From Vicinamibacteraceae bacterium (GTDB taxonomy: Bacteria; Acidobacteriota; Thermoanaerobaculia; Multivoradales; Multivoraceae), in contig JAAXHG010000030.1 in NCBI GenBank assembly GCA_012270995.1, forward strand, positions 79,416 through 143,415: DNA of 64,000 bases, given 5' to 3'. Both the position numbers and the translations under genes were made by a program. Shown in pieces: positions 1 to 64,000 of the stretch; position 1 is the first letter of the stretch, and each line of letters starts with the position of its first letter. The notes under the pieces were generated by a model. The model was not told the DNA's origin and did no database searches. It saw only the letters and a list, made by a program, of their open reading frames with translations.

Positions 1-2684
1 CCGCCGCGACGCACGGTCCAACGCGCGGTTTCGGCGTGTCCGGGCAGGCGGCGTTGGGTGAGCACACGCAGCGTCCGCTCGATCATTGGATGCGCCAGGT
101 GGAGCAGGGCGACCTCGGGCCGCGGGGAGAACACGCTGCGGCCGCCCACCTGGCGCAGCAGGGAGTCGGGATCGAAGGCAAGTGACCGGACCCCGCCCGG
201 AGTGCCGCCGGTACTCTGCTGCCTCACCGACTCGTCGATCGTGTCCCTCCAGCCCGGGAGATCGGGGCGGAGGAGGCGCCAGAAGTCACCTCCGGCCGGA
301 GCGGGGCCGAGTTGCGGCCGGCCGCCGTCCGCAGCCATGGCCGCTTCGAGCGTGTGCCGGAGCGCTGCGGGATCGAAGTCGATCTCGGTTGCCAGATCCT
401 CCAGGAGCCGGGCGCTGTCCGGTTCGCGGGCGTCCGCGCTCTTGCGAGTGGGCGCGGAAGCCGGGTGCTCGGCCAGTCCGAGAAGCCGCGGAATGCCCTC
501 GCTTCGCGCCTGACGGATCTCCCGTGTCAGCCCGTGGTCCAGGTCGAACTGGACCCTTGCCAGGTCTTCGCCCTCAATCAGCCGGCGGTGAGCGGCGACA
601 TCGAAGAGTTCGTTCACGGAACCCAGGTCTTCCCGGATCTCGTTCGCTTTGCGGATGACGTGGTCGAGGAACTGGAGATCCGGGTCGGCGTCGCTCAGGA
701 AGTGATGCACGGTCACGTCGCGGGCCTGGCCGTAGCGGTCGAGCCGACCGTTTCGTTGCTCGAGACGGGAGGGGTTCCAAGGGCAGTCGTAGTGCAGCAG
801 GTAGCGCGCGCTGCGGTGCAGGTTGAGGCCTTCCGAGGCAGCGTCGGTGGCGATCAGGATGCGCACCCCGGAGTCCGGGTCGTTGAAGGCCTCCCTGACC
901 CGGTTGCGGTCGGCGTCATCCATTCCGCCGGCGCCGCCGGAACCGAAGAGGGTCAACACATGGGGGTCGCAGCGACCTCGCAGGCGTCGTTCGAGGTAGT
1001 CGAGCGTCGTCTTGTACTCGGTAAAGACGACGAGGCGTTCGTCGTTCCTGAACGAAGGCGTCGGGTCGCTGCCGACCGGGATCAGCAGGAGCTCCTCGAT
1101 CAGGGCCGACAGGGCGTCGAAGCGAGCATCGACCTTGGGGGTCTGCTCGATTGTCGGCGGACCGTCCGAGGTGAACCCGAGAGCTTCGAGAGCATGGTCG
1201 ATGGCCGCCATCTCGCCGGCAACAGAGTCCGCGACATTGAGGAGCCAGGCGCCAACGACGCCGGCAGCGGTCCCCGTGCGTTCCTCGGTTTCCCGGTCGT
1301 CGGAGGTCTCGCGCGCGACCGAGCGTTGGGCCGCCGTCATGTCGGCGTCGGTGGCAGCTCGCGCGGCTCGCTCGGCTCGGGCATAGCCGTCTCGGGCGCG
1401 GTACCAGGAGTCGGCGAAGGCGGTCGGGCAGGATAGGAGGCGCTTGCCCAGGATCTCGATCGCGAACGTTCCGGCCCGCTCGCGGGCCTGGCTGGCCGCG
1501 ATGGCGCTGCGTACGGCCTTTCGGAAGTCGTGGAAGGCCTCGGAAAGGGCTTGCTCGCGCCGGCTGCGGTGGAGCAGGACGGGCTTGGGTGGTTTGCGAG
1601 TGCAGAACCGGGGCGCGGCTGACGCGCGGTTCAGGTCGCGTTTCAGGCGGCGCACCACCAACTGGCCGACGCGGTCCCGCGCGCGGTCGGTGAGTTCGTC
1701 GGTCTGGCTGACGCGCACCGGGTCGAGGATCTCCAGCAGACCGGTGAACGACCGGGTATGGCCGTTGTGCGGCGTAGCGGAGAGGAACAGGCGGTGTTCG
1801 AAGCAGGGCGCGATCTGCCGCAGCATCTGACACAGCTCGCTGTCGTCGCCGAAGGGCGAGGGCATCAGGTTGTGGCACTCGTCGACGATCAGAAGATCCC
1901 AGGCAAGCCGGGGTGACCCGTCGGGCGTCTGGCTGGCGGCCAGGAACTGCTCCTGGATGTCGGGCTGGCGCAGGTAGTGGTAGGAGGCGACGATGCGGCT
2001 GAACGACCGCCAGGGGTTTGCGTCGATTCCGAGTTCCCTGCGCAGGCGCTCGGTGCGCTCACGGTCGACCACCTCGAACGGCAAGGCGAACTTGGTGTCG
2101 AGTTCGTCGCGCCACTGCAGGCGCAGGGCGGCCGGCACCAGGACGAGCACGCGGCGGATGCGCCGGCGCAGCAGGAGTTCCTTGAGGATCAACCCCGCTT
2201 CGACGGTCTTGCCCAGGCCGACATCGTCGGCGATGAGCAGGTTCACCCGCGGCATCTGCAGCGCGCGCAGCAACGGCACGAGCTGGTAGTCCTCTACCCG
2301 GATGCCGCTGTGGAGAGGACTCGAGACCGGCTGACGGTCGAGAGGGCCGGTGCCGTCGGGGTCGAGGTATGGCATGAGCGCCGTCCAGCGCGCGGCGCGC
2401 AGCAGGGCGTCGAAGTCCTCGGCGGGCATCGGTGAGGTGTCGTGGACCCGGGGCAGCTGGCTTGGCGGGAGGAGCTTGCGACCCGGTTCGAGTTCCCAGA
2501 GGAGGCGCTCGCTGTGGGGCGAGTCGTGGTCCTTGTACTCGACCTGCACCAGGTGCAGGCGGCCCGCGTCATCGCCGTGCGGACTGTCGTATGGCTCTAC
2601 GGAAGCGACGATGCCGCGGCGGTTGCGGACCCGGGCGAGCATGCCGACTCGGGGAATGTCGGTGCTTGTTGGTGTCTGCTGCAT
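1..2684 (-). CDS. SNF2-family helicase, DrmD-like (3' end beyond window)
   Basis: Reading the minus strand from an ATG at 2684 gives one open frame of 894 codons that runs off the left edge. Residues 1-150 form a non-helicase N-terminal region. A Walker A motif (DVGLGKT, Lys159) and a DECH box (Asp268) follow, then a SATP-type motif III, and a helicase C domain containing VFTEYKTTLDYLE, ATDAASEGLNL and the QRNGRLDRYGQ arginine-finger region. These are SNF2 superfamily-2 hallmarks. The N-terminal region and overall plan resemble DrmD, the SNF2 protein of class 1 DISARM phage-defence systems. DrmD is normally transcribed ahead of the drm methylase and drmABC, which here would lie left of the window. 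The SNF2 helicase call is firm; the DISARM assignment is inference and depends on the neighbours. The alternative is a stand-alone SNF2 protein of another defence locus. Confidence 0.8.
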   Translation of the reverse strand, partial: MQQTPTSTDIPRVGMLARVRNRRGIVASVEPYDSPHGDDAGRLHLVQVEYKDHDSPHSERLLWELEPGRKLLPPSQLPRVHDTSPMPAEDFDALLRAARWTALMPYLDPDGTGPLDRQPVSSPLHSGIRVEDYQLVPLLRALQMPRVNLLIADDVGLGKTVEAGLILKELLLRRRIRRVLVLVPAALRLQWRDELDTKFALPFEVVDRERTERLRRELGIDANPWRSFSRIVASYHYLRQPDIQEQFLAASQTPDGSPRLAWDLLIVDECHNLMPSPFGDDSELCQMLRQIAPCFEHRLFLSATPHNGHTRSFTGLLEILDPVRVSQTDELTDRARDRVGQLVVRRLKRDLNRASAAPRFCTRKPPKPVLLHRSRREQALSEAFHDFRKAVRSAIAASQARERAGTFAIEILGKRLLSCPTAFADSWYRARDGYARAERAARAATDADMTAAQRSVARETSDDRETEERTGTAAGVVGAWLLNVADSVAGEMAAIDHALEALGFTSDGPPTIEQTPKVDARFDALSALIEELLLIPVGSDPTPSFRNDERLVVFTEYKTTLDYLERRLRGRCDPHVLTLFGSGGAGGMDDADRNRVREAFNDPDSGVRILIATDAASEGLNLHRSARYLLHYDCPWNPSRLEQRNGRLDRYGQARDVTVHHFLSDADPDLQFLDHVIRKANEIREDLGSVNELFDVAAHRRLIEGEDLARVQFDLDHGLTREIRQARSEGIPRLLGLAEHPASAPTRKSADAREPDSARLLEDLATEIDFDPAALRHTLEAAMAADGGRPQLGPAPAGGDFWRLLRPDLPGWRDTIDESVRQQSTGGTPGGVRSLAFDPDSLLRQVGGRSVFSPRPEVALLHLAHPMIERTLRVLTQRRLPGHAETARWTVRRG

Positions 2685-2849
2685 ACCCCTCTGGCCGGCC
2701 CGATTCTCTGGTGGCCTCCGTTGGCGGAGACGTGTCCGGTGTCAAGTTCTGTTGACGGATTCCGGGAGTGTATGCGGGCGGGGGGATGATCGGAACTCCG
2801 AGGTTGCAGCCGTTCTTTGCGACCCGGAGCGTCAGGGTGGGACTGATGG

Positions 2850-2865
2850 TATATCCCGTGATATA
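2850..2865. promoter_or_regulatory. Inverted repeat upstream of vapBC, candidate operator
   Basis: TATATC-CCGT-GATATA is a perfect 6-bp inverted repeat lying 46 bp before the antitoxin ATG, in an AT-rich patch unusual for this sequence. VapB-type AbrB antitoxins generally bind palindromes in their own promoter, so this is the natural candidate operator. Flanking bases extend the symmetry imperfectly. Confidence 0.45.
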
Positions 2866-2911
2866 TCCTCAATGGCCAAGTGCTTGGACCGACCACAACG
2901 GAGGAAGCGCC

Positions 2912-3154
2912 ATGAACAAGGAGCCGGACTACAGGGGAGTCGCCAAGGTGTTCTGGAGCGGCCGCAGCCAGGCGGTACGGCTTCCGGCAGCGTGCCGGTT
3001 CGAGACCTCTGAGGTGGAAGTCATCAAGGAAGGGGACCGGCTCACGTTGCTTCCGCGCGGGAAGAACTGGGGTGCGTACTTCGACTCGAAGTCCCGCGGG
3101 AGTCTTCCGGCGCGCAGCCAGCCGCCGCTCGAGGAGCGGGACCGTCTCCGCTGA
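2912..3154 (+). CDS. vapB: VapB-like AbrB/MazE-family antitoxin
   Basis: This 80-residue protein carries the AbrB/SpoVT swapped-hairpin signature: a region around WSGRSQAVRLPAACRF, then EVEVIKEGDRLTLLPR. The C-terminal tail (Arg/Pro/Glu rich) would bind and neutralise the toxin. The ATG at 2912 was chosen over upstream in-frame starts because GGAGG sits seven bases before it and the AbrB domain starts just downstream. The stop overlaps the toxin start (TGATG), implying coupled translation. The antitoxin acts in the cytoplasm as both neutraliser and autorepressor, as is known for the family. Function is assigned by family resemblance and gene pairing. Confidence 0.85.
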   Translation: MNKEPDYRGVAKVFWSGRSQAVRLPAACRFETSEVEVIKEGDRLTLLPRGKNWGAYFDSKSRGSLPARSQPPLEERDRLR

Positions 3155-3561
3155 TGTACATGCTGGACACGGACATGTGCATCTACCTGATCAATGAACG
3201 CGATCAGGCCCTGCGGCAGAAGTTCGAGGAGAACACTTCCAGCGTGTGCGTTTCCTCCATCACCTACGCGGAACTCTGCTTTGGCGTGGCCCACTCGGCC
3301 CGGGTTGAAGAGAACCAGAAGGAGCTTCAGGCCTTCTGTCTCGATCTCGACATTCTGCCGTTCGACACCGAAGCTGGCGTTCACTACGGGCGGATCCGCC
3401 AGGAGCTGGGGCGACGCGGCGAGCCGATAGGCGCGAACGACCTTCTGATTGCAGCCCACGCCTGCAGCGCTGACGCCACTCTGGTCACGAACAACGAGAG
3501 GGAGTTTGGCCGCGTGCCCGACCTGCGCGTCGAGAATTGGCTGGCGGGGGTGTTCCGCTGA
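3154..3561 (+). CDS. vapC: VapC-family PIN-domain ribonuclease toxin
   Basis: The 135-residue protein is a single PIN domain of normal VapC length. The metal-binding acidic residues of the family are visible: Asp5 in MLDTD, Glu40 in ITYAEL, Asp96 in GANDLLIAA, and a TNNEREF motif at 112-118. PIN toxins of this group cleave tRNA or rRNA in a Mg2+-dependent way; the target here cannot be read from sequence. The gene overlaps vapB by one base and shares its promoter. All catalytic residues are present, so the toxin looks active. Confidence 0.9.
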   Translation: MYMLDTDMCIYLINERDQALRQKFEENTSSVCVSSITYAELCFGVAHSARVEENQKELQAFCLDLDILPFDTEAGVHYGRIRQELGRRGEPIGANDLLIAAHACSADATLVTNNEREFGRVPDLRVENWLAGVFR

Positions 3562-3630
3562 TGCCGATCTCGTGGACTCCCGGCAGGTTCTCGTCATCTA
3601 AACGGCCGGTGTAGGCCAGAAACACGAAGA

Positions 3631-3648
3631 CCCACGCCGCAGCGTGGG
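3631..3648. terminator. Hairpin between convergent vapC and DUF2442 gene
   Basis: CCCACGC-CGCA-GCGTGGG is a perfect 7-bp stem with a 4-base loop in the 144 bp between two convergent genes. There is no U-tract, so it may be a weak or factor-assisted bidirectional terminator. The rest of this gap shows nothing coding that I can support. Confidence 0.4.
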
Positions 3649-3705
3649 CCTCGGAATGAGAGCATGTGAGGGTTGCGGAACCCTCCCGGCGTCTCGGCCG
3701 AGAGG

Positions 3706-3978
3706 CTACAGCCGAGCTGGGCCGACCGTCAAAGGGTCGACCGCCTTTCCGGTGACCTGGAGATACAGCGCGTCGGGGCATAGCTCAACGTCGTCGCCCC
3801 ACACGACGGAGCCGTGCTTCGCCACCCGTACCGCGTCGAAGATGTCCGCGGCGTCCCAGCAACGGAAAACGCCCCTCCCGGCAAGGTGAGAGAGGTCGAC
3901 GACGTCCTCGGCACCGTCCGAGAAGCGGAGCCAGAGCTTGAATCCGTTGCGCGGTTCGACTTCGATTGGCCGGGTCAT
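3706..3978 (-). CDS. DUF2442 domain-containing protein
   Basis: The 90-residue product reads as a DUF2442 domain: an N-terminal strand ending LRFSDGAEDVVDLSHL, then GVFRCW, and a C-terminal WGDDVELCPDALY. These are the conserved positions of this small family, often encoded beside toxin-antitoxin or DUF4160 genes. The family has no established biochemical role. The ATG at 3978 is the first start giving the full domain. It converges with vapC across the hairpin at 3631-3648 and is separated from the upstream glycosyltransferase gene by about 55 bp. Confidence 0.7.
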   Translation of the reverse strand: MTRPIEVEPRNGFKLWLRFSDGAEDVVDLSHLAGRGVFRCWDAADIFDAVRVAKHGSVVWGDDVELCPDALYLQVTGKAVDPLTVGPARL

Positions 3979-4018
3979 CGTTTGATCGGCGCGATCCTAT
4001 CCCGCATGTTCCGGTCTC

Positions 4019-4056
4019 CCGACTCCGAGATTTCAGCCGTCCGACTCCGAGATTTC
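4019..4056. repeat. 16-bp direct repeat at the stop of the glycosyltransferase gene
   Basis: CCGACTCCGAGATTTC occurs at 4019-4034 and again at 4041-4056, a 22-bp period. The second copy encodes the last residues of the glycosyltransferase protein and the first lies over its stop. It looks like a small local duplication without an evident function. Confidence 0.7.
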
Positions 4057-6255
4057 GGTCCGGCGCCTGAACAGCGCGGCACCGACTAGAAGCGCCGCAG
4101 CTGCAGCGTAGGGCAGCGCCAGCAGGCGGATCATCACCGGTACGTGGGCCATCGTGTGGGCGAAGAAGACGGCGTACCAGGCCGGGACGGACCAGCCGGC
4201 GGCGAGGATGCCAGCCCAGCGCCAGGGGTCTTCGAGCGTCCACCAGTGGCGGAGGATGTAGAGGGTGGCGGCGATCAGAGTGACCGCCGTGAGGCCGACC
4301 AGGACGAGAGCCAGAACCTGTGAGCCGAGTCCGACGGTGCCGAGGTTGTTCTCGAGCCGGTCGAGGAACCGTTCCACAGTCGGCCGGCCCGCGTAGAAGG
4401 GGTCGATCTCCGGGTGGATCGAGCTCCGCGCGGCGCCGTAGAGCCTGTGGGTGAGCTGGTCCCAGAACTTGAAGAGGACGGATTCGCGGAAGGTGAGTTC
4501 AGCAAGTACGACCCGCAGCAGGAAGACGGCGGAGAGGCAGCCGACATAGGCGGCGCCGCAGCGGATCAGCAGGCGCCGGCGCCAGGTCCGGGGATCGGCG
4601 AGACGCTGGCTCCGCTGCACGTCGAGGCCCGTGGCCGGTGGCGAAGCCGTGGCGAGTGCGAGCAGTAGAACGGCGAGCCCGATCAGGGCGCTGCCGAAGA
4701 GCAGTTCGTGGTAGGCGATCAGGGCGCCGAATACGCCGAAGAGCAGAACCTGGCGTTCCGGTTTCCAGGACGCGATCCGCAGGACCGGCACCGCGAGGAG
4801 CAGAGCCAGGGTCAGGCCGTTCGATGCTCCAACGGTGAGACTCCCGGCCCGGTCGTGGAGATCGAGGAAGAGAAGCAGACAGACGAAGAGGACGGCGTAG
4901 GTGGCGGGCTGGAACAGGGTCTGGCGCTTCAGCAGTCGGCTCGTCGCTTCGTCTTCAGCGGTCGGCAGGCCGAGCACTCGCCGGAAGCGAGCTGGAAGTT
5001 CCCGGTCCCGGGGTTCGCGGTCCCAGGGATGGGGCGCGGTGACCACGGCTCCCGCCAGTAGCAGGGCGCCGCCAAGACCGACGCCCAGCAGAACGAATGT
5101 CAGCGCCTCCAGAAGACTTCGGAGCCCATTGACGCCGAGCAGCGGCAGCAGCCACTGCAGCATCACCCGCTGGCCGGCCCAATACTGGTGGTAGAAGACG
5201 GTCAGGTAGTCCGAGTCATCGACGGCGCCCTGGTCGAGCCGCTGCTTGAGCGCGTCGCACGGTCGCTGCGGGCGGGTGTAGCGGTACACGCGGCGGGGGG
5301 AGACGGTGCGTTCCCAGGTCGAACCTCCCCGGTCGAGCGCCATCAGGCTGAGCAGGCAGTCGTTGAACCGCTCGGCAGAGTCGTCGAGGGTGCGCTCCGG
5401 GTGCGCGTAGGACGCCCGTAGCGCGTCGGCGACGGGTTCCGGGTCGGCGCGGACGGCCAGCCAGTTGAGGGCCAGGAAGACGGCGGTCGCGGCGAGGGTC
5501 ACGACGCCGATGAGGGCGGCGCCGCGGAGGGCGCCCAGGCGCCGCTGGGTGTGCCAGGCACCTCCCGGTGCGGGCGGTACGGCGGGCGGAGGCGAAAACA
5601 GGAGCGTACGCAGGATGCGGAAGCCGTCGCGGAACGCCTTGAGCTTGCTCGCCGACCCCTCCGACCTTGCGAAGTAGGGGCACTCGATTTCGTCCCAGGC
5701 CAGGTCCGACGAAGCGGCGAAGAGGGTCAGTTCGGTCTCGATCTCGAAACCGTCCGAGCGGGCTGGGAAGCGTTCGACGAATCGACGGGAGAAAGCCCGG
5801 TAGCCGGACAGGAGGTCGTGGACGCGGGGGCCGCAGCGCCAGCGGGCGAGGGTGCTGAACAGCCGGTTGCCGAGGCGGCGCAGCGGCGTGTAGGCGTGCG
5901 CGTCGGCGCGTTTGCGGGCCGCGACGACCATGTCGAGGTCGTGCTCCTGGAGGGTCGAGACGAGGTGGCCGGCGCTCTCGGCGTCGTAGGTGCCGTCGCC
6001 GTCGGCCATGACGTAGATGTCGGCGTCCACCTCGCGGAACAGGCGACGGATGGCTCGGCCCTTGCCACGCCGGGGCTCGGCGACGACAGTGGCGCCCGCC
6101 GCCCTGGCGGCTTCGGCGGTGTCGTCGTCGGAACCGTTGTCGCAGACGTGGATGCGAGCGTCAGGAAGAGCACGCTGGAACGCTGCCACGACAGCGGCGA
6201 TCGTCGCCTCCTCATTGAGGCAGGGGAGAAGGACGGCGATGCGAGCGCTGGTCAG
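4033..6255 (-). CDS. Membrane-anchored family 2 glycosyltransferase
   Basis: The N-terminal ~230 residues are a GT2 (GT-A) domain like dolichyl-phosphate or undecaprenyl-phosphate sugar transferases. It opens IAVLLPCLNEE, carries a DGDGTYD metal-binding motif near residue 85, and has the FSRRFVERFP segment typical of this group. About eight to ten hydrophobic segments follow, the last group at the C-terminus, giving roughly 740 residues. It probably transfers a sugar to a polyprenyl phosphate at the cytoplasmic membrane. The start needs care: the first ATG/GTG in frame (GTG 6189) would delete the conserved first strand. The only upstream candidate before an in-frame TAG is a CTG at 6255 that overlaps the preceding gene's stop as CTGA. 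The family call is firm, the start is inference, and the substrate is unknown. Confidence 0.8.
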   Translation of the reverse strand: MTSARIAVLLPCLNEEATIAAVVAAFQRALPDARIHVCDNGSDDDTAEAARAAGATVVAEPRRGKGRAIRRLFREVDADIYVMADGDGTYDAESAGHLVSTLQEHDLDMVVAARKRADAHAYTPLRRLGNRLFSTLARWRCGPRVHDLLSGYRAFSRRFVERFPARSDGFEIETELTLFAASSDLAWDEIECPYFARSEGSASKLKAFRDGFRILRTLLFSPPPAVPPAPGGAWHTQRRLGALRGAALIGVVTLAATAVFLALNWLAVRADPEPVADALRASYAHPERTLDDSAERFNDCLLSLMALDRGGSTWERTVSPRRVYRYTRPQRPCDALKQRLDQGAVDDSDYLTVFYHQYWAGQRVMLQWLLPLLGVNGLRSLLEALTFVLLGVGLGGALLLAGAVVTAPHPWDREPRDRELPARFRRVLGLPTAEDEATSRLLKRQTLFQPATYAVLFVCLLLFLDLHDRAGSLTVGASNGLTLALLLAVPVLRIASWKPERQVLLFGVFGALIAYHELLFGSALIGLAVLLLALATASPPATGLDVQRSQRLADPRTWRRRLLIRCGAAYVGCLSAVFLLRVVLAELTFRESVLFKFWDQLTHRLYGAARSSIHPEIDPFYAGRPTVERFLDRLENNLGTVGLGSQVLALVLVGLTAVTLIAATLYILRHWWTLEDPWRWAGILAAGWSVPAWYAVFFAHTMAHVPVMIRLLALPYAAAAALLVGAALFRRRTEISESDG

Positions 6256-7625
6256 GATGCGTTGCCGCCGCCGGTCGAGTCGGCCTCGCTACCGGCCGGT
6301 CCGAGGGCGAACAGGTGCTCGCGGCCGCGGATGTAGAGCCGGTCGCCGACGATCGCCGGCGTCGCCCAGACCGACTCGCCGAGCGAGAAGCTGCCGAGCA
6401 CCTCGTGCTCCCGGCCGGCGCGGAAGAGCGCCCCGTCGCCGTCCGTGTTGACCATCAGGATGCGGCCGCCGCCGCCGACCATGGAGGCGGAGTAGCGGCC
6501 GCGGATCGGCAGCCGGCCGCCTTCGTAGACGACTTCGCCGGTGCGCGCGTCGAGGCAGGTGATCACGCCGCCGTCGTTGGTCACGTAGAGCAGCCCGTCG
6601 TACAGCAGATTCGAGGGCACGTAGCCGGTGCCCTTGCGGTACGTCCAGGCCCGCGCTTCGTTGCTGCCGGTGAGATCGCCGCGACTGTCGAGCGGGATCG
6701 CGAACGTGATCTTGGCCGGGTACCCGGAGGTGAACACGGCCAGGTCGTCGACCGTCATCGGGATGTGGATCGCGTTGTTCTGAAGGCCAGTGGCCCGCCA
6801 GAGTTCGCTGCCGTCCGCTGGGTCGTAGGCGATGACGTACTCGTAGCCGCTGGTCAGCAACTGTTCCTGCCCGTCGTGCTCGACCAGTACGGGCGTCGCC
6901 CAGCTCGCCTGCACCGGCCGGTCGTGCTTCCAGACCTCCTTGCCGGTCAGCGCGTCCAGCGCGACGATGAAGGAGTCGTCGCCGCTGTCCTCGTCGGCCA
7001 GGATGATGAGGAGGCCGTCGTGCAGCACCGGCGAACTGCCGACGCCGAGCCCGACCGTCTTGATGTTGCCGATGTCGCGCTCCCAGACCGGCTCGCCGTC
7101 GACGGTGTACGCGTAGACGCCCTCGGAACCGAAGTAGGCGTAGACGCGCTCACCGTCGGTGACCGGCGTGGGTGAGGCGTAGGACGACTCGGAGTGGCGG
7201 TCGTCGTAGACGCGTCCGGCGTAGGCCGTGCGGGACCAGAGCAGGTCCCCCTGTTCGGCGTCGAGCGCGATCGCCTTCATCGTGTGGTGGCGGTTTCCGT
7301 CGACCGCCTGCGGGTGCTTGAAGGGCCGACCGCCGAAGCTGTGCTCGGGCGGTCCGGCCCCGGGAATCACGTCGCCGACGATCGCCGTGGTCAGGAACAC
7401 CTTGCCGTTCGAAACCACGGGCGACGAGTGGCCGCGGCCTTCGATCTTCGTCTTCCAGAGCAGGTTGCGGTCCAGGTCGAGGTCGGCGGCCGGGCCGGGG
7501 CCGGAACGGGCGATGCCGCTGCCGTCGGCGCCGCGGAAGCCGGGCCAGTCGTTGGCGTCGGCCGCAATCACGGGCGCTGCTCCGAGGGTTGCGGCGAGGA
7601 GGAGGAGGCGGAGGCTCTTCGACAT
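6252..7625 (-). CDS. Secreted PQQ-type (BamB-like) beta-propeller protein
   Basis: This 457-residue protein begins with a clear signal peptide (hydrophobic core LLLLAATLGAAP, Ala-rich cleavage region). WPGFRG and a series of PQQ/YWTD-type blades follow, such as GKVFLTTA, VYAYFGSEGVYAYTVDGEPVWERDIG and ALDALTGKEVWKH. Such proteins are periplasmic or outer-membrane associated; some are PQQ dehydrogenase relatives, but no catalytic calcium/PQQ residues can be asserted here. AGGAGA precedes the ATG. It lies 15 bp downstream of the tricorn-like protease gene and overlaps the next gene by 4 bases, so the three probably form one transcript. Confidence 0.8.
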   Translation of the reverse strand: MSKSLRLLLLAATLGAAPVIAADANDWPGFRGADGSGIARSGPGPAADLDLDRNLLWKTKIEGRGHSSPVVSNGKVFLTTAIVGDVIPGAGPPEHSFGGRPFKHPQAVDGNRHHTMKAIALDAEQGDLLWSRTAYAGRVYDDRHSESSYASPTPVTDGERVYAYFGSEGVYAYTVDGEPVWERDIGNIKTVGLGVGSSPVLHDGLLIILADEDSGDDSFIVALDALTGKEVWKHDRPVQASWATPVLVEHDGQEQLLTSGYEYVIAYDPADGSELWRATGLQNNAIHIPMTVDDLAVFTSGYPAKITFAIPLDSRGDLTGSNEARAWTYRKGTGYVPSNLLYDGLLYVTNDGGVITCLDARTGEVVYEGGRLPIRGRYSASMVGGGGRILMVNTDGDGALFRAGREHEVLGSFSLGESVWATPAIVGDRLYIRGREHLFALGPAGSEADSTGGGNAS

Positions 7626-7640
7626 GGGATTCTCCTGACG

Positions 7641-10600
7641 CTATGGCGTCTTGATCGGGTCGGCGGGGCGGCCGGGCAGTGTCCGTGGATCTTCCGCGAG
7701 CTTCTCGAGCAGGAGCTCGACGGCTTTCGCGAGTTGAGGGTCCCGCCCTTCGAGAATGTCGCGGGGAAAGTTCGTGACCTCGATGTCCGGGTCGACGCCG
7801 TAGCCCTCGATCACCCAGTTGCCCTCCGGGTCGGCGGAGCCGGCCTCGGGCACGTTGACGGAGCCGCCGTCGATCAGGGGCGCCCGGCCGTAGATGCCAA
7901 CCACGCCGCCCCAGCTCCGCTTGCCGACGATGGGACCCAGGCCGGCGCGGCGGAACTGGTACGCGAACTGGTCGCCGTCCGAGGCGGTGTCCTCGTCGAT
8001 CACGCAGACGAGGTGGCCGTGGAAGACGCCGCCGGGCGAGGTGTCGACGGAGTCCCGATTGCGCTCGAAGTCGAGCATCAGGGTCTCGCGGCGCAGGCGC
8101 TCGATGATCATCGGCGACACGTTGCCGCCGCCGTTCGAGCGGACGTCGACGACCATGGCGTCCTTGCGGACCTGGCCGTAGTACCACTTGATCCACTCCC
8201 GGATGCCGCTCGCCGACATGTCGGGGATGTGGAGATAGCCGATCCGGCCGCCGCCGAGTTCCTCGACGATCCGGCGGTTCCGTTCGGTCCAGGCGAGGTA
8301 GATCAGCGCGTCCTCGCTCGCGATCGGATCGACGAGGACCTTCGTCGCCTCGCCGCGGTCGGGGCTCGAACCGACGGTCAGTTCCAGCGGTCCCCGCCCG
8401 GCCTCGCGCAGGAGCTGGAACGGGTTCGTGTCCGGGGTCAGCTCCCGGCCCTGGATCGCGAACAGGTAGTCGCCCGCATCGACGCCCACGCCGATCTCGG
8501 TGAGCGGCGAGCGGTAACGGGGCTCCTCGTTCTGGCCTTCGAAGATGCGGGCGATCCGGTAGCGGCGGGCGTCCTCGTCGAGTTCGAAGCGGGCGCCGAG
8601 CAGGGCGGCGCGCGGCCGGTCCGGCGCCTCGTAGTCGCCGCCGCTGACGTAGGCGTGGGACACGTTGAGCTCCGCGACCATCTCGCTCATCAGGTAGTTC
8701 AGGTCGCTGCGATGCCCGACGTGGGCGAGCAGCGGACGGTACTGCTCGCGCAGCGCCTCCCAGTCGTAGCCGTGCATGTTCGGGGCGTAGAAGAAGTCGC
8801 GGAAGCGCCGCCAGACCTCGTCGAAGATCTGGGCCCATTCGTCGGCCGGGACGCGGTCGACGGTCAGGCCGGCGAGCGAGAGCGTCTTCGCCTCGCCGCC
8901 GCCGACGTCGAGGAGCCGGAAGGCGCGGCCCTCGCGCACGAGCAGCTTCTTGCCGTCGTCGGAGAGGACCAGACCGCCGATGCCCTTGGCCAGGCTCTTG
9001 CCCTCGCGGTCCTTCAGGTCGTACGAGAAGACCTCCGTCTGGACATCCGACGAGCGTCCCAGGTAGCCGGCGCCGCCTCGCACGTAGAGGACCTTGCCCT
9101 CCGCGGCGCCGAGGCCGATGTAGTTGTCCGCTTCCAGCGGGAAGCGGGCGACGCGCTGCGCGAGCCCGTCGAGATCGATCCGGTCGCGGCCCTTCTCGTC
9201 GTCGCCGTTGTTGCGACTGTTCCCATCGTCGTCGCTCTCGCGCTCCTTCGCCTCGTCGTCGTCCGCCTCGCCCTCGTCCGCGCCGTCTTCTTCTTCTTCC
9301 TCGATCTCGACCTCGTCGCTTCGCGGCGGGAAAGGATGCGCCGTGTCCTCGCGCAGCGCCAGAGCGTAGACGTACGTCTCGCGGTCGGCGGCGTAGTTGT
9401 ACTCGAAGCTGCCGATCTGGGGCTGGAACTGCCGGTCCGAGAGGAAGTAGAGGTAGTCGCCGCCCGGGTCGAAGACGGGGAAGAAGTCGTTCCACATCTC
9501 GGACGTCACGCGGGTGAGCGTCCTGCTCTCGACGTCGAACAGGTGGATCGAGCCGAACGTGTTCTCGTCGCCGAGTTCGACCGCCAGGTAGTCCCCGTTC
9601 GGCGACCAGTCGTAACTGGTGCCGAAGGGCCGGGAGTCGTCGGCGACCTCGGTGATCTCCCGCGGCCCGGTCGCCGCGTCGTCGCCGCTCCGGTCGCCCG
9701 CGTCGACGATGCCGAGCCGTCCCTGCTGGTCGATGAAGGCGATGCGGTCGCTGCCGGGCGACCACAGCAGGTTGTTGTAGTGGCGCCCGACGCTGCCCTC
9801 GGTGAGTTGCACGGGTTCGCCGCCGCCGTCCTGATCGACCACCCAGATCTCGGTTTCTCCGCTGCGATCGGAGGTGAAGGCGATCCGCCGCCCGTCGGGC
9901 GACCAGGCGGGGTCGCGGTCGTTGGCGCCGGAGCTGTGAGTCAGGTTGCGGGTCGGTCCGTGCTCGATCGGCACGCTGAAGATGTCGCCGCGGGCCGAGA
10001 AGGCCGCCCGCTTCGCCTTCGGGCTGAGCGAGTAGCCGGAGACCCCGTTGGCGGCGGAGACGCGACTCGGCCGGCGGGCGAGCTGGTCCGTCGGTACGTG
10101 GATCGGGACCGGACGCGCGCTGCCGGAGGCGATGTCGAAGATCTCCAGCGAGCCGGCCTTCTCGTAGACGATGCGCCGGTTCGCCTTGTCGGCGCTGGGC
10201 CAGCGCACGTCCCACCGATCCTCGTCGGTGAGCTGCTCGATGTCGCCGGACGCCGTGTCGTAGGCGTAGAGGTTCAGCGTGCCGTCGCGGTCGGACGAGA
10301 AGTAGATCGTGTCGCCGATCCACATCGGGTCGCGGTCGGAGCGCTTGTGATTCGTGACCTGGATCGACTCCAGGGTGTCGATGTCGAGGATCCAGAGGTC
10401 CTGCGCCCAGCCACCTTCGTAGCGCTTCCAGTGCCGGAAGTCCCGGGTCACCGGCGAGTAGACGACGCGCTTGCCGTCCGGCGAGAGATCGCCGCCGCCC
10501 GACTCGGGCATCGGCAGCGCCCGCGGCAGGCCGCCGGAGACAGAGGCGAGGAACAGCTTCGTGTCGCCCAGGTCCCAGCCGTCCCGCAGCGAGCGGAACA

Positions 10601-11024
10601 GGACCTCCGAGCCGTCCGGCGACCAGCCGTAGACCTGGTAGTCGTAGCCCCATCGCGGCGCCAGCGGCCCGGCGGCGGGGTAGAAGGTCAGTTGGCGCGG
10701 CGCGCCGCCGGCCGTCGGCACGACGTAGACCTGTTCATCGCCGTCGTACTGGCCGGTGAAGGCGATCCACTGTCCGTCCGGTGAGAACTTGGCGAACAGC
10801 TCCAGGCCGGGATGGGATGTGAGGCGCGTTGCCGTCCCGCCGTCGGTCGAGGCCAGCCAGACGTCGCCGGCGTACGTGAACGCGATCCGGTCGTCGGAGA
10901 GGTCCGGGAAGCGCAGGAGCCTGGTCGGCTCGCCGGTCTGAGCGAGAGTGGGGGCGGCCAGAGCGACGACGGCAAGGGCCGCGGTGCAGAAGCTGGCGGG
11001 CCGGACTGGACGTTGAACGATCAT
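7641..11024 (-). CDS. Tricorn-like S41 family serine protease
   Basis: The 1127-residue secreted protein starts with a signal peptide. An N-terminal PD40/WD40-like beta-propeller follows with repeats of the type FSPDGQWIAFTG and WSPDGRRIAFTSDRSGETEIW. A very acidic linker spans residues 570-613. A PDZ domain precedes the C-terminal S41 protease domain. Tricorn active-site positions are visible: His790 in NVSHAYV, and Ser1015-Asp1016 in DEDTASDGD. Length and order match tricorn homologues, which degrade oligopeptides released by other proteases. Acidobacteriota often encode several such proteins. The start has a strong GGAGGAG. It is the first gene of the minus-strand run that continues through 4033. 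Confidence 0.9.
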   Translation of the reverse strand: MIVQRPVRPASFCTAALAVVALAAPTLAQTGEPTRLLRFPDLSDDRIAFTYAGDVWLASTDGGTATRLTSHPGLELFAKFSPDGQWIAFTGQYDGDEQVYVVPTAGGAPRQLTFYPAAGPLAPRWGYDYQVYGWSPDGSEVLFRSLRDGWDLGDTKLFLASVSGGLPRALPMPESGGGDLSPDGKRVVYSPVTRDFRHWKRYEGGWAQDLWILDIDTLESIQVTNHKRSDRDPMWIGDTIYFSSDRDGTLNLYAYDTASGDIEQLTDEDRWDVRWPSADKANRRIVYEKAGSLEIFDIASGSARPVPIHVPTDQLARRPSRVSAANGVSGYSLSPKAKRAAFSARGDIFSVPIEHGPTRNLTHSSGANDRDPAWSPDGRRIAFTSDRSGETEIWVVDQDGGGEPVQLTEGSVGRHYNNLLWSPGSDRIAFIDQQGRLGIVDAGDRSGDDAATGPREITEVADDSRPFGTSYDWSPNGDYLAVELGDENTFGSIHLFDVESRTLTRVTSEMWNDFFPVFDPGGDYLYFLSDRQFQPQIGSFEYNYAADRETYVYALALREDTAHPFPPRSDEVEIEEEEEDGADEGEADDDEAKERESDDDGNSRNNGDDEKGRDRIDLDGLAQRVARFPLEADNYIGLGAAEGKVLYVRGGAGYLGRSSDVQTEVFSYDLKDREGKSLAKGIGGLVLSDDGKKLLVREGRAFRLLDVGGGEAKTLSLAGLTVDRVPADEWAQIFDEVWRRFRDFFYAPNMHGYDWEALREQYRPLLAHVGHRSDLNYLMSEMVAELNVSHAYVSGGDYEAPDRPRAALLGARFELDEDARRYRIARIFEGQNEEPRYRSPLTEIGVGVDAGDYLFAIQGRELTPDTNPFQLLREAGRGPLELTVGSSPDRGEATKVLVDPIASEDALIYLAWTERNRRIVEELGGGRIGYLHIPDMSASGIREWIKWYYGQVRKDAMVVDVRSNGGGNVSPMIIERLRRETLMLDFERNRDSVDTSPGGVFHGHLVCVIDEDTASDGDQFAYQFRRAGLGPIVGKRSWGGVVGIYGRAPLIDGGSVNVPEAGSADPEGNWVIEGYGVDPDIEVTNFPRDILEGRDPQLAKAVELLLEKLAEDPRTLPGRPADPIKTP

Positions 11025-11090
11025 GGTCTCCTCCCGTAGCTGAACGCGGCTCCACAGCCGCAGCGCCGCGGCATTGTCTCACGTTCGCGG

Positions 11091-11180
11091 GCGCGCCGGC
11101 GTGTCATCCGGCGCGCAGGGAGAGGGCCGCCCACTGGGTCAGCCGGCGTGTCAGCCGTGCGCCCGATGACGGGCGCACGG
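11091..11180. other. Two strong hairpins in the 349-bp gap before malate synthase
   Basis: The divergent gap 11025-11373 holds two inverted repeats. GCGCGCCGG pairs with its complement across 8 bases (11091-11116). An 11-bp perfect stem, CCGTGCGCCCG, closes a loop of ATGA (11155-11180). The second would be a very stable RNA hairpin, lying about 194 bp before the malate synthase ATG. Neither is followed by a U-tract. They may be attenuators, protein sites or relics of an intergenic repeat. No coding region is supported in the gap. Confidence 0.5.
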
Positions 11181-11373
11181 ACTGTGATGCGTGTGGCGCG
11201 GATCGCGCGACTCGGGTTCCCGCCGGCATCTGGCGCGACAGCGCCGGAATCTGCGGCGCTTTCGGTAAGCTGCCGCCGCTTCGCCCGGCGGGCTCCGCGC
11301 TTTTCGGTCGGGGAAGCGGTATCAAACGAGGAATCGAGACGCCGGCCCCGGGCCGGCCCCGGGAGACGGCAGC

Positions 11374-12945
11374 ATGAGTCGGATCGAGATCACCGGATCG
11401 CGCGACTTCGAGGCGGCGGAACGCATCCTGACGCCCGAGGCGCTGGAGTTCACGGGCGACCTGTGCCGGCAGTTCGAAGAGCGCCGTCTGGAACTGCTTC
11501 AGGACCGGGTCGACCGCCACGCCCGCATCCAGTCCGGCGAGGATCCGACCTACCCATCCGAGACGCAGGAAGTCCGGGACGGCGACTGGAAGGTGGCGTC
11601 GACGCCTGCGGACCTGAACTGTCGCTGGGCCGAAATCACGGGGCCGGTCGACCGCAAGATGATGATCAACGCGCTGAACTCTGGCGCCAAGGTGTTCATG
11701 GCCGACATCGAGGACGCGCTCAGCCCGAGCTGGCGCAACGTGATCGAGGGCCAGCAGAACCTGTACGACGCGGTCCGGCGGCAACTCGAGTTCACGAACC
11801 CGGGGAACGGCAAGGAGTACCGGCTGAAGGAGGAGATCGCGACCCTGCTGGTGCGTCCGCGCGGCTGGCACCTGGTCGAGAAGAACGCGTTGATCGACGG
11901 CAGCCCCGTCTCGGCCGGCGTCTTCGACTTCGGTCTCTACTTCTTCCACAACGCGCGGGAGGCGCTCAGCCGGGGCAGCGGGCCGTACTTCTACCTGCCG
12001 AAGCTGGAGAACCGCCACGAGGCGCGGCTGTGGAACGACATCTTCGTCGTAGCCCAGGAGGCGCTCGGCGTGCCGCGGGGCAGCGTCCGGGCCACGGTGC
12101 TGATCGAGACGATCCTCGCCGCCTTCGAGATGGAGGAGATCCTCTACGAGCTGCGCGACCACTCGGCCGGGCTGAACGCCGGTCGCTGGGACTACATCTT
12201 CAGCGCGATCAAGAAGTTCGCGTTCCGGGAAGACCTCGTGTTGCCGGACCGTGGCCAGATCACGATGACGGTTCCCTTCATGCGCTCCTACACGGAGCTT
12301 CTGGTCCGTACCTGCCATAGCCGCGGCGCCCACGCGATCGGCGGCATGGCGGCTTTCATTCCCAGCCGGCGCGACCCGGAAGTCAACGCGACGGCGCTCA
12401 GTGCGGTCCGCGCCGACAAGGAGCGGGAGGCGAACGACGGCTTCGACGGCAGTTGGGTCGCCCACCCGGATCTCGTGCCGATCGCCCTGGAGGTCTTCGG
12501 TACGAAGATGGAGGGTCGCCCGAACCAGAAGGAACGGCTGCGCGAGGATGTCTCCGTCGAGCCGGGCAGCCTGATCGATCTTGCCGTTCCGGGCGGCACG
12601 CTGACCGAACAGGGTCTGCGCAACAACGTGTCGGTGGGCCTCCAGTACCTGAACTCCTGGCTCAACGGCAACGGAGCGGCCGCGATCAACAACCTGATGG
12701 AGGACGCGGCGACCGCGGAGATCGCGCGCGCCCAGCTCTGGCAGTGGGTCCACCGCAACGCGCGGATGGACAACGGCGAGCAGGTGACGCCGGAGCTTTA
12801 CGAGCAGGTGCGGGACGAGGAACTCCGTCAGCTCGGCGGCCGCGATGTGAGCCGCTTCGGACTCGCCGCTTCCCTGCTGGACGACCTGGTGCTCGGCTCC
12901 GAGTTCCAGGAGTTTTTGACGCTGCAGGCCTACCAGCACATCTGA
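11374..12945 (+). CDS. aceB: Malate synthase A
   Basis: The 523-residue product is a full-length malate synthase of the A type. It condenses glyoxylate with acetyl-CoA to malate in the glyoxylate shunt. Family landmarks are present in order: [33 protein letters not shown], the [18 protein letters not shown] acetyl-CoA/glyoxylate site region, [11 protein letters not shown], and [10 protein letters not shown]. The ATG is preceded by GGGAG. No isocitrate lyase gene lies in the window. The next gene encodes a glycolate oxidase subunit, so the glyoxylate used here may come partly from glycolate. Confidence 0.95.
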
Positions 12946-12984
12946 TTCGTAGCCGCGAGTCTTCTGACCCGCGGAGAACACAGC

Positions 12985-13002
12985 GCCGGCCGCCAGGCCG
13001 GC
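12985..13002. other. 7-bp stem hairpin between aceB and glcF
   Basis: GCCGGCC-GCCA-GGCCGGC forms a perfect stem in the 83-bp gap between the two genes. No U-tract follows, so it is more likely an mRNA stability or processing element than a strong terminator. Confidence 0.35.
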
Positions 13003-13028
13003 CCCATCGCTGCGCTACGCTCGCGGCA

Positions 13029-14327
<1,299 letters not shown>

Positions 14328-14435
14328 GGTCTTGCGCAGATCGGATTCGGGTACAGACAGGGTCTTCCAGGTCCGCTATCCTGCGCGCGCCCTCTTGAAC
14401 GCCTCTTCTGCCACAGCGAGTACGTTGACACCCGA

Positions 14436-15467
14436 ATGACGACGACAACCCGTATTGGAATCATGGGCTTCGGCCTCCTGGGTCGAAGCCTCTTTCGCCT
14501 TGCCCTGAACCGTCCCGAGGTCGAAGTCGGGGCCGTGACCGAGACCGCGGATCCCGAGATGCTTCGTTACTTGCTGCGCTTCTCTACCCTGCCCTGGCCG
14601 CTCGACGCTGACGTGGCGCTTGAGAACGGCAGCCTGTGCGTCGATGGCTCGTGCGCCAGCGTGGTTCGTGCCGGCAACGCCGCCGAAGCCCCCTGGGGCG
14701 ATCTGGGAGTCACGACGGTGGTCGATTTCCGGGACACGCAGCCGATGCGGGCCGAACTCGAGGGACATCTCGAGGCGGGCGCCGAGCGCGTCGTCCTCTG
14801 CGCGCCTCCCGGCGAAGAACTGGACCGGACGGTCGTGGTTGGCCTGAACGAGGACCGAATCGAGCCCTCGGACCGGATCGTCTCCGCGGGTTCGTTCACC
14901 GCGCATTGCGCCGGGCCGCTGCTGCGCATCCTCGACGGGGCCTTCGGTGTCGAACAGGCGTTCATCAGTTCCGTGCGGGCCTACGGCGCCGGGTCGCGGC
15001 TCGCCGACGTGCCGGCGACCGAACTCCGGTCCGGCCGGGCCGCGGGCGAGAACATCATTCCCTCGGCGACGGAGACCGCGGCGGAACTCGAGGGCGTGCT
15101 GCCCGAGTTGGGCGGCAAGCTCTCGGCCTCGGCGATGAACGTGCCGGTGTCGAACGGCTCGGTGGTCGACCTGGTCTGCTGGCACCGCGACGCGGTGACG
15201 GTCGCCTCGATCAACGAGGCGGCGGCTGCTGCCGCGGACGGCGAATGGAGCGGCCGGCTGCGTTTCGAGCGCGAGGCGATCGTCTCCGCCGACACGGTCG
15301 GCAGCCGGGCGACCTGCATCTTCGACTCGCAGGCGACGATGACCCTGGGCGAACGCGTGTCCAAGACGATCGCCTGGTTCGATAACGGCTGGGGCTACCT
15401 GCACCGGCTCGTGGAGCTGCTGGCCGTGCTTGAACAAACGGCCGCTTCCCAGGGAGACGACTCATGA
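14436..15467 (+). CDS. Catalytically dead GAPDH paralogue
   Basis: The 343-residue protein aligns over its whole length with the GAPDH encoded next to it. It keeps the Rossmann motif GFGLLGRS near residue 11, the NIIPS segment and a C-terminal FDNGWGY. The catalytic cysteine of SNASCTTNC is replaced: the segment reads SAGSFTAHC with Phe154 at the nucleophile position. The catalytic histidine of TVHAYT is replaced by Arg181 (SVRAYG). A normal thiohemiacetal mechanism is therefore not possible. It may regulate or hetero-oligomerise with the active enzyme, or bind nucleotide. The reading frame is intact with normal codon use, so it is not simply decaying. No clear Shine-Dalgarno is seen before the ATG. 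Confidence 0.85.
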   Translation: MTTTTRIGIMGFGLLGRSLFRLALNRPEVEVGAVTETADPEMLRYLLRFSTLPWPLDADVALENGSLCVDGSCASVVRAGNAAEAPWGDLGVTTVVDFRDTQPMRAELEGHLEAGAERVVLCAPPGEELDRTVVVGLNEDRIEPSDRIVSAGSFTAHCAGPLLRILDGAFGVEQAFISSVRAYGAGSRLADVPATELRSGRAAGENIIPSATETAAELEGVLPELGGKLSASAMNVPVSNGSVVDLVCWHRDAVTVASINEAAAAAADGEWSGRLRFEREAIVSADTVGSRATCIFDSQATMTLGERVSKTIAWFDNGWGYLHRLVELLAVLEQTAASQGDDS

Positions 15468-15577
15468 TCCGCGTCGGCATCACTCCGGGGTTGCGGGGTC
15501 GGCTGCGGCCGCGTGCGGCCGACCGCCTCGACGGCGCATTGGCCGAAGGAGACGACTCATGATCCGCGTCGGCATCA
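15453..15577 (+). repeat. 30-bp direct repeat duplicating the gap ribosome site and start
   Basis: A 30-base segment containing GGAGACGACTCATGATCC lies at 15453-15482 and recurs exactly at 15548-15577. Each copy holds a GGAGA ribosome site, a stop for the frame ending GDDS, and an ATG followed by the first GAPDH codons. The first copy ends the pseudo-GAPDH gene; its ATG (15464) opens a 32-codon frame that stops exactly at the real gap start through an ATGA overlap. This looks like a segmental duplication that left a small translated spacer. Confidence 0.85.
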
Positions 15578-16575
15578 ACGGCTTCGGTCGGATCGGCCGC
15601 AGCGTGTTTCGCATTCTCGCCGGCCGGCCGAACGTCGAGGTCGTCGGCATCAACGATCTGTTCGACGCGGACCGTCTGGCCTACCTGCTGCGCTTCGACA
15701 CGGTGCAGGGCGTCTTCGGCCAGGAGGTCGAGGTGACCGGGAGCGGCCTGCGGGTCGGTGGCCGGAACATCCAGCTCAGCGCGGAACGGAATCCGTCCCG
15801 GCTTCCGTGGCGGGAACTCGGCGTCGACATCGCGGTGGAGTCGACGGGCGTGTTCCGCACGCGCGATCAGGTAGCCCGGCACCTCGAGGCCGGCGCCTCG
15901 CGCGTGGTGCTCACGGTGCCGGCCAAGGACGAGATCGACGCCACGATCGTGCTCGGCGTCAACGACGACGATCTGGGCGCCGAACATCGCGTCGTCTCGA
16001 ACGCCTCCTGCACCACGAACTGCCTGGCGCCCCTGGCCAAGACCCTCGACGACGCCTTCGGTTTCGAGGAGGGGTTCATCACCACCGTTCACGCCTACAC
16101 GAACGGCCAGCGCCTGGTCGACTCGCCGCACAGCGACCCGCGCCGCAGCCGCTCGGCGACCGCCAACATCATCCCGACGACCACCGGAGCCGCGCGCGCC
16201 GTCGGCAAGGTGCTGCCGCACCTGAACGGCAAGCTCGACGGCATGGCGATGCGGGTGCCGGTGGCGGACGGCTCGATCGTCGACCTCACCTGCCGGCTGC
16301 GCGGCGCCCCGAGCGCCGGGGACGTCAACGCGGCGGCCTCCACTGCCGCGGAGTCGAACCTGGCCGGCATCCTCCAGTACTCGGAAGATCCACTGGTCTC
16401 GAGCGACATTCTCGGCAATCCGCACTCGTCGATTTTCGACGCGCCCCTGACTCGGGCCACTCCGGCGGAAGGCGGCGGCGTGTACGCCCGCGTCGTGTCG
16501 TGGTATGACAACGAGTGGGGTTACTCGAACCGGGTCGCGGATCTGATCGAGCGGCTGGCGCAGTTCGAATCCTGA
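15559..16575 (+). CDS. gap: Glyceraldehyde-3-phosphate dehydrogenase
   Basis: The 338-residue protein is a canonical phosphorylating GAPDH. It shows INGFGRIGR at the N-terminus, the catalytic SNASCTTNC with Cys151, ITTVHAYT with His178, the SATANIIPTTTGAA segment and a C-terminal WYDNEWGYSNR. It converts glyceraldehyde-3-phosphate to 1,3-bisphosphoglycerate. The ATG at 15559 was chosen because AGGAGA precedes it and the family N-terminus starts there; a longer in-frame reading from upstream adds unrelated residues. It lies between an inactive paralogue and pyruvate kinase. Confidence 0.95.
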   Translation: MIRVGINGFGRIGRSVFRILAGRPNVEVVGINDLFDADRLAYLLRFDTVQGVFGQEVEVTGSGLRVGGRNIQLSAERNPSRLPWRELGVDIAVESTGVFRTRDQVARHLEAGASRVVLTVPAKDEIDATIVLGVNDDDLGAEHRVVSNASCTTNCLAPLAKTLDDAFGFEEGFITTVHAYTNGQRLVDSPHSDPRRSRSATANIIPTTTGAARAVGKVLPHLNGKLDGMAMRVPVADGSIVDLTCRLRGAPSAGDVNAAASTAAESNLAGILQYSEDPLVSSDILGNPHSSIFDAPLTRATPAEGGGVYARVVSWYDNEWGYSNRVADLIERLAQFES

Positions 16576-16600
16576 GGCGACAGAACAGGAGGACTGGATC

Positions 16601-18052
16601 GTGCAGCGTCGAGCCAAGATCGTCGCCACGATCGGGCCGGCGAGTTCGAGCGAGAAGACTCTCGCGCGCCTGATCCGGGCCGGTGTCAATGTCGTCCGGT
16701 TGAATCAGTCGCACGGCACCAGGGAAGAGCACCGGCGTCTGATTCGCCTGGTGCGGGAGGTCAGCGAGGAGGCCGGCCGGTCCGTCGGCGTGATGGTCGA
16801 CCTGATGGGGCCTCGCCACCGGCTGGATCACTTCGAGGGCGCCCGGGTGCTGAAGGAAGGCGAGGTCGTGAGCCTCGGGGCGGACGCCGAGTCGAACCTG
16901 CCGCTCGACCGCGACATGGTCCGACACGTCGAGCCGGGCGAGCAGATCCTGATCGACGACGGCCGGGTGCAGTTGGAGGTTCGCTCGAAGGACGAGGAGA
17001 GGATCGAGGCGGAGGTCATCGTCGGCGGCGCCGTTTCGAGCCGCAAGGGCGTCAACCTGCCTGACAGTCGTCTGCCGTTCCGAATCTCGAAAAAGGACCT
17101 GGGCGACATCCGGATGGCCGTCGAGGAGGACGCGGACTTCCTGGCGGCCAGCTACGTCGGTACGCCGGCGGACGTGGTCCGGGTGCGGGAAGCGTCGCGG
17201 GAGGCGGGCCGGCCGCTGCAGATCATCGCCAAGCTCGAACGGCGACGAGCGCTCGACCACCTCGACGAGATCGTCCTCGAGTCCGACGGCGTGATGGTGG
17301 CGCGCGGCGATCTGGGAGTGGAGATCCCCTTGCACCAGGTACCCGTGGTGCAGAAGCGGATCATCGAGAGCGGTTGGCGACACGCCCGTCCGGTGATCGT
17401 CGCGACCCAGATGCTGGAGTCGATGATCGAGCATCCCCGTCCAACCCGAGCCGAGTCCTCGGACGTGGCGAACGCCGTGTTCGACGGCGCCGACGCGATG
17501 ATGCTCTCCGGCGAGAGCGCTGCCGGCAGGTATCCGCTGGAGGCGGTGCAGACGATGCACCGGATCATCACGGAGTCGGAGCGCTACAACCTCTCCAAGC
17601 ACGCCTCCCAGCCGGTCGGCTTCCACACGATGGAAGTCGGCCCCTACGACATCGAACCGCCGCACCGCCCGGGCACCCTCGAGATTCCGGAGACGGTCTC
17701 CGCGGCGGCGATCCTGTCGGCGCGTCATCTGACCGCGCAGGGCATCGTCGTCCTCAGCCAGGGCGGTTTCACGGCCCGCCAGGTTGCCTGTCGGCGGCCC
17801 TCGACGCCGGTGTTCGCGTTCACGCGCGAATCGCGGTCGATGCGCGAGCTGCAACTCGTCTGGGGGGTTCATTCCGTCAAGATGGACCAGGAGGTCCACC
17901 ACCACGACGAGGTCGTGGCGATGGTCGACCGGCAACTCCTGGTCGGCAATCTGGCGCTTCCCGGGGACACGATCGTCTTGCTGATGGGCGATCCGATCCA
18001 GGACCGGCCGCCGACGAACCTGATGCGGATTCACAGGGTACGGCCGCAGTAG
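16601..18052 (+). CDS. pyk: Pyruvate kinase
   Basis: The 483-residue protein starts RRAKIVATIGPASS and contains the active-site signature around IIAKLER, MVARGDLGVEIP and MLESMIEHPRPTRAE, then SGESAAGRYP. It ends with the alpha/beta C-terminal domain. It makes pyruvate and ATP from phosphoenolpyruvate. GTG is the start, with CAGGAGG nearby. One difference is visible: the usual DLQGPKIR segment reads DLMGPRHR, replacing the Lys and Ile-Arg positions near the phosphate site, so kinetics may be unusual. The gap-to-pyk spacing is 25 bp and they are likely co-transcribed. Confidence 0.93.
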   Translation: MQRRAKIVATIGPASSSEKTLARLIRAGVNVVRLNQSHGTREEHRRLIRLVREVSEEAGRSVGVMVDLMGPRHRLDHFEGARVLKEGEVVSLGADAESNLPLDRDMVRHVEPGEQILIDDGRVQLEVRSKDEERIEAEVIVGGAVSSRKGVNLPDSRLPFRISKKDLGDIRMAVEEDADFLAASYVGTPADVVRVREASREAGRPLQIIAKLERRRALDHLDEIVLESDGVMVARGDLGVEIPLHQVPVVQKRIIESGWRHARPVIVATQMLESMIEHPRPTRAESSDVANAVFDGADAMMLSGESAAGRYPLEAVQTMHRIITESERYNLSKHASQPVGFHTMEVGPYDIEPPHRPGTLEIPETVSAAAILSARHLTAQGIVVLSQGGFTARQVACRRPSTPVFAFTRESRSMRELQLVWGVHSVKMDQEVHHHDEVVAMVDRQLLVGNLALPGDTIVLLMGDPIQDRPPTNLMRIHRVRPQ

Positions 18053-18082
18053 CTGCGGGCCGCTCCGCTACGATCGGCCGCC

Positions 18083-19261
18083 ATGACCGACAGCGAACTT
18101 CGGGTCTCGATCGAGAACGACTACGCCTTCCTCCGCGACCCGGTCCGCCGCATCTGCGAGCGGTTCCCCGGCGAGTACTGGCGGCGTCTTGATGCCGCAG
18201 CCGAGTACCCGACCGAGTTCGTCCAGGCTCTTACCGAGCACGAGTATCTCGGCTGCCTGATCCCGGAGGAGTACGGAGGCGCGGGCCTGCCGCTGCGTGC
18301 CGCGTGCGTCGTGCTGGAGACGATCCACTCGAGCGGCTGCAATGCCGCCGCCTGTCACGCCCAGATGTACACGATGGGCACGGTGCTCCGCCACGGCAGC
18401 GACGAGCAGAAGCAGCAATACCTGCCAAAGATCGCCAGCGGCGAACTGCGGCTGCAGGCGTTCGGCGTCACCGAGCCGGTGACCGGTTCGGACACCACGC
18501 AGTTGCGCACGACGGCCGTCCGCGACGGCGACAGCTACGTCGTCAACGGCCAAAAGATCTGGACCAGTCGCGCCCTCCACTCCGACCTGATGATCCTGCT
18601 CGCCCGGACGATGCCGGCGGACCAGGTGGCGAAGCGCTCACGCGGCCTGTCCGTGTTCCTCGTCGACCTCCGCGAGGCCCGCGGCAACGGCCTGGAGATC
18701 CAGCCGATCGACACGATGATCAACCACGGCACGACCCAGGTCTTCTTCGACAACCTGCGGATTCCGGCCGCCAGCCGGATCGGCGAGGAGGGCCGCGGCT
18801 TCAGGTACATCCTGAGCGGCATGAACGCCGAGCGCATCCTGCTCGCCTCGGAGGCGATCGGCGATGCCCGCTACTTCATCCGCCGCGCCGTCGAGTACGC
18901 CAACGAGCGCGAGGTCTTCGGCAGGCCCATCGGCCAGAACCAGGGCATCCAGTTCCCGATCGCCCGCGCCCACGCCGAGACCGACGCCGCCGAGATGATC
19001 GTCCGCAAGGCCGCCGCCCTCTACGACGCCGGCCGCGAATGCGGCGCCGAGGCCAACAGCGCCAAACTCCTCGCCTCCGAAGCCGCCTGGAAAGCCGGCG
19101 ACACCTGCTTCCAGACCTTCGGCGGCTTCGCCTTCGCCACCGAGTACGACATCGAACGCAAGTGGCGCGAATGCCGCCTGTTCCAGACGGCGCCGATCTC
19201 GACGAACCTCGTGCTCACGTACCTGGCCCAGCACGTCCTCGGACTGCCGCGCAGCTACTGA
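18083..19261 (+). CDS. Acyl-CoA dehydrogenase
   Basis: The 392-residue flavoprotein has the family order: an N-terminal helical domain with LIPEEYGGAG, a middle beta domain with the FAD-contacting AFGVTEPVTGSDTTQLRT and KIWTSRA, and a C-terminal helical domain with FGRPIGQNQGIQFPIA and TFGGFAFATEYDIERKWRE. It would oxidise an acyl-CoA to the enoyl-CoA and pass electrons to ETF. The GFAFATEYDIER region should hold the catalytic Glu but the exact residue was not verified. The chain-length class cannot be told. It starts 30 bp after pyk. Confidence 0.9.
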   Translation: MTDSELRVSIENDYAFLRDPVRRICERFPGEYWRRLDAAAEYPTEFVQALTEHEYLGCLIPEEYGGAGLPLRAACVVLETIHSSGCNAAACHAQMYTMGTVLRHGSDEQKQQYLPKIASGELRLQAFGVTEPVTGSDTTQLRTTAVRDGDSYVVNGQKIWTSRALHSDLMILLARTMPADQVAKRSRGLSVFLVDLREARGNGLEIQPIDTMINHGTTQVFFDNLRIPAASRIGEEGRGFRYILSGMNAERILLASEAIGDARYFIRRAVEYANEREVFGRPIGQNQGIQFPIARAHAETDAAEMIVRKAAALYDAGRECGAEANSAKLLASEAAWKAGDTCFQTFGGFAFATEYDIERKWRECRLFQTAPISTNLVLTYLAQHVLGLPRSY

Positions 19262-19304
19262 CGGCACGGCTGGCGCGATGGCGTGGGCTGCACCCGCCTT
19301 CTCC

Positions 19305-19464
19305 GGGCCCGAAGGGGAGGGTCCCAGCGGCCGCTCACGCTTGCCGGATAGATGGAGGGGGAGCGCTCGCTGCGGTCGGCTGCGCTCCGGTTTGGCGTCG
19401 GACGATGAGATGACGCCGGGCGTCGCTTGCCGACAGCCTCGCCGGGACCCTCCCCTTCGGACCC
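19305..19464. mobile_element. 160-bp palindromic (MITE-like) intergenic element, copy A
   Basis: Ends 19305-19325 and 19444-19464 are a 21-bp terminal inverted repeat with one mismatch (inner part GAAGGGGAGGGTCCC and its complement). The interior shares an 18-bp core, GCTCCGGTTTGGCGTCGG at 19384-19401, with the element at 60617-60770, at almost the same offset from the left end. No open frame of note is inside. Size, terminal repeats and recurrence suggest a non-autonomous element or a REP-type family. It fills most of the 302-bp gap after the acyl-CoA dehydrogenase gene. Confidence 0.65.
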
Positions 19465-19563
19465 TGCGCCGGCTGGAGGGCGTCGGAGGCGGGACGATTC
19501 CGTGCGGCCGGTTGACCAAGAAGGTTGGACGGGCGGCGTCCAGATTTCTTGTATTTTCGGTTG

Positions 19564-20328
19564 GTGATCGACAGGCAGGTTCACCTCGGCGCGGTGCGCT
19601 CGCTTCTGGGCCGAAGTTCGGTCGTTGCGCCGGATGACGACGAGAGCGCGCGCTGGCGCGCCGAGTTCGTGCAGTCCTTTCTGGAGCGGGACGCTCCCCA
19701 ACTTGGCGTCAACGTCCCGGCGACAACGCTCGAACGGTTCTGGGCGATGCTCGCTCACTATCACGCGAATGTCTGGAACGCCTCCGAACTGGCGCTGTCG
19801 TTCGGTGTCTCGCACCGTGCGGTCCGCAGGTATCTCGAGGCCCTGCAGGCCACCTTCATGGTCCGCGTCCTCAAGCCGTGGCAGGCGACTCTGAAGAAGC
19901 GGCAGGTCAAGGCGCCGAAGGTCTACCTGCGGGACTCGGGAATCCTGCACCACTTTCTCGACGTACAAACGCGGGAAGGTTTGGAGCGGCATCCGAAGGT
20001 CGGCGCCTCCTGGGAGGGCTTCGTGGTCGAGAACCTCCTCCGGTTGCTCGGCGCGCCGGAGCGCAGTTGCTTCTTCTGGCGCGCTCACACTGGCGGCGAG
20101 GTCGACCTCGTCGTCCGCCGGGGCGGCGAACTGCGGGGGTTCGAGATCAAGCGGACGAGTTCGCCCACGCTTACCCGCTCGATGCGGCGGGCCATGGAAG
20201 ACCTCGGGCTTGCCCGCCTCGATCTGGTTCACGCCGGCGCCGACAGCTACGACCTCGGGGCGGGCGTACGGGCTGTCTCCGTAGCGCGGCTCACGGAGGA
20301 GATTGAGCCGCTCTGGCCGCGGCCTTGA
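19564..20328 (+). pseudogene. Truncated DUF4143 ATPase (C-terminal domain only)
   Basis: The frame encodes the DUF4143 C-terminal half of an AAA_14-type ATP-binding protein: WRAEFVQSFLERDAPQLG, a winged-helix segment LALSFGVSHRAVRRYLEALQ, YLRDSGILHHFLDV, and the nuclease-like end WRAHTGGEVDLVVRRGGELRGFEIK. Full-length proteins of this family are about 380-420 residues with an N-terminal Walker ATPase. That ATPase is absent here; the upstream sequence is instead the palindromic element ending at 19464. The start is not determinable and GTG 19564 is a convention. Most likely a remnant left after an insertion or rearrangement. Confidence 0.7.
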
Positions 20329-20451
20329 TCCGCTTGTTGGTCCGATTGGGCGCTTCGGGGCGGGTGCCTGGAGAAGTGGATCAGCAGGCTGCGCGGTCTC
20401 CGTGGTCCGCGGCTGCTTGAGCGCCTCAGAGGAAGCCAGCGGGTCCTCCGC

Positions 20452-20661
20452 GACTACCTTGCCGACTGTGCTCGAGCAGACGAGATCCGCCCTGGGCCGC
20501 CCGACATGCTCCTCTCTGCTCTCGACTTCGAGATCGTCTTCCAGCTCAAGGCCTTCGGCGAACGGGTCGATGTGGTCCTCAAGCCAAGGCGTGAAGTCCT
20601 CCTTTTCGTGCGGCCATTCAGTTCGGAGGCCGACCGGTTCTGCTAGCGGGCCCAACGTCAT
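20452..20661 (-). pseudogene. N-terminal fragment of DUF4268-type nuclease-like protein
   Basis: The start ATG at 20661 overlaps the stop of the ATPase gene as ATGA, so it was the second gene of that operon. The first 70 residues match the N-terminus of DUF4268/PD-(D/E)XK-like proteins, with TEWPHEKEDFTPWLEDHID and VGRPRADL. The expected catalytic ENQ-type strand is missing: after VGKVVAEDP the frame turns into unrelated sequence. The fragment ends about 120 bp from the end of the truncated DUF4143 gene, which converges on it. Identification rests on the WPHE..DFTPWL pattern and is moderately secure. Confidence 0.55.
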
Positions 20662-22589
20662 GCGGGACTCCCCTTCCGCGGTTGGCGCCGTTGGTCGGAA
20701 GTCGAGGTAGCCTTCGCCCTCTGCGATGGCGTCCGCATGAACCGGGGCGTCATTGTCCGGTCGCCGTCGAACAGTTGGCGCATTTCGCCGAGGTCCTGGC
20801 GGAATGTCCGGGCCGGTGCCTCCAGGTAGCGCCAACAGGAGAAAGACGAACGCTCCGCTTCGATTCGGGACTCCGCCAGCGAAAGGGCTTCCCGGGCGGC
20901 ATCCATAGCGCCCGTGGCCCAGTGAGCCAGCGCCAAGCACTGGGCGTAGTTGGCGTCTTTCCGATCAGCCGGGTCGGCCGAGTCGAGTTCGACGACGCGG
21001 GCGAAAGGCTCCCGCGGCGGCTCCCGTCGCCGCGCCCATAGGGTCATGCCGTAGTTGAAGGCGTTCTGAACGCTCATGCCGTCGATGGATGGCGCGGAGT
21101 CCCGGCAGACGGCCGCGGCTTCCCGGTGGCGACCCGTGGCGATGAATGCCAGGACGGCGACGCCTCGTACCCGGTCGAGTTGCTCGTATTCGAGATCCTC
21201 TGAGCCAAGCAGGGGCTCGAGCAGGGCACCGGCGAACCAGGCTCCGCTTTCGTTGCGGAGCATCTGATTGGCGACGATGACGCGCTCGTTCGGCGACAGT
21301 TCCTGGACGGCTGGGAGAGAGAGTGTCTGCTCGAGATCGTCCGCATCCAGCAAGCGTAGGGCCCGGCTGACTTCGGGGAAGGACGTTCCCGGCTGTCCGA
21401 GGCCAGGGTCTTCGGCGTCGCTTGCGCTTGACGGGACGGCCCGGAGGGCGGCTAGAGCGTCCTGATTGCCCCCGGCGGCGTCACCCGCGGAGAGACGGCG
21501 ATAACGGGCTCTTTGCAGGTAGGCCTCCGGCGTTTGGAAGCCGGCGTCGAGCGCCATGTCCAGAAGCCGGACGAAGTCGTCGTCCTGTCCCCGCCGTTCG
21601 TGCAGTCGGGCCAGCCGAAAGAGCACTTCGCCATCGTCCTCGTGTCGCTTCTCAATCTCCTCGAGGTGACGTCTCTGTCGGTCTTCGGCTCTTGGCAACC
21701 CTCTGTAGGGGGAGCGTTGGTACTGGCGGATGAATTCCAGAGCGCCGTCACGGTCGGCCGGATTCAGACGGGTCATTTGGGTGGCGAGCGCCTTGTACTC
21801 GCGGGCCAACCGACTCCTCGGGCGGTCCTTCGTGAAGATGTCCTGCTTCAGCAGGGAGAGGCTGGGATAGCGGTGAATGGCCAGGGGCTCGCGCCGAAAG
21901 CCGAGTTGGGCCTGAAAGTCCGAAGTGATGGCCCGGAGAATCTCATCCTCGTCGTCCAGGTCCGGGACGTTGGAGAGGACGTAGTGGAGTTCGATCGCGT
22001 CTTCCTCGGACCTGGTCGGCTCGGTACGGATGTCCCGGACAACCTTCGTCAAGCCTCTCAGGTTCTGCTGGTTGGGAAAAAAGAGCAACACCACGGCGTC
22101 GGGGAGCTGACGGGTGCAGATGCCGCCGACGTCGGTGTGGCCGGTCCGGGAGTCGATCAGGACGTAGTCGGCCTCAAGGGCGTCGCGCCACTGCGCTTTC
22201 AGGTCCTCGAACAGGAGATAGCCGTCTAAGTGCTCGTAGAGCGCTTGCCAGTCGAGTGCGGCGAGACGCCTTGCATAGCGTTCGTCGTGCGAGCCGGAGG
22301 GCATGATCCACAGTCGCCCGCCCTTTTCGCCGAGCGGCGGCGACTCGAACAGAAAGTCCTCGGCTTCGGGCGCCCGGTCGGTCTCGAGATAGGTCTCGAC
22401 GAAGTCGAGGATTCCGGGCGTCGTCTCGGCCGGCCGGCCGAGGTCGAAGGTGTCGAGCCCGGGCGCCTCCAGGTCGAAGTCGACGGCGACGACGCGCTTG
22501 CCCTGCCGCGCGAGTTCGACCGCGACGTTGACGAGCGCCATCGTGCGGCCGACGCCGCCCTTGAAGGAGTAGAAGGTGGTGACGTACAT
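20658..22589 (-). CDS. KGGVGR-type ParA/MinD-like ATPase with helical repeat C-terminus
   Basis: The 643-residue protein begins with a deviant Walker A, SFKGGVGRTMAL (Lys10-Thr16), and has VVAVDFDLEAPGLDTFDLG and YVLIDSRTGHTDVGG as the SIMIBI ATPase switch segments. The ATPase spans about 280 residues. The rest is Ala/Leu/Arg rich with TPR-like helical pairs such as LFRLARLHERRG and TPEAYLQRARYRRL. The KGGVGR variant with a repeat tail is found in conflict- or signalling-type loci rather than in chromosome-partition pairs; no parB is nearby. A strong GGAGGG precedes the ATG. It is coupled to a truncated nuclease-like gene and lies just downstream of an MqsRA-like pair. Function is unknown. 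Confidence 0.75.
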   Translation of the reverse strand: MYVTTFYSFKGGVGRTMALVNVAVELARQGKRVVAVDFDLEAPGLDTFDLGRPAETTPGILDFVETYLETDRAPEAEDFLFESPPLGEKGGRLWIMPSGSHDERYARRLAALDWQALYEHLDGYLLFEDLKAQWRDALEADYVLIDSRTGHTDVGGICTRQLPDAVVLLFFPNQQNLRGLTKVVRDIRTEPTRSEEDAIELHYVLSNVPDLDDEDEILRAITSDFQAQLGFRREPLAIHRYPSLSLLKQDIFTKDRPRSRLAREYKALATQMTRLNPADRDGALEFIRQYQRSPYRGLPRAEDRQRRHLEEIEKRHEDDGEVLFRLARLHERRGQDDDFVRLLDMALDAGFQTPEAYLQRARYRRLSAGDAAGGNQDALAALRAVPSSASDAEDPGLGQPGTSFPEVSRALRLLDADDLEQTLSLPAVQELSPNERVIVANQMLRNESGAWFAGALLEPLLGSEDLEYEQLDRVRGVAVLAFIATGRHREAAAVCRDSAPSIDGMSVQNAFNYGMTLWARRREPPREPFARVVELDSADPADRKDANYAQCLALAHWATGAMDAAREALSLAESRIEAERSSFSCWRYLEAPARTFRQDLGEMRQLFDGDRTMTPRFMRTPSQRAKATSTSDQRRQPRKGSPA

Positions 22590-22626
22590 GACCCTCCGTG
22601 TCGGCGTGGCCGGGGCCGGCGACGCT

Positions 22627-23178
22627 TCAGGCGGCTACACGGAACGCGGACGCCCGAGGGGAGTTGATCTGGCTCTCCGGTATATGGGGGAATCGTCCGG
22701 CGCCGGAAGCTGATGCGAGCTGTTCGGCGGGCGTCGTCTCCCGCGCCAGTTTCTTCAAGAGGCTCCATCCCAAGTCCGTGTCGAGCAACCGCAGATAGCG
22801 GTCGTACCCTCGGTTCTGGGCGACGGCGCCGGTCTCCCAGCGCTTGATCGTGGCTTCCCCGAGCCCGGTGATCTCCGCGAAGGCGCGGCGGCTGAGGCGT
22901 CGCCGCTTGCGGATGGCCCGGATATCCCAAGGGGACAGGAGACCGTAGGCGTAGTACACGGCCTCCGTCCTTATGCGCTCCCCGACGTAGTCGAAGAACT
23001 CCTCGTCACAGTCGGCACACTGTCTGACGGGCAAGGTCACCGAGATCTCGAGAGCTCCGTGCTGGAACGTCTGATCGACAATCTCCGTCGTCGTCGGCGT
23101 TTCACAGAAGGGGCAGGTCGTATCCCGGTTCGGGTCGCCTGCCGCAACCTCGTGCTTGGGTCTGCGGTAGTCAGGCAT
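22627..23178 (-). CDS. MqsA/YgiT-type zinc-finger and HTH antitoxin
   Basis: The protein has an N-terminal zinc-binding part with CPFC and CADC, and a C-terminal Xre-type HTH: LSPWDIRAIRKRRRLSRRAF, GLGEATIKRWE. This is the plan of MqsA/YgiT antitoxins, in which the zinc domain binds the toxin and the HTH binds the operator. The ATG at 23178 has AGGAAG in front; an alternative ATG at 23223 would overlap the toxin stop by 8 bases and add 15 residues. The C-terminus continues about 50 residues past the HTH, longer than E. coli MqsA. Toxin-first order matches mqsRA. Confidence 0.75.
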   Translation of the reverse strand: MPDYRRPKHEVAAGDPNRDTTCPFCETPTTTEIVDQTFQHGALEISVTLPVRQCADCDEEFFDYVGERIRTEAVYYAYGLLSPWDIRAIRKRRRLSRRAFAEITGLGEATIKRWETGAVAQNRGYDRYLRLLDTDLGWSLLKKLARETTPAEQLASASGAGRFPHIPESQINSPRASAFRVAA

Positions 23179-23215
23179 CGTTCTCTTCCTGTTCGTTCGA
23201 TCGGCGGCTGCGGAA

Positions 23216-23584
23216 TCACTCATGGATGGAGTAGTGGAAGCTCCTGCCGAGGACCTTGCGCCGGTTCTTTGGCAGCTCGAGCTTTACGTAGACCCGAGGG
23301 AGGTTGGCATCAACTCGGATCTTCATCACGTAGCCAGTGGCCCCCGGCGGGTGGTCCAGCACCATGGTCTCTACCGCGTGTCCATCGCGGAGCTTCTCGA
23401 AGATGAGGCTCCAGGCGGTCTCTTCCGTGAACTTCCCTCCCAAGTAGCGATCCTGGGGATTGTTGACATTCCCTGGCTCCCATCGCGCTCGCCGCCCGCC
23501 CGAGATCCTCGTTCCGGCGCGCCTGGCCAGCTTCGCCAGGACGCGCCGGAGTTCGTCGTCGATTCCCCTCTCGCAGTCAACCAT
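23216..23584 (-). CDS. Putative MqsR-like toxin of the zinc-finger TA pair
   Basis: This 122-residue basic protein lies directly upstream of the MqsA-type antitoxin on the same strand. Visible features are an N-terminal helix region, a central AWSLIFEKLRDGHAVETMVL and a C-terminal YVKLELPKNRRKVLGRSFHYS, compatible with a RelE/MqsR-like fold. Identity as MqsR is inferred from length, gene order and partner; I do not see a decisive family motif. It would be an mRNA interferase if the inference holds. The promoter with two palindromes lies just upstream. Confidence 0.5.
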   Translation of the reverse strand: MVDCERGIDDELRRVLAKLARRAGTRISGGRRARWEPGNVNNPQDRYLGGKFTEETAWSLIFEKLRDGHAVETMVLDHPPGATGYVMKIRVDANLPRVYVKLELPKNRRKVLGRSFHYSIHE

Positions 23585-23609
23585 GGGTCAGTCAGGGGAA
23601 CGGATGAAG

Positions 23610-23688
23610 AGGATCTTATGATCCTGATTCTGGGTTTGTCAAGAGGTCCCGTCCAGAGAAAGAAACCCATAGGGGGATCATCTGATCC
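23610..23688 (-). promoter_or_regulatory. Sigma-70-like promoter with two palindromic operators
   Basis: On the minus strand TTGACA (23642-23637), an 18-bp spacer and TAAGAT (23618-23613) form a good sigma-70 promoter 29 bp before the toxin ATG. The -10 box lies inside a perfect palindrome, AGGATC-ATAA-GATCCT (23610-23625), and a second perfect palindrome, GGATCAGATGATCC, lies upstream at 23675-23688. They share GGATCA half-sites, as expected for an autorepressing HTH antitoxin. Confidence 0.7.
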
Positions 23689-23751
23689 GTTCTCGGTTCC
23701 GGCAAACCGCGACGGACCGACAAGGTGCGATGGACCGGAGAAGCGACGAGC

Positions 23752-24603
23752 CTACGAAGCCCGATCCCGAGCCGCCGCCAGCGCTCGCTTGCCGTAGACC
23801 TTGCCGACGTGGACGCGGTAGTCGCCGGAGGCGAAGATGTCGCCGATGGGGTCTTCGGCGTCGAGGCCGGAGGCTGCGGCGGCGATGGCGTCGTCGGAGA
23901 GGTCGGATCCCGTGAGGCTCGAGACGTCGACCGCGGTCGGGGTGGCGTCGACGCCGCCGACGACCAGGCCGGCGGCGGTGCAGCGGCCGTTCTCGATCGT
24001 GACGGAAGCCGCGGCGCCGACGACGGCGTAGCCGGAGGCGGGGTGCTCGAACTTGAGATAGGCGGCGCCGGTGCCGGCGCCAAGGGCCGGGGCGTCGACG
24101 TGCGTGAGGATCTCGTCCTCGCCGACGTCGGTCATCAGCAGGTCCTGGAAGAACTCGGCCGCGGCAACCGAGCGGGCGCCGGAGGGGGACTGCAGGTGGA
24201 TCGAGGCGCCGAGCAGGACGAGCACCGGGGGTATGTCGGAGCCCGGGTCGGCGTGGGCGATGTTGCCGCCGATCGTGCCGCGGTTGCGAACCTGGGCGTC
24301 GCCGATGTGGCCGGCCGCTTCGGCGAGCACGGGGCAGTGGGCCGCCAGCACGTCGGAAGCCGCGATGTCGGCGTGGGTGGTCAGCGAGCCGACCCGGACC
24401 GAGCCGTTCCCTTCGGAGATGCCCTTGAGCTCGTCGAGGCGGCCGATGTCGATGACGACGGGGGGCTGGGCCAGACGGAGCTTCATCATCGGGATCAGGC
24501 TGTGGCCGCCGGCCATCAGCTTCGCGTCTTCGTTCTCCTGGAGCAGACTCAAGGCTTCGTCCACCGATCCGGCGCGGCGGTAATCGAATTGGGCTGGGTA
24601 CAT
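23752..24603 (-). CDS. coxM: CO dehydrogenase-type FAD-binding subunit
   Basis: The 283-residue protein matches the medium FAD subunit of molybdenum hydroxylases: an N-terminal YRRAGSVDEALSLL, KLMAGGHSLIPMMKLRL, and GTIGGNIAHADPGSD (FAD pyrophosphate loops), then the CO_deh_flav_C domain. It accepts electrons from the Fe-S subunit. The ATG at 24603 has AGGAGC before it and starts the family N-terminus; longer in-frame readings add unrelated sequence. It is the last gene of coxG-S-L-M, 62 bp after coxL. Confidence 0.9.
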   Translation of the reverse strand: MYPAQFDYRRAGSVDEALSLLQENEDAKLMAGGHSLIPMMKLRLAQPPVVIDIGRLDELKGISEGNGSVRVGSLTTHADIAASDVLAAHCPVLAEAAGHIGDAQVRNRGTIGGNIAHADPGSDIPPVLVLLGASIHLQSPSGARSVAAAEFFQDLLMTDVGEDEILTHVDAPALGAGTGAAYLKFEHPASGYAVVGAAASVTIENGRCTAAGLVVGGVDATPTAVDVSSLTGSDLSDDAIAAAASGLDAEDPIGDIFASGDYRVHVGKVYGKRALAAARDRAS

Positions 24604-24665
24604 ATCTGGGCTCCTGATTCGGCAGCTTCGGTTGTTCGGCTGCGGATTGTAGACGGACGAAGTGG

Positions 24666-27014
24666 TTAGCTGTTGACGGCCCGCCACACCTTCTCGGGCG
24701 TGAGCGGCATGTCGATGTGGTCGATACCGAACGGCGCGAGCGCGTCGACCACGGCGTTGACCACCGCGGCCGGCGAGGCGATCGCGCCGGCCTCGCCGAC
24801 GCCCTTGACGCCCAGCGGATTGTGCGGGCACGGGGTCGTCGTGCGGTCGAGCTCGAACGAGATCAGGTTGTGGATCTTGGGCACCGCGTAGTCCATGAGC
24901 GAGCCGGACACGAGTTGGCCGCTCTCGTCGTAGACCGCGTTCTCCCACAGCGCCTGGCCGATGCCCTGGGCCAGACCGCCGTGGAGCTGGCCGTCGACGA
25001 TCATCGGGTTGATCACGTTGCCGACGTCGTCGACCGCGGCGTAGCGCAGCAGTTCGATCGAGCCGGTCTCCGTGTCCACCTCGACGACGCAGACGTGGGT
25101 GCCGAACGGGTAGGTGAAGTTCGACGGATCGTAGAAGCTCGTGGCGGAGAGCCCCGGCTCCAGGTCATCGGGGTAGTTGTGCGCCAGGTAGGCCTGGAGC
25201 GCCACGTCGCCGAGACCGAGGGAGCGGTCCGGCGAACCGGCCACGCGGAAGCTGCCGTCCTCGTACTCCAGGTCCTCGGCCGAGGCCTCGAGCAGGTGGG
25301 CGGCGATCTTCTTGCCTTTCTCGATGATCTTGTCGACGCTCCTGGCGATCGCCGAACCACCGACGGCGGCGCTGCGGCTGCCGTAGGTACCCATGCCGAA
25401 CTGGACGAGGTCGGTGTCGCCGTGGATCACCTCGACCGCCTCGGGATCGATGCCGAGCCGGTCGGCGACGATCTGGGAGAAGGTCGTTTCGTGGCCCTGA
25501 CCGTGCGACGAGGAACCGGTGTAGACGGTGACCGAAGCGGTCGGATGGACGCGGACGTCGGCGCTCTCCCATTGCCCGGCCTGGGCGCCGAGCGATCCGA
25601 CGACGGCTGACGGCGCCAGCCCGCAGGCCTCGATGTAGGACGAGAAGCCGATGCCGATCTGCCGGCCGCCGCCGTTTCCGCGGCGCGACGCCTGCTCGCT
25701 CCGCAGGTCGTCGTATCCGATCATCTCCAGCGCGCGGTCCATCGCCGGTCCGTAGTTGCCCGAGTCGTACGCGAGGGCGACCTGGGTCTGGTACGGGAAG
25801 GCGTCCGGCGACACGAAGTTCCGGCGTCGTACCTCGACCGGACCCAGACCGGTGGTCTCGCCGGCGAGATGCATCAGCCGCTCGACGACGTAGGTGGCCT
25901 CGGGCCGGCCGGCGCCGCGGTAGGCGTCGACGGGGGTCGTGTGGGTGAAGACGCCGGTGACGTGGCAGTGGATCGCCGGAATGTCGTACTGACCGGACAT
26001 CAGGGTGCCGTAGAGGTAGGTCGGCACCGCCGGCGCGAACGTCGAGAGATAGGCGCCCATCGCGGCCGTGGTGTCGACGCGCAGGCCGGTGATCCGGCCG
26101 TCCGCGTCGAGCGCCAACGCGCAGTGGGTCGAGTGGTCGCGGCCGTGGGCATCCGTGAGATTCGTCTCGGTGCGCGTCGCGGTCCACTTGACCGGCCGGT
26201 CGAGCTTCATCGAGCACAGGCCCACGATCGCCTCGTCGGCGTAGTGGTGAATCTTGCTGCCGAAGCCGCCGCCGACCTCGGGAGCGACGATCCGCACCTT
26301 GTGCTCGGGCATGCCAAGCGACGCGAGCGTCATCAGCAGCCGATGCACGTGCGGGTTCTGACTCGTCATGTGGATCGTCATCGAGCCCGCGTTTGAGTCG
26401 TAGGAGGCGAGCACCGCGCGAGGCTCGATCGCGTGCGGGATCAGGCGGTTGTTGCGCAGGTCGAGCTGCACGGTGTGCGCGGCGGAGGCGAAGGCGGCGT
26501 CGACCGATTCGCGCTCGCCGATCTCCCAGTCGAACGCCACGTTGCCCGGCGCGTCCTCGTGGACCGCCGGCGCCCCGTCCTCGAGCGCGGCGACGACATC
26601 GGCCACCGCGTCGAGCGGCTCGTAGTCGACGGCCACCCGGTCGGCCGCGTCGCGGGCGATGTAGCGGTCCTCCGCCACGACGACGGCCACGGCGTCGCCC
26701 ACGTGGCGCACCGTGTCGGCGGCGATCATCGGGTGGGCGGGGGTCTTCAGGTCGGGCAGCAGCCAGCCGACGGGCACGACACCGGGGATGCCGGCGGCCG
26801 CGACGTCGCGCGCCGTGAGCACGGCGAGGACGCCGGGCAGGGCCTCCGCGGCGGAGGCGTCGATGCCGCGGATCCGGGCATGGGCGTAGGGGCTGCGAAC
26901 GATCGCGGCATGAGCCATGCCGGGGACGTTCAGGTCGTCGGTGTACTTGCCGCGGCCGGTGATGAGCGCCGGGTCTTCCCGGCGCTTGATCGAGGTGCCG
27001 AGTACGCCCGCCAT
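24666..27014 (-). CDS. coxL: Form II CO dehydrogenase-like molybdopterin subunit
   Basis: The 782-residue large subunit of a xanthine dehydrogenase-family molybdenum hydroxylase. It opens [18 protein letters not shown] and has the molybdopterin-cytosine-dinucleotide contacts of the family and a C-terminal [12 protein letters not shown] holding the active-site Glu. The active-site loop at 364-370 reads AYRGAGR, the form II signature, not the AYXCSFR of true aerobic CO dehydrogenases (form I). The substrate is therefore uncertain: form II enzymes may act on other aldehydes or N-heterocycles. The coxS stop lies one base before its ATG. Confidence 0.92.
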
Positions 27015-27015
27015 C

Positions 27016-27483
27016 TCAGCTCATCCTCTCGGCGGCGTACTTCACGGCCTCCACGATGTTGTGGTAGCCGGTGCAGCGGCAGATGTTGCCCTTGAGACCC
27101 TCGCGGATCTCCTCGTCGTTCGGGTTCTGGTTCTGGGTCAGGAGGTAGTTCGCCGACAGGATCATGCCCGGCGTGCAGTAACCGCACTGCAGGCCGTGCT
27201 TCTCCCAGAAGCCCTCCTGGAGCGGATGCAGCTCGCCGTTTTGGGCCAGCCCCTCGATCGTCGTCACCGAGGCGCCGTCGGCCTGCGCCGCGAGCATGGT
27301 GCAGGACTTGACGGCATTGCCGTCGACCAGCACGGTGCAGGCGCCGCAGAGACTCGTCTCGCAGCCGATGTTGGCGCCGGTCAGGCCCAGATCCTCGCGC
27401 AGGAAGTGGACCAGCAGGCGCCGCGGCTCGACCGCTGCCTGAACCGGCTTTCCGTTGACTTCGAGTTGAATGGACACGGTCAT
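27016..27483 (-). CDS. coxS: CO dehydrogenase-type 2Fe-2S subunit
   Basis: The 155-residue small subunit has the plant-type 2Fe-2S motif ([15 protein letters not shown], with a further Cys at KSC) and the C-terminal four-helix 2Fe-2S domain with [10 protein letters not shown] and NICRCTGY. It relays electrons from the molybdenum centre of CoxL to the FAD of CoxM. All eight cluster cysteines appear present. The gene has tight spacing to coxL and follows coxG across a gap holding one copy of a 64-bp repeat. Confidence 0.93.
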
Positions 27484-27540
27484 GGCTGGGTGCCTCCTTC
27501 TATGAACTTGTGCAGGGGAACGCAGCGGCGCTGGTTCCGC

Positions 27541-27604
27541 GGTGCGAGGTCATGGTGAGGTGGGGGCTGGGGCCGGACATGGAGCTTGCGACAGGTTGGG
27601 CGGC
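27541..27604 (+). repeat. 64-bp repeat flanking coxG, copy 1
   Basis: This segment contains GGTGAGGTGGGGGCTGGGGC and is matched at 55 of 64 positions, without gaps, by 28298-28361. The two copies lie in the same orientation on either side of coxG. They might be relics of an insertion or a duplicated regulatory segment. Confidence 0.7.
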
Positions 27605-27605
27605 G

Positions 27606-28238
27606 CTATGGGCACGCTCGGAGCGAGATGGCGAGGCCGGCGAGTACGACCAGCGCGCCGCCGACCAGGTAGGGCCAGAGTTCCCTGGCCATGCCGGCGG
27701 CAAAGCGACCGGCGAAGGCGGCCTGGGAAGGGGCCGCCGGGGCGGCTTCGGCGCTGTCCGCGGGGGCCGGCGCCGGAGCTTCGTCCGCCACCGGCGCCCG
27801 CGCGGCGAGTTGCTGCTCCAGGCCCTGCAGTCCCTGGCGGGTCAGCACCTTGGCCGAGCTGTCGAGCAGCCGCTGGCCGACGGCGGCGATGCGCCCGCCG
27901 ACCTGGGCATCGATCTCGTAGTGGAGCAGGGTGCCGTCGTCGCCCAAGTCCTCGAGGCGGAGCGAACCGCTGCCGTTGACGAAGCCGGGCGCGCCCTTGC
28001 CGTCCATCTTCAGGCGGTAGCCGTTCGGCGGATCGAGATCGAGGAGTTCGACGCCGCCCTCGAACACGCCCTGCACGGGCCCGACCTTCATTTTCAGCTT
28101 GCCGCGGAACCGGTTGTCGCCGACGGGCGCCATGTCCTCGCAACCCGGCAGGGTGCGCGACAGCACCTCCGGGTCGAGGATGGCCTCCCAGACGACGCCG
28201 CGCGGTACGTCCAGCGTGTGCGAGCCCTTGATCTTCAC
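27606..28238 (-). CDS. coxG: CoxG-like SRPBCC protein with C-terminal membrane anchor
   Basis: The 210-residue protein has an SRPBCC/START-like domain over residues 1-145, with VWEAILDPEVLSRTLPGCE and FRGKLKMKVGPVQG, both typical of carbon monoxide dehydrogenase subunit G. An Ala/Pro-rich linker and one C-terminal transmembrane helix (YLVGGALVVLAGLAISL) follow. CoxG proteins have been implicated in membrane attachment of Mo-hydroxylases, and the tail fits that. The GTG start at 28238 begins the domain exactly. It is the first gene of the coxGSLM run. Confidence 0.85.
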   Translation of the reverse strand: MKIKGSHTLDVPRGVVWEAILDPEVLSRTLPGCEDMAPVGDNRFRGKLKMKVGPVQGVFEGGVELLDLDPPNGYRLKMDGKGAPGFVNGSGSLRLEDLGDDGTLLHYEIDAQVGGRIAAVGQRLLDSSAKVLTRQGLQGLEQQLAARAPVADEAPAPAPADSAEAAPAAPSQAAFAGRFAAGMARELWPYLVGGALVVLAGLAISLRACP

Positions 28239-28256
28239 GTTCCGCGCAGGGGGCTT

Positions 28257-28291
28257 CTAGCAGCTTGCGCCGTGGAACGGAACGAAGCGAG
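28257..28291 (+). repeat. Half-copy of the 36.6-kb palindromic element
   Basis: CTAGCAGCTTGCGCCGTGGA and the following bases match, with four substitutions and one gap, the right arm of the palindrome at 36631-36685 read on the minus strand. Only one arm is present here. This suggests a dispersed REP-like family. Confidence 0.5.
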
Positions 28292-28297
28292 TTCTCG

Positions 28298-28361
28298 GGT
28301 GCAAGGTGCTGGTGAGGTGGGGGCTGGGGCCAAACATGGAGTCCGCGACAGGTTTGGCGGC
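28298..28361 (+). repeat. 64-bp repeat flanking coxG, copy 2
   Basis: Second copy of the repeat at 27541-27604, 55 of 64 positions identical, same orientation. Together with the half-palindrome at 28257-28291 it fills most of the 263-bp gap between coxG and the PKD protein gene. No gene is seen in that gap. Confidence 0.7.
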
Positions 28362-28501
28362 TAGGGGCCCGGCGACGAGCCGCAGTGTGAAGTAGTAGCT
28401 GTGGCAGACATGGCGCGGCAGGGTGCAGATCTACCACAGGGGGGCTGGTTGCTCACCGGGGGGTGGAGTCGGAACAGAGTCGGAACGCACGGGCGGGACG
28501 C

Positions 28502-29674
28502 TCAAGGCTCGCAAGGAAAAGCGGACGCGTCGGCCGTCGCCGGCGCGGGTTGGCCGGCCTGGTTCCGATAGCTGCGAACCTCGTTGGTGACCGTGTCGGT
28601 CACGCGGACCACGTAGCCCAGATCCGTCGTTGCCCCCGCGAACACCCACGCGTGGCCGTTGAGCGCGCAACCGTCGAGAAGCTTGACGAGTACCTCCCAG
28701 TTGGCGGCGTCGAAGAACCAGAAGATCCCCGAGTCGTTCGTCGCCGCGAAGACGACTCGGCCGGCGCCGCCGTCGCCGTTGGCCGTCCGCCATTCCGCCT
28801 CGACCGAGAACCGTTCGTCCTGGAGGCACAGCACTTCGGCCGAGGGCGTGCAGGCGCCCGCCGGGTCGCCGGGTCGGACGAGGAGCGTCTTTTGGGCTTC
28901 GGACACGACGTCGTGGCCGCTCACGCGGAGAGAGATCCGGTAGTAGCCGGGTTCGCTCCAGGTCCATTCGAACACCGCGTTCCGCGAGACGCCGCCGTCG
29001 CCCGTACTCCACGAGCGTTCGGCCACGTCGCCCGTGCTCACGTCTCGCAGGGTCACGGGCGTGTCCGTGAACGCGACGCAGAGGTCGGCCGCGCACTCGG
29101 CGCCGAGGACCGAGAAGTTCGCCGTCGGCGGTTCGGGCGGCGGCGGTTCAGGCGGCGGCGGATCAGGCGGCGGTGGTTCAGGCGGCGGCGGTTCATTGTG
29201 CACGATGAAGGTGTTGTCGTTCGTACCGTGCGGGCCGGGATGGGTCATCCTCTCGCCATCGCCGCGGCAACCCCATATGCATGGCTCGTCCGATCCGGTG
29301 CAGGGATCGTGCAGGTCCTCGTCGAAGTCGCCGGGGTCAAGCGCGACCGTTCCGTTCAGATTCGGGAGGTCGCCGCCCGAGAGGGTTGCATCCCATTCCA
29401 CGCTGCAGGCTTCCTCGTCCAGCTCAACTGGCGTCAAGCGGAGCGTCGCCGTCGTGCCGGAGACGACGAAATCGGTTGGATGCACATGCGTCACGGGCTC
29501 ATCGAACGTGATGAGCCAAGTGAGTTGGTCGGCGCTGGTTCGCTCCGCGGTCGGGTTCTTCCGCAAGATCGTACCTATGTTCGGCGAGGCGTGCACGGTT
29601 GTCGTCGCCGAGACCACGAACAGGACCTGCAACGAACAGATGGCGCGGGCCCCTGAGCGGAGAGACGGACGCAT
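28502..29674 (-). CDS. Secreted PKD-domain protein with proline-rich linker
   Basis: The 390-residue product begins with a signal peptide ending TTTVHA. A domain with LTWLITFDEPVTHVHPTDF (a bacterial Ig/cadherin-like repeat) follows, then a Pro/Glu linker of EPPPP units, and a PKD domain (TANFSV, WSTGDGGVSRN, WSEPGYYRISL). A C-terminal domain with WRTANGDGG, FWFFDAANWEVLVKLLDGC and VRVTDTVTNEVRSYRN completes it. I know the last domain as common at the ends of secreted proteins of Acidobacteriota-type genomes. The start at 29674 was chosen because the signal peptide begins there; upstream in-frame residues are basic and unlike a leader. It is probably a surface protein of unknown ligand. Confidence 0.75.
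   Translation of the reverse strand: MRPSLRSGARAICSLQVLFVVSATTTVHASPNIGTILRKNPTAERTSADQLTWLITFDEPVTHVHPTDFVVSGTTATLRLTPVELDEEACSVEWDATLSGGDLPNLNGTVALDPGDFDEDLHDPCTGSDEPCIWGCRGDGERMTHPGPHGTNDNTFIVHNEPPPPEPPPPDPPPPEPPPPEPPTANFSVLGAECAADLCVAFTDTPVTLRDVSTGDVAERSWSTGDGGVSRNAVFEWTWSEPGYYRISLRVSGHDVVSEAQKTLLVRPGDPAGACTPSAEVLCLQDERFSVEAEWRTANGDGGAGRVVFAATNDSGIFWFFDAANWEVLVKLLDGCALNGHAWVFAGATTDLGYVVRVTDTVTNEVRSYRNQAGQPAPATADASAFPCEP
29130..29195. repeat. 15-bp tandem repeat encoding the EPPPP linker
   Basis: Four 15-bp units (plus-strand form GGTTCAGGCGGCGGC with small changes) and a partial fifth lie in frame within the PKD protein gene, encoding EPPPP/DPPPP. Slippage at this repeat should vary linker length between strains. 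Confidence 0.85.
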
Positions 29675-29943
29675 GCGGAAGCGGATCGGGTTCCGGGTGA
29701 TCACGAACAACTGGGCACCAAACCGACTGCGGCGAGGGGCGCGGTCCGACTTCGGGAACCACGCGACTCCTGAACGACAGCGTAACGCAGCGGTCTTGGC
29801 CGACTGGACCAACGCCTGGCCTCGGGACCGGTCTCGCGACGAAGATGGACGCCGCAAGGCTCCGCCTCTTCACGGCGCCGAGCGGGCTTCTCGGGCCGCG
29901 GGCACGCGGGCCATACGTAGTGAGACGTTGACTGAGCCGTTCC

Positions 29944-30411
29944 GTGCTGTTGACAGCCCTTGTTGCGTCCCGACGCTACGGCCTTGGCTTGCTGGTCATG
30001 GCGTTGGCGGTGTTCGCCTTTCTCGCGATTTCGGAGGAGGTTGAGGTTCGCGACTGCTCCAAGTGCAACCGGTGGGGCGCTTGCCAGACCGTGAAGCGGG
30101 GGGCGCAGAACTGCACGTGGTACTCGGTTCCCGGCATTCGCCGCTGTCGGCAGTACGGAGGTCCTTGCCCGAAGGGTCGCGACAAGGGCAACTCGGTGCT
30201 GCCTACAGATAAGACGCCGCCGTCCAGCAACGAGTTGGTTGTCGCCGGGTTCTTCGTCGACGCAACTTCTCGTTGCGCTCCCGTTCCCCCGAGTCCGTGT
30301 CGGATCCCGAACGGCTCACTCCTTTCCTCCTGCGGCAGCTCTTCGGCCCCAGAGTCTGTCGGCGTCAACCAGGGCGTCGCGGGGGCTTCATTTCCCACTC
30401 CCGCTCCCTGA
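29944..30411 (+). CDS. Possible small exported Cys-rich protein
   Basis: This 155-residue frame begins with a GTG and a strong hydrophobic segment (LGLLVMALAVFAFLAI). It then has six cysteines in about 37 residues: CSKCNRWGAC, then Cys in QNCTWY, RRCRQY and GGPC. The spacing recalls thrombospondin-type disulfide modules, but this is not a firm match. The second half is Ser/Pro rich with no known domain. It ends 4 bases before the ATG of the next large secreted protein. No clear ribosome site was found. It could be a real exported protein or a chance frame; the signal-plus-cysteines pattern favours the former. The 269-bp gap before it holds nothing I recognise. Confidence 0.4.
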   Translation: MLLTALVASRRYGLGLLVMALAVFAFLAISEEVEVRDCSKCNRWGACQTVKRGAQNCTWYSVPGIRRCRQYGGPCPKGRDKGNSVLPTDKTPPSSNELVVAGFFVDATSRCAPVPPSPCRIPNGSLLSSCGSSSAPESVGVNQGVAGASFPTPAP

Positions 30412-30415
30412 TCGG

Positions 30416-32686
30416 ATGATCGGCGGGTACGTTCGTCGGGTCAGGGCCGCCTTGCTGGCGGCCCTGATCTGGCCCGCCTTGCCGTGCGGTGCCGAGACCG
30501 TTGCGACGTCCGTGAAGGTCCTGCCGGGCGCGGAACTACCGGATGCGGCATCAGTGCACGTGGCGGTCATCGACGCAACGGGAGAGACGCGGCGAATCGA
30601 TACGAACGTCGTCGAACTTGGCTCCGACGACGTCGTCACCTGCGTTGGCGATGGTGTCTGGTGTCCCCGGGTGAAGCCGCTTGAGGGCCGGACGGAAATC
30701 CTGCTGCCGGCCTATCGGCGGGCTTCATTCGATGCGGCGCTGGAGTTGCCCCTCGGCGAGATCTGGGCTGACGAGCGGCTGCAGGTGGAGATCTGGCTGC
30801 CACGGGCCGACCGGCCGGACACTCCGTTCCGGTTCGTCGAAGATGCGACGGTTCACGACTCGAACTCGGGACTGACGGCCGCCTGGGTCGGCCCCGCGGT
30901 TGTCCAGGACCTGCGAATAGCGGCGGAAGGCTGGGCCCCTCGGTACCGGTTCGACCTCGACGCCGCTTCCGGCGATCTGTCCCTGGGTGTCCTGCGACTG
31001 AACCGGGGCGCATCCTTGTCGGCGTTTGCGACCGACCTGGAGACGGGGGTACCGGTGGTGTCCGCGAGCGCGTCTGTTCGGCAATCGGACCTGGAGACCT
31101 ACGAGCCGCGGGCGGAGCGTCTGCGCGTCCAGGGCGCGACGAACGATCGCGGCTTCGTCCAGCTCGGGAACATTCCGCCCGGCGTCTACGACTTCGTCCT
31201 CGAGACGCCGGATCGGCCCCCTGCCTGGGTGCGGGGCGTGGAGATGCTGGAAGCCCAGGAAACATGGTTGGGCGAGGTCGAAATGGCGGCCTTTGCCCGG
31301 CTCGCGGTTCACGTCGATCCCCCGACCGACGACGGCGCCTCCTGGCGCGTCGAACTCGCACAGACGCACGATCCCTGGGATGAGACAGCGGCGCCGGCGG
31401 ACGAAACCGGCGTGGCGGTTTGGGGGGCGATCGCGCAAGGTCTCTATCGAATGGACGTGGTCGGCGCGCAAGGCGACCGCGTGTTCTCGCAGGAGCGGTG
31501 GGTCGGCGCCGCCGAGGACGTCTTCCTGCCGCTCGACCTCGTGCGGGTTAGCGGCCGGGTGTTGATGGGCCGGGAAGGCGTTCGCGCCGACGTCGACCTG
31601 ACCGCCGGCGCCGGCGATCGGATGTCTTTCGAAACCGACGCGGAAGGACGCTTTGCCGGCCGGCTGTCGAGACCCGCGAAGGACAGGATCGCCGCCCTGG
31701 TCGAGACGGACACCGGGATCAGCCGGATCTTCCAGGTCGAGCCGGCCCTCCGCGGAGGCGTCTACGAGATGACGCTTGAACTCGGGACGCATGAGATCAG
31801 CGGCCAGGTGCTGGAGAGCGGCTCTCGCGAGCCGATCGATGGCGCCTCGGTCGAGTTGTCGTTTCCGGCCGATCCCGAGTTTCTTGCGGCGCCCGAAACC
31901 ACCGACGCCGAAGGCCGCTTCGCGTTTCGAGGACTCGACGAGGGGAGTTACAGCGCCACCGGCTACATGTACGGCTACACCCAGTCCCGCCCCGTCCCGG
32001 TGCATGCAGCCGAGATGTCGGACCGGGACGACGACGAAGTGACGATCGTGTTGCAGCCCGGTGCGCCCGTCGACGTCTTCGTGACGTCCGAGAGCGGCGA
32101 GCCGCAGCGCGATGCTCATCTGTCGATCATCACGCTGACACCGGAGGGCGTCGGCGTCGGTGAGGCCACGACCGACCTTGGTGGCCGCGGTCGGGTGGTT
32201 GTCCCGCGGAGCGTCACGCCGGCGTCGGTGATGGTTCGCGCCCCGTCCGGGACTCTGTGGTCGGGGTGTACCGCTCTGCCGGACGAAGGAACGGAACTCC
32301 ATCTGCGGACACCGGCCGGCGCGGGCGGCACGCTGTCGCTCCGTCCCTCCGGAGCGGAGGTCGAAGCAGGCGCGGCCGATCAGGCGCTCATCTCGCTCGA
32401 CGGCGGTCTGATCACCATGCAGGACATGTTGAACTGGACGGCCGAGCTCGGTCTTCCGCACCAGGAGCTTCCGGTCCCGGAAGCCGGCGCGTTCAACGTG
32501 CCTCGGTTGGCGTCCGGTCACTACGGCGTCGTCGAGACGGCGTCGCTCGGTCTCGCGGCCTATCCGGCGGCCTGCCAGGGCGCCGTGCAGCCGGTCGGTT
32601 CCTGGGAGTTCCTGCCCGTCGGCGGCCAGCTCGAACTGCCTTTCCGGTTCGCGGACTACGAATCGGGCCTCTGGCTTCCCTACTGA
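30416..32686 (+). CDS. Large secreted protein with carboxypeptidase-regulatory-like repeats
   Basis: The 756-residue protein has a signal peptide (ALLAALIWPALPCGAE), so the ATG at 30416 is chosen over an upstream GTG at 30239 that adds non-leader residues. The body is a series of beta-sandwich modules of the carboxypeptidase-regulatory/SdrB type, with segments such as GNIPPGVYDFVLETPD, ISGQVLESGSREPIDGASVEL, TTDAEGRFAFRGLDEGSYSATGY and VDVFVTSESGEPQRDAHLS. No protease or enzyme domain is visible. Such proteins are usually extracellular or surface structural proteins. The neighbouring secreted genes suggest a small exported-protein cluster. Confidence 0.75.
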   Translation: MIGGYVRRVRAALLAALIWPALPCGAETVATSVKVLPGAELPDAASVHVAVIDATGETRRIDTNVVELGSDDVVTCVGDGVWCPRVKPLEGRTEILLPAYRRASFDAALELPLGEIWADERLQVEIWLPRADRPDTPFRFVEDATVHDSNSGLTAAWVGPAVVQDLRIAAEGWAPRYRFDLDAASGDLSLGVLRLNRGASLSAFATDLETGVPVVSASASVRQSDLETYEPRAERLRVQGATNDRGFVQLGNIPPGVYDFVLETPDRPPAWVRGVEMLEAQETWLGEVEMAAFARLAVHVDPPTDDGASWRVELAQTHDPWDETAAPADETGVAVWGAIAQGLYRMDVVGAQGDRVFSQERWVGAAEDVFLPLDLVRVSGRVLMGREGVRADVDLTAGAGDRMSFETDAEGRFAGRLSRPAKDRIAALVETDTGISRIFQVEPALRGGVYEMTLELGTHEISGQVLESGSREPIDGASVELSFPADPEFLAAPETTDAEGRFAFRGLDEGSYSATGYMYGYTQSRPVPVHAAEMSDRDDDEVTIVLQPGAPVDVFVTSESGEPQRDAHLSIITLTPEGVGVGEATTDLGGRGRVVVPRSVTPASVMVRAPSGTLWSGCTALPDEGTELHLRTPAGAGGTLSLRPSGAEVEAGAADQALISLDGGLITMQDMLNWTAELGLPHQELPVPEAGAFNVPRLASGHYGVVETASLGLAAYPAACQGAVQPVGSWEFLPVGGQLELPFRFADYESGLWLPY

Positions 32687-32794
32687 TCGCCCGCTGCATC
32701 CAAGCTCTTCAGCGGTTCGCTGCCCCGCTTGTCTCGCTGAAGTCGGTAGCGAGCGGTGCCCCGGCTGCGGCAGGAGGTCGGCGCAAGATGCGGG

Positions 32795-33850
32795 TTACGC
32801 CCGCACGTAACGAACAGCCGGGTCCTGTTCGGACTCAAGTTCACCGACGTTTTCGGCCACGAGTTCGCCTCTCTGGTAGAGGTACTCCACGTGCGCTCCG
32901 GCCTCTTCCAGGGCGAGCAGCACGGTGTAGCCGCGCACCGCGCCGAACAACCGGCGGCTGATGTCCGCCGTGGTCTGGGGCGCCCGGCAGGTGTCCATGA
33001 TCACGTCCAGCCGTTTGTCGTGGGACGCGCGGATCTCCCCGACCCGCGCCGTCACGTCCTCGATTGGCTCCTCGTGACCGCCGAGACCGACCCGGATGCC
33101 GTCCAGCGTCTCGACTTTCCCCAGCGCATCGAGGTAGTGGCCGAGGCCCATGTTCAGGGTCAGCGACTCGGGCGACTGGTGGGGCGTGATCCGCGCCAGG
33201 ACATGATCGGCGGTCAGCAGGATGTCGTCGACCCTCAGGCAGACCTGGCCGGGGCAGTGGCCGGGGACGTGGATCACTTGGATGTCGAGGTCGCCGCCGT
33301 CGGCGTCGGGAACCGCCCGGCCCTCCTCGAGCAGGAACTGGACCGGCACCGAGCCGTAGCGAGCCTTGGGTGCCGTGTACATCGTCATCAACTGCTCGCG
33401 CTTGCCGGCCGAGAGGCCGGCGCGGTTGAGGAACACGCGAAGCTGCTGCGAGGCGACGACGACCCGCTCCTCGTAGTGGGTCAGCACCCGGCGGTCGAGG
33501 ACGTGGATGCCGACCGGCGCGTCCGTGTGGCTGCGCACGAACTGGAGGCCGCCGAAGTGGTCCATGTGGCCGTGGGTGATCAGGATGACGTCGATGTCGG
33601 CGAGGCTCACGCGGACGCCGAAGCGGTCCTCGATCGAGGCCATGCCGCGCACCAGATTGTCGTTCGAGAAATCCATGCCCGAGCCGCAGTCCACCAGCAC
33701 GCGCCGGGCGCCGTCGTCGATCACGTAGACGTTGCCGAAGAAGTTCGGGAACACCTCCAGGTTCAGGGCGTACACGACCCGCCCCGCGGAGCTCACGAAT
33801 CGCCGCGGCGACTCGAGCTGCTTCTTCGCGTTCGACGTGCCTGCTCGCAT
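32795..33850 (-). CDS. Metallo-beta-lactamase-fold hydrolase
   Basis: The 351-residue protein has the MBL zinc motif THGHMDHFGG near residue 90, a third ligand region HVPGHCPGQV, and TADHVLARITPHQSP with the bridging Asp and a later His. A C-terminal DUF-type helical tail follows (GRVRE-like EIRASHDKR, RAPQTTADISRRLFG), typical of MBL proteins resembling glyoxalase II or hydroxyacyl-type hydrolases. The substrate is unknown. It lies 49 bp downstream of the UGSC selenoprotein gene on the same strand, so both probably share a transcript. Confidence 0.85.
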   Translation of the reverse strand: MRAGTSNAKKQLESPRRFVSSAGRVVYALNLEVFPNFFGNVYVIDDGARRVLVDCGSGMDFSNDNLVRGMASIEDRFGVRVSLADIDVILITHGHMDHFGGLQFVRSHTDAPVGIHVLDRRVLTHYEERVVVASQQLRVFLNRAGLSAGKREQLMTMYTAPKARYGSVPVQFLLEEGRAVPDADGGDLDIQVIHVPGHCPGQVCLRVDDILLTADHVLARITPHQSPESLTLNMGLGHYLDALGKVETLDGIRVGLGGHEEPIEDVTARVGEIRASHDKRLDVIMDTCRAPQTTADISRRLFGAVRGYTVLLALEEAGAHVEYLYQRGELVAENVGELESEQDPAVRYVRA

Positions 33851-33899
33851 CGTCCCGGTCAGGAGACCGTTCCCCGGCCTCCTCCGGAGGCGGGCCGGA

Positions 33900-34415
33900 T
33901 CAGTTGGTCAGGGCGGAGACGAGGGCGTCGACCGCCTGATCGGCGATCTCGCCCATCTCGTGGTCCGTACGGTCCTGGATCGGATGCCGCACGTAGACGA
34001 CCTCCGGCGAGGAGCCGAGCGACTTCGACTGCGACTCGGCCGCGTCCTGGAACTCGCACGAGGCGACGAACACGGACGGCAGCCCCATCTCTTCCAACTG
34101 GGTCGTGTCGTGCACACTGCACGACGTGCAGGACCCTCAGTCGGCCAGCGCTTCGATCACCGCGTCGCAACGCTGGGCGATCTCGGCGCGCAGGTCGGCC
34201 GGCGCCACCTTGGAGAAGGTGGGCTTGGTGAAGCGGAGCACGGACGCGCCGCGGCTTTCGATTCGCTGTTCGACGCGGTCGAGGAAGATGTCGCCGCGTG
34301 CCTTGGAGATGTCGAGCAGGGCGATCGTCTTGCCGTCGATGGCTTCGAGTCGAGGCGCCGCGGTGCGAGCCGGAGGCGCGGCCTCGTTCGTTGGATCGAT
34401 GAGGGTCTGGACCAT
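33900..34415 (-). CDS. UGSC-family selenoprotein (in-frame UGA as Sec93)
   Basis: Reading from ATG 34415 (GAGGAGA before it) gives 92 codons ending VIEALAD, then TGA (34139-34137), then GSCTSCSVHDTTQLEEMGLP in the same frame to a TGA at 33900. The product is 171 residues if UGA is read as selenocysteine. The sequence around it matches UGSC-family (seleno)proteins, where the motif is U-G-S-C-T-S-C or C-G-S-C-T-S-C. Annotated conventionally it would appear as two separate frames, or as one truncated gene. A hairpin right after UGA fits a bacterial SECIS. The redox role is unknown; Sec next to Cys96 suggests a thiol-selenol reaction. It is followed by an MBL protein gene and is divergent from a thioredoxin-like fusion. 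Confidence 0.85.
34107..34139 (-). other. Selenocysteine codon and bacterial SECIS hairpin
   Basis: After the UGA (34139-34137) the RNA can form GUCGUGCA-GUG-UGCACGAC, a perfect 8-bp stem (34125-34118 with 34114-34107) and a GUG triloop 20-22 bases after the UGA. Bacterial SECIS elements lie just downstream of UGA, with a short apical loop that contains an exposed G for SelB, at about this distance. The coding constraint does not by itself require such a perfect stem. Confidence 0.8.
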
Positions 34416-34451
34416 GGGTTTCTCCTCGGTAGGTCCCGAACGATACACGAG

Positions 34452-34463
34452 GGCAGCGCTGCC
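34452..34463. promoter_or_regulatory. 12-bp palindrome in the divergent UGSC/thioredoxin promoter region
   Basis: GGCAGCGCTGCC is a perfect palindrome in the 94-bp gap between the divergent starts at 34415 and 34510. It is a candidate shared operator. GC-rich palindromes occur by chance fairly often in this genome, so the support is weak. Confidence 0.3.
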
Positions 34464-34509
34464 GCGGACGCCGGTCGTGACTGCCTCTTCCCTGCTAGGG
34501 TCGCCGGCC

Positions 34510-35967
34510 ATGACCGCATCATCCGACGTCGCCGCTCCGGCGCCTCCGGGCTTCGATCAGGGTCTGGTGGCGGTGGTCAAGAAGGACTGTCCGACCTGCC
34601 AGTTGGTCGAGCCCGTGCTGGACGAGGTGCGAAGTCACCGGCCGGTGCTCGTCCTGACCCAGGACGATCCGGCCTTTCCGGCGTCGGGAGATCCCGTTCA
34701 CGACGCGGACCTCGTGCTGTCGCACCGTCTGGGAATAGAGATCGTGCCGACCCTGCTGGTGCGGGACGGTGGCTCGACCACTGCGACAGCGATCGGCTGG
34801 AACCGGGATCAGTGGCAGAAGGTCAGCGGCCTGGATGGCCTGGGAACGGACCTGCCGCCGAGCCGGCTGGGCTGCGGCGCGCTGAACGTCGAGCCGCCGC
34901 ACGTTGAGCGGCTCGCAGCGCTGTTCGCGCGAGGCGGAGCGCGCCGGGTCGAACTCGGCGACCAGGAGGACGACGTCGAAGCCTGCTTCGCTCGCGGCTG
35001 GACGGACGGGCTACCGGTCGTGCCACCGACGCCGGAACGCGTCGAGCGGATGCTCGCGGGCACCCGCCGCGACCGCTCCGAGGCCCTCGGACTCGTGGCG
35101 CCGGACTACGGCGAGTGCACGGTCGAGAAGGTCGCGGTCAACGCGGTGATGGCCGGTTGCCGGCCGGAGTACATGCCGGTGGTCCTCGCCGCCGTCGAGG
35201 CGGCGCTGACCGAGGAGTTCAACTGGCACGGCCTGGCGGCCACGACCTACTTTGCCGGTCCGGTCGTCGTGGTGAACGGCCCGGTGACTTCCGCCATCGC
35301 CATGAATTCGAAGATGAACGTGCTGGGCCAGGGCAACCGGGCCAACACCACGATCGGCCGCGCGCTTCAGCTCGTGCTGCGCAACGTCGGCGGCGCCCGG
35401 CCGGGCGAAGTGGATCGGGCCACGCTCGGCAACCCCGGCAAGCTCGGCTTCTGCTTCGCCGAGCGGGAAGACGACTCGCCCTGGGAGTCGCTGGCGGTGG
35501 AACGCGGCATTCGCGAAGGCAGTTCCGCCGTCACCCTGTTTGCCGGCGAAGGGCCGCGCGGCGTGGTGGACCAGTTGTCCCGGAATCCGGAATCGCTGTG
35601 CCGGTCGCTGGCCGCGGCGCTCTTGAGCGTCGCGAACCAGAAGCTGGTCGTCGGATTCGACGCCATGCTAGTGGTCGGATACGAGCACGGGAACGTGTTC
35701 CGCCGCGCGGGCTGGGACAAGGCCCGGCTGCGCCGGGAGCTCGATGGTCTGCTGGTGCGATCGGGCGCCGACCTCGTGCGTGGCGTCGGTGACTGCGACG
35801 AGGGATTGCCCGAGAGGATGGCCGGCGCCCAGGTGCCGAAGTTCCGTCCCGGCGGGCTGCAACTGGTTCACGCCGGCGGCAACGCGGGCCTGTTCTCCGC
35901 GGTGATCGGCGGTTGGGTGAGCGGTCCGGTCGGCAGCCAGCCGGTCACGCGGGCCGTTGGTGACTGA
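34510..35967 (+). CDS. Thioredoxin-like domain fused to a UGSC-associated C-terminal domain
   Basis: Residues 1-110 look like a thioredoxin/glutaredoxin fold: VAVVKKDCPTCQLVEPVLDEV with a CPTC redox motif (Cys27, Cys30) and a later IVPTLLVRDG cis-Pro segment. Residues ~130-485 form a separate conserved domain, with ARGWTDGLPVVPPTPERVERML, NAVMAGCRPEYMPVVLAAVEA and NSKMNVLGQGNRANTTIGRALQL. I have seen this large domain near UGSC proteins but know no proven function for it. The divergent arrangement with a UGSC selenoprotein suggests the thioredoxin part reduces it; this is inference. ATG 34510 is the first start that gives the thioredoxin fold. Confidence 0.65.
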   Translation: MTASSDVAAPAPPGFDQGLVAVVKKDCPTCQLVEPVLDEVRSHRPVLVLTQDDPAFPASGDPVHDADLVLSHRLGIEIVPTLLVRDGGSTTATAIGWNRDQWQKVSGLDGLGTDLPPSRLGCGALNVEPPHVERLAALFARGGARRVELGDQEDDVEACFARGWTDGLPVVPPTPERVERMLAGTRRDRSEALGLVAPDYGECTVEKVAVNAVMAGCRPEYMPVVLAAVEAALTEEFNWHGLAATTYFAGPVVVVNGPVTSAIAMNSKMNVLGQGNRANTTIGRALQLVLRNVGGARPGEVDRATLGNPGKLGFCFAEREDDSPWESLAVERGIREGSSAVTLFAGEGPRGVVDQLSRNPESLCRSLAAALLSVANQKLVVGFDAMLVVGYEHGNVFRRAGWDKARLRRELDGLLVRSGADLVRGVGDCDEGLPERMAGAQVPKFRPGGLQLVHAGGNAGLFSAVIGGWVSGPVGSQPVTRAVGD

Positions 35968-36033
35968 TCCCGGCGGCGGAGCATCGCGGCCGCCCTTGCG
36001 GCTCTTTCGCGACCGGGAGTTCTGACTCGATCG

Positions 36034-36621
36034 ATGTCCACGCTGCTGATGGTCCGGCACGGCGAGAGTACGGCCAACGTGGCGGCCCGCTACACCTGGC
36101 ACGACGATGAGCCGCTGACGGAACTCGGACGCCGGCAGGCCCGCGATACGGGGCGCCGGCTGGCCGAACAGTACAGGCCCGCCCACCTGTACTGCAGTCG
36201 TTTCCGCCGCGCCCGCCAGACCGCGGACGGCATCGCCGCGGAGGTGGGTCTCCCGGTCGTGGAGATCGACGGCATCCAGGAGCGGTACTTCGGCGAACTT
36301 CGGGGCAAGCCGTGGGCCGTGTACCGGGAAGTGGTGGCACCTCTCGAGATCGAGGAACTCTGGCATCACCCGGCGCCGGGCGGGGAGTCGCTCGTCGATG
36401 TCGCCAAGAGGGTCGCCCCGGTGGTGTCCGAGTTGGCGGAGCGCCACCCGGGGGAACAGGTGATCGTCGTCTCGCACGGCGGCGTGATGGCGGCGCTGCG
36501 GGCATGGATCGCAGGCACGTGGCAGAACCGGCCAAGACGCACGACGAACGCGGACGGCTTCCGCCTCGAGCGAGACGGCGACGAGTGGCGTCCTCCCAGA
36601 CCGCTCTTCGATGCGCCCTGA
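36034..36621 (+). CDS. Histidine phosphatase (phosphoglycerate mutase-like)
   Basis: The 195-residue protein carries the catalytic LMVRHGES near residue 5, YCSRFRRARQTADGI with the second Arg, an ERYFGELRG segment with the acid residue, and VSHGGVMAALRAWI with the second catalytic His. It is a branch-1 histidine phosphatase (GpmB/CobC-like). The substrate cannot be told from sequence; size suggests a broad phosphatase rather than a glycolytic mutase. It begins 66 bp after the thioredoxin-like fusion gene and ends before a strong palindrome. Confidence 0.85.
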   Translation: MSTLLMVRHGESTANVAARYTWHDDEPLTELGRRQARDTGRRLAEQYRPAHLYCSRFRRARQTADGIAAEVGLPVVEIDGIQERYFGELRGKPWAVYREVVAPLEIEELWHHPAPGGESLVDVAKRVAPVVSELAERHPGEQVIVVSHGGVMAALRAWIAGTWQNRPRRTTNADGFRLERDGDEWRPPRPLFDAP

Positions 36622-36630
36622 GAAGGTCCC

Positions 36631-36685
36631 AGGAGCTTGCGCCGCAAACCTCGCTACGTTGCGTTTCCGCGGCGCAAGCTCCTAG
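36631..36685. repeat. Palindromic intergenic element (REP-like), possible terminator
   Basis: AGGAGCTTGCGCCGC at 36631 pairs perfectly with its complement at 36669-36683 over a 23-base spacer. The right arm recurs at 28257-28291. It sits 9 bp after the histidine phosphatase stop, so it could end that transcript, but there is no U-tract. Confidence 0.6.
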
Positions 36686-36799
36686 AATGTAGAGTCCCGT
36701 TATGCGATTCGGGCGCTGGTCGCGCTGGATCGCACAAGGCACACGAAAGGTCGCCGAACTCGATTGGAAACGTCGCCAGCTGATGGAGAACCTGGAGTG

Positions 36800-37996
36800 A
36801 TGAGCTTGCGTACACGAATCCTTGCACTGCTTGCTGCCTTGTGCCTGCTGCCGGCCATAGGCTGCGGTCCCGAAGTTCCTACCGTCACCATCACCGCCAT
36901 CGCGCCGCTGACGGGCGAGGCCCAGGTCTACGGGAAGGAGATCGCGAACGGCATCCAGTTGCGGCATGAGCAACTGGAGGCAGGCGATGAAGAGATCGGC
37001 TACAACGTGGTCCTGGAGATCATCGACTCCGAAGGCGATCCGGGGCGGGCCGCCACGCTGCTGGAAACGGCGTTCACGTCGTCGCTCGCGGCGATCGGCG
37101 GGGTCACGAGTGGCGAGGCCCTGGCCATGATTCCGGTCGTCAACGAGGCGGATCGGGTCCTGCTGTCGCCGTCCGCATCGAGCCCTGAGTTGAGCGGCGT
37201 CTCGGAGTTCTTCTATCGGCTCTACCCGAGCGCGGAGATCGAAGCCTCGACGATGGCGACCTTCATGCGCGATCGGTTGAAGGTCGAACGGCTCGTTGTG
37301 GTGGCCCAGGACACGGCCTTCGGCGCCTCGCTCGCCGACGCGATCGAATCGGTTTGGGGAACCCAGCTCGCCGGCCGCGTCGTCTTTACGGCGGCCAGCG
37401 ATCAGAACGCGATGGTCGACGAGGCCCTGGGCTACGACGCGGATGCGATCTATGTTGCCGCCTCCGGATCCGCCCTGGCCGAGGCAATGCAGGCGTTGCG
37501 GCTGGGGGGCTTCAGCGAGCCGCACGACTACCTGGCCGCGAGTTCCTCGCTCGCCATCGAGTCCGTGCTGGCCGAGGCAGGCCCCGCCGCGAACAACAGC
37601 GTCCTGACGGCGCCGCCATATGACACGGAGAGTCCCGAGGAGCCGGTCGCGTCCTTCGTCGCGGCGTACCAGGAGAAGCACGGCGCGCTCCCAAGCTACT
37701 ACGCGGCGCTCGGCTATGACGCGCTGTGGGTCTATATCGAGGCCCTGTCCGAGGTCGATGCGATCGCCGTGCCGAGCGACTTTCTGAAGGGCATGAGAGC
37801 GGTACGCGAACTCCAGGGCGTGACCGGCAACATCCAGTTCCGGGAGACTGGCGACGTGCAGAAGTTCACCCGCATCTACCAGGTGGTCGACGGCAAGCTG
37901 GTCGACTTCGAGAAGTACCAGAAGGAGCGCCGGGAGGAGCTCCTGAGGCAGATGCAGGAGACCATGCGGCAGATCGAGCAGGCCAATCGGAACTAG
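36800..37996 (+). CDS. Lipoprotein substrate-binding protein of branched-chain amino-acid type
   Basis: The 398-residue protein has a lipoprotein signal ending in a LPAIGC lipobox and a type I periplasmic-binding (Peripla_BP_6, LivJ-like) fold: VTITAIAPLTGEAQVYGKEIANGIQL, GGVTSGEALAMIPVVNEADRVLLSPSASSPELS, FFYRLYPSAEIEASTMATF, and DAIYVAASGSALAEAM. The C-terminal helix (EKYQKERREELLRQMQETMRQIEQ) is an unusual charged coiled-coil tail. No permease or ATPase genes are beside it. It is therefore either an orphan binding protein or a sensor-type receptor. ATG 36800 has GGAG before it and directly precedes the lipobox leader. Confidence 0.85.
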   Translation: MSLRTRILALLAALCLLPAIGCGPEVPTVTITAIAPLTGEAQVYGKEIANGIQLRHEQLEAGDEEIGYNVVLEIIDSEGDPGRAATLLETAFTSSLAAIGGVTSGEALAMIPVVNEADRVLLSPSASSPELSGVSEFFYRLYPSAEIEASTMATFMRDRLKVERLVVVAQDTAFGASLADAIESVWGTQLAGRVVFTAASDQNAMVDEALGYDADAIYVAASGSALAEAMQALRLGGFSEPHDYLAASSSLAIESVLAEAGPAANNSVLTAPPYDTESPEEPVASFVAAYQEKHGALPSYYAALGYDALWVYIEALSEVDAIAVPSDFLKGMRAVRELQGVTGNIQFRETGDVQKFTRIYQVVDGKLVDFEKYQKERREELLRQMQETMRQIEQANRN

Positions 37997-38049
37997 CACT
38001 TCAGGCGGCCTCCATCCCGATCGCTGCTAGACTGCGGCCGTTGCACCTA

Positions 38050-38061
38050 CCGACCGGTCGG
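38050..38061. promoter_or_regulatory. 12-bp palindrome upstream of the HMGS-like/thiolase operon
   Basis: CCGACCGGTCGG is a perfect palindrome 37 bp before the ATG at 38098, within the short gap after the binding-protein gene. It is a candidate operator, weakly supported. Confidence 0.3.
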
Positions 38062-38097
38062 CAGACACTCGGCCCGTAAACCAGGAGACCCGCTTCC

Positions 38098-39495
38098 ATG
38101 TCCGGAATCGTCCGCTACGGCAGCTACGTACCCTTCAACCGTATCCAGAGGTCGGCCATGGGCTTCGGCCGCGGAGAGCGTGCTGCCGCCAGCTACGACG
38201 AAGACTCGGCCTCGATGGCGGTCGAAGCCTCGCGTGAGGCGCTTCGCGGTCTACCCGACGGCGCCGCGGTGGACACGGTGGTGTTCGCTTCGACCAGTGC
38301 TCCGTACACCGAGAAGCTGAACGCGGCGACCCTGCAGGCCGCGACGAATCTGCCCAAGTCGGTCACGGCGCTCGACTTCGGCGGTTCGAGCCGCGCCGGA
38401 CTGTCCGCGCTCCTGGCGGGCCTGGACATGGCGGCTGCCGGCCGTACCGTCCTGGTGGCGGCCAGCGACGTGGTCGTCGGCGCCCCGAGCGGTCCCCGGG
38501 AGTCCGGCGGCGGCGACGCGGCGGCGGCCTTCGTATTGAGCGGCAACGGCGCCGAACCGATCGCCCGGCTGATCGGCCGGGCCTCCTGTACCGAAGAGGT
38601 GCTCGACGTCTGGCAGAGCCCCGGCATGCCCTTCGCCAAGCAGTGGGAGGAGCGGTTCGGCGCCAGTATCTTCACGCCGCTGCTCGTCGAGACGTTCGCC
38701 CGCGCCCTGGCCGATGCCGGGGTGGCGGCCTCGGATCTCGCCAAGGTCGTGCTCGACGGCACGAACGCGCGCGTGTTCCGCGGCTTCATGCGTCCCTCGG
38801 GCCTCGCTCCCACCCAGCTCGCCGACGGTTTGGCGGGCACGGTCGGCCGTTCGGGAGCGGCTCACGCCGGCCTGACGCTGGCGAGCGCGCTCGACGGTGC
38901 TTCCGCCGGCGACAGGATCGCCGTCGCCTGCGTTGCCGACGGTGTCGACGTCGCCGTGTTCGAGGTCTCCGAGGCAATCGACGACGGCCGTCCGAAGCAC
39001 AGCGTGGCCTCGTGGGTGGAGTCGAAGCGCGACGATCTCGCCTACACGACCTACCTCAAGTGGCGCGACGTGCTGCCGTTCGAGCCGCCGCGGCGTCCCG
39101 ATCCCGACCGCCCCGCAGCGCCGCCGATGCAGCGCGCCGAGCGCTGGAAGTTCGGATTCCTGGGCTCGCGCTGCAACCGCTGCGGCAACACCAACCTACC
39201 GCCGCAGCGCGTGTGCGTCGTCTGCCAGGCGTCCGACGATTCGACGGTCGAACCGTACGCCGACAGCGAATGCAGAGTCAGCACCTATACGCTGGATCGT
39301 CTCGCCTACTCGCTCCAGCCGCCGGTGATCGGCGCGGTGGTCGACTTCGACAAGGGCGGCAGGATGCTCTGCCAGCTCACCGACGTCGATCCGGACAAGG
39401 TGGCGATCGGCGATGAGTTGGAAATGACGTTCCGCCGCCTGTACACTGCCGGAGGCGTACACAACTACTTCTGGAAGGCGCGTCCGAAGCGCTGA
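38098..39495 (+). CDS. HMG-CoA synthase-like protein fused to a DUF35 OB-fold/Zn domain
   Basis: Residues 1-340 have the thiolase-superfamily (HMG-CoA synthase-like) fold: VRYGSYVPFNRIQRS, ALDFGGSSRAGLSALLAGLD, VLVAASDVVVG, and GTVGRSGAAHAGLTLASALD. Where active enzymes have an AC-Y/F nucleophile segment, this one has GGSSRAG, so Ser98 stands at the Cys position. The C-terminal ~110 residues are a DUF35 domain, with a four-Cys zinc ribbon (CNRC, CVVC) and an OB fold ending near NYFWKARPKR. Archaeal relatives form a complex of thiolase, HMGS-like and DUF35 proteins. Here two of those parts are fused, and a thiolase gene follows 52 bp on. It probably acts as the acyl-carrier or scaffold partner of that thiolase. 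Confidence 0.8.
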   Translation: MSGIVRYGSYVPFNRIQRSAMGFGRGERAAASYDEDSASMAVEASREALRGLPDGAAVDTVVFASTSAPYTEKLNAATLQAATNLPKSVTALDFGGSSRAGLSALLAGLDMAAAGRTVLVAASDVVVGAPSGPRESGGGDAAAAFVLSGNGAEPIARLIGRASCTEEVLDVWQSPGMPFAKQWEERFGASIFTPLLVETFARALADAGVAASDLAKVVLDGTNARVFRGFMRPSGLAPTQLADGLAGTVGRSGAAHAGLTLASALDGASAGDRIAVACVADGVDVAVFEVSEAIDDGRPKHSVASWVESKRDDLAYTTYLKWRDVLPFEPPRRPDPDRPAAPPMQRAERWKFGFLGSRCNRCGNTNLPPQRVCVVCQASDDSTVEPYADSECRVSTYTLDRLAYSLQPPVIGAVVDFDKGGRMLCQLTDVDPDKVAIGDELEMTFRRLYTAGGVHNYFWKARPKR

Positions 39496-39547
39496 AGATC
39501 GATACAGGGAACCACGGATCCGTCCGAAGAACGACCAAGGAGCTCCA

Positions 39548-40723
39548 ATGGCCAGCAAGGGAATCTGTGATCGCGTAGCCATCGTCGGCATGGGCTGCAC
39601 CAAATTCGGCGAACACTGGGACCGCGGCGCCAGCGACCTGCTGGTGGATGCCGTGCAGGAGGCCTACGGCTCCGCCGGAATCGAGCCGGACAACGTCGAC
39701 GCGTACTGGCTCGGCACGACCGGCAGCGGCATCTCGGGCCTGACCCTCTCCGAGCCGCTCAAGATCCAGTACAAGCCGGTCACCCGGCTCGAGAACATGT
39801 GCGCTACCGGCAGCGAAGCGATGCGCAACGCCGCCTACGCGGTCGCGTCCGGCGCTTACGATCTGGTGATGGCGGTCGGCGTCGAGAAGCTGAAGGACTC
39901 CGGATTCTCCGGTCTCACCGGCAGCGCCCCTCCGGGCGACGGCACCGAGTCCGGCATGACCGCTCCGGCGAACTTCTCGCTCCTGGCGCCCGCGTACGCC
40001 GAGAAGTACGGCGTCGACCTGGAGACGATGCGCGACGTTCTCACCAAGATCGCCTACAAGAACCACTACAACGGCGCCCGCAACGAGAAGGCGCAGTTCC
40101 AGCGGGAGGTGCCGGTCGAGAAGATCAACTCCTCGCCCAAGATCGCCGGAATGCTCGGCATCATGGACTGCTCGGGTGTCTCCGACGGCGCCGCCGCCGC
40201 GGTGATCTGCCGCGCCGAGGACGCGCACAAGTACAACGACAACCCGATCTTCATCAAGGCGCTGTCGTTCGTGGCCGGTCCGGCCGAGGGCGCGAAGAGG
40301 CAGGACTACGACTTCACCACGTTCCCCGAGGTCGTCGAGAGCGCCCGGGACGCCTACGAGCAGGCGGGCATCGACGATCCGCGGGAGCAGATCAGCATGG
40401 CCGAGGTCCACGACTGCTTCACGCCGACGGAACTGGTCCTCATGGAGGATCTCGGGTTCTCGCCGCGCGGCCAGGCCTGGAAGGACACGATGGACGGCCG
40501 CTTCGACCTCCACGGCGAGCAGCCGGTCAACCCGGACGGCGGCCTGAAGAGCTTCGGCCATCCGATCGGCGCCTCCGGCCTGCGGATGATGTACGAGATG
40601 TGGCTGCAGCTTCGCGGCGAGGCCGGCGAGCGGCAGATCGCCGATCCCAAGGTGGGCCTGACCCACAACCTAGGCGGCGCCCCGGGCCGCTGCGTCAGCT
40701 TCGTCTCGGTCGTCGGCCTGTAG
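39548..40723 (+). CDS. Thiolase (acetyl-CoA acetyltransferase / lipid-transfer type)
   Basis: The 391-residue protein opens CDRVAIVGMGCTKFGEHWDRGASDLLVDAV. It contains ENMCATGSEAMRNAAYAVASG with the nucleophile Cys, AEVHDCFTPTELVLMEDLG, GGLKSFGHPIGASGLRM with the catalytic His, and NLGGAPG near the end. This is the SCP-x/archaeal-type thiolase that lacks a classical fatty-acid C-terminal Cys motif. It would act on acyl-CoA chains, and together with the preceding HMGS-like/DUF35 fusion it forms a two-gene unit. A strong GACCAAGGAGC precedes the ATG. The 204-bp gap after it shows nothing coding. Confidence 0.9.
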   Translation: MASKGICDRVAIVGMGCTKFGEHWDRGASDLLVDAVQEAYGSAGIEPDNVDAYWLGTTGSGISGLTLSEPLKIQYKPVTRLENMCATGSEAMRNAAYAVASGAYDLVMAVGVEKLKDSGFSGLTGSAPPGDGTESGMTAPANFSLLAPAYAEKYGVDLETMRDVLTKIAYKNHYNGARNEKAQFQREVPVEKINSSPKIAGMLGIMDCSGVSDGAAAAVICRAEDAHKYNDNPIFIKALSFVAGPAEGAKRQDYDFTTFPEVVESARDAYEQAGIDDPREQISMAEVHDCFTPTELVLMEDLGFSPRGQAWKDTMDGRFDLHGEQPVNPDGGLKSFGHPIGASGLRMMYEMWLQLRGEAGERQIADPKVGLTHNLGGAPGRCVSFVSVVGL

Positions 40724-40927
40724 GCGCTGACTGAAGCGCTAGTCGAAGCCGGCGAGGGATCCGGGTCTACGACGAAGTCCGTCAGGGACTCACGGTGCCG
40801 GCGAGAGTCGGCGGAACGCCGTAGTGCGACGTAGTCGAGGTTCCTCGCCGAGCAACGCCTTCACCAGTGCGGGCGTCCCCACCGGCGAACGCAGACCGCG
40901 ACTCGGCGGAAGGTCGAGGGAACGCGG

Positions 40928-43561
40928 TTACTGCCCCACCTTCTCAAGGAGTTGCGACCTCATGTCCTTGCCGTCGATGACGCGCTCGACGACGAGGAAC
41001 AGGCACTTTCCGACGCTTCGACGTTCCCACAGGTCACCGATGGTCCGCTTCTCGGCCGTGTCGGCGCCTTCGGCGAGGTGGGCGCCCTTGTACTCGACGA
41101 CCAGAAGACGGTCGTCCTTCAACCGGGCAACGAAGTCGGGATAGAAGCGGCCGGTGGCCGTGGGCAGCCAGAACGACTCGGGGTGGTTCGCGACGTTGCG
41201 GACCCAGTACCTCACTGCCGGCAGACTGTCGATCGCCTGCGCGCACTGGAACTCCTCGCCGTCGGCAGCGCCGTCGAAGGCGGGTACCTGATCGGGCCCG
41301 AGGAAGTGGCGGTTCGGCTTCCAGGGACCGCGATAGCGGCGCTGGCCATGGTACATGCCGTCCCGAAACGCGAAGGCGTCGTCGAACGAGACGCCAACCC
41401 TGGCCGCGGGCGCGAGCAGGAACTGCTGGTAGGCGGACTCCCGCTCCTTCCGGCGAATGGCCGCGATCTTCGCCCGCGCCTTGCGCGCCAGGATGAACTT
41501 GCACCGCATCAGAGCGGCGATGTGGAGCCCGCGGGCGACGAGCAGGTGGTTGACCATCTCGCTCAGCCAGCGCAGGAGCTCTCCCTGGCCGATGTCGGGC
41601 TGACGGACCTGCCGGTCGAGCCAGCGCACCAGCGCCCGCGGGGTCCAGCCTTCGACGTCGATGTCGAGGGTGAGTTGCTCCTCTTCGGAGGCGAAGCGGT
41701 AGGTGACGCGCTGGCCGTCCAGGTCGATCTCGAAGCTGCGCGCGGTCTCGCGGACGGTGAACTCCTCCTTCGCGAGCTTCGGCGAATGATCCAGCAGGGA
41801 CCAGTCGCGGCATTCCATGAACAGCTCCGTGTCGGCGAAGACGATCTCGCCCTGCACGTCCGCGGTGAGACGCGGAACCGCGAGTCGTTGTCCGCGTTGT
41901 GCCGGCGAGAGCAGGCGTCGTCGTTTTGCCCTGTACTCGTCGACCGCGCGGAGAAACTCGGCTCGCTCGCCTCCGGGCAGAGCGTCGCGGACCGCGTCGA
42001 CCACGTCCGGGTCGAGTTCGGCTTCGGCGGCGATCTCGATCTTTCCGGTCACGGGCGCCCGAAGCGTGAACTCACTGGCGCCCTGGAGAACCGCCAGAAG
42101 ATCGTCGGAGACCGTCACGACGTGACTGAGCGTCGGGGGCGGCTGATCGCGCGGCGCGGCGAGGTCTTCGGCGGGAAGCAGGTCCCGCTGGGCAACCTCG
42201 ACGTGTTCTTCGGCCTCCTCCTCCTCCTCGAAGCCCATCGAGACCAGCTTGTCGACCAGCGCCCGCGCGGCGTGGCCGAAGGATGGCTCGGAAAGGAAGG
42301 CGTAGGCGCGGTTCAGAGCGTCGTCCTTGCGTCGCTCCGCGAAGGGCATCCGCAGGACCCTGCCGAGAAGCTGCTCGACGTCCCGGCCGTCCTGGATCCG
42401 GGAGACGGAACAGAAGACGTAGGCGAAGGAGCAGTCCCAGCCTTCCTTCAGCGCCTCGACGGTGATCACGTGCTCGATGGGACAATCCGGGTCGAACAGG
42501 TCGAGCCCGTCGAGTTCCCGCTGCGTGCCGGTGGCGACGGCGATCTTCTCCTCCGGAATCTGCTCGACTTCGACAAGGTGCTCCTTGAGCGCCGCCGCGG
42601 TCACTTCGCGGTTCTTCGGCTGCGCCTGGAACAGGACGATGGGCCGTATCGGCCGCGGGTCGTCGGCTGCCGTCCGGGACAGCGAGGATCGCGTCGCAAC
42701 GGCGGCGTTCACCGCGTTCCGCCATGTGTCGTGCTCCGAGAGCATGACGGGCAGCTTGATCATGTCTTCGGCCTTGAGTTCGCTCGCGGTCACGCTGTGC
42801 AGGATGTTCGACTTCGTTCGCGGCGTTGCCGTGAACTCGACGATGGCGCGGGGGTTCACGCGCGCCTGCATCTCCCGCGTGAGGCCGGTCACGGCGTTGT
42901 GCGCTTCGTCGACGATCATCAGCGGCCGATGCAGATGGAGCAGGTTGGCGAAGGAGAACTTCGGCTTCCCGTTGTCGAGCGTCTCCAGCCCTTCGGGCGC
43001 GCCGACGAGGCTGCTGAAATGGGGCTCGAGGTTCTCGTTGTGCGCGTAGACCTTCCGCCCCTCGGTGTTGGTCACCCGCAGGGCCTGGATCGTGCCGACG
43101 ACGATGCAGCAGTGGTCGCGGAGGTCGTGGGGCCGAACGTGGGCGAAGTCGGCGATGTCGAACACGCGCACGCGGCCGTCGAACGCCTCGTCGAGCGCCG
43201 CCCGGTAGGGATGCCGCGTGTCCTTGAGCGCCTCCGCGGTCTGGGCGCGGATCGTCTTCGTGGGAACGAGCCACAGAACGAGCGGCCAGTCCTTCTCGAT
43301 CCACGCGTCGCGAGCGAGCGGGACGGCGTGGGACGCGAGAATCGTCTTGCCGCCTCCGGTCGGCAGGCGAAGGCAGACGTAGGGAACGCCGGGAAGCCCG
43401 GTCAGGGCCTTGTAGTTCCCTGCGTAGCCGCGCAGCCGGTCCGCCTGCTCCGGAGCACCCGCGATGCTCTCGTACGCCGCCTTCGGCCCGGCGACGCGGG
43501 CTTCTTCGAGGAACGCGCGGAGGATCGCGAGCGTGTCGGCCTGGTAACGCTTCAGTTCCAC
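40928..43561 (-). CDS. res: Type III restriction enzyme helicase-nuclease subunit (Res)
   Basis: The 877-residue protein has Walker A LPTGGGKT, a DEAH box (MIVDEAHNAV), EFTATPR as motif III and a helicase C region with QLLGRVLRMPF. It ends with a PD-(D/E)XK nuclease (FYPDFVARLKDDRLLVVEYKG). This is the Res plan of type III restriction-modification systems, which cleave only as part of a Mod-Res complex. It starts with GTG nine bases after the mod stop. Because mod is interrupted, this Res may lack a working partner. Walker B and nuclease residues are intact. Confidence 0.9.
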   Translation of the reverse strand: MELKRYQADTLAILRAFLEEARVAGPKAAYESIAGAPEQADRLRGYAGNYKALTGLPGVPYVCLRLPTGGGKTILASHAVPLARDAWIEKDWPLVLWLVPTKTIRAQTAEALKDTRHPYRAALDEAFDGRVRVFDIADFAHVRPHDLRDHCCIVVGTIQALRVTNTEGRKVYAHNENLEPHFSSLVGAPEGLETLDNGKPKFSFANLLHLHRPLMIVDEAHNAVTGLTREMQARVNPRAIVEFTATPRTKSNILHSVTASELKAEDMIKLPVMLSEHDTWRNAVNAAVATRSSLSRTAADDPRPIRPIVLFQAQPKNREVTAAALKEHLVEVEQIPEEKIAVATGTQRELDGLDLFDPDCPIEHVITVEALKEGWDCSFAYVFCSVSRIQDGRDVEQLLGRVLRMPFAERRKDDALNRAYAFLSEPSFGHAARALVDKLVSMGFEEEEEAEEHVEVAQRDLLPAEDLAAPRDQPPPTLSHVVTVSDDLLAVLQGASEFTLRAPVTGKIEIAAEAELDPDVVDAVRDALPGGERAEFLRAVDEYRAKRRRLLSPAQRGQRLAVPRLTADVQGEIVFADTELFMECRDWSLLDHSPKLAKEEFTVRETARSFEIDLDGQRVTYRFASEEEQLTLDIDVEGWTPRALVRWLDRQVRQPDIGQGELLRWLSEMVNHLLVARGLHIAALMRCKFILARKARAKIAAIRRKERESAYQQFLLAPAARVGVSFDDAFAFRDGMYHGQRRYRGPWKPNRHFLGPDQVPAFDGAADGEEFQCAQAIDSLPAVRYWVRNVANHPESFWLPTATGRFYPDFVARLKDDRLLVVEYKGAHLAEGADTAEKRTIGDLWERRSVGKCLFLVVERVIDGKDMRSQLLEKVGQ

Positions 43562-43570
43562 GCGGCGGCC

Positions 43571-45121
43571 TCAGGCCCGCGCCTTGACGTCGTAGGGCGT
43601 CTGCCTGAACGCCACGCGCTCGAGCTTGAGGGTTGCCGGCATCAATCGCGAGCGTTCGCCGTAGACCGTGAGCGATCCGTCGAACCCCGGGGCCGTCTCC
43701 GCGACTCGCTCGCGGATGAGGCGGAGCGTCGCGCGCGTCAGCACGTTGCCTCCGCCGGGCCGGCGGTCGCCCAGCACGCCGTTGAAGAGGAGCGCTATGG
43801 CCTCGCCGTCGTGAACGCCGAGCAGGGGCTGTGCCGCATCCCGCCTCCAGGCGGTTCCGGTCTCCGAGAACCAGACGTGAGCCGCCAGCACGTCGTACCG
43901 GATGTCCGGGCGAAGGCGGCCGTCCGCGTCGAAGGCCGGCGGTCCGAGCCGATGGAAGGGGAAGCCGCCGCCGCCCCGCCACCCGACCGCCTTGGAGATT
44001 CCGCCCTGCTCGCCTTCGATGACCTTCCGAAGCCGCGGCGCGCAGTGGGTGACCGCGTGGTCGCCCATTTCGATCCCGATCCAGCGCCGGCCCATCTTGT
44101 GCGCGACCGCCGCCGTGGTTCCGGACCCGAGGAAGGAGTCGAGGACGAGGTCGCCGGGGTTCGTGGCGATGTGGAGCACTCTCTCGACGAGCCGCTCCGG
44201 TTTGGGTGTCTCGAAGACTCTCGACTCTCGGAACAGTCCGATGATCTGCTTCTTGGCTTGATCGTTGGTGTCTACTTCACCGGCGCGCCAGAGTGTGTGT
44301 GGCGTGAGCCCCTGCGTGGCTTCGGCCAGGAACTTCTTCACACGGGGCACCCCGGTGCCGTCCTTGCCGAACCAGACTCGGTTGTCGACGATTAACTCCC
44401 GCATTCTCTCCTCTGAGAATGCCCAGCAGCGGCCGGCAGGGAGGGTGTGTAGGCATCCGCTGGGCGCGAGCAAGTCATAGAACTGGCCTTTTGTGCCATG
44501 TCCAGCTTGGGTGTTGGCCGAAACGGACTGCCAGGGCCCTCGAGGGTCGTGGTCGGGGTTCCCGTACCGGGATCTGACGTCGTCGGTCAGAGGAAGGCGG
44601 TTACGGACGCTCTTGAACGCAGGGTAGCTCCGAGCGTAGACGTGAATGTACTCGTGATCCTCTGAGACGACCTTCCGGTTCTCGCGGGTCGTTCTCTGTT
44701 GTCACACGCATGTGGTAACGAAGTTCGTGCGATAGAAGATCTCGTCCATCAGGACCTTCAGATAGGCACCCTCGGAGTTGTCGATCGAGACCCAGATCGA
44801 GCCGTCCTCCGCGAGCAGCTCCCGCAGCAGTTCCAGCCGGGGCCACATCATCGCCAGCCACCGCGAGTGCTCCAGATTGTCGTCGTAGTGCTCGAACGCG
44901 GAGCGCGTGTTGTAGGGCGGATCGATGTAGATGCACTTGACCCGTCCGGCGAAGAACGGCAGCAGCGCCTTGAGGGCCTCCAGGTTGTCGCCCTGGATCA
45001 GCAGATTCTCCGCGGCCGGGTCGCCGGCGGATAGCTCGGGCAGCTCTTCCAGCAGCCGGTACGGGACGCGCCGAGCCGCGCCCACGTCCTCGTCGCGGGT
45101 CAGCCAGTGGAGGGTCGGCAT
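43571..45121 (-). pseudogene. mod: Type III DNA methyltransferase Mod with one in-frame stop
   Basis: Two open stretches (45121-44702 and 44473-43571) are in the same frame, and the sequence between them translates sensibly. The N-part holds motif IV IYIDPPYNT and ends NFVTTCV. Then comes TGA (44704-44702) followed by QQRTTRENRKVVSEDHEYIH, a region where homologues read IWQK-R-ENRK, so TGA stands exactly for Trp (TGG to TGA). The C-part has motif I DSFLGSGTTAAVAHKMGR. Class beta order fits type III Mod. The whole would be 516 residues. It is either a true nonsense mutation, phase-off form, or a sequence error; nothing supports Sec here. Confidence 0.85.
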
Positions 45122-45165
45122 CTACGCGCCCTCGCTACGGACCTCGTTCAACACGCGGGCCAGCG

Positions 45166-45753
45166 TTAGCGGAACAAGTCGCCCAAGCTGAAGGTCACCG
45201 CATCGAAGGGGCGGACGCTTACCGGCTCGTCGTCCTGTGCGCTCGCGATCAGCACCCACTCGCCGTCGCGTAGTTCAAACGCCTCCAGGGTGCGGTCGCC
45301 CGGATCCACGAGCCACAGATGCCGGACGCCTTCCCGTGCGTAGACTGGACGCTTCCCGTGGAGGTCCAGCTTGCGCGTGGAGGGCGAAAGCACCTCGCAC
45401 GCCCAGTCCGGCGCCAAGGCGAAGTAGGCCGTGTCCGGATACTCCGGCATGCGCTCTCGCCGCCAGCCCGCAAGATCCGGCACCAGGACGTCCTCGCCGA
45501 AATGCAGCTCCGGCTCGTCGATGATCCACCATCCGCCCGGACCGCCGGCGTTGTAGTCGAAGGGGCCGCCGATCTTGACGCCCAGCGAGGAGCTTGCCCG
45601 GGCATGCGGCGCTGCCGGGCGCGGATTGGTGTGCAGCGTCCCGCCGACGATCTCGGCCAAGCGATGGGGCGGCGCGTCGAGCACGTCCTGGTAGGTGGCG
45701 CTAGGGGCCGCGCCAGACGCATGGTGTCGGGCCGCCTGGGTGGGGGCACTCAT
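45166..45753 (-). CDS. Uma2-family (DUF820) PD-(D/E)XK endonuclease-like protein
   Basis: The 195-residue protein has the family pattern: GEDVLVPDLAGWRRERMP, DWACEVLSPSTRKLDLHGKRPVYAREGVRHLWLVDP and LEAFELRDGEW. These are the conserved Asp, Glu and Lys-type positions of the Uma2 nuclease fold. Uma2 proteins are common, often in many copies, and their role is unsettled. The ATG at 45753 starts the domain; longer readings add Arg-rich sequence of a shadow type. It lies 44 bp before mod on the same strand and may be part of the same operon. Confidence 0.85.
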   Translation of the reverse strand: MSAPTQAARHHASGAAPSATYQDVLDAPPHRLAEIVGGTLHTNPRPAAPHARASSSLGVKIGGPFDYNAGGPGGWWIIDEPELHFGEDVLVPDLAGWRRERMPEYPDTAYFALAPDWACEVLSPSTRKLDLHGKRPVYAREGVRHLWLVDPGDRTLEAFELRDGEWVLIASAQDDEPVSVRPFDAVTFSLGDLFR

Positions 45754-45907
45754 CGGTGCGCCCCTTGCGCGGCAACGCCCCGCGGCTCGCGCCGGGCGAT
45801 GCCGGGCGTCCGGTCGCCGGCGAGGCGAACTGGCGGCTGGCAAGCGATATGGTCGTCGTCCATCGTCTTCACCCGTCGGATCCTCTCCGGCTGCGTGGCG
45901 CCGAACC

Positions 45908-47290
45908 TCAGCCTGCCGCTCTGGACAACGCCTCGTCCATCGCCGCGAGCGCGAAGTCGACATCGGCGTCCGTCAGGCAGAGCGGCGGCTTGATCCGGAG
46001 CACGTTGCCGTAGAGCCCGCCCTTGCCGACGAGGGCGCCCAGATCCTTGAGCTCGTCGAGCACGCGGCCGGCCAGGGCGGCGCCCGGCGTCCTGGCTGCC
46101 CGGTGGGCGACCAGTTCGACGCCGATCATGAGTCCCTGGCCGCGGACGTTGCCGATGCCTTCGTGACGTTCGGCGAGGGCCCTGAAACCGTCGAGGAGCC
46201 GGCTGCCCTGGACCTGGGCGTTCTGCTGCAGGCCCTCTTCCTGGATGACCTCCAGCACGGCCAGACCGGCCGCGGACACGAGCGGATTGCCTCCGAACGT
46301 GTTGATGTGGAGTCTCCGCGCCAGGGCGGCGGCGATCTCCGAGGTGGTGGCCACGGCCGCCAGCGGCAGGCCGTTGCCGATGCCCTTGGCCATCGCGACG
46401 ATCTCGGGGATGACGCCGGAGCGTTCGAAGCCCCAGTAGTGATCGCCCGTGCGGCCGAAGCCGGTCTGCACCTCGTCGGCGATGCAAACGCCGCCGTGGG
46501 CGCGAACGATGTCGTAGACCTCGGGGAGGTAGTTTGGCGCTCCCATCGTCACGCCGCCGGCGCCCTGGATCGGTTCCGAGATGAAAGCGGCGACCTGGCC
46601 CGGCGTGGAGTAGCGGATGAGCTCGGCCACGTCCTCCGCGGAGCGGCTGGCGATCTGCTCTGGCGTGCCGGAGAACGGATTGCGGTAGGGGTCCGGGTTG
46701 AGCGCGTGGTGCACCGGCCCGCCGCGCTGCACGCCGGACTTCCACGTGTGGATGCCGGTCAGCGCCCCGGTCGGCGCGCTGCCGCCGTGGTAGGCGTTGC
46801 GGATGCCGATGACGTCGGCGTTGCCGGTATGGAGCCGGGCCATCTGGATCGCCAGATCGTTCGCCTCGCTGCCGCTATTGACGAAGTAGACCCGGTCCAG
46901 ACTCGGCGGCAGCTTGGCTAGCAGAGCCTCGGCGAAACGCGGCATGTTCGGGTGGAGGAAGGCGGTCGAGCCGTGCGCCAGCAACGCCATCTGCTTCTGG
47001 ACAGCGGCGACGATCTTCGGGTGGGAATGGCCGCAGGCGACGGTGCAGATGCCCGCGAACAGATCGAGATAGCGACGGCCGGTTTCGTCCCAGACGTACT
47101 GGCGCCGGCCCTCGACCAGCATCACGGGTTCGCTGTACAGGGTGAAGAGAGCGGGGTTCACATGCTGCCGGCGCAGCTCCAGGATCTTCTCGCGGCCCGG
47201 TCCCAGGTAGGGCTCCGGCTCGTGGCTGCACGGCGGCAGCTCCAGGATGCGGGATCGGGAAGGCGTCGCGACGTCAAGTGCCACGGTCAT
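45908..47290 (-). CDS. Class III aminotransferase, AGXT2-like
   Basis: The 460-residue PLP enzyme has GRRYLDLFAGICTVACGHSHP, YFVNSGSEANDLAIQMAR, a PLP-stacking segment VCIADEVQTGFGRTGDHYWGF and the Schiff-base lysine in EIVAMAKGIGNGLPLAA. It closely resembles alanine-glyoxylate aminotransferase 2 of animals and its bacterial relatives. The glyoxylate theme (malate synthase, GlcF) makes glyoxylate a plausible acceptor, but class III aminotransferases differ widely in substrate. Confidence 0.88.
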   Translation of the reverse strand: MTVALDVATPSRSRILELPPCSHEPEPYLGPGREKILELRRQHVNPALFTLYSEPVMLVEGRRQYVWDETGRRYLDLFAGICTVACGHSHPKIVAAVQKQMALLAHGSTAFLHPNMPRFAEALLAKLPPSLDRVYFVNSGSEANDLAIQMARLHTGNADVIGIRNAYHGGSAPTGALTGIHTWKSGVQRGGPVHHALNPDPYRNPFSGTPEQIASRSAEDVAELIRYSTPGQVAAFISEPIQGAGGVTMGAPNYLPEVYDIVRAHGGVCIADEVQTGFGRTGDHYWGFERSGVIPEIVAMAKGIGNGLPLAAVATTSEIAAALARRLHINTFGGNPLVSAAGLAVLEVIQEEGLQQNAQVQGSRLLDGFRALAERHEGIGNVRGQGLMIGVELVAHRAARTPGAALAGRVLDELKDLGALVGKGGLYGNVLRIKPPLCLTDADVDFALAAMDEALSRAAG

Positions 47291-47412
47291 GTCGGTGGTC
47301 CTCGTGGCCCATTCTCGGGCCGTTCAGGTTGTTCGCTGTTGCGGCCGCGCGAGGTAGTGCGGCGGCGTGAAGCGGAACACTAGCAGTCTGGCACGCCGGC
47401 GTTACCCAGTGT

Positions 47413-48729
47413 TCAACTCAAGAGGTCGACGATTGTGAGTGCCATCACCTGAGTCGCCTGGGTGATGTCCGAGAGCAGACAGCGTTCGTCGGGCTGGTGG
47501 GCCTGTTCGAGTTCCCCCGGCCCGTAGGCGACGCACTGCCCGATGCCTCCGATGCGCTGGAAGTGCTTGTGATCGTAGGTGCCGGGGCTCGCCACGAGGT
47601 CGGCGGCTGCGCCGGTCGTCGTCTCGATGGCGCGGGCGAGCGATTCGACCAGGGCGCAGTCGTTCGGCGTGTGGGTCGGCGGGACGCTCAGCAGCTCCTC
47701 GACCTCGAACTGAATGCCGGGACGCCTGGCCTCGACCGCGTCCAGTACTCCACGGACTTCGGCGCGCACGGCGTCCGGCCCCTCCTCGAGCAGGTAGCGC
47801 CGGTCGACGACGAGCTCGCACTGGTCGGCGACGCAGGGCGACGGCAGACCCTGGCCGTGGCCGTCCAGCGCCGCCGAGGTGTCGAGCCCTTCGATCACCT
47901 GGCCGCCGGAGATCGAGTTCATGTTGATGGTGGGCCTGCGGGCGCCCTCCGGCACCACGGGCAACTCGGTGACCAGATCGCCGATCGCGTCCTGGAGCCC
48001 CAGGGCCACGTCGGCCGCCGCGTCGATCGCCGAAGTGCCGAGGAACGGCATCGAGCCGTGGGCGATGCGGCCGCGGGCGACGATGCGGAACCAGAGCACG
48101 CCCCGGTGGCCGATACAGATGCGGTCGGGGCTGAAAGGCTCGGGGATGATCACGTAGTCGGTCGTCCGGCTGGTGACTCGGCCGGTCGCGGCGAGGTGCG
48201 CGACGCCCGCCAGGCCGCCGCTCTCTTCGTCCACGGTGCCGCTGATCTCGATCGTTCCGCGCAGATTGACGCCGCTGCGGCGGACCGCTTCCGCGGCGAA
48301 GACGGCGGCGGCGATGCCGGCCTTCATGTCCGCCGCCCCGCGTCCGTAGAGCCAGCCGTCCCTGATCTCGCCGCCGAACGGGTCGACGGTCCAGCCCGCT
48401 CCGGGCGGCACGACATCGGTGTGACCGTTCAAGTGAAGAGCCGGCCGCGCGCGCTGGCCCCGGCGCAGACCGAGCACGTTGATCTTCGGGCGTTTCGGAT
48501 CGCTTCCCGGGCCCCGGATGTACTCGGTCTCGAAGCCGCCCGCCTCGAGGCGGACGCCGAGGAGTTCCGCGCACTCCCGGTAAGCGTCGCCGGGCGGGTT
48601 GACCGACGGCACGCGGATCAGTTCCGACGCGAAGTGGGCCGCCTCCTCGCCGCAGACGGCGGCCTCGGACAGGACCCGGTCGGCGAGGCCGGACGCCATT
48701 CGGGCGGAACCGCTCTGTACGGACGTCAT
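47413..48729 (-). CDS. M20-family metallopeptidase (deacylase/desuccinylase type)
   Basis: The 438-residue protein has zinc ligands in HLNGHTDVVPPG and YGRGAADMKAG, the catalytic TVDEESGG, a His in a later GTYDHKHFQ, and the dimerisation lid domain with HGSMPFLGTSAIDA. It is in the ArgE/DapE family and probably removes an acyl or aminoacyl group from a small substrate. The ATG at 48729 gives the normal length. It faces away from the P1 peptidase gene across 79 bp. Confidence 0.85.
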   Translation of the reverse strand: MTSVQSGSARMASGLADRVLSEAAVCGEEAAHFASELIRVPSVNPPGDAYRECAELLGVRLEAGGFETEYIRGPGSDPKRPKINVLGLRRGQRARPALHLNGHTDVVPPGAGWTVDPFGGEIRDGWLYGRGAADMKAGIAAAVFAAEAVRRSGVNLRGTIEISGTVDEESGGLAGVAHLAATGRVTSRTTDYVIIPEPFSPDRICIGHRGVLWFRIVARGRIAHGSMPFLGTSAIDAAADVALGLQDAIGDLVTELPVVPEGARRPTINMNSISGGQVIEGLDTSAALDGHGQGLPSPCVADQCELVVDRRYLLEEGPDAVRAEVRGVLDAVEARRPGIQFEVEELLSVPPTHTPNDCALVESLARAIETTTGAAADLVASPGTYDHKHFQRIGGIGQCVAYGPGELEQAHQPDERCLLSDITQATQVMALTIVDLLS

Positions 48730-48808
48730 GGGACGATGCCTTTCTGGTGACCGGTTCCGCGCCGGTGGCTGCGTTCCACGGGCGGGGTAGTACGCTTGCC
48801 AGACTACT

Positions 48809-49894
48809 ATGTTGGCGCGATGTGGATTGCGGACCGCGGCGCTGGTGGCGCTGGCCCTCGGCGTCTGGACTCCGGGCTTGGCTGAAGAGGTCGCGAGCGA
48901 CCCCGGTCTGACGGCGGTCGAGGGGCTCCGGGTCGGCCAGTTCACCTACGAGGAGCGGCCCACCGGCTGCACCGTGGTGCTCGCGTTGGATGGCGCGGTC
49001 GGCGCGGTCGATGTCCGGGGCGGCGCGCCGGCGACGCGCGAGACGGCCCTGCTGAGTCCACACAACATGATCCAGGATCTCCACGCGGTGGTCCTCACCG
49101 GCGGCAGCGCCTACGGCCTCGACGCGTCGGGGGGCGTGATGCGCTACCTCGAGGAGCAGGACGTCGGCTACCGGGTCGGCGCCGGAGTCGTCCCGATCGT
49201 CGTCGCCGCGTCGCTCATGGATCTGGGCATGGGCGGCGCCAGCAAGCCGCGGCCGGACGCGGACTGCGGCTACCGGGCCGCGTCGGCGGCCGGCACGGGT
49301 CCGGTGGCCCAGGGCAACGTTGGCGCCGGCGCCGGCGCCACGGTGGGCAAGATGGGCGGGCGCGGTTCGCGGATGAAGGGCGGCCTCGGCAGCGCGTCGA
49401 TCAAGCTGGAGCAGGGTTCTTCCGCGGGTCTGGTGGTCGCGGCGCTGGTCGCGGTCAACGCGGTCGGCGACGTGATCGACCCGGCCACCGGGCAGGTGGT
49501 GGCCGGTGTGCGCGGTCCGAACGACGAACTGCTCGACGCTCGCAAGCTGCTGCGGAGCGGCCTCGGCCGCGACCGTCGCGCCAGCCGGCGGGAGGCGGAG
49601 AACCGGGAGAACACGACGATCGCCGTGGTCGCGACGAACGCGACTCTGAACCAGGCCGAGGCGACCCGCATGGCGCAGATGGCCCACGACGGTCTCGCCC
49701 GCTCGATCGTCCCCTCCCACACGCCGGGCGACGGCGACACGGTCTTCGCGGTCGCCACCGGCGTTGTCGAAGGGCCGGCGGACGTCAGCCGCATCGGCGC
49801 GCTCGCCGCCGAGGCGCTCGCCGACGCGGTGCTCAACAGCGTGCGGCACGCGGAGTCGCTCCCCGGCATCCTCGCCGTCCGCGACCTGCCCTGA
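48809..49894 (+). CDS. P1/S58-family peptidase (DmpA/NylC-like)
   Basis: The 361-residue protein has a signal peptide (TAALVALALGVWTPGLAEE) and the S58 fold with LDGAVGAVDVRGGAPATRETALL, VVLTGGSAYGLDASGGVMRYLE and GAGATVGKM. It contains ENRENTTIAVVATNATL, where the N-T-T motif marks the autocleavage and N-terminal nucleophile site known in NylC and DmpA. Such enzymes self-cleave into two chains and hydrolyse beta-peptides, aminopeptide or oligoamide bonds. Export to the periplasm fits a scavenging role. Confidence 0.85.
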   Translation: MLARCGLRTAALVALALGVWTPGLAEEVASDPGLTAVEGLRVGQFTYEERPTGCTVVLALDGAVGAVDVRGGAPATRETALLSPHNMIQDLHAVVLTGGSAYGLDASGGVMRYLEEQDVGYRVGAGVVPIVVAASLMDLGMGGASKPRPDADCGYRAASAAGTGPVAQGNVGAGAGATVGKMGGRGSRMKGGLGSASIKLEQGSSAGLVVAALVAVNAVGDVIDPATGQVVAGVRGPNDELLDARKLLRSGLGRDRRASRREAENRENTTIAVVATNATLNQAEATRMAQMAHDGLARSIVPSHTPGDGDTVFAVATGVVEGPADVSRIGALAAEALADAVLNSVRHAESLPGILAVRDLP

Positions 49895-49904
49895 GCTGCT
49901 CGTC

Positions 49905-50684
49905 ATGGCGTCACCGAACCCGTTCCGTCTGGACGGCCGCACCGTCGCCGTGATCGGCGCCGGCTCCGGCATCGGCGAGGGCGCGGCCGAGGCCTGCGCC
50001 CGCCAGGGAGCGCGGGTCGCCTGCTTCGACGTGAACCTCATTGCCGCGCGGGCGACCGCCGACCGGATCGTGGCCGCGGGCGGTCAGGCCGACGCGGCCG
50101 AACTCGACATCCTCGATACGGAGGCGATGAAGTCGGCGCTCGGGGCTCTGGACGACGTTGGGGGCGTCGTGGCGACCCCCGGAGTCAACGTCCGCAAGCG
50201 CCTGCTCGACTACCGGCCGGATGAGTTCGATCGTGTCGTGACGCTCAACCTGCGGGGCGCGATGTGCGTGCTCCAGGTCGCGGGAGGGCTGCTCAGGGCC
50301 GCCGCCGGCGGCAGCATCGTCCTGCTTTCCTCGATCCGCTCCCAGGTCGTCGAGCCGGGACAGGGCGTCTACGCCGCGACCAAGGCGGGCATCGTGCAGC
50401 TCGCGCGCACCGCGGCCGCCGAACTTGGCGGCGACGGCGTGCGGGTCAACGCGCTGGCGCCGGGGGTGGTCGACACGCCCCTGACGAAGCCGATCCGGCA
50501 GAACGAGGCATGGAACCGGGCCTACGCCGGCAAGACGGCGCTGGGTCGATGGGGAAGACCGGACGAGATCGGCAACGCGGCCGCGTTCCTCGTTTCCGAC
50601 GCGTCGAGCTACATGACCGGCGCCGTGCTCTTCGTCGACGGCGGCTGGACCGCGATCGACGGCCGCTTCGATCCCCCTGCCTGA
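49905..50684 (+). CDS. SDR-family oxidoreductase
   Basis: The 259-residue protein has the Rossmann motif GAGSGIGEGAA, the structural strand VATPGVN in place of NNAG, a catalytic Ser in LLSSIRSQ, and YAATKAG with the Tyr and Lys. It ends FLVSDASSYMTGAVLFVDGGWT, typical of 3-oxoacyl-reductase-like SDRs. NAD(P)-dependent; substrate unknown. The start is 10 bp after the peptidase gene stop, and the next SDR follows at 41 bp, so all three may be one transcript. Confidence 0.85.
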   Translation: MASPNPFRLDGRTVAVIGAGSGIGEGAAEACARQGARVACFDVNLIAARATADRIVAAGGQADAAELDILDTEAMKSALGALDDVGGVVATPGVNVRKRLLDYRPDEFDRVVTLNLRGAMCVLQVAGGLLRAAAGGSIVLLSSIRSQVVEPGQGVYAATKAGIVQLARTAAAELGGDGVRVNALAPGVVDTPLTKPIRQNEAWNRAYAGKTALGRWGRPDEIGNAAAFLVSDASSYMTGAVLFVDGGWTAIDGRFDPPA

Positions 50685-50725
50685 GCCGGGCGCCGGGCGC
50701 GGTCGGAGGTAGACTCGGCGTCGTT

Positions 50726-51502
50726 ATGGCTGTCAACAACGACCTGTTTCGACTCGACGGCAAGGCGGCCGTCGTCACCGGGGCGTCATCCGGTCTTGGC
50801 GTCGTGTTCGCCCACGCACTGGCCGCGGCCGGCGCCTCCGTCGTCGTTTCGGCGCGCCGCCTGGATCGGCTGGAGCAGCTCGCCGCGGACATCGAGCGCG
50901 AAGGCGGGCAGGCTCTCGCCGTCGCCTGCGACGTCGCCAGCGAGGAGGAGGTCGACGCGCTGGCGGCGAAGGCGGTCGACCGGTTCGGCCGCGTCGACGT
51001 GCTGGTGGCGAACGCCGGCGTCTCCGATTCGCGGCCGGCCGAGCAGGAACCGCTCGACGTGTGGCAACGGATCGTGGCTGTGAACCTGACCGGCGTCTTC
51101 CTCTGCAACCGCCGCTTCGGCGCCCTGATGCTGCAGCAGGGATCGGGCTCGATCGTCAACATCGCGTCGGTGCTGGGCGTCGTCGGGGCCGGCCAGATTC
51201 CGCAGGCGTCCTACGCCGCGTCCAAGGGAGGCGTCGTCAACATGACGCGCGAGCTTGCGGCGCAGTGGGCGAGGCGGGGCGTGAGGGTGAACGCGATCGG
51301 CCCGGCCTGGTTCGAGTCCGAGATGACCGAGGAGATGTTCGGGTCGGATCAGGCCCTGCGCTGGATCCGCCGCAAGACGCCGATGGGACGGCCCGGCCGC
51401 GGCGAGGAACTGGCCGGTCCCGTCGTGTTCCTGGCCTCGGACGCGTCGAGCTACGTCACCGGGCAGACGCTGCTCGTCGACGGCGGCTGGACCGTCGTGT
51501 AG
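50726..51502 (+). CDS. SDR-family oxidoreductase
   Basis: The 258-residue protein is a second classical SDR: VTGASSGLG, ANAGVSD, NIASVLGVVG with the Ser, YAASKGG with Tyr and Lys, and FLASDASSYVTGQTLLVDGGWT at the end. It shares only family-level similarity with the previous SDR, so this is not a recent duplication. Likely an NAD(P)-dependent alcohol or ketone oxidoreductase acting in the same pathway. Confidence 0.88.
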   Translation: MAVNNDLFRLDGKAAVVTGASSGLGVVFAHALAAAGASVVVSARRLDRLEQLAADIEREGGQALAVACDVASEEEVDALAAKAVDRFGRVDVLVANAGVSDSRPAEQEPLDVWQRIVAVNLTGVFLCNRRFGALMLQQGSGSIVNIASVLGVVGAGQIPQASYAASKGGVVNMTRELAAQWARRGVRVNAIGPAWFESEMTEEMFGSDQALRWIRRKTPMGRPGRGEELAGPVVFLASDASSYVTGQTLLVDGGWTVV

Positions 51503-51529
51503 CCGGCGGTTCAACCGGTCGCAGCCGCG

Positions 51530-53875
51530 ATGACCTACGAGATCGCCTTCCTGCTGGTCGTCCTGGCGGCCATGGTCGTCCTGTTTCTGACGGAGAAGCT
51601 GCCGATCGACCTGACCGCGTTCCTCGGCCTGACGCTGCTCGTCTTCACCGGCTACGTTGCGGTCGACCAGGCGTTCACGGGTTTCGCCTCGTCGGCCGTG
51701 ATCACGATGCTGTCGATCTTCATCGTCAGCGCGGGACTGATGCAGACCGGCGTGGCGGACCTGATCGGCGGCGCGATCCATCGCTTCGTGGGCAGCCGCG
51801 AGGGGCCCCTGATGGTCGCGGTCATGTTGGTGGCGGGCGTCCTCTCGATGTTCATGAACAACATCGCGGCGACCGCCGTGCTGATGCCGGCGGTGGCGAG
51901 TCTGGCGCGGCGCGCGCACCTGCCGCCTTCGCGGCTGTTCATGCCGCTCGCGTTCGGCGCCATCCTGGGGGGTACCGCGACCCTGGTGGGGACGCCGCCG
52001 AACATTCTGGCGGCCTCGATGCTGCGGGACCGGGGACTCGAGCCGTTCGGTCTCTTCGACTTCACCCCGATCGGCCTCGTGTTGCTGCTGGGCGGGGTGG
52101 TCTTCATGCTGACCTTGGGGCGGCGGCTGCTGCCGGGCCGCCGCGCGGCTGCTCCCGGCCGCGGCGAATCGGAGCTGGCCGACCTCTACGGCCTGCGCGA
52201 GGGCCTGTTCTCGATCCGCATTCCTTCCGGATCCGAACTCGACGGCGCGACCCTGCGCGAAACGCGGCTCGGCACCACGCTGGGGGTGCAGCTTCTTGGA
52301 GTCGCGCGCGGCGAGGACTGGCGGTTGGCGCCTGGCGACGACACTCGGCTGCTGGCCGGAGACGAACTGGTGGTGCAGGGCGACGCGGAGGAGGTGGAGC
52401 AGACGCTGCGTCTCCAAGGCGTCGATCTGGGCATGGCGACAACGCTCGGCACGGCCACGACCGGCGAGATCGGCGCGCCGGACGCTGGCGTGACGGCTCT
52501 CAGGGCGCGCGTGCCCGCCGCGTCGCCCCTGGTGGGAAGCACCCTGGCGGAGACCCGCTTCCGTGAACAGTGGCGTGTGTTCGTGATCGCCGTGGAACGC
52601 GACGGCGAGGTGCATGTCGACCGGCTGGGCAGTCTGCGGATCGAGCAGGGGGACCTGCTCTACGGACTGTTCGGCGACGACGCGCCGGAGATCGACCGGG
52701 AGGTGCTCATAATCGACGAGAGCGGTCCCGCGGCCCTCGACCGGCTCGAGGATCAGCCGCTCCTGGTCATCCGCGTACCGGAGAACTCGACCCTTCTCGC
52801 CAGCGGCGCCGGCGTCGAATGGATGGGCCGGTTGATGGACTTGACGGTCGTCGCGGTCGAGCGGAAGGGCGAGGTCATCTGGGGTCCTGGGCCGCAGATC
52901 CTGTTCGAGGCCGGGGACCGGCTCTTCGTCAAGGGCAGGGAGCGGCGACTGCGGGCCCTGCTGCGGATGGGTGGCGTCGAACTGACCTCGGGAGTGGCCG
53001 CGCCGGCGTTCGAGTCCGAGGAGGTCGGCATGGCGGAGGCGACGCTGGCGCCGCGGTCCGGCCTCGCGGGGCGGACCCTCGCGGACATCGAGTTCCGCGA
53101 TCGCTACGGCGCGCAGGTGCTCGCCATCTGGCGCGAAGGACACCCGATTCGGCGTGGACTGGCGGGGCTCGCACTGCGGGTCGGCGACGCGTTGCTGCTC
53201 CAGGGGCGCCGTGGCCGGCTGGGTCTGCTTGCCCGCGAACCCGACCTGCTCGTCCTCTCGGATGTCGCCGATGAGCCTCGCCGCCTGAACAAGGCGCCGT
53301 ATGCCGTCGGATGCCTCGCCCTGATGGTGGTCCTCGTGGTGACGGGAGTGGCGCCGATTCAGGTCGCCGCGTTCGCCTCGGCGAGCCTGATCGTGCTGTG
53401 CGGGGCGCTGACCATGGAGGAGGCCTACCGCGCGATCGAGTGGCGGGCGATCTTCCTGGTCGCGGCGATCCTGCCCGTCGGATCGGCGATGGAGAGCAGC
53501 GGCGCCGCGGCTCTGTTGGCGAGCAGCGTGATGGATCTGGCCGGTCCGGCCGGGCCCTACGCCGTGCTGGCGGCGCTGGTCCTGCTTTCGAGTCTGCTCA
53601 GCCAGTGTCTCGACGGCGCGCCGGCGGTCGTGTTGCTGACGCCGGTCGTGCTGGAGGCGGCCTCGGGTCTCGGCCTCTCGCCCAATCCGCTGATGATGGG
53701 CGTGGCCCTCGCGGCGTCCGCGGCCTTCATGACGCCGTTCAGTCACAAGGCGAACCTGCTGGTCATGGGCGCCGGCGGCTATCGCAGCATGGACTATCTC
53801 CGCGCCGGCACGCCGCTGACCGTGATTCTGCTGGCGGTCATCGTATGGATGGTGCCGCTCATCTTTCCTTTCTAG
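51530..53875 (+). CDS. SLC13/DASS-family transporter with multiple RCK-C (TrkA-C) domains
   Basis: The 781-residue membrane protein has an N-terminal membrane half with MFMNNIAATAVLMPAVASLAR and LGGTATLVGTPPNI, the DASS signatures. A cytoplasmic insert of about 400 residues follows, with RCK-C-like modules such as SELDGATLRETRLG, LVGSTLAETRFRE and LAGRTLADIEFRDRYGAQVLAI. A C-terminal membrane half ends the protein, with MTPFSHKANLLVMGAGGYRSMDYLRAGTP. It probably moves a dicarboxylate, sulfate or similar anion with Na+; the RCK domains may sense a ligand. It follows the SDR gene by 27 bp. Confidence 0.9.
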   Translation: MTYEIAFLLVVLAAMVVLFLTEKLPIDLTAFLGLTLLVFTGYVAVDQAFTGFASSAVITMLSIFIVSAGLMQTGVADLIGGAIHRFVGSREGPLMVAVMLVAGVLSMFMNNIAATAVLMPAVASLARRAHLPPSRLFMPLAFGAILGGTATLVGTPPNILAASMLRDRGLEPFGLFDFTPIGLVLLLGGVVFMLTLGRRLLPGRRAAAPGRGESELADLYGLREGLFSIRIPSGSELDGATLRETRLGTTLGVQLLGVARGEDWRLAPGDDTRLLAGDELVVQGDAEEVEQTLRLQGVDLGMATTLGTATTGEIGAPDAGVTALRARVPAASPLVGSTLAETRFREQWRVFVIAVERDGEVHVDRLGSLRIEQGDLLYGLFGDDAPEIDREVLIIDESGPAALDRLEDQPLLVIRVPENSTLLASGAGVEWMGRLMDLTVVAVERKGEVIWGPGPQILFEAGDRLFVKGRERRLRALLRMGGVELTSGVAAPAFESEEVGMAEATLAPRSGLAGRTLADIEFRDRYGAQVLAIWREGHPIRRGLAGLALRVGDALLLQGRRGRLGLLAREPDLLVLSDVADEPRRLNKAPYAVGCLALMVVLVVTGVAPIQVAAFASASLIVLCGALTMEEAYRAIEWRAIFLVAAILPVGSAMESSGAAALLASSVMDLAGPAGPYAVLAALVLLSSLLSQCLDGAPAVVLLTPVVLEAASGLGLSPNPLMMGVALAASAAFMTPFSHKANLLVMGAGGYRSMDYLRAGTPLTVILLAVIVWMVPLIFPF

Positions 53876-53923
53876 GTATTATCGGTCTCGCCCACCTAAC
53901 TCGACGGACCGAGGGAGATCCCC

Positions 53924-56698
53924 ATGGCGTCACCGAACGAACGAGCCCTCCGCATCCTGGCGACCTCTGCCTTCGCGCTGGCGGTCGCTGCCTCCGCCGC
54001 CGGCCAGACGACGGGCGACATTCGCGGCCAGGTTCGCGACGCGAACGGCGACGGCTTGCCCGGCGTGACGGTGACGGCGACGATCGAAGACCGCGGGATC
54101 TCGCGGACCACGATCACCGGCGTCGGTGGTCGCTTCGTCATGTCGTCGCTTCAGGTCGACGACTACGTCGTCACCGCGGCCCTCGACGGCTTCCAGGAGC
54201 ATCGCGTCGAAAACGTGCGGGTCAACATCGCCGCGACGGTCAACCTGGACATCCAGCTCGGCTTGGAGGCGGTCGAGGAAGAGGTAACCGTGACCGCGTC
54301 GCCGATCCTCGACGTCACGAGCTCGAGCGTCGGCACCAGCTACACGGCGGACTTCATCGACGACCTGCCGACGGACCGGAACTTCTGGGATCTGATGGCG
54401 GTGTCGCCGGGGATCAGCCCCAGTTCCGAGGGCAGCACGAGCATGTCCGCCTTCGGTTCGAGCGCGACTTCGAACTCGTGGCGGATCGACGGCCTGGACA
54501 CGACCTCGTCGGACACGGGTCACGCGTTCTGGTGGTTGAACCCGGCAGTCATCGAAGAGGTGCAGATTCTCGGTCTGGGCGCGCCGGCGGAGTACGGCAG
54601 CATGTCCGGGGCCGCGTTCAACGTCGTGACCAAGTCCGGGACGAACGAGTTCTCCGGCACGGTGGACGTGTTTCACCGGAACGACGAGCTCACAGAGGAG
54701 AACGTGGAGATCGATGGCCTTCCGTTCTACCGGGACAAGTTCAACGATCTGACGACAACCTTGGGCGGCCCGGTCGCGCGCGACAGGGTCTGGTTCTTCG
54801 CGTCGATGCAGCTCACCGAGGACTTCTACAGCGAGCCCGGCGTCGATCCGACCTACCCGACCGGCTACCCGACCGAGCGCTACGACGCCAAGGTGAACGC
54901 CTCGATCAACGACAGCAACCTGATCGAGGGGAAGTTCCACTACGAGGACTGGGACTTCGTCTATGCGTCCGCCAATGCGACGGCCGACGCCTCCGGGACC
55001 CAGTACGGCACGAACCCGGGTTGGGGGCTCCAGCTTCAGTCCGTCCTGACCCCGAACGACTATCTTGAGGTGCTGTACGCCGGTTACAGCAGCCAGACGG
55101 ACTGGGCGTCGCGGACCGGCAGCACGGCGGTACCCTTCGTCGACTACTCGCCGCCGGACGGCGGTCCTGCCCAGGCCAGCGGCAGCCTTCGGTATCCGTG
55201 GCGCTGGATTCTCGGCCGCGACCAGTTGGAGGTCAAGCACTCCCACCACGCCGACGACCTCCTGGGCGGCGACCACGACTTCAAGTTCGGCATCTCCTAC
55301 GGCACCGGCACCGGAGATACCCGAACCGGCATCAGTACGCACGGCTTCTACATCTATCGGTACGAGTACTACGCGGGCTACCCGTACTACTACAGGTACT
55401 CGGCACGGCCGTATCACTACGGCGCCGACTCCAGGGCGGTTGGGGCGTTCGTCGACGACTCGTGGCAGGTCACTTCCAACCTGACGCTCAACGTCGGTGT
55501 GCGTTACGACAGGCTCAACGGCGAGATTCCCGACTTCCCGAAGCTGAACCCGGACTGGAGCCCGACTCCCGAGATCATCCCGGGCGTCAAGGACGTGGTC
55601 GACTGGTCGCTCGTCTCGCCGCGGGTCGGCATGGCCTACCAGATCGGCGACAACCAGGTCCTCCGCGCCTTCTACGGCAAGTTCTACGACGCGGACGTGA
55701 CCGGCCACTGGTACGCGCCGCCGCCGGATCCGGCAACGTACTACACCGAGTACGGGCCCACGCCGGACGGCCCCTGGACCCTCTCCTCGACGTTCAGATT
55801 TCGGGAGAACCTCCATCACCCCGACCTGCAACCACCGGAGACCGACCAGTTCACGCTGGGCTGGGAGCGCCGGCTGGGCGAGAACTACACCTTCGGCATC
55901 CAGGGCGTCTACAAGGAAACGGAGAACATGATCGGTTGGGAGATCCTGGACGACGGGGTCACCGAACGCGTGCCCTGGACGAACCCGTTCACGGGCGAGA
56001 CGGAGCAGTTGATCAGCATCCTCGAACAACCCACGACGCGCAAGGGCAACGCACCCGGTCCAGGTTCCGCGGCGCCGTCGGGGGCCCGCTATCACCAGGA
56101 GTACGAGGGTGTCGTCGTCTCCTTCGGCAGACGTTACAGGGACGGCTGGAGCTTCCAGTCGTCGTACACCTGGTCCAAGTCGACCGGGTTCCTTCCTCGG
56201 CCTCTATCCCAGGGGCAGGGGAATGCCTTCTACACCTCGAGCGAAGGGCGCGATCCGAACAACTGGATCAACGCCGATCAGGCGCTTCAGAACGACCGCC
56301 CGCACGTGATCCAGTTCCAGGGCAGCTTCGAGCTGCCATGGAAGCTCGTGGGCACCACGACCTACAGCTTCATGACAGGTAAGCCGTACAACCGCCAACT
56401 GACGGTGGGCTTGCGTAACTCGGCCTCGCCGCTCGCTCAGGGCGGTCAGACGGTGATCGCGATCCCCGCCAGCGACGACAACCGGCTGCCGGACCAGAAC
56501 AACTTCGACCTTGCGTTGGGCCGGCGCTTCGATGTCGGCCGCGTCCAACTCAAGCTGGACCTCCAAGTGTTCAACGTCTTCAACGAGGACACGTTCGACT
56601 GGTGGCAGACGCTGCTGGTACCTGCGGACGAGGAGTACGTGCCGAGCGGCTACATCTTCCCGCGGCGGGTCATGATCCGCTTCGGACTCGAGTTCTAG
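53924..56698 (+). CDS. TonB-dependent receptor with N-terminal carboxypeptidase-regulatory domain
   Basis: The 924-residue outer-membrane protein has a signal peptide, then a carboxypeptidase-regulatory-like domain (GDIRGQVRDANGDGLPGVTV, GGRFVMSSL). A plug-like region (ATSNSWRIDGLDTT, IEEVQILGLGAPAEYGSMSGA) and a beta-barrel follow, with FDLALGRRFDVGRVQLKLDLQVFNVFNEDTF near the end and a C-terminal LEF. This is the Oar/SusC-like plan that is abundant in Acidobacteriota and Bacteroidota. The ligand is unknown; the neighbouring transporter, SDRs and peptidase suggest nutrient uptake. GAGGGAGA precedes the ATG. Confidence 0.9.
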   Translation: MASPNERALRILATSAFALAVAASAAGQTTGDIRGQVRDANGDGLPGVTVTATIEDRGISRTTITGVGGRFVMSSLQVDDYVVTAALDGFQEHRVENVRVNIAATVNLDIQLGLEAVEEEVTVTASPILDVTSSSVGTSYTADFIDDLPTDRNFWDLMAVSPGISPSSEGSTSMSAFGSSATSNSWRIDGLDTTSSDTGHAFWWLNPAVIEEVQILGLGAPAEYGSMSGAAFNVVTKSGTNEFSGTVDVFHRNDELTEENVEIDGLPFYRDKFNDLTTTLGGPVARDRVWFFASMQLTEDFYSEPGVDPTYPTGYPTERYDAKVNASINDSNLIEGKFHYEDWDFVYASANATADASGTQYGTNPGWGLQLQSVLTPNDYLEVLYAGYSSQTDWASRTGSTAVPFVDYSPPDGGPAQASGSLRYPWRWILGRDQLEVKHSHHADDLLGGDHDFKFGISYGTGTGDTRTGISTHGFYIYRYEYYAGYPYYYRYSARPYHYGADSRAVGAFVDDSWQVTSNLTLNVGVRYDRLNGEIPDFPKLNPDWSPTPEIIPGVKDVVDWSLVSPRVGMAYQIGDNQVLRAFYGKFYDADVTGHWYAPPPDPATYYTEYGPTPDGPWTLSSTFRFRENLHHPDLQPPETDQFTLGWERRLGENYTFGIQGVYKETENMIGWEILDDGVTERVPWTNPFTGETEQLISILEQPTTRKGNAPGPGSAAPSGARYHQEYEGVVVSFGRRYRDGWSFQSSYTWSKSTGFLPRPLSQGQGNAFYTSSEGRDPNNWINADQALQNDRPHVIQFQGSFELPWKLVGTTTYSFMTGKPYNRQLTVGLRNSASPLAQGGQTVIAIPASDDNRLPDQNNFDLALGRRFDVGRVQLKLDLQVFNVFNEDTFDWWQTLLVPADEEYVPSGYIFPRRVMIRFGLEF

Positions 56699-56788
56699 AT
56701 TGCCTACGACAAGATCAACAGGAGGACCTGCATCGACGATAGCACCACCCACCACGGTTAAAAGGATGCGGTGTCCACGAGGCCGACT

Positions 56789-56806
56789 CAACCTCAGAAG
56801 GGAGGT
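56789..56806. terminator. Hairpin in the gap after the TonB receptor
   Basis: AACCTC-AGAAGG-GAGGTT, a 6-bp stem, lies 91 bp after the receptor stop, with no U-tract. The rest of the gap from 56699 to 56957 holds no gene I recognise. Confidence 0.2.
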
Positions 56807-56957
56807 TAGCAGATTGCCAGACGCCGATGCGCTCTCGTGGCGGTGCGGGATAACTGGTCACGGTTTTCGTTCGGGACGGAAGGGAGAATGCCGGGACCGC
56901 AGGTTCCGATCAGGCTTGGCGGTCGAGTCAGGATCGGACTTGCGTATCTGGCGTCGC

Positions 56958-57275
56958 TCATAGAGGACGGTGCCCTCTCGCAGTGCCCTCGCGACGGCGT
57001 GATTCAGAGAGTCGCGCCAGTACTCGACCTCGTCGCGAGCGTAGAGCAGGATGTCTGTCGCCACCGGGAATCGGGCCAGTCGCTTGCTGAGCCGCACGGA
57101 CTGAGCCTCGCGCTTCCCCACGGCGTCGAAAGGCTCCGACTGGATGACGAGCTGGTCCACGTCGGACTGATGCTCCTGGTCGCCGCGGGCCAAACAGGGT
57201 CACTCGTTCGGGACTCACTTCGGCGACGATCGCGGGGACCATCTGAACGAGCGTTGCCTCGCTGACCGGTGTCAT
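56958..57275 (-). pseudogene. Frameshifted MNT nucleotidyltransferase (duplicate of 57887-58216)
   Basis: The start MTPVSEATL...AIVAEVSPER matches the intact gene at 58216, then an 8-base deletion near 57190 removes the GSQA part of the active-site GSxxR motif and shifts the frame. The rest (ARGDQEHQSDVDQLVIQ, ILLYARDEVEYWRDSLNHAVARALREG) continues in another frame. The stop of the intact copy (TGA) is CGA here. Inactive by both frame and active-site loss. Confidence 0.85.
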
Positions 57276-57282
57276 CTGGCCG

Positions 57283-57766
57283 CTACCGCCCGTGGTAGAG
57301 CGTCGCGTCCTCGGTGTGCAGTCCCCGAGGATCATCGCGCTTCGACTCGTACAGCCGGCCCTCGGCGTCGACCAGGTCGTCCTGGAAGATCCTCCCGTCG
57401 ACGGCTACTTCGCGCGGACAGGAGATCTCGATCAGGTTGCCCGCCGGGTCACGGATGAACATCTGCATCGCGCCGTCGGGCAGCCGACGCACCTTGCCCC
57501 AGGGTGAGGTGTCGATCGCGCCCAGCTCGCGCATCCGGAAAGAAGATCGAGTCGAAGGCGTCGACCTGCAGGCAGAGGTGGCCGCGGAAGGAGGCCTGAT
57601 CCTCCCATTCGGTGACGTGAAGCTGCTGTTCCTCGTTGATCTTGAAGAACTGAGCCGGAAAGTCGAGGTTGGAGGTCGGCGACGGCTCGAGCCCCAGTTC
57701 GTGCTCGTAGAAGGTGCAGGCCTTCTCCATGTCGTCGACGACGACCGTCGTGTGCTGGATCTGGAG
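57283..57766 (-). pseudogene. Frameshifted VOC-family protein (duplicate of 58225-58719)
   Basis: The N-part ending at HLCLQVDAFDSIF and the C-part from RMRELGAIDTSPWGKV both match the intact VOC gene but lie in different frames. The cause is one extra A in a run at 57539-57541 (GGAAAGAAG against GGAAGAAG). The first three codons are also lost at the duplication junction. It ends TLYHGR like the intact copy. Confidence 0.85.
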
Positions 57767-57822
57767 TGAGGTGGTCCCAGAAAACTGGACAGGTGGCTAA
57801 AGCTAAAGGTGTTCTCCTCGTC

Positions 57823-57894
57823 CCCTCGCAGCGCGGAGAGGTCGCGCTCCGCGGCTTCGACGAGAACCCGGGCCCCCTTCTTAGGGTCACTCAT
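57823..57894 (-). pseudogene. HEPN-domain N-terminal stub
   Basis: The ATG at 57894 overlaps the MNT stop by 8 bases (ATGAGTGA), the usual layout of MNT-HEPN pairs. The first 24 codons read MSDPKKGARVLVEAAERDLS and ALRG, a HEPN-type start. The frame then runs into duplicated VOC sequence, so the toxin is lost. Family call rests on the N-terminus and gene order. Confidence 0.6.
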
Positions 57895-58216
57895 AGAGAA
57901 CCCAGCCCTCGCGGAGGGCCCTCGCGAGGACATGGTTCAGCGAATCCCGCCAGTAGTCGACTTCGTCTCGAGCGTAGAGCAGAATGTCGGCTGGAATCGG
58001 GAAGCTGGCTAGCCGCTTGCTCAGGCGCACCGACTGGGCGTCGCGCTTTCGTACGGTGTTGAAGGGCTCTGGCTGGATGTTCAGGAGGTCCACGTCGGAC
58101 TGGCGCTCCTGGTCGCCGCGTGCCTGGGAGCCGAAGAGGATCACGCGTTCAGGACTTACTTCGGCGACGATCGCGTCGACCATCCGGGCGAGCGTTGCCT
58201 CGCTGACCGGTGTCAT
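57887..58216 (-). CDS. MNT-type minimal nucleotidyltransferase
   Basis: The 109-residue protein has the pol-beta NTase signature LFGSQARGDQERQSDVDLL: Gly29-Ser30, then Asp41 and Asp43. In MNT-HEPN systems this protein is the antitoxin that AMPylates or otherwise neutralises the HEPN RNase. Its HEPN partner immediately downstream is reduced to 24 residues. It sits 8 bp after the VOC gene, part of the duplicated cassette. Confidence 0.85.
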   Translation of the reverse strand: MTPVSEATLARMVDAIVAEVSPERVILFGSQARGDQERQSDVDLLNIQPEPFNTVRKRDAQSVRLSKRLASFPIPADILLYARDEVDYWRDSLNHVLARALREGWVLYE

Positions 58217-58224
58217 CTTGGCCG

Positions 58225-58719
58225 CTACCGCCCGTGGTACAGCGTCGCGTCCTCGGTGTGCAACCCGCGCGGGTCGTCGCGCTTCGACTCGTAGAGCCGG
58301 CCCTCCGCGTCGACTAGGTCGTCCCTGAAGATCGCCGCGTCGACGGCTACGTCATTTGGGCAGGAGATCTCGATCAGGTTGCCCGCCGGGTCACGGATGA
58401 ACATCTGCATCGCGCCGTCGGGCAGCCGTCGCACCTTGCCCCAGGGTGACGTGTCGATCGCGCCGAGCTCGCGCATGCGGAAGAAGATCGAGTCGAAGTC
58501 GTCGACCTGCAGGCAGAGGTGGCCGCGGAACGACACCTGGTCCTCCCATTCCGTGACGTGGAGCTGCTGCTCCTCGTTGATCTTGAAGAACTGGGCCGGG
58601 AAGTCGAGGTTGAAGGTCGGCAGCGGTTCGAGCCCGAGTTCGTGTTCGTAGAAGGCGCAGGCCTTCTCCAGGTCGTCGACGACGACCGTCGCGTGCTGGA
58701 TCTGGAGTACCTTGGCCAT
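58225..58719 (-). CDS. VOC-family (glyoxalase/dioxygenase-like) protein
   Basis: The 164-residue protein has two VOC beta-alpha-beta-beta-beta modules: IQHATVVVDDLEKACAFYEHELGLEPL with the first metal His, QLHVTEW, HLCLQVDDFDSIFFRMRELG, and MFIRDPAGNLIEISCP with the metal Glu. It could be a small lyase, dioxygenase or resistance protein; no substrate can be read. It leads the cassette VOC-MNT-HEPN. Its duplicate at 57283 is frameshifted. Confidence 0.85.
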   Translation of the reverse strand: MAKVLQIQHATVVVDDLEKACAFYEHELGLEPLPTFNLDFPAQFFKINEEQQLHVTEWEDQVSFRGHLCLQVDDFDSIFFRMRELGAIDTSPWGKVRRLPDGAMQMFIRDPAGNLIEISCPNDVAVDAAIFRDDLVDAEGRLYESKRDDPRGLHTEDATLYHGR

Positions 58720-58756
58720 TTCGGCTGAGGCTATCGAAGCCGGCCTGCCAGCCTTC

Positions 58757-58792
58757 TTGATTCTATATGCCGGATTGGCTATAAAGACGCGA
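58757..58792 (+). promoter_or_regulatory. Sigma-70-like promoter, probably leaderless
   Basis: TTGATT (58757-58762), a 17-bp spacer and TATAAA (58780-58785) lie just before the ATG at 58792. The -10 ends only 6 bases before the start, so transcription would begin at or next to the A of ATG, giving a leaderless mRNA. No ribosome site is present. TATATGCC and GGCTATA form an imperfect inverted repeat across the -10, a possible operator. Confidence 0.6.
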
Positions 58793-59118
58793 TGATCCTC
58801 CGAAGTCTGGTGCGCGAGGCCCGAAAACGGGCGGGGCTGACGCAGGCTGCTCTGGCAGAGCGCGCCGGGGTGTCGCAGTCGACGGTCGCCCGGGTCGAGT
58901 CGGGCGCCAGGACGCCTTCAACGGACCTTGTCGAGCGGCTCGTGCGGGCCACAGGGTACGAGATTCGCGTCGGTCTGGGGGAGCCGGACGCCGAGACCGC
59001 CGCGCTGTTCGAGCGGACGCTGCGGCGCACGCCGCAGGAGCGCCTCGCCGATGCGGCCAGGGCTGCGAGATTCGTGCTGCGCGGTCGACGCGCCCTGGAA
59101 GGCCGCGGCCGTGACTGA
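58792..59118 (+). CDS. Xre-family HTH antitoxin-like regulator
   Basis: The 108-residue protein has an N-terminal Xre HTH (LVREARKRAGLTQAALAERAGVSQSTVARVESGARTP) and an Arg/Ala-rich C-terminal tail. It overlaps the nucleotidyltransferase gene by 8 bases, as in HTH-NTase toxin-antitoxin pairs (AbiE/MenAT-like). It probably represses its own promoter and inhibits the partner. The promoter at 58757 is leaderless. Confidence 0.75.
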   Translation: MILRSLVREARKRAGLTQAALAERAGVSQSTVARVESGARTPSTDLVERLVRATGYEIRVGLGEPDAETAALFERTLRRTPQERLADAARAARFVLRGRRALEGRGRD

Positions 59119-59620
59119 AGCCGACTTCGACCCAGAGCGAATTCTCGGTGCCCTGGCCGCAGCCGAGGTCCGCTACGTCTTGATTGGCGGCATGGCCGCG
59201 ATTCTGCACGGTGACGCTGGCGTGACGATCGATCTCGACGTCGCTCCCGCCTTTGACCCTGACAACCTCGAGCGCTTGGCTGCCGCGTTGCGATCTCTGG
59301 GTGCCCGCGTCCGCGCCGAGGGCAGCCCGGAAGGAGTCCCGTTCGACTGTTCGGGCGCGTTCCTGCGCAACCTCGGACGGGACGCGGTACTGAACCTGAC
59401 GACGCAGGCGGGAGACATCGACGTCGTCTTCACGCCCACCGGTACGCAGGGCTTTCGAGACCTGAAACGCGATGCCATCTCCATCGATGCGGGAGGCATC
59501 ACGATTCTCGTCGCCTCGCTGGCAGACATCATCCGCTCAAAGGCCGCCGCCGACCGCGAGAAAGACCGGCTGGCCGTGCCGAGGCTGCGCGCGCTGCTGG
59601 AGCGGACAGTCGTCCGCTGA
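59111..59620 (+). CDS. Nucleotidyltransferase of AbiEii/DUF6036 type, putative toxin
   Basis: The 169-residue protein has the pol-beta NTase pattern RYVLIGGMAAILHGDAGVTIDLDVA, with Gly-Gly and an Asp-Leu-Asp carboxylate pair, then LADIIRSKAAADREKD typical of this group. The start is a GTG at 59111, set by overlap with the HTH gene and by the domain start. In related pairs the NTase modifies tRNA 3' ends or other substrates. It is distinct in sequence from the MNT at 57887. Confidence 0.7.
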   Translation: MTEADFDPERILGALAAAEVRYVLIGGMAAILHGDAGVTIDLDVAPAFDPDNLERLAAALRSLGARVRAEGSPEGVPFDCSGAFLRNLGRDAVLNLTTQAGDIDVVFTPTGTQGFRDLKRDAISIDAGGITILVASLADIIRSKAAADREKDRLAVPRLRALLERTVVR

Positions 59621-59650
59621 GAGACTCCGCCCCGCCCGACGGCCGGGGCT

Positions 59651-60538
59651 TCAGCGGATAAGCGGCAGCAGTTCCTCCGCCGAGCGCCTCGTGAGCATCG
59701 TGTAGAACTCGTCGCTCAGCAGGTTGCTGCCGTGGTCCTCGATGAACTTCTTCTGTTCCGGCGTGATGTCGGTCGGCTCGGTTTCCACCGCGTTCGGATG
59801 GCGATTGGCCGGCGTGCGGTCGATGGACGCCACGAACTCGACGGTCAGCGCACCGTCGTAGCCGACCTCCCGTAGCGTCTGGACGATCGCCGCCCAGTCG
59901 AGGGCGCCCATGCCGGCTGCCATCCGGTTGCTGTCGGCGACGTGGAAGTCGACGAGGCGGCTGCCCGCCTGGCGGATCGAACTCAGCAGGTCGCGGTCCT
60001 CCATGTTCATGTGGAAGGCGTCCAGACAGACGCCGCAGTCGGGGCCCGTCGCTTTGGCCAGCGCCAGGGCCTGCGCGCCGCGGTTGATGAAGTAGGTCTC
60101 GAAACGGTTGATCGGCTCGATCGCCAGCAGCACGCCCGCGGTCTGACCGTGCTCGTAGATCTCCTGCATGCTCTCGACCGCCCAGTTCCACTCGTTCTCG
60201 GGTGTCGAATCGGGGTCGACCTTGCCGACGGTGCCCGGCACGATCGAGATCTCGTGGCCGTCGAGCTCCTTGACCATCGTGATGCAGTCCTTGACGTACT
60301 GGACGGAGCTGGCGCGCTCGGCCTCGTCCTTCGCGATCAGGCTGCGGCCGTCCATCATCAGGGTGACGGAGCCCCAGCAGCGAATGCCGTAGCGCCGGAG
60401 CAGTTCGCGCACTTCGGCCGTGTCGTAGAGCTCCGGCTCGCCGCTGATCTCGAGCGACTCATAGCCGAACTCCTTGAGGCGCGCGAGCGTCTTCTCGAGC
60501 GGTTCGGCGCGCATCCAGTTGTGCATGGACAGATGCAT
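59651..60538 (-). CDS. Sugar phosphate isomerase/epimerase (xylose isomerase-like TIM barrel)
   Basis: The 295-residue protein has an AP_endonuc_2 fold: MHLSMHNWMRAEPLEKTLARL, GYESLEISGE, LLAIEPINRFETYFINRG with the metal Glu, DCGVCLDAFHMNMED with Asp and His, and VDFHVADSNRMAAG then LTVEFVAS. It is in the hydroxypyruvate/sugar epimerase group; metal-binding residues are intact. Substrate unknown. The ATG at 60538 fits the family N-terminus. Confidence 0.85.
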   Translation of the reverse strand: MHLSMHNWMRAEPLEKTLARLKEFGYESLEISGEPELYDTAEVRELLRRYGIRCWGSVTLMMDGRSLIAKDEAERASSVQYVKDCITMVKELDGHEISIVPGTVGKVDPDSTPENEWNWAVESMQEIYEHGQTAGVLLAIEPINRFETYFINRGAQALALAKATGPDCGVCLDAFHMNMEDRDLLSSIRQAGSRLVDFHVADSNRMAAGMGALDWAAIVQTLREVGYDGALTVEFVASIDRTPANRHPNAVETEPTDITPEQKKFIEDHGSNLLSDEFYTMLTRRSAEELLPLIR

Positions 60539-60616
60539 CGTCTTCGACCTCCGGGTTGCCGCGGGAAGATAACAGGGTCGAAGCGGAGCGATGTCGGACG
60601 CACCCGCCCAGTCGGG

Positions 60617-60770
60617 GCCGGAGGGGTCGGCTCCCAGGTGACGCTCGCGCTTGAGAGGAGATGGTAGGGGTTGCGCTCGCTCCGCTTCACTCGCTCCGGT
60701 TTGGCGTCGGTTTCTGGGAAGGTGTCGGCTGTCGCTCGTTCAGAGGCATCTGGGAGCCGACTCCTCCGGC
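60617..60770. mobile_element. 154-bp palindromic (MITE-like) intergenic element, copy B
   Basis: Ends 60617-60637 and 60750-60770 form a 21-bp terminal inverted repeat with one mismatch, containing GGTCGGCTCCCAG. The core GCTCCGGTTTGGCGTCGG (60693-60710) is identical to that in copy A at 19305-19464, and flanking parts of the interior are also similar. It fills much of the 407-bp gap between the TIM-barrel gene and the sigma factor gene; the remainder of that gap has nothing I recognise. Confidence 0.65.
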
Positions 60771-60945
60771 TCCGACCGGGCTGGAAGGCGGCGCCCAGGG
60801 GGTGGACGCACGACTGAAGACGGAAGCTCGGCCAAGGACTCGCCGTTCTCATGCGTCATACCGATGAGAGAGGATGGCAGACGCGGTGCAGGTAGCCCTT
60901 GACGACGGGTGGGCTTCCACCGGCGCTAGTGTGCGGAGCGTGCCC

Positions 60946-61479
60946 ATGGGGAATGGGGATCTGGTTCGGGCTGTCGCCGGTGGCGACCGCGAGGCCTTCG
61001 CGGTGCTTCTCGACCTTCACTACGACCGGATCTTCCGGCTCTGCTTCCGGCTGACCGGCCGGCGGGAGGAGGCGGAGGATCTGACGCAGGACATCTGTCT
61101 CGCCTTGCCAGGGAAGCTGAAGAGCTTTCGAGGGCAGGCGCGGGTGACGACCTGGCTGTACCGGATCGCCGTGAACGCGGCGCATGACCGGCGTCGGCGT
61201 GCCCGGAGCAGGACGAAGGCTGCCGAAGGCTGGGGGGACTGGGAGGTGAACCGCCGCGCGGCGGCAATGGACAGGGCCGCGGATCTCGACTGGCTTCGTC
61301 GCTCGATGGCGGCGCTGCCGGATGATCTGCGCGACACGGTCGCGCTCACGATCGACGACGAGATGACCCACCGTGACGCCGCGGAGGTGCTAGGGGTCTC
61401 CGAGGGCACCGTGAGTTGGCGGCTCTCGGAAGTTCGCAGGCGCCTGCGGGCGATCTGGCGAGAGGAAGCAAGACGATGA
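60946..61479 (+). CDS. ECF RNA polymerase sigma factor
   Basis: The 177-residue protein has sigma region 2 (DLHYDRIFRLCFRLTGRREEAEDLTQDICLALP, FRGQARVTTWLYRIAVNAAHD) and region 4 (LPDDLRDTVALTIDDEMTHRDAAEVLGVSEGTVSWRLSEVRRRLR), without region 3, the ECF plan. ATG 60946 was chosen for GGAG upstream and family start; ATG 60874 would add 24 residues. The stop overlaps the next gene as ATGA, so the VWA protein may be its anti-sigma partner. Confidence 0.88.
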   Translation: MGNGDLVRAVAGGDREAFAVLLDLHYDRIFRLCFRLTGRREEAEDLTQDICLALPGKLKSFRGQARVTTWLYRIAVNAAHDRRRRARSRTKAAEGWGDWEVNRRAAAMDRAADLDWLRRSMAALPDDLRDTVALTIDDEMTHRDAAEVLGVSEGTVSWRLSEVRRRLRAIWREEARR

Positions 61480-63668
61480 CCGATCCACTCGACGATCTGA
61501 GACGCGCATTCGAGCGCGGTACCCCTGAGCCGGACGCCGAGAGGCGGAGGGCGACCCTGGCTCGCGCCCAGGAACTCTTCGATCGTGTCCAAGACTCGGG
61601 TGCCGAGCAGCGTCGTACCGATGACCGTGCCAACACCTGGGCGGCCACCCCACAAGGAGTACGACACATGTTCAACGCACTGACCTCTCGACCCGCCCTG
61701 GTCGCCGCCGGCGTTCTGGCCGCCGTCGGCTTTGCCGCGCTCCTGGTGAACTTGAGCCGTAGTGCGGCGCCGGGCCCTCCGGTCGTCGTCTCGGACGCCG
61801 GCGTCCCGCCAGGGCGCGGCGTCGCATCCGAAGGCGACCTTGAAGCGGCGCGGACGGTCGCGCCGGTCGACGAAGGTCGGGACGACGCCGGCGTCGAGCT
61901 GGCGGAAAGCCCGGCGGCGCCGGCTCAGGAACGGACTTCCCCCGTTTCCCCAGGGAGGGCCGACCTGGAGAGACAAAGGGAGACGCCGAGAGCCCGGTGG
62001 GAGGCGGCGCCCGACCGGAGGGACGGCGCAATCGCCGCCGCCGGGGTCCGGCCAGGCGAGGTCACGGTGACGGCCGATCCGGCTCTCGTGTCGAGTACCG
62101 AACTTGCGGCGGAACCGCCGCTTTCGCCTGTTCAGGCGACACCCGCACTGGCCGTATCGGCCTTCGCCAGGGCCGTCGCGGATCCGGTGGATCGGTTCTC
62201 TCTCGCGTGCCCCACCTGCGACCGTCAAGATCCCCCGGCGCCCGACACCGAAGCCTTCGCCAACGAAGACGCCAGTCCGGTGAAGGTCGCCCGCGAGGCG
62301 CCGGTCTCGACCTTCTCGATCGACGTCGACACCGCCAGCTACTCGGTCGTCCGCTCGTCGCTCATGAACGGCTACCCGCCGTCTCCGGAATCGGTGCGGA
62401 TCGAGGAGATGGTGAACTACTTCCCGTACGCGTATCCGGCGCCTGGAGAACGGGGCGCACCGTTCCGGCCGACGGTGACCGTTTCCGAGACGCCGTGGAA
62501 TCCGGACACCCTGCTGATGCACATCGGGATCCAGGGCCGGCTGCCGGCGACGAAGGACCGTCCGCCGCTCAACCTGGTCTTCCTGATCGACACGTCGGGT
62601 TCGATGGATCAGCCGAACAAACTGCCGCTTCTCGTGCAGTCCTTCCGCCTGATGCTCGGCCGGTTGGACCCGGCGGACGAGGTGGCGATCGTCACCTACG
62701 CCGGTAGCGCCGGCCTGGCGCTGGACGCCACGGCGTCCGGCGATCGCGGGGCGATCCTGGCGGCACTCGACCGTCTCCGTGCGAGTGGATCAACGGCTGG
62801 GGCGGCGGGCATCCAGTTGGCTTACCGGACCGCCGGAGGAATGGCCGCCGACGGCGAGGTCACGCGCGTCATCCTGGCCACGGATGGCGACTTCAACGTC
62901 GGCATCTCGGACCCGGAGCAGCTAGAGGGCTTCATCGCCCGCCAGCGCGACAGCGGCGTCTACCTGTCGGTTCTCGGCTTCGGCCGCGGCAACCTGGACG
63001 ACGCGGCCATGCAGGCGCTGGCCCAGAGCGGCAACGGCCAGGCAGCCTACATCGACACGCTCGGGGAGGCGCAGAAAGTGCTCGTCGACCAGCTCGTCGG
63101 CACCCTGTTCCCGATTGCCGACGACGTGAAGATCCAGGTGGAGTTCAACCCCGCCGAGGTCGCCGAGTACCGCCTGATCGGCTACGAGACCAGAGGCCTT
63201 CGGCGCGAGGACTTCAGCAACGATCGGGTCGACGCCGGCGAGATCGGCGCCGGGCGCTCGGTCACGGCGATCTACGAGGTGACGCCGGTCGGATCCCCGG
63301 CGGTGCTACACGAGCCTTTGCGGTACGCGGACCGGTCGGTGGAGGCGCCTCGCTCGGGCCGCCAGCAGGGAAGCTCCGGGGAACTCGCCTTCCTGCGGCT
63401 GCGGTACAAGGAGCCGGGCGAGGACACGAGCCAACTCATCGAACTGCCGATCCTTCGGGACATCGGCGAGACTGGCGCCGACCGGGGCTTTGCCGCGGCG
63501 ATCGCCGGGTTCGGCCAGCTCCTCCGGGACGGCGTCTACACCGGCGACTGGACCTGGACCGACGCGATCGCGCTGGCCGAGGCGAACACCGGGACGGACC
63601 CCTTCGGGTACCGCCGCGAGGCGGTGACCCTGATGCGCCTCGCGGAGAGCCTGGCCGAAGCCGAGTAG
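61476..63668 (+). CDS. VWA-domain membrane protein (YfbK-like), possible anti-sigma
   Basis: The 730-residue protein has an N-terminal cytoplasmic segment (~60 residues), one transmembrane helix (LVAAGVLAAVGFAALLVNL), and a long low-complexity linker. A YfbK-type region follows (STFSIDVDTASYSVVRSSLMNG) and a VWA domain with MIDAS residues in FLIDTSGSMDQPNKL. A C-terminal DUF3520-like domain ends it. The coupling to the ECF sigma gene and the N-terminal tail before the membrane helix make an anti-sigma role plausible. The ATG at 61476 overlaps the sigma stop. Confidence 0.85.
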   Translation: MTDPLDDLRRAFERGTPEPDAERRRATLARAQELFDRVQDSGAEQRRTDDRANTWAATPQGVRHMFNALTSRPALVAAGVLAAVGFAALLVNLSRSAAPGPPVVVSDAGVPPGRGVASEGDLEAARTVAPVDEGRDDAGVELAESPAAPAQERTSPVSPGRADLERQRETPRARWEAAPDRRDGAIAAAGVRPGEVTVTADPALVSSTELAAEPPLSPVQATPALAVSAFARAVADPVDRFSLACPTCDRQDPPAPDTEAFANEDASPVKVAREAPVSTFSIDVDTASYSVVRSSLMNGYPPSPESVRIEEMVNYFPYAYPAPGERGAPFRPTVTVSETPWNPDTLLMHIGIQGRLPATKDRPPLNLVFLIDTSGSMDQPNKLPLLVQSFRLMLGRLDPADEVAIVTYAGSAGLALDATASGDRGAILAALDRLRASGSTAGAAGIQLAYRTAGGMAADGEVTRVILATDGDFNVGISDPEQLEGFIARQRDSGVYLSVLGFGRGNLDDAAMQALAQSGNGQAAYIDTLGEAQKVLVDQLVGTLFPIADDVKIQVEFNPAEVAEYRLIGYETRGLRREDFSNDRVDAGEIGAGRSVTAIYEVTPVGSPAVLHEPLRYADRSVEAPRSGRQQGSSGELAFLRLRYKEPGEDTSQLIELPILRDIGETGADRGFAAAIAGFGQLLRDGVYTGDWTWTDAIALAEANTGTDPFGYRREAVTLMRLAESLAEAE

Positions 63669-63694
63669 GTCACTGGCCGGACGGCGACTGAAGG

Positions 63695-63710
63695 ACCGCG
63701 TTCACGCGGT
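63695..63710. terminator. Hairpin after the VWA gene
   Basis: ACCGCG-TTCA-CGCGGT is a perfect 6-bp stem 26 bp after the stop. No strong U-tract follows, so termination would be partial. The gap 63669-63812 probably also contains the end of the flanking insertion sequence, whose exact terminus I cannot place. Confidence 0.4.
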
Positions 63711-63812
63711 GCTTAGCCTTAGCCCGAAGTTCTGAGCGTCGAGCCGGGGAATCCCTTATGGGCAGAGGGCTTGGCGTGTATTGGTTCTGTACGGTACTGG
63801 GTACGTTGTGCT

Positions 63813-64000
63813 TCAGGGTCGGACGCCGAGGAGGCTGAAGGCCCTTTCCTGCAGTGGCGTGGGTCGCGGGAGGACGTTGGCTGTCGCGTCCTCTCCCGCC
63901 GGCGTCTTGACGCGGTTTCTGGTGAGGGTGGCGAGGTCGTCGAGCAGCGTTTGGAAGCTATGCACGGGGAGTCTGTCGTCGGTGCGGCCGGAGTTGGCCT
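63813..64000 (-). CDS. IS1634-like transposase, C-terminus (partial)
   Basis: The last 61 residues of a minus-strand frame enter from the right edge: ...VHSFQTLLDDLATLTRNRV...PTPLQERAFSLLGVRP and stop. The FxTLLxDLATLxRNxV pattern and the PTPLQ-RAF-LL end are typical of IS1634/IS4-group transposases. It is the only clear insertion-sequence gene in the window. The frame is intact as far as it goes. Confidence 0.6.
   Translation of the reverse strand, partial: ANSGRTDDRLPVHSFQTLLDDLATLTRNRVKTPAGEDATANVLPRPTPLQERAFSLLGVRP

Follow-up and report, generated by a model that had tools for sequence, protein, structure and literature searches.

A predicted selenoprotein of the UGSC family, its thioredoxin-domain partner and a possible distant link to glycine reductase GrdB

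The stretch of DNA analysed here (the window, 64 kb) contains a short gene of the UGSC family whose reading frame is crossed by a TGA codon, closely followed by a SECIS-like hairpin. On the opposite strand, and divergent from it, is a gene encoding a two-domain partner protein that begins with a thioredoxin domain. A hydrolase gene lies downstream of the UGSC gene. The features of the locus are collected in Table 1.

Table 1. Coordinates of the UGSC locus within the window
Feature	Position	Strand	Basis or remark
UGSC family gene, predicted selenoprotein	33900..34415	-	171 codons plus stop; NF041046 and PF24696 both above cut-off
In-frame TGA, codon 93, predicted selenocysteine	34137..34139	-	TGA in 80/80 related loci (best 80 of 586); Cys in six database homologues
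GAGGAG, likely ribosome-binding site, 5' of the ATG of the UGSC gene	34422..34427	-	sequence, by eye
SECIS-like hairpin, 8 pairs, GUG triloop 34117-34115	34107..34125	-	fold z -3.22; synonymous sites nearly frozen
Divergent partner gene, 485 aa, thioredoxin domain and large domain	34510..35967	+	relative adjoins UGSC in 79/80 loci (best 80 of 586)
CPTC motif, residues 27-30, thioredoxin domain of the partner	34588..34599	+	
Metallo-beta-lactamase-fold hydrolase gene, downstream neighbour of UGSC	32795..33850	-	PF00753

The initial annotation held that the UGSC frame is broken by a single TGA and then continues with GSCTSCSV, and reading the frame bears this out. The residues directly after codon 93 are GSCTSCSVHD, and the terminal stop is a second TGA at 33902-33900 of the same strand. 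With Cys put for U, the read-through protein scores 151.5 bits against the family model NF041046 (UGSC_fam, cut-off 125) and 145.4 bits against PF24696 (cut-off 25). Both models span the UGA site.

Could translation simply end at the UGA, or could the gene be decaying, with the frame beyond it open through chance? The open frame alone is a weak argument against this, because its 78 stop-free codons would arise by chance with a probability of about 0.19 at 68% GC, or roughly 1 in 5. For predicted read-through it is conservation, not the length of the open frame, that decides. Of 80 related loci outside the window, all 80 carry TGA at codon 93; they are the best 80 among 586 confirmed matches in public bacterial contigs, a sample biased toward near relatives. 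None of these best 80 of 586 has a second stop within 70 codons 3' of the TGA, so that all 80 continue past the position at which the initial annotation had considered that homologues might end. The 11 closest among them (L027-L037) are 91-97% identical to the UGSC gene of the window, and comparison with 11 close loci gives 81 synonymous versus 45 other codon changes after codon 93, much like the 157 versus 81 before it. Since the family models also cross the site and the genome has selenocysteine machinery (see below), a true stop or a decaying gene is extremely improbable. Within the same family of genomes, UGSC is present in 24 of 24, the window's own included; 44 of the 48 matches run through one TGA, and the other four, which are partial, run through none.

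The hairpin that follows the UGA was described in the initial annotation as a perfect 8-bp stem with a GUG triloop, lying 20-22 nt after the UGA. The stem and triloop stand, but the distance given is that of the triloop and not of the stem. A 55-nt stretch containing the hairpin folds at -25.7 kcal/mol (z -3.22), and one of 200 shuffled sequences did equally well. Codons 97-103 are nearly invariant at synonymous sites among 81 sequences (the window plus the best 80 of 586 loci). Cys99 (TGC), Ser100 (AGT) and Asp103 (GAC) use one codon in 81 of 81, and among the 78 with Val at position 101 the codon is GTG in 77. Close by, the codons for Leu, Arg, Gly and Pro take at least four forms each among the same 81. 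Pairing is not perfect throughout. Pair 21-33 is G-C in 71 of 81 and A-U in 10, with no half-changed pair. Pair 19-35 is a mismatched A-A in 19 of 81, pair 18-36 is C-C in two and pair 24-30 is C-A in one. A 36-row subset came from loci with the GSCTSC motif and therefore hid the mismatches at pair 19-35, which all 81 rows show. A scan of the 64-kb window with Rfam gathering thresholds matched no family.

Database homologues fit the assignment of the TGA to the position at which UGSC proteins carry Sec or Cys. Codon 93 corresponds to Cys in six full-length homologues (P0002, P0006, P0007, P0008, P0010 and P0018), as the initial annotation had thought might be seen, and to Arg in P0003 and Trp in P0004; P0005 and P0012, without the motif region, were excluded from alignments. 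The prediction that gene callers would truncate such genes is also upheld. Among the 120 database relatives listed, 111 are 94-119 aa long with 51-53% query coverage, the lengths expected because gene models cut at the UGA would give them, and P0029 ends at ALAD, the residues just before the UGA. Gene catalogues therefore miss or miscount the UGSC protein.

Selenocysteine machinery, on whose presence the initial annotation had made its reading depend, is found in the genome. There is a tRNA-Sec with anticodon UCA, selB and selD each score above cut-off, and selA is present as two pieces, each below cut-off alone, that flank a run of 8 N (L021, C189:9090-10366). The break in selA is an assembly gap or masked stretch, with no visible frameshift. 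Because of the family scores, the conservation of the hairpin, this machinery and the TGA in 80 of 80 loci (best 80 of 586), the window gene is predicted to be a UGSC selenoprotein, and UGA codon 93 almost certainly specifies selenocysteine.

The same genome holds other loci of interest. A second UGSC gene (L020:9680-10177; C56:42679-43176) has a TGA and a similar hairpin and is 38% identical to the first in alignment; there is no partner gene among the ORFs listed around it. A short protein matching PF07355 (GRDB, PrdB-like) has an in-frame TGA within V-U-P-V-C (L144, C131:21676-22050), and by its sequence is likely a further selenoprotein of this genome.

The partner protein of the window consists of a thioredoxin domain, in which CxTC is invariant, and a large domain of about 340 residues that has no Pfam name. 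Its predicted model has a pLDDT of 87.9, and it has at least 8000 database homologues. In a survey of 149 genomes of the phylum, with at most 10 candidates scored per genome, the large domain occurred in the same 14 genomes that have UGSC over cut-off, and one further genome had a fragment of it. Elsewhere in the window's own genome (L174, C106:100282-101262), a 362-codon open frame encodes the large domain by itself, without the thioredoxin, and such a lone copy also occurs in each of its five sampled sister genomes.

Other neighbours are less constant. The 11 closest loci (L027-L037) have the metallo-beta-lactamase-fold gene next to UGSC, and the 69 others of the best 80 of 586 lack it there; it is listed here as a neighbour of the module. 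A few kb from UGSC, at 24666-28238 of the reverse strand, the window has a CoxG-like gene and genes for both subunits, large and small, of a molybdenum hydroxylase-like protein, all named by eye. Eleven related loci have ORFs resembling that of the large subunit. Among chosen loci, in L200 the gene immediately upstream of one UGSC gene encodes a pyridine-nucleotide disulphide oxidoreductase, and CoA-transferase III, MaoC-like and DHDPS-like genes lie between UGSC genes on its contig. L201 has a molybdenum hydroxylase near a UGSC fusion, and in L219 about 4 kb separate UGSC from an arylmalonate decarboxylase.

The link between UGSC and the large domain becomes physical in one genus of the phylum sample (g42), where UGSC genes are numerous. 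At most 21 candidates were scored per genome, giving 10 matches in G108 and at least 11, 21 and 19 in G060, G134 and G142, respectively; the latter three are lower bounds because only part of their candidates was scored. Of 61 matches listed, 49 have one TGA and 12 have none. Open frames 550-700 codons long contain 51 of them, and most are in frames that also carry the partner's large domain. A scan of 20 chosen regions, 15 of them from this genus, covered a portion of the copies and found both UGSC and the partner domain in each of 23 frames, which are 450 residues or longer (one is cut at a contig edge). A U is carried by 15 of these 23, in the form UGSC, USVC, UDGC, USSC or USQC, and eight are without it. 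The third Cys is missing from P0018 and, in the form UGSCTKFL, from some of the fused copies. A strongly hydrophobic N-terminal stretch (mean hydropathy of at least 1.9 over 14 residues) is present in 15 of the 23 fused frames, and two further ones have twin-arginine-like signals by eye. Judged by these signal-like N-termini, many of the fused copies in this genus may be exported. Relatives of one fusion (120 listed of 4952) are mostly pieces of about 405 aa with roughly 70% coverage, and the names of some of those listed point to Acidobacteriota and of one to Desulfobacteraceae.

One clue to what UGSC might do is its predicted fold. The model (mean pLDDT 93.0) alternates five strands and five helices, and residue 93 comes after the strand 85-91, at the start of the helix 94-109. 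Another clue comes from profile comparison. A profile of 51 UGSC sequences matched 8 GRDB-domain sequences with 88.7% probability, and a second run gave 87.5%. Controls were far lower: 3.8 for the reversed profile, at best 8.6 for 200 column shuffles, 31 for 200 shuffles with the motif block kept and 3.7 for 32 unrelated families. One of the 33 control clusters (96.6%) was not counted; its beginning resembles the N-terminal half of the fusions, and it aligns with residues 3-92 of UGSC. The register between UGSC and GrdB differs between the two runs: the 87.5% run places the UGSC Sec on the GrdB Sec codon (TSN-TGA-ATCSRC in L136), with G-[IL]-P and H-P also matched, and the gapped alignment of the 88.7% run places Cys96 there. 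One GrdB sequence alone gives 86.2%, and seven PrdB-like short proteins alone give 37.5%. In these profiles the signal is carried mostly by that one GrdB sequence. UGSC has no PF07355 match at E <= 0.001 or at E <= 5, and the partner scores 0.2% against GrdE and 0.2% against the GrdB N-terminus, single sequences that make a weak test. Taken as they stand, the profiles suggest that the Sec domain of UGSC may be a distant relative of glycine reductase GrdB. Near full-length PF07355 matches are confined to one genome (G151) of the 149, in which no UGSC was seen; there, L136 (G151:C1:12638-13669 plus flanks) has GrdE-like and GrdB-like genes, the latter with an in-frame TGA.

These observations can be drawn together in a proposed mechanism, which we judge about as apt to be right as wrong: UGSC and its thioredoxin-fused partner would form a two-part, GrdB-like reductase that is reduced by thioredoxin, with Sec93 as the likely nucleophile. 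The partner's large domain, which is fused to UGSC elsewhere, would probably bind and position the substrate. Sec93, which is predicted to lie at the helix start after the central strand, would then attack the substrate and release a leaving group, leaving either an Se-substrate intermediate or a selenide-sulfide with Cys96 of the UxxC motif. Finally, Cys96 or the CPTC thioredoxin domain of the partner would resolve or re-reduce the site. Glycine reductase protein B works by the same logic (in part PMC10838667), but with GrdE as its partner.

In favour of such a GrdB-like reductase we counted the family models, the TGA conservation, the hairpin, the selenocysteine machinery, the partner adjacency, the shared occurrence of UGSC and the large domain across the phylum, the fusions, the CxTC motif and the profile score. 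The genes near UGSC in L200, L201 and L219 are circumstantial points on the same side. Counted against it are the lack of a PF07355 match, a signal from one sequence, the shifting register and a partner unlike GrdE or the GrdB N-terminus. So too are the fused frames without U in the UGSC domain (8 of 23), the second UGSC gene without a partner and the fact that no relative with a solved structure was found. No clue to the substrate was found in the 64-kb window.

Perhaps no substrate bond is split at all. UGSC could instead be a thiol-disulfide or peroxide-handling oxidoreductase in which Sec93 and Cys96 relay electrons from the thioredoxin domain, a reading that we regard as a real possibility, if somewhat short of even. 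It would account for the UxxC motif and for the thioredoxin domain in the partner, and the available text of PMC2398784 and PMC13188914 classes UGSC as a redox protein with a likely thioredoxin-like fold. However, the model alternates five strands with five helices, no thioredoxin is among the 50 matches of the limited list from its structure comparison, and UGSC scores just 0.3% profile probability against the partner's own thioredoxin domain. The large partner domain and the copy number in one genus, at least 10-21 per genome, would suit substrate-specific enzymes better, and there are catabolic genes near some UGSC genes. It is also conceivable, although improbable, that UGSC serves to bind or carry selenium or a metal and is neither a redox nor a bond-cleaving catalyst, with the partner as its chaperone. 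Yet the third Cys is dispensed with in the copies noted above, the thioredoxin domain of the partner suggests a supply of electrons, and the fold match is to a common doubly wound arrangement.

The GrdB-like reading can be extended to the whole family of fusions. Tentatively, and as something possible rather than probable, UGSC and the partner domain might make up an unrecognised class of selenoenzyme, a GrdB-related bond-cleaving reductase that has no GrdE and brings its own thioredoxin, with at least 10-21 copies per genome, many apparently exported, in one genus. If so, a single genus would hold a repertoire of substrate-specific selenium enzymes that databases now contain as stubs flanking the UGA. 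With a partner that is conserved, a reductant that is likely built in and a possible tie to a mechanistically understood selenoenzyme, the function of UGSC would become testable with two small genes.

How does this compare with what has been described? The window gene belongs to the known UGSC family (NF041046/PF24696) and is ordinary within it, with both scores over cut-off, the U-G-S-C motif and Sec or Cys at the site. The gene itself is no different from other members, and the adjacency of the partner is a feature of the locus. The statement in the initial annotation that the family is known but its reaction is not agrees with the available text of a 2026 review (PMC13188914). In the mostly open-access literature, taken without supplements and in the available text (PMC2398784, PMC13188914, PMC7539508, PMC9312934, PMC9402790, PMC5029168, PMC5330540 and PMC10838667), neither the UGSC partner gene nor a likeness to GrdB was found described, except for one fusion. 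This is the UGSC/Unknown_1 fusion reported in the Global Ocean Sampling paper (PMC2398784), which likewise joins the UGSC domain to a conserved domain of unknown function. Unknown_1 is likely the partner's large domain, although this is an assumption based on the available text. There it is confined to a few aquatic organisms, whereas the partner in the window has the thousands of homologues noted above. New here are the partner module, the link to GrdB and the fused forms, which occur in many copies and are perhaps exported. The initial annotation mentioned neither the conserved partner gene nor the resemblance to GrdB.

GrdB (PF07355) and the PrdB-like short proteins resemble UGSC in that a Sec-containing UxxC motif follows a strand (TSN-U-ATCSRC in the GrdB of L136) and in the profile probability of 87-89%. 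In contrast, UGSC is without the N-terminal part of GrdB and falls outside PF07355, and its partner is unlike GrdE, as judged against a single sequence. A GrdB-like pair, FarB and FarE, has been tied to cleavage of the C-F bond of fluoroacetate in a bacterium with eight predicted Sec-containing GrdB genes, according to the available text of PMC10838667. FarB and FarE are true GrdB and GrdE homologues of anaerobes, and a fused thioredoxin is not described in that text. The system proposed here would likewise pair a Sec protein with a second subunit, and both have several copies per genome, which in the Far system go with differing substrates.
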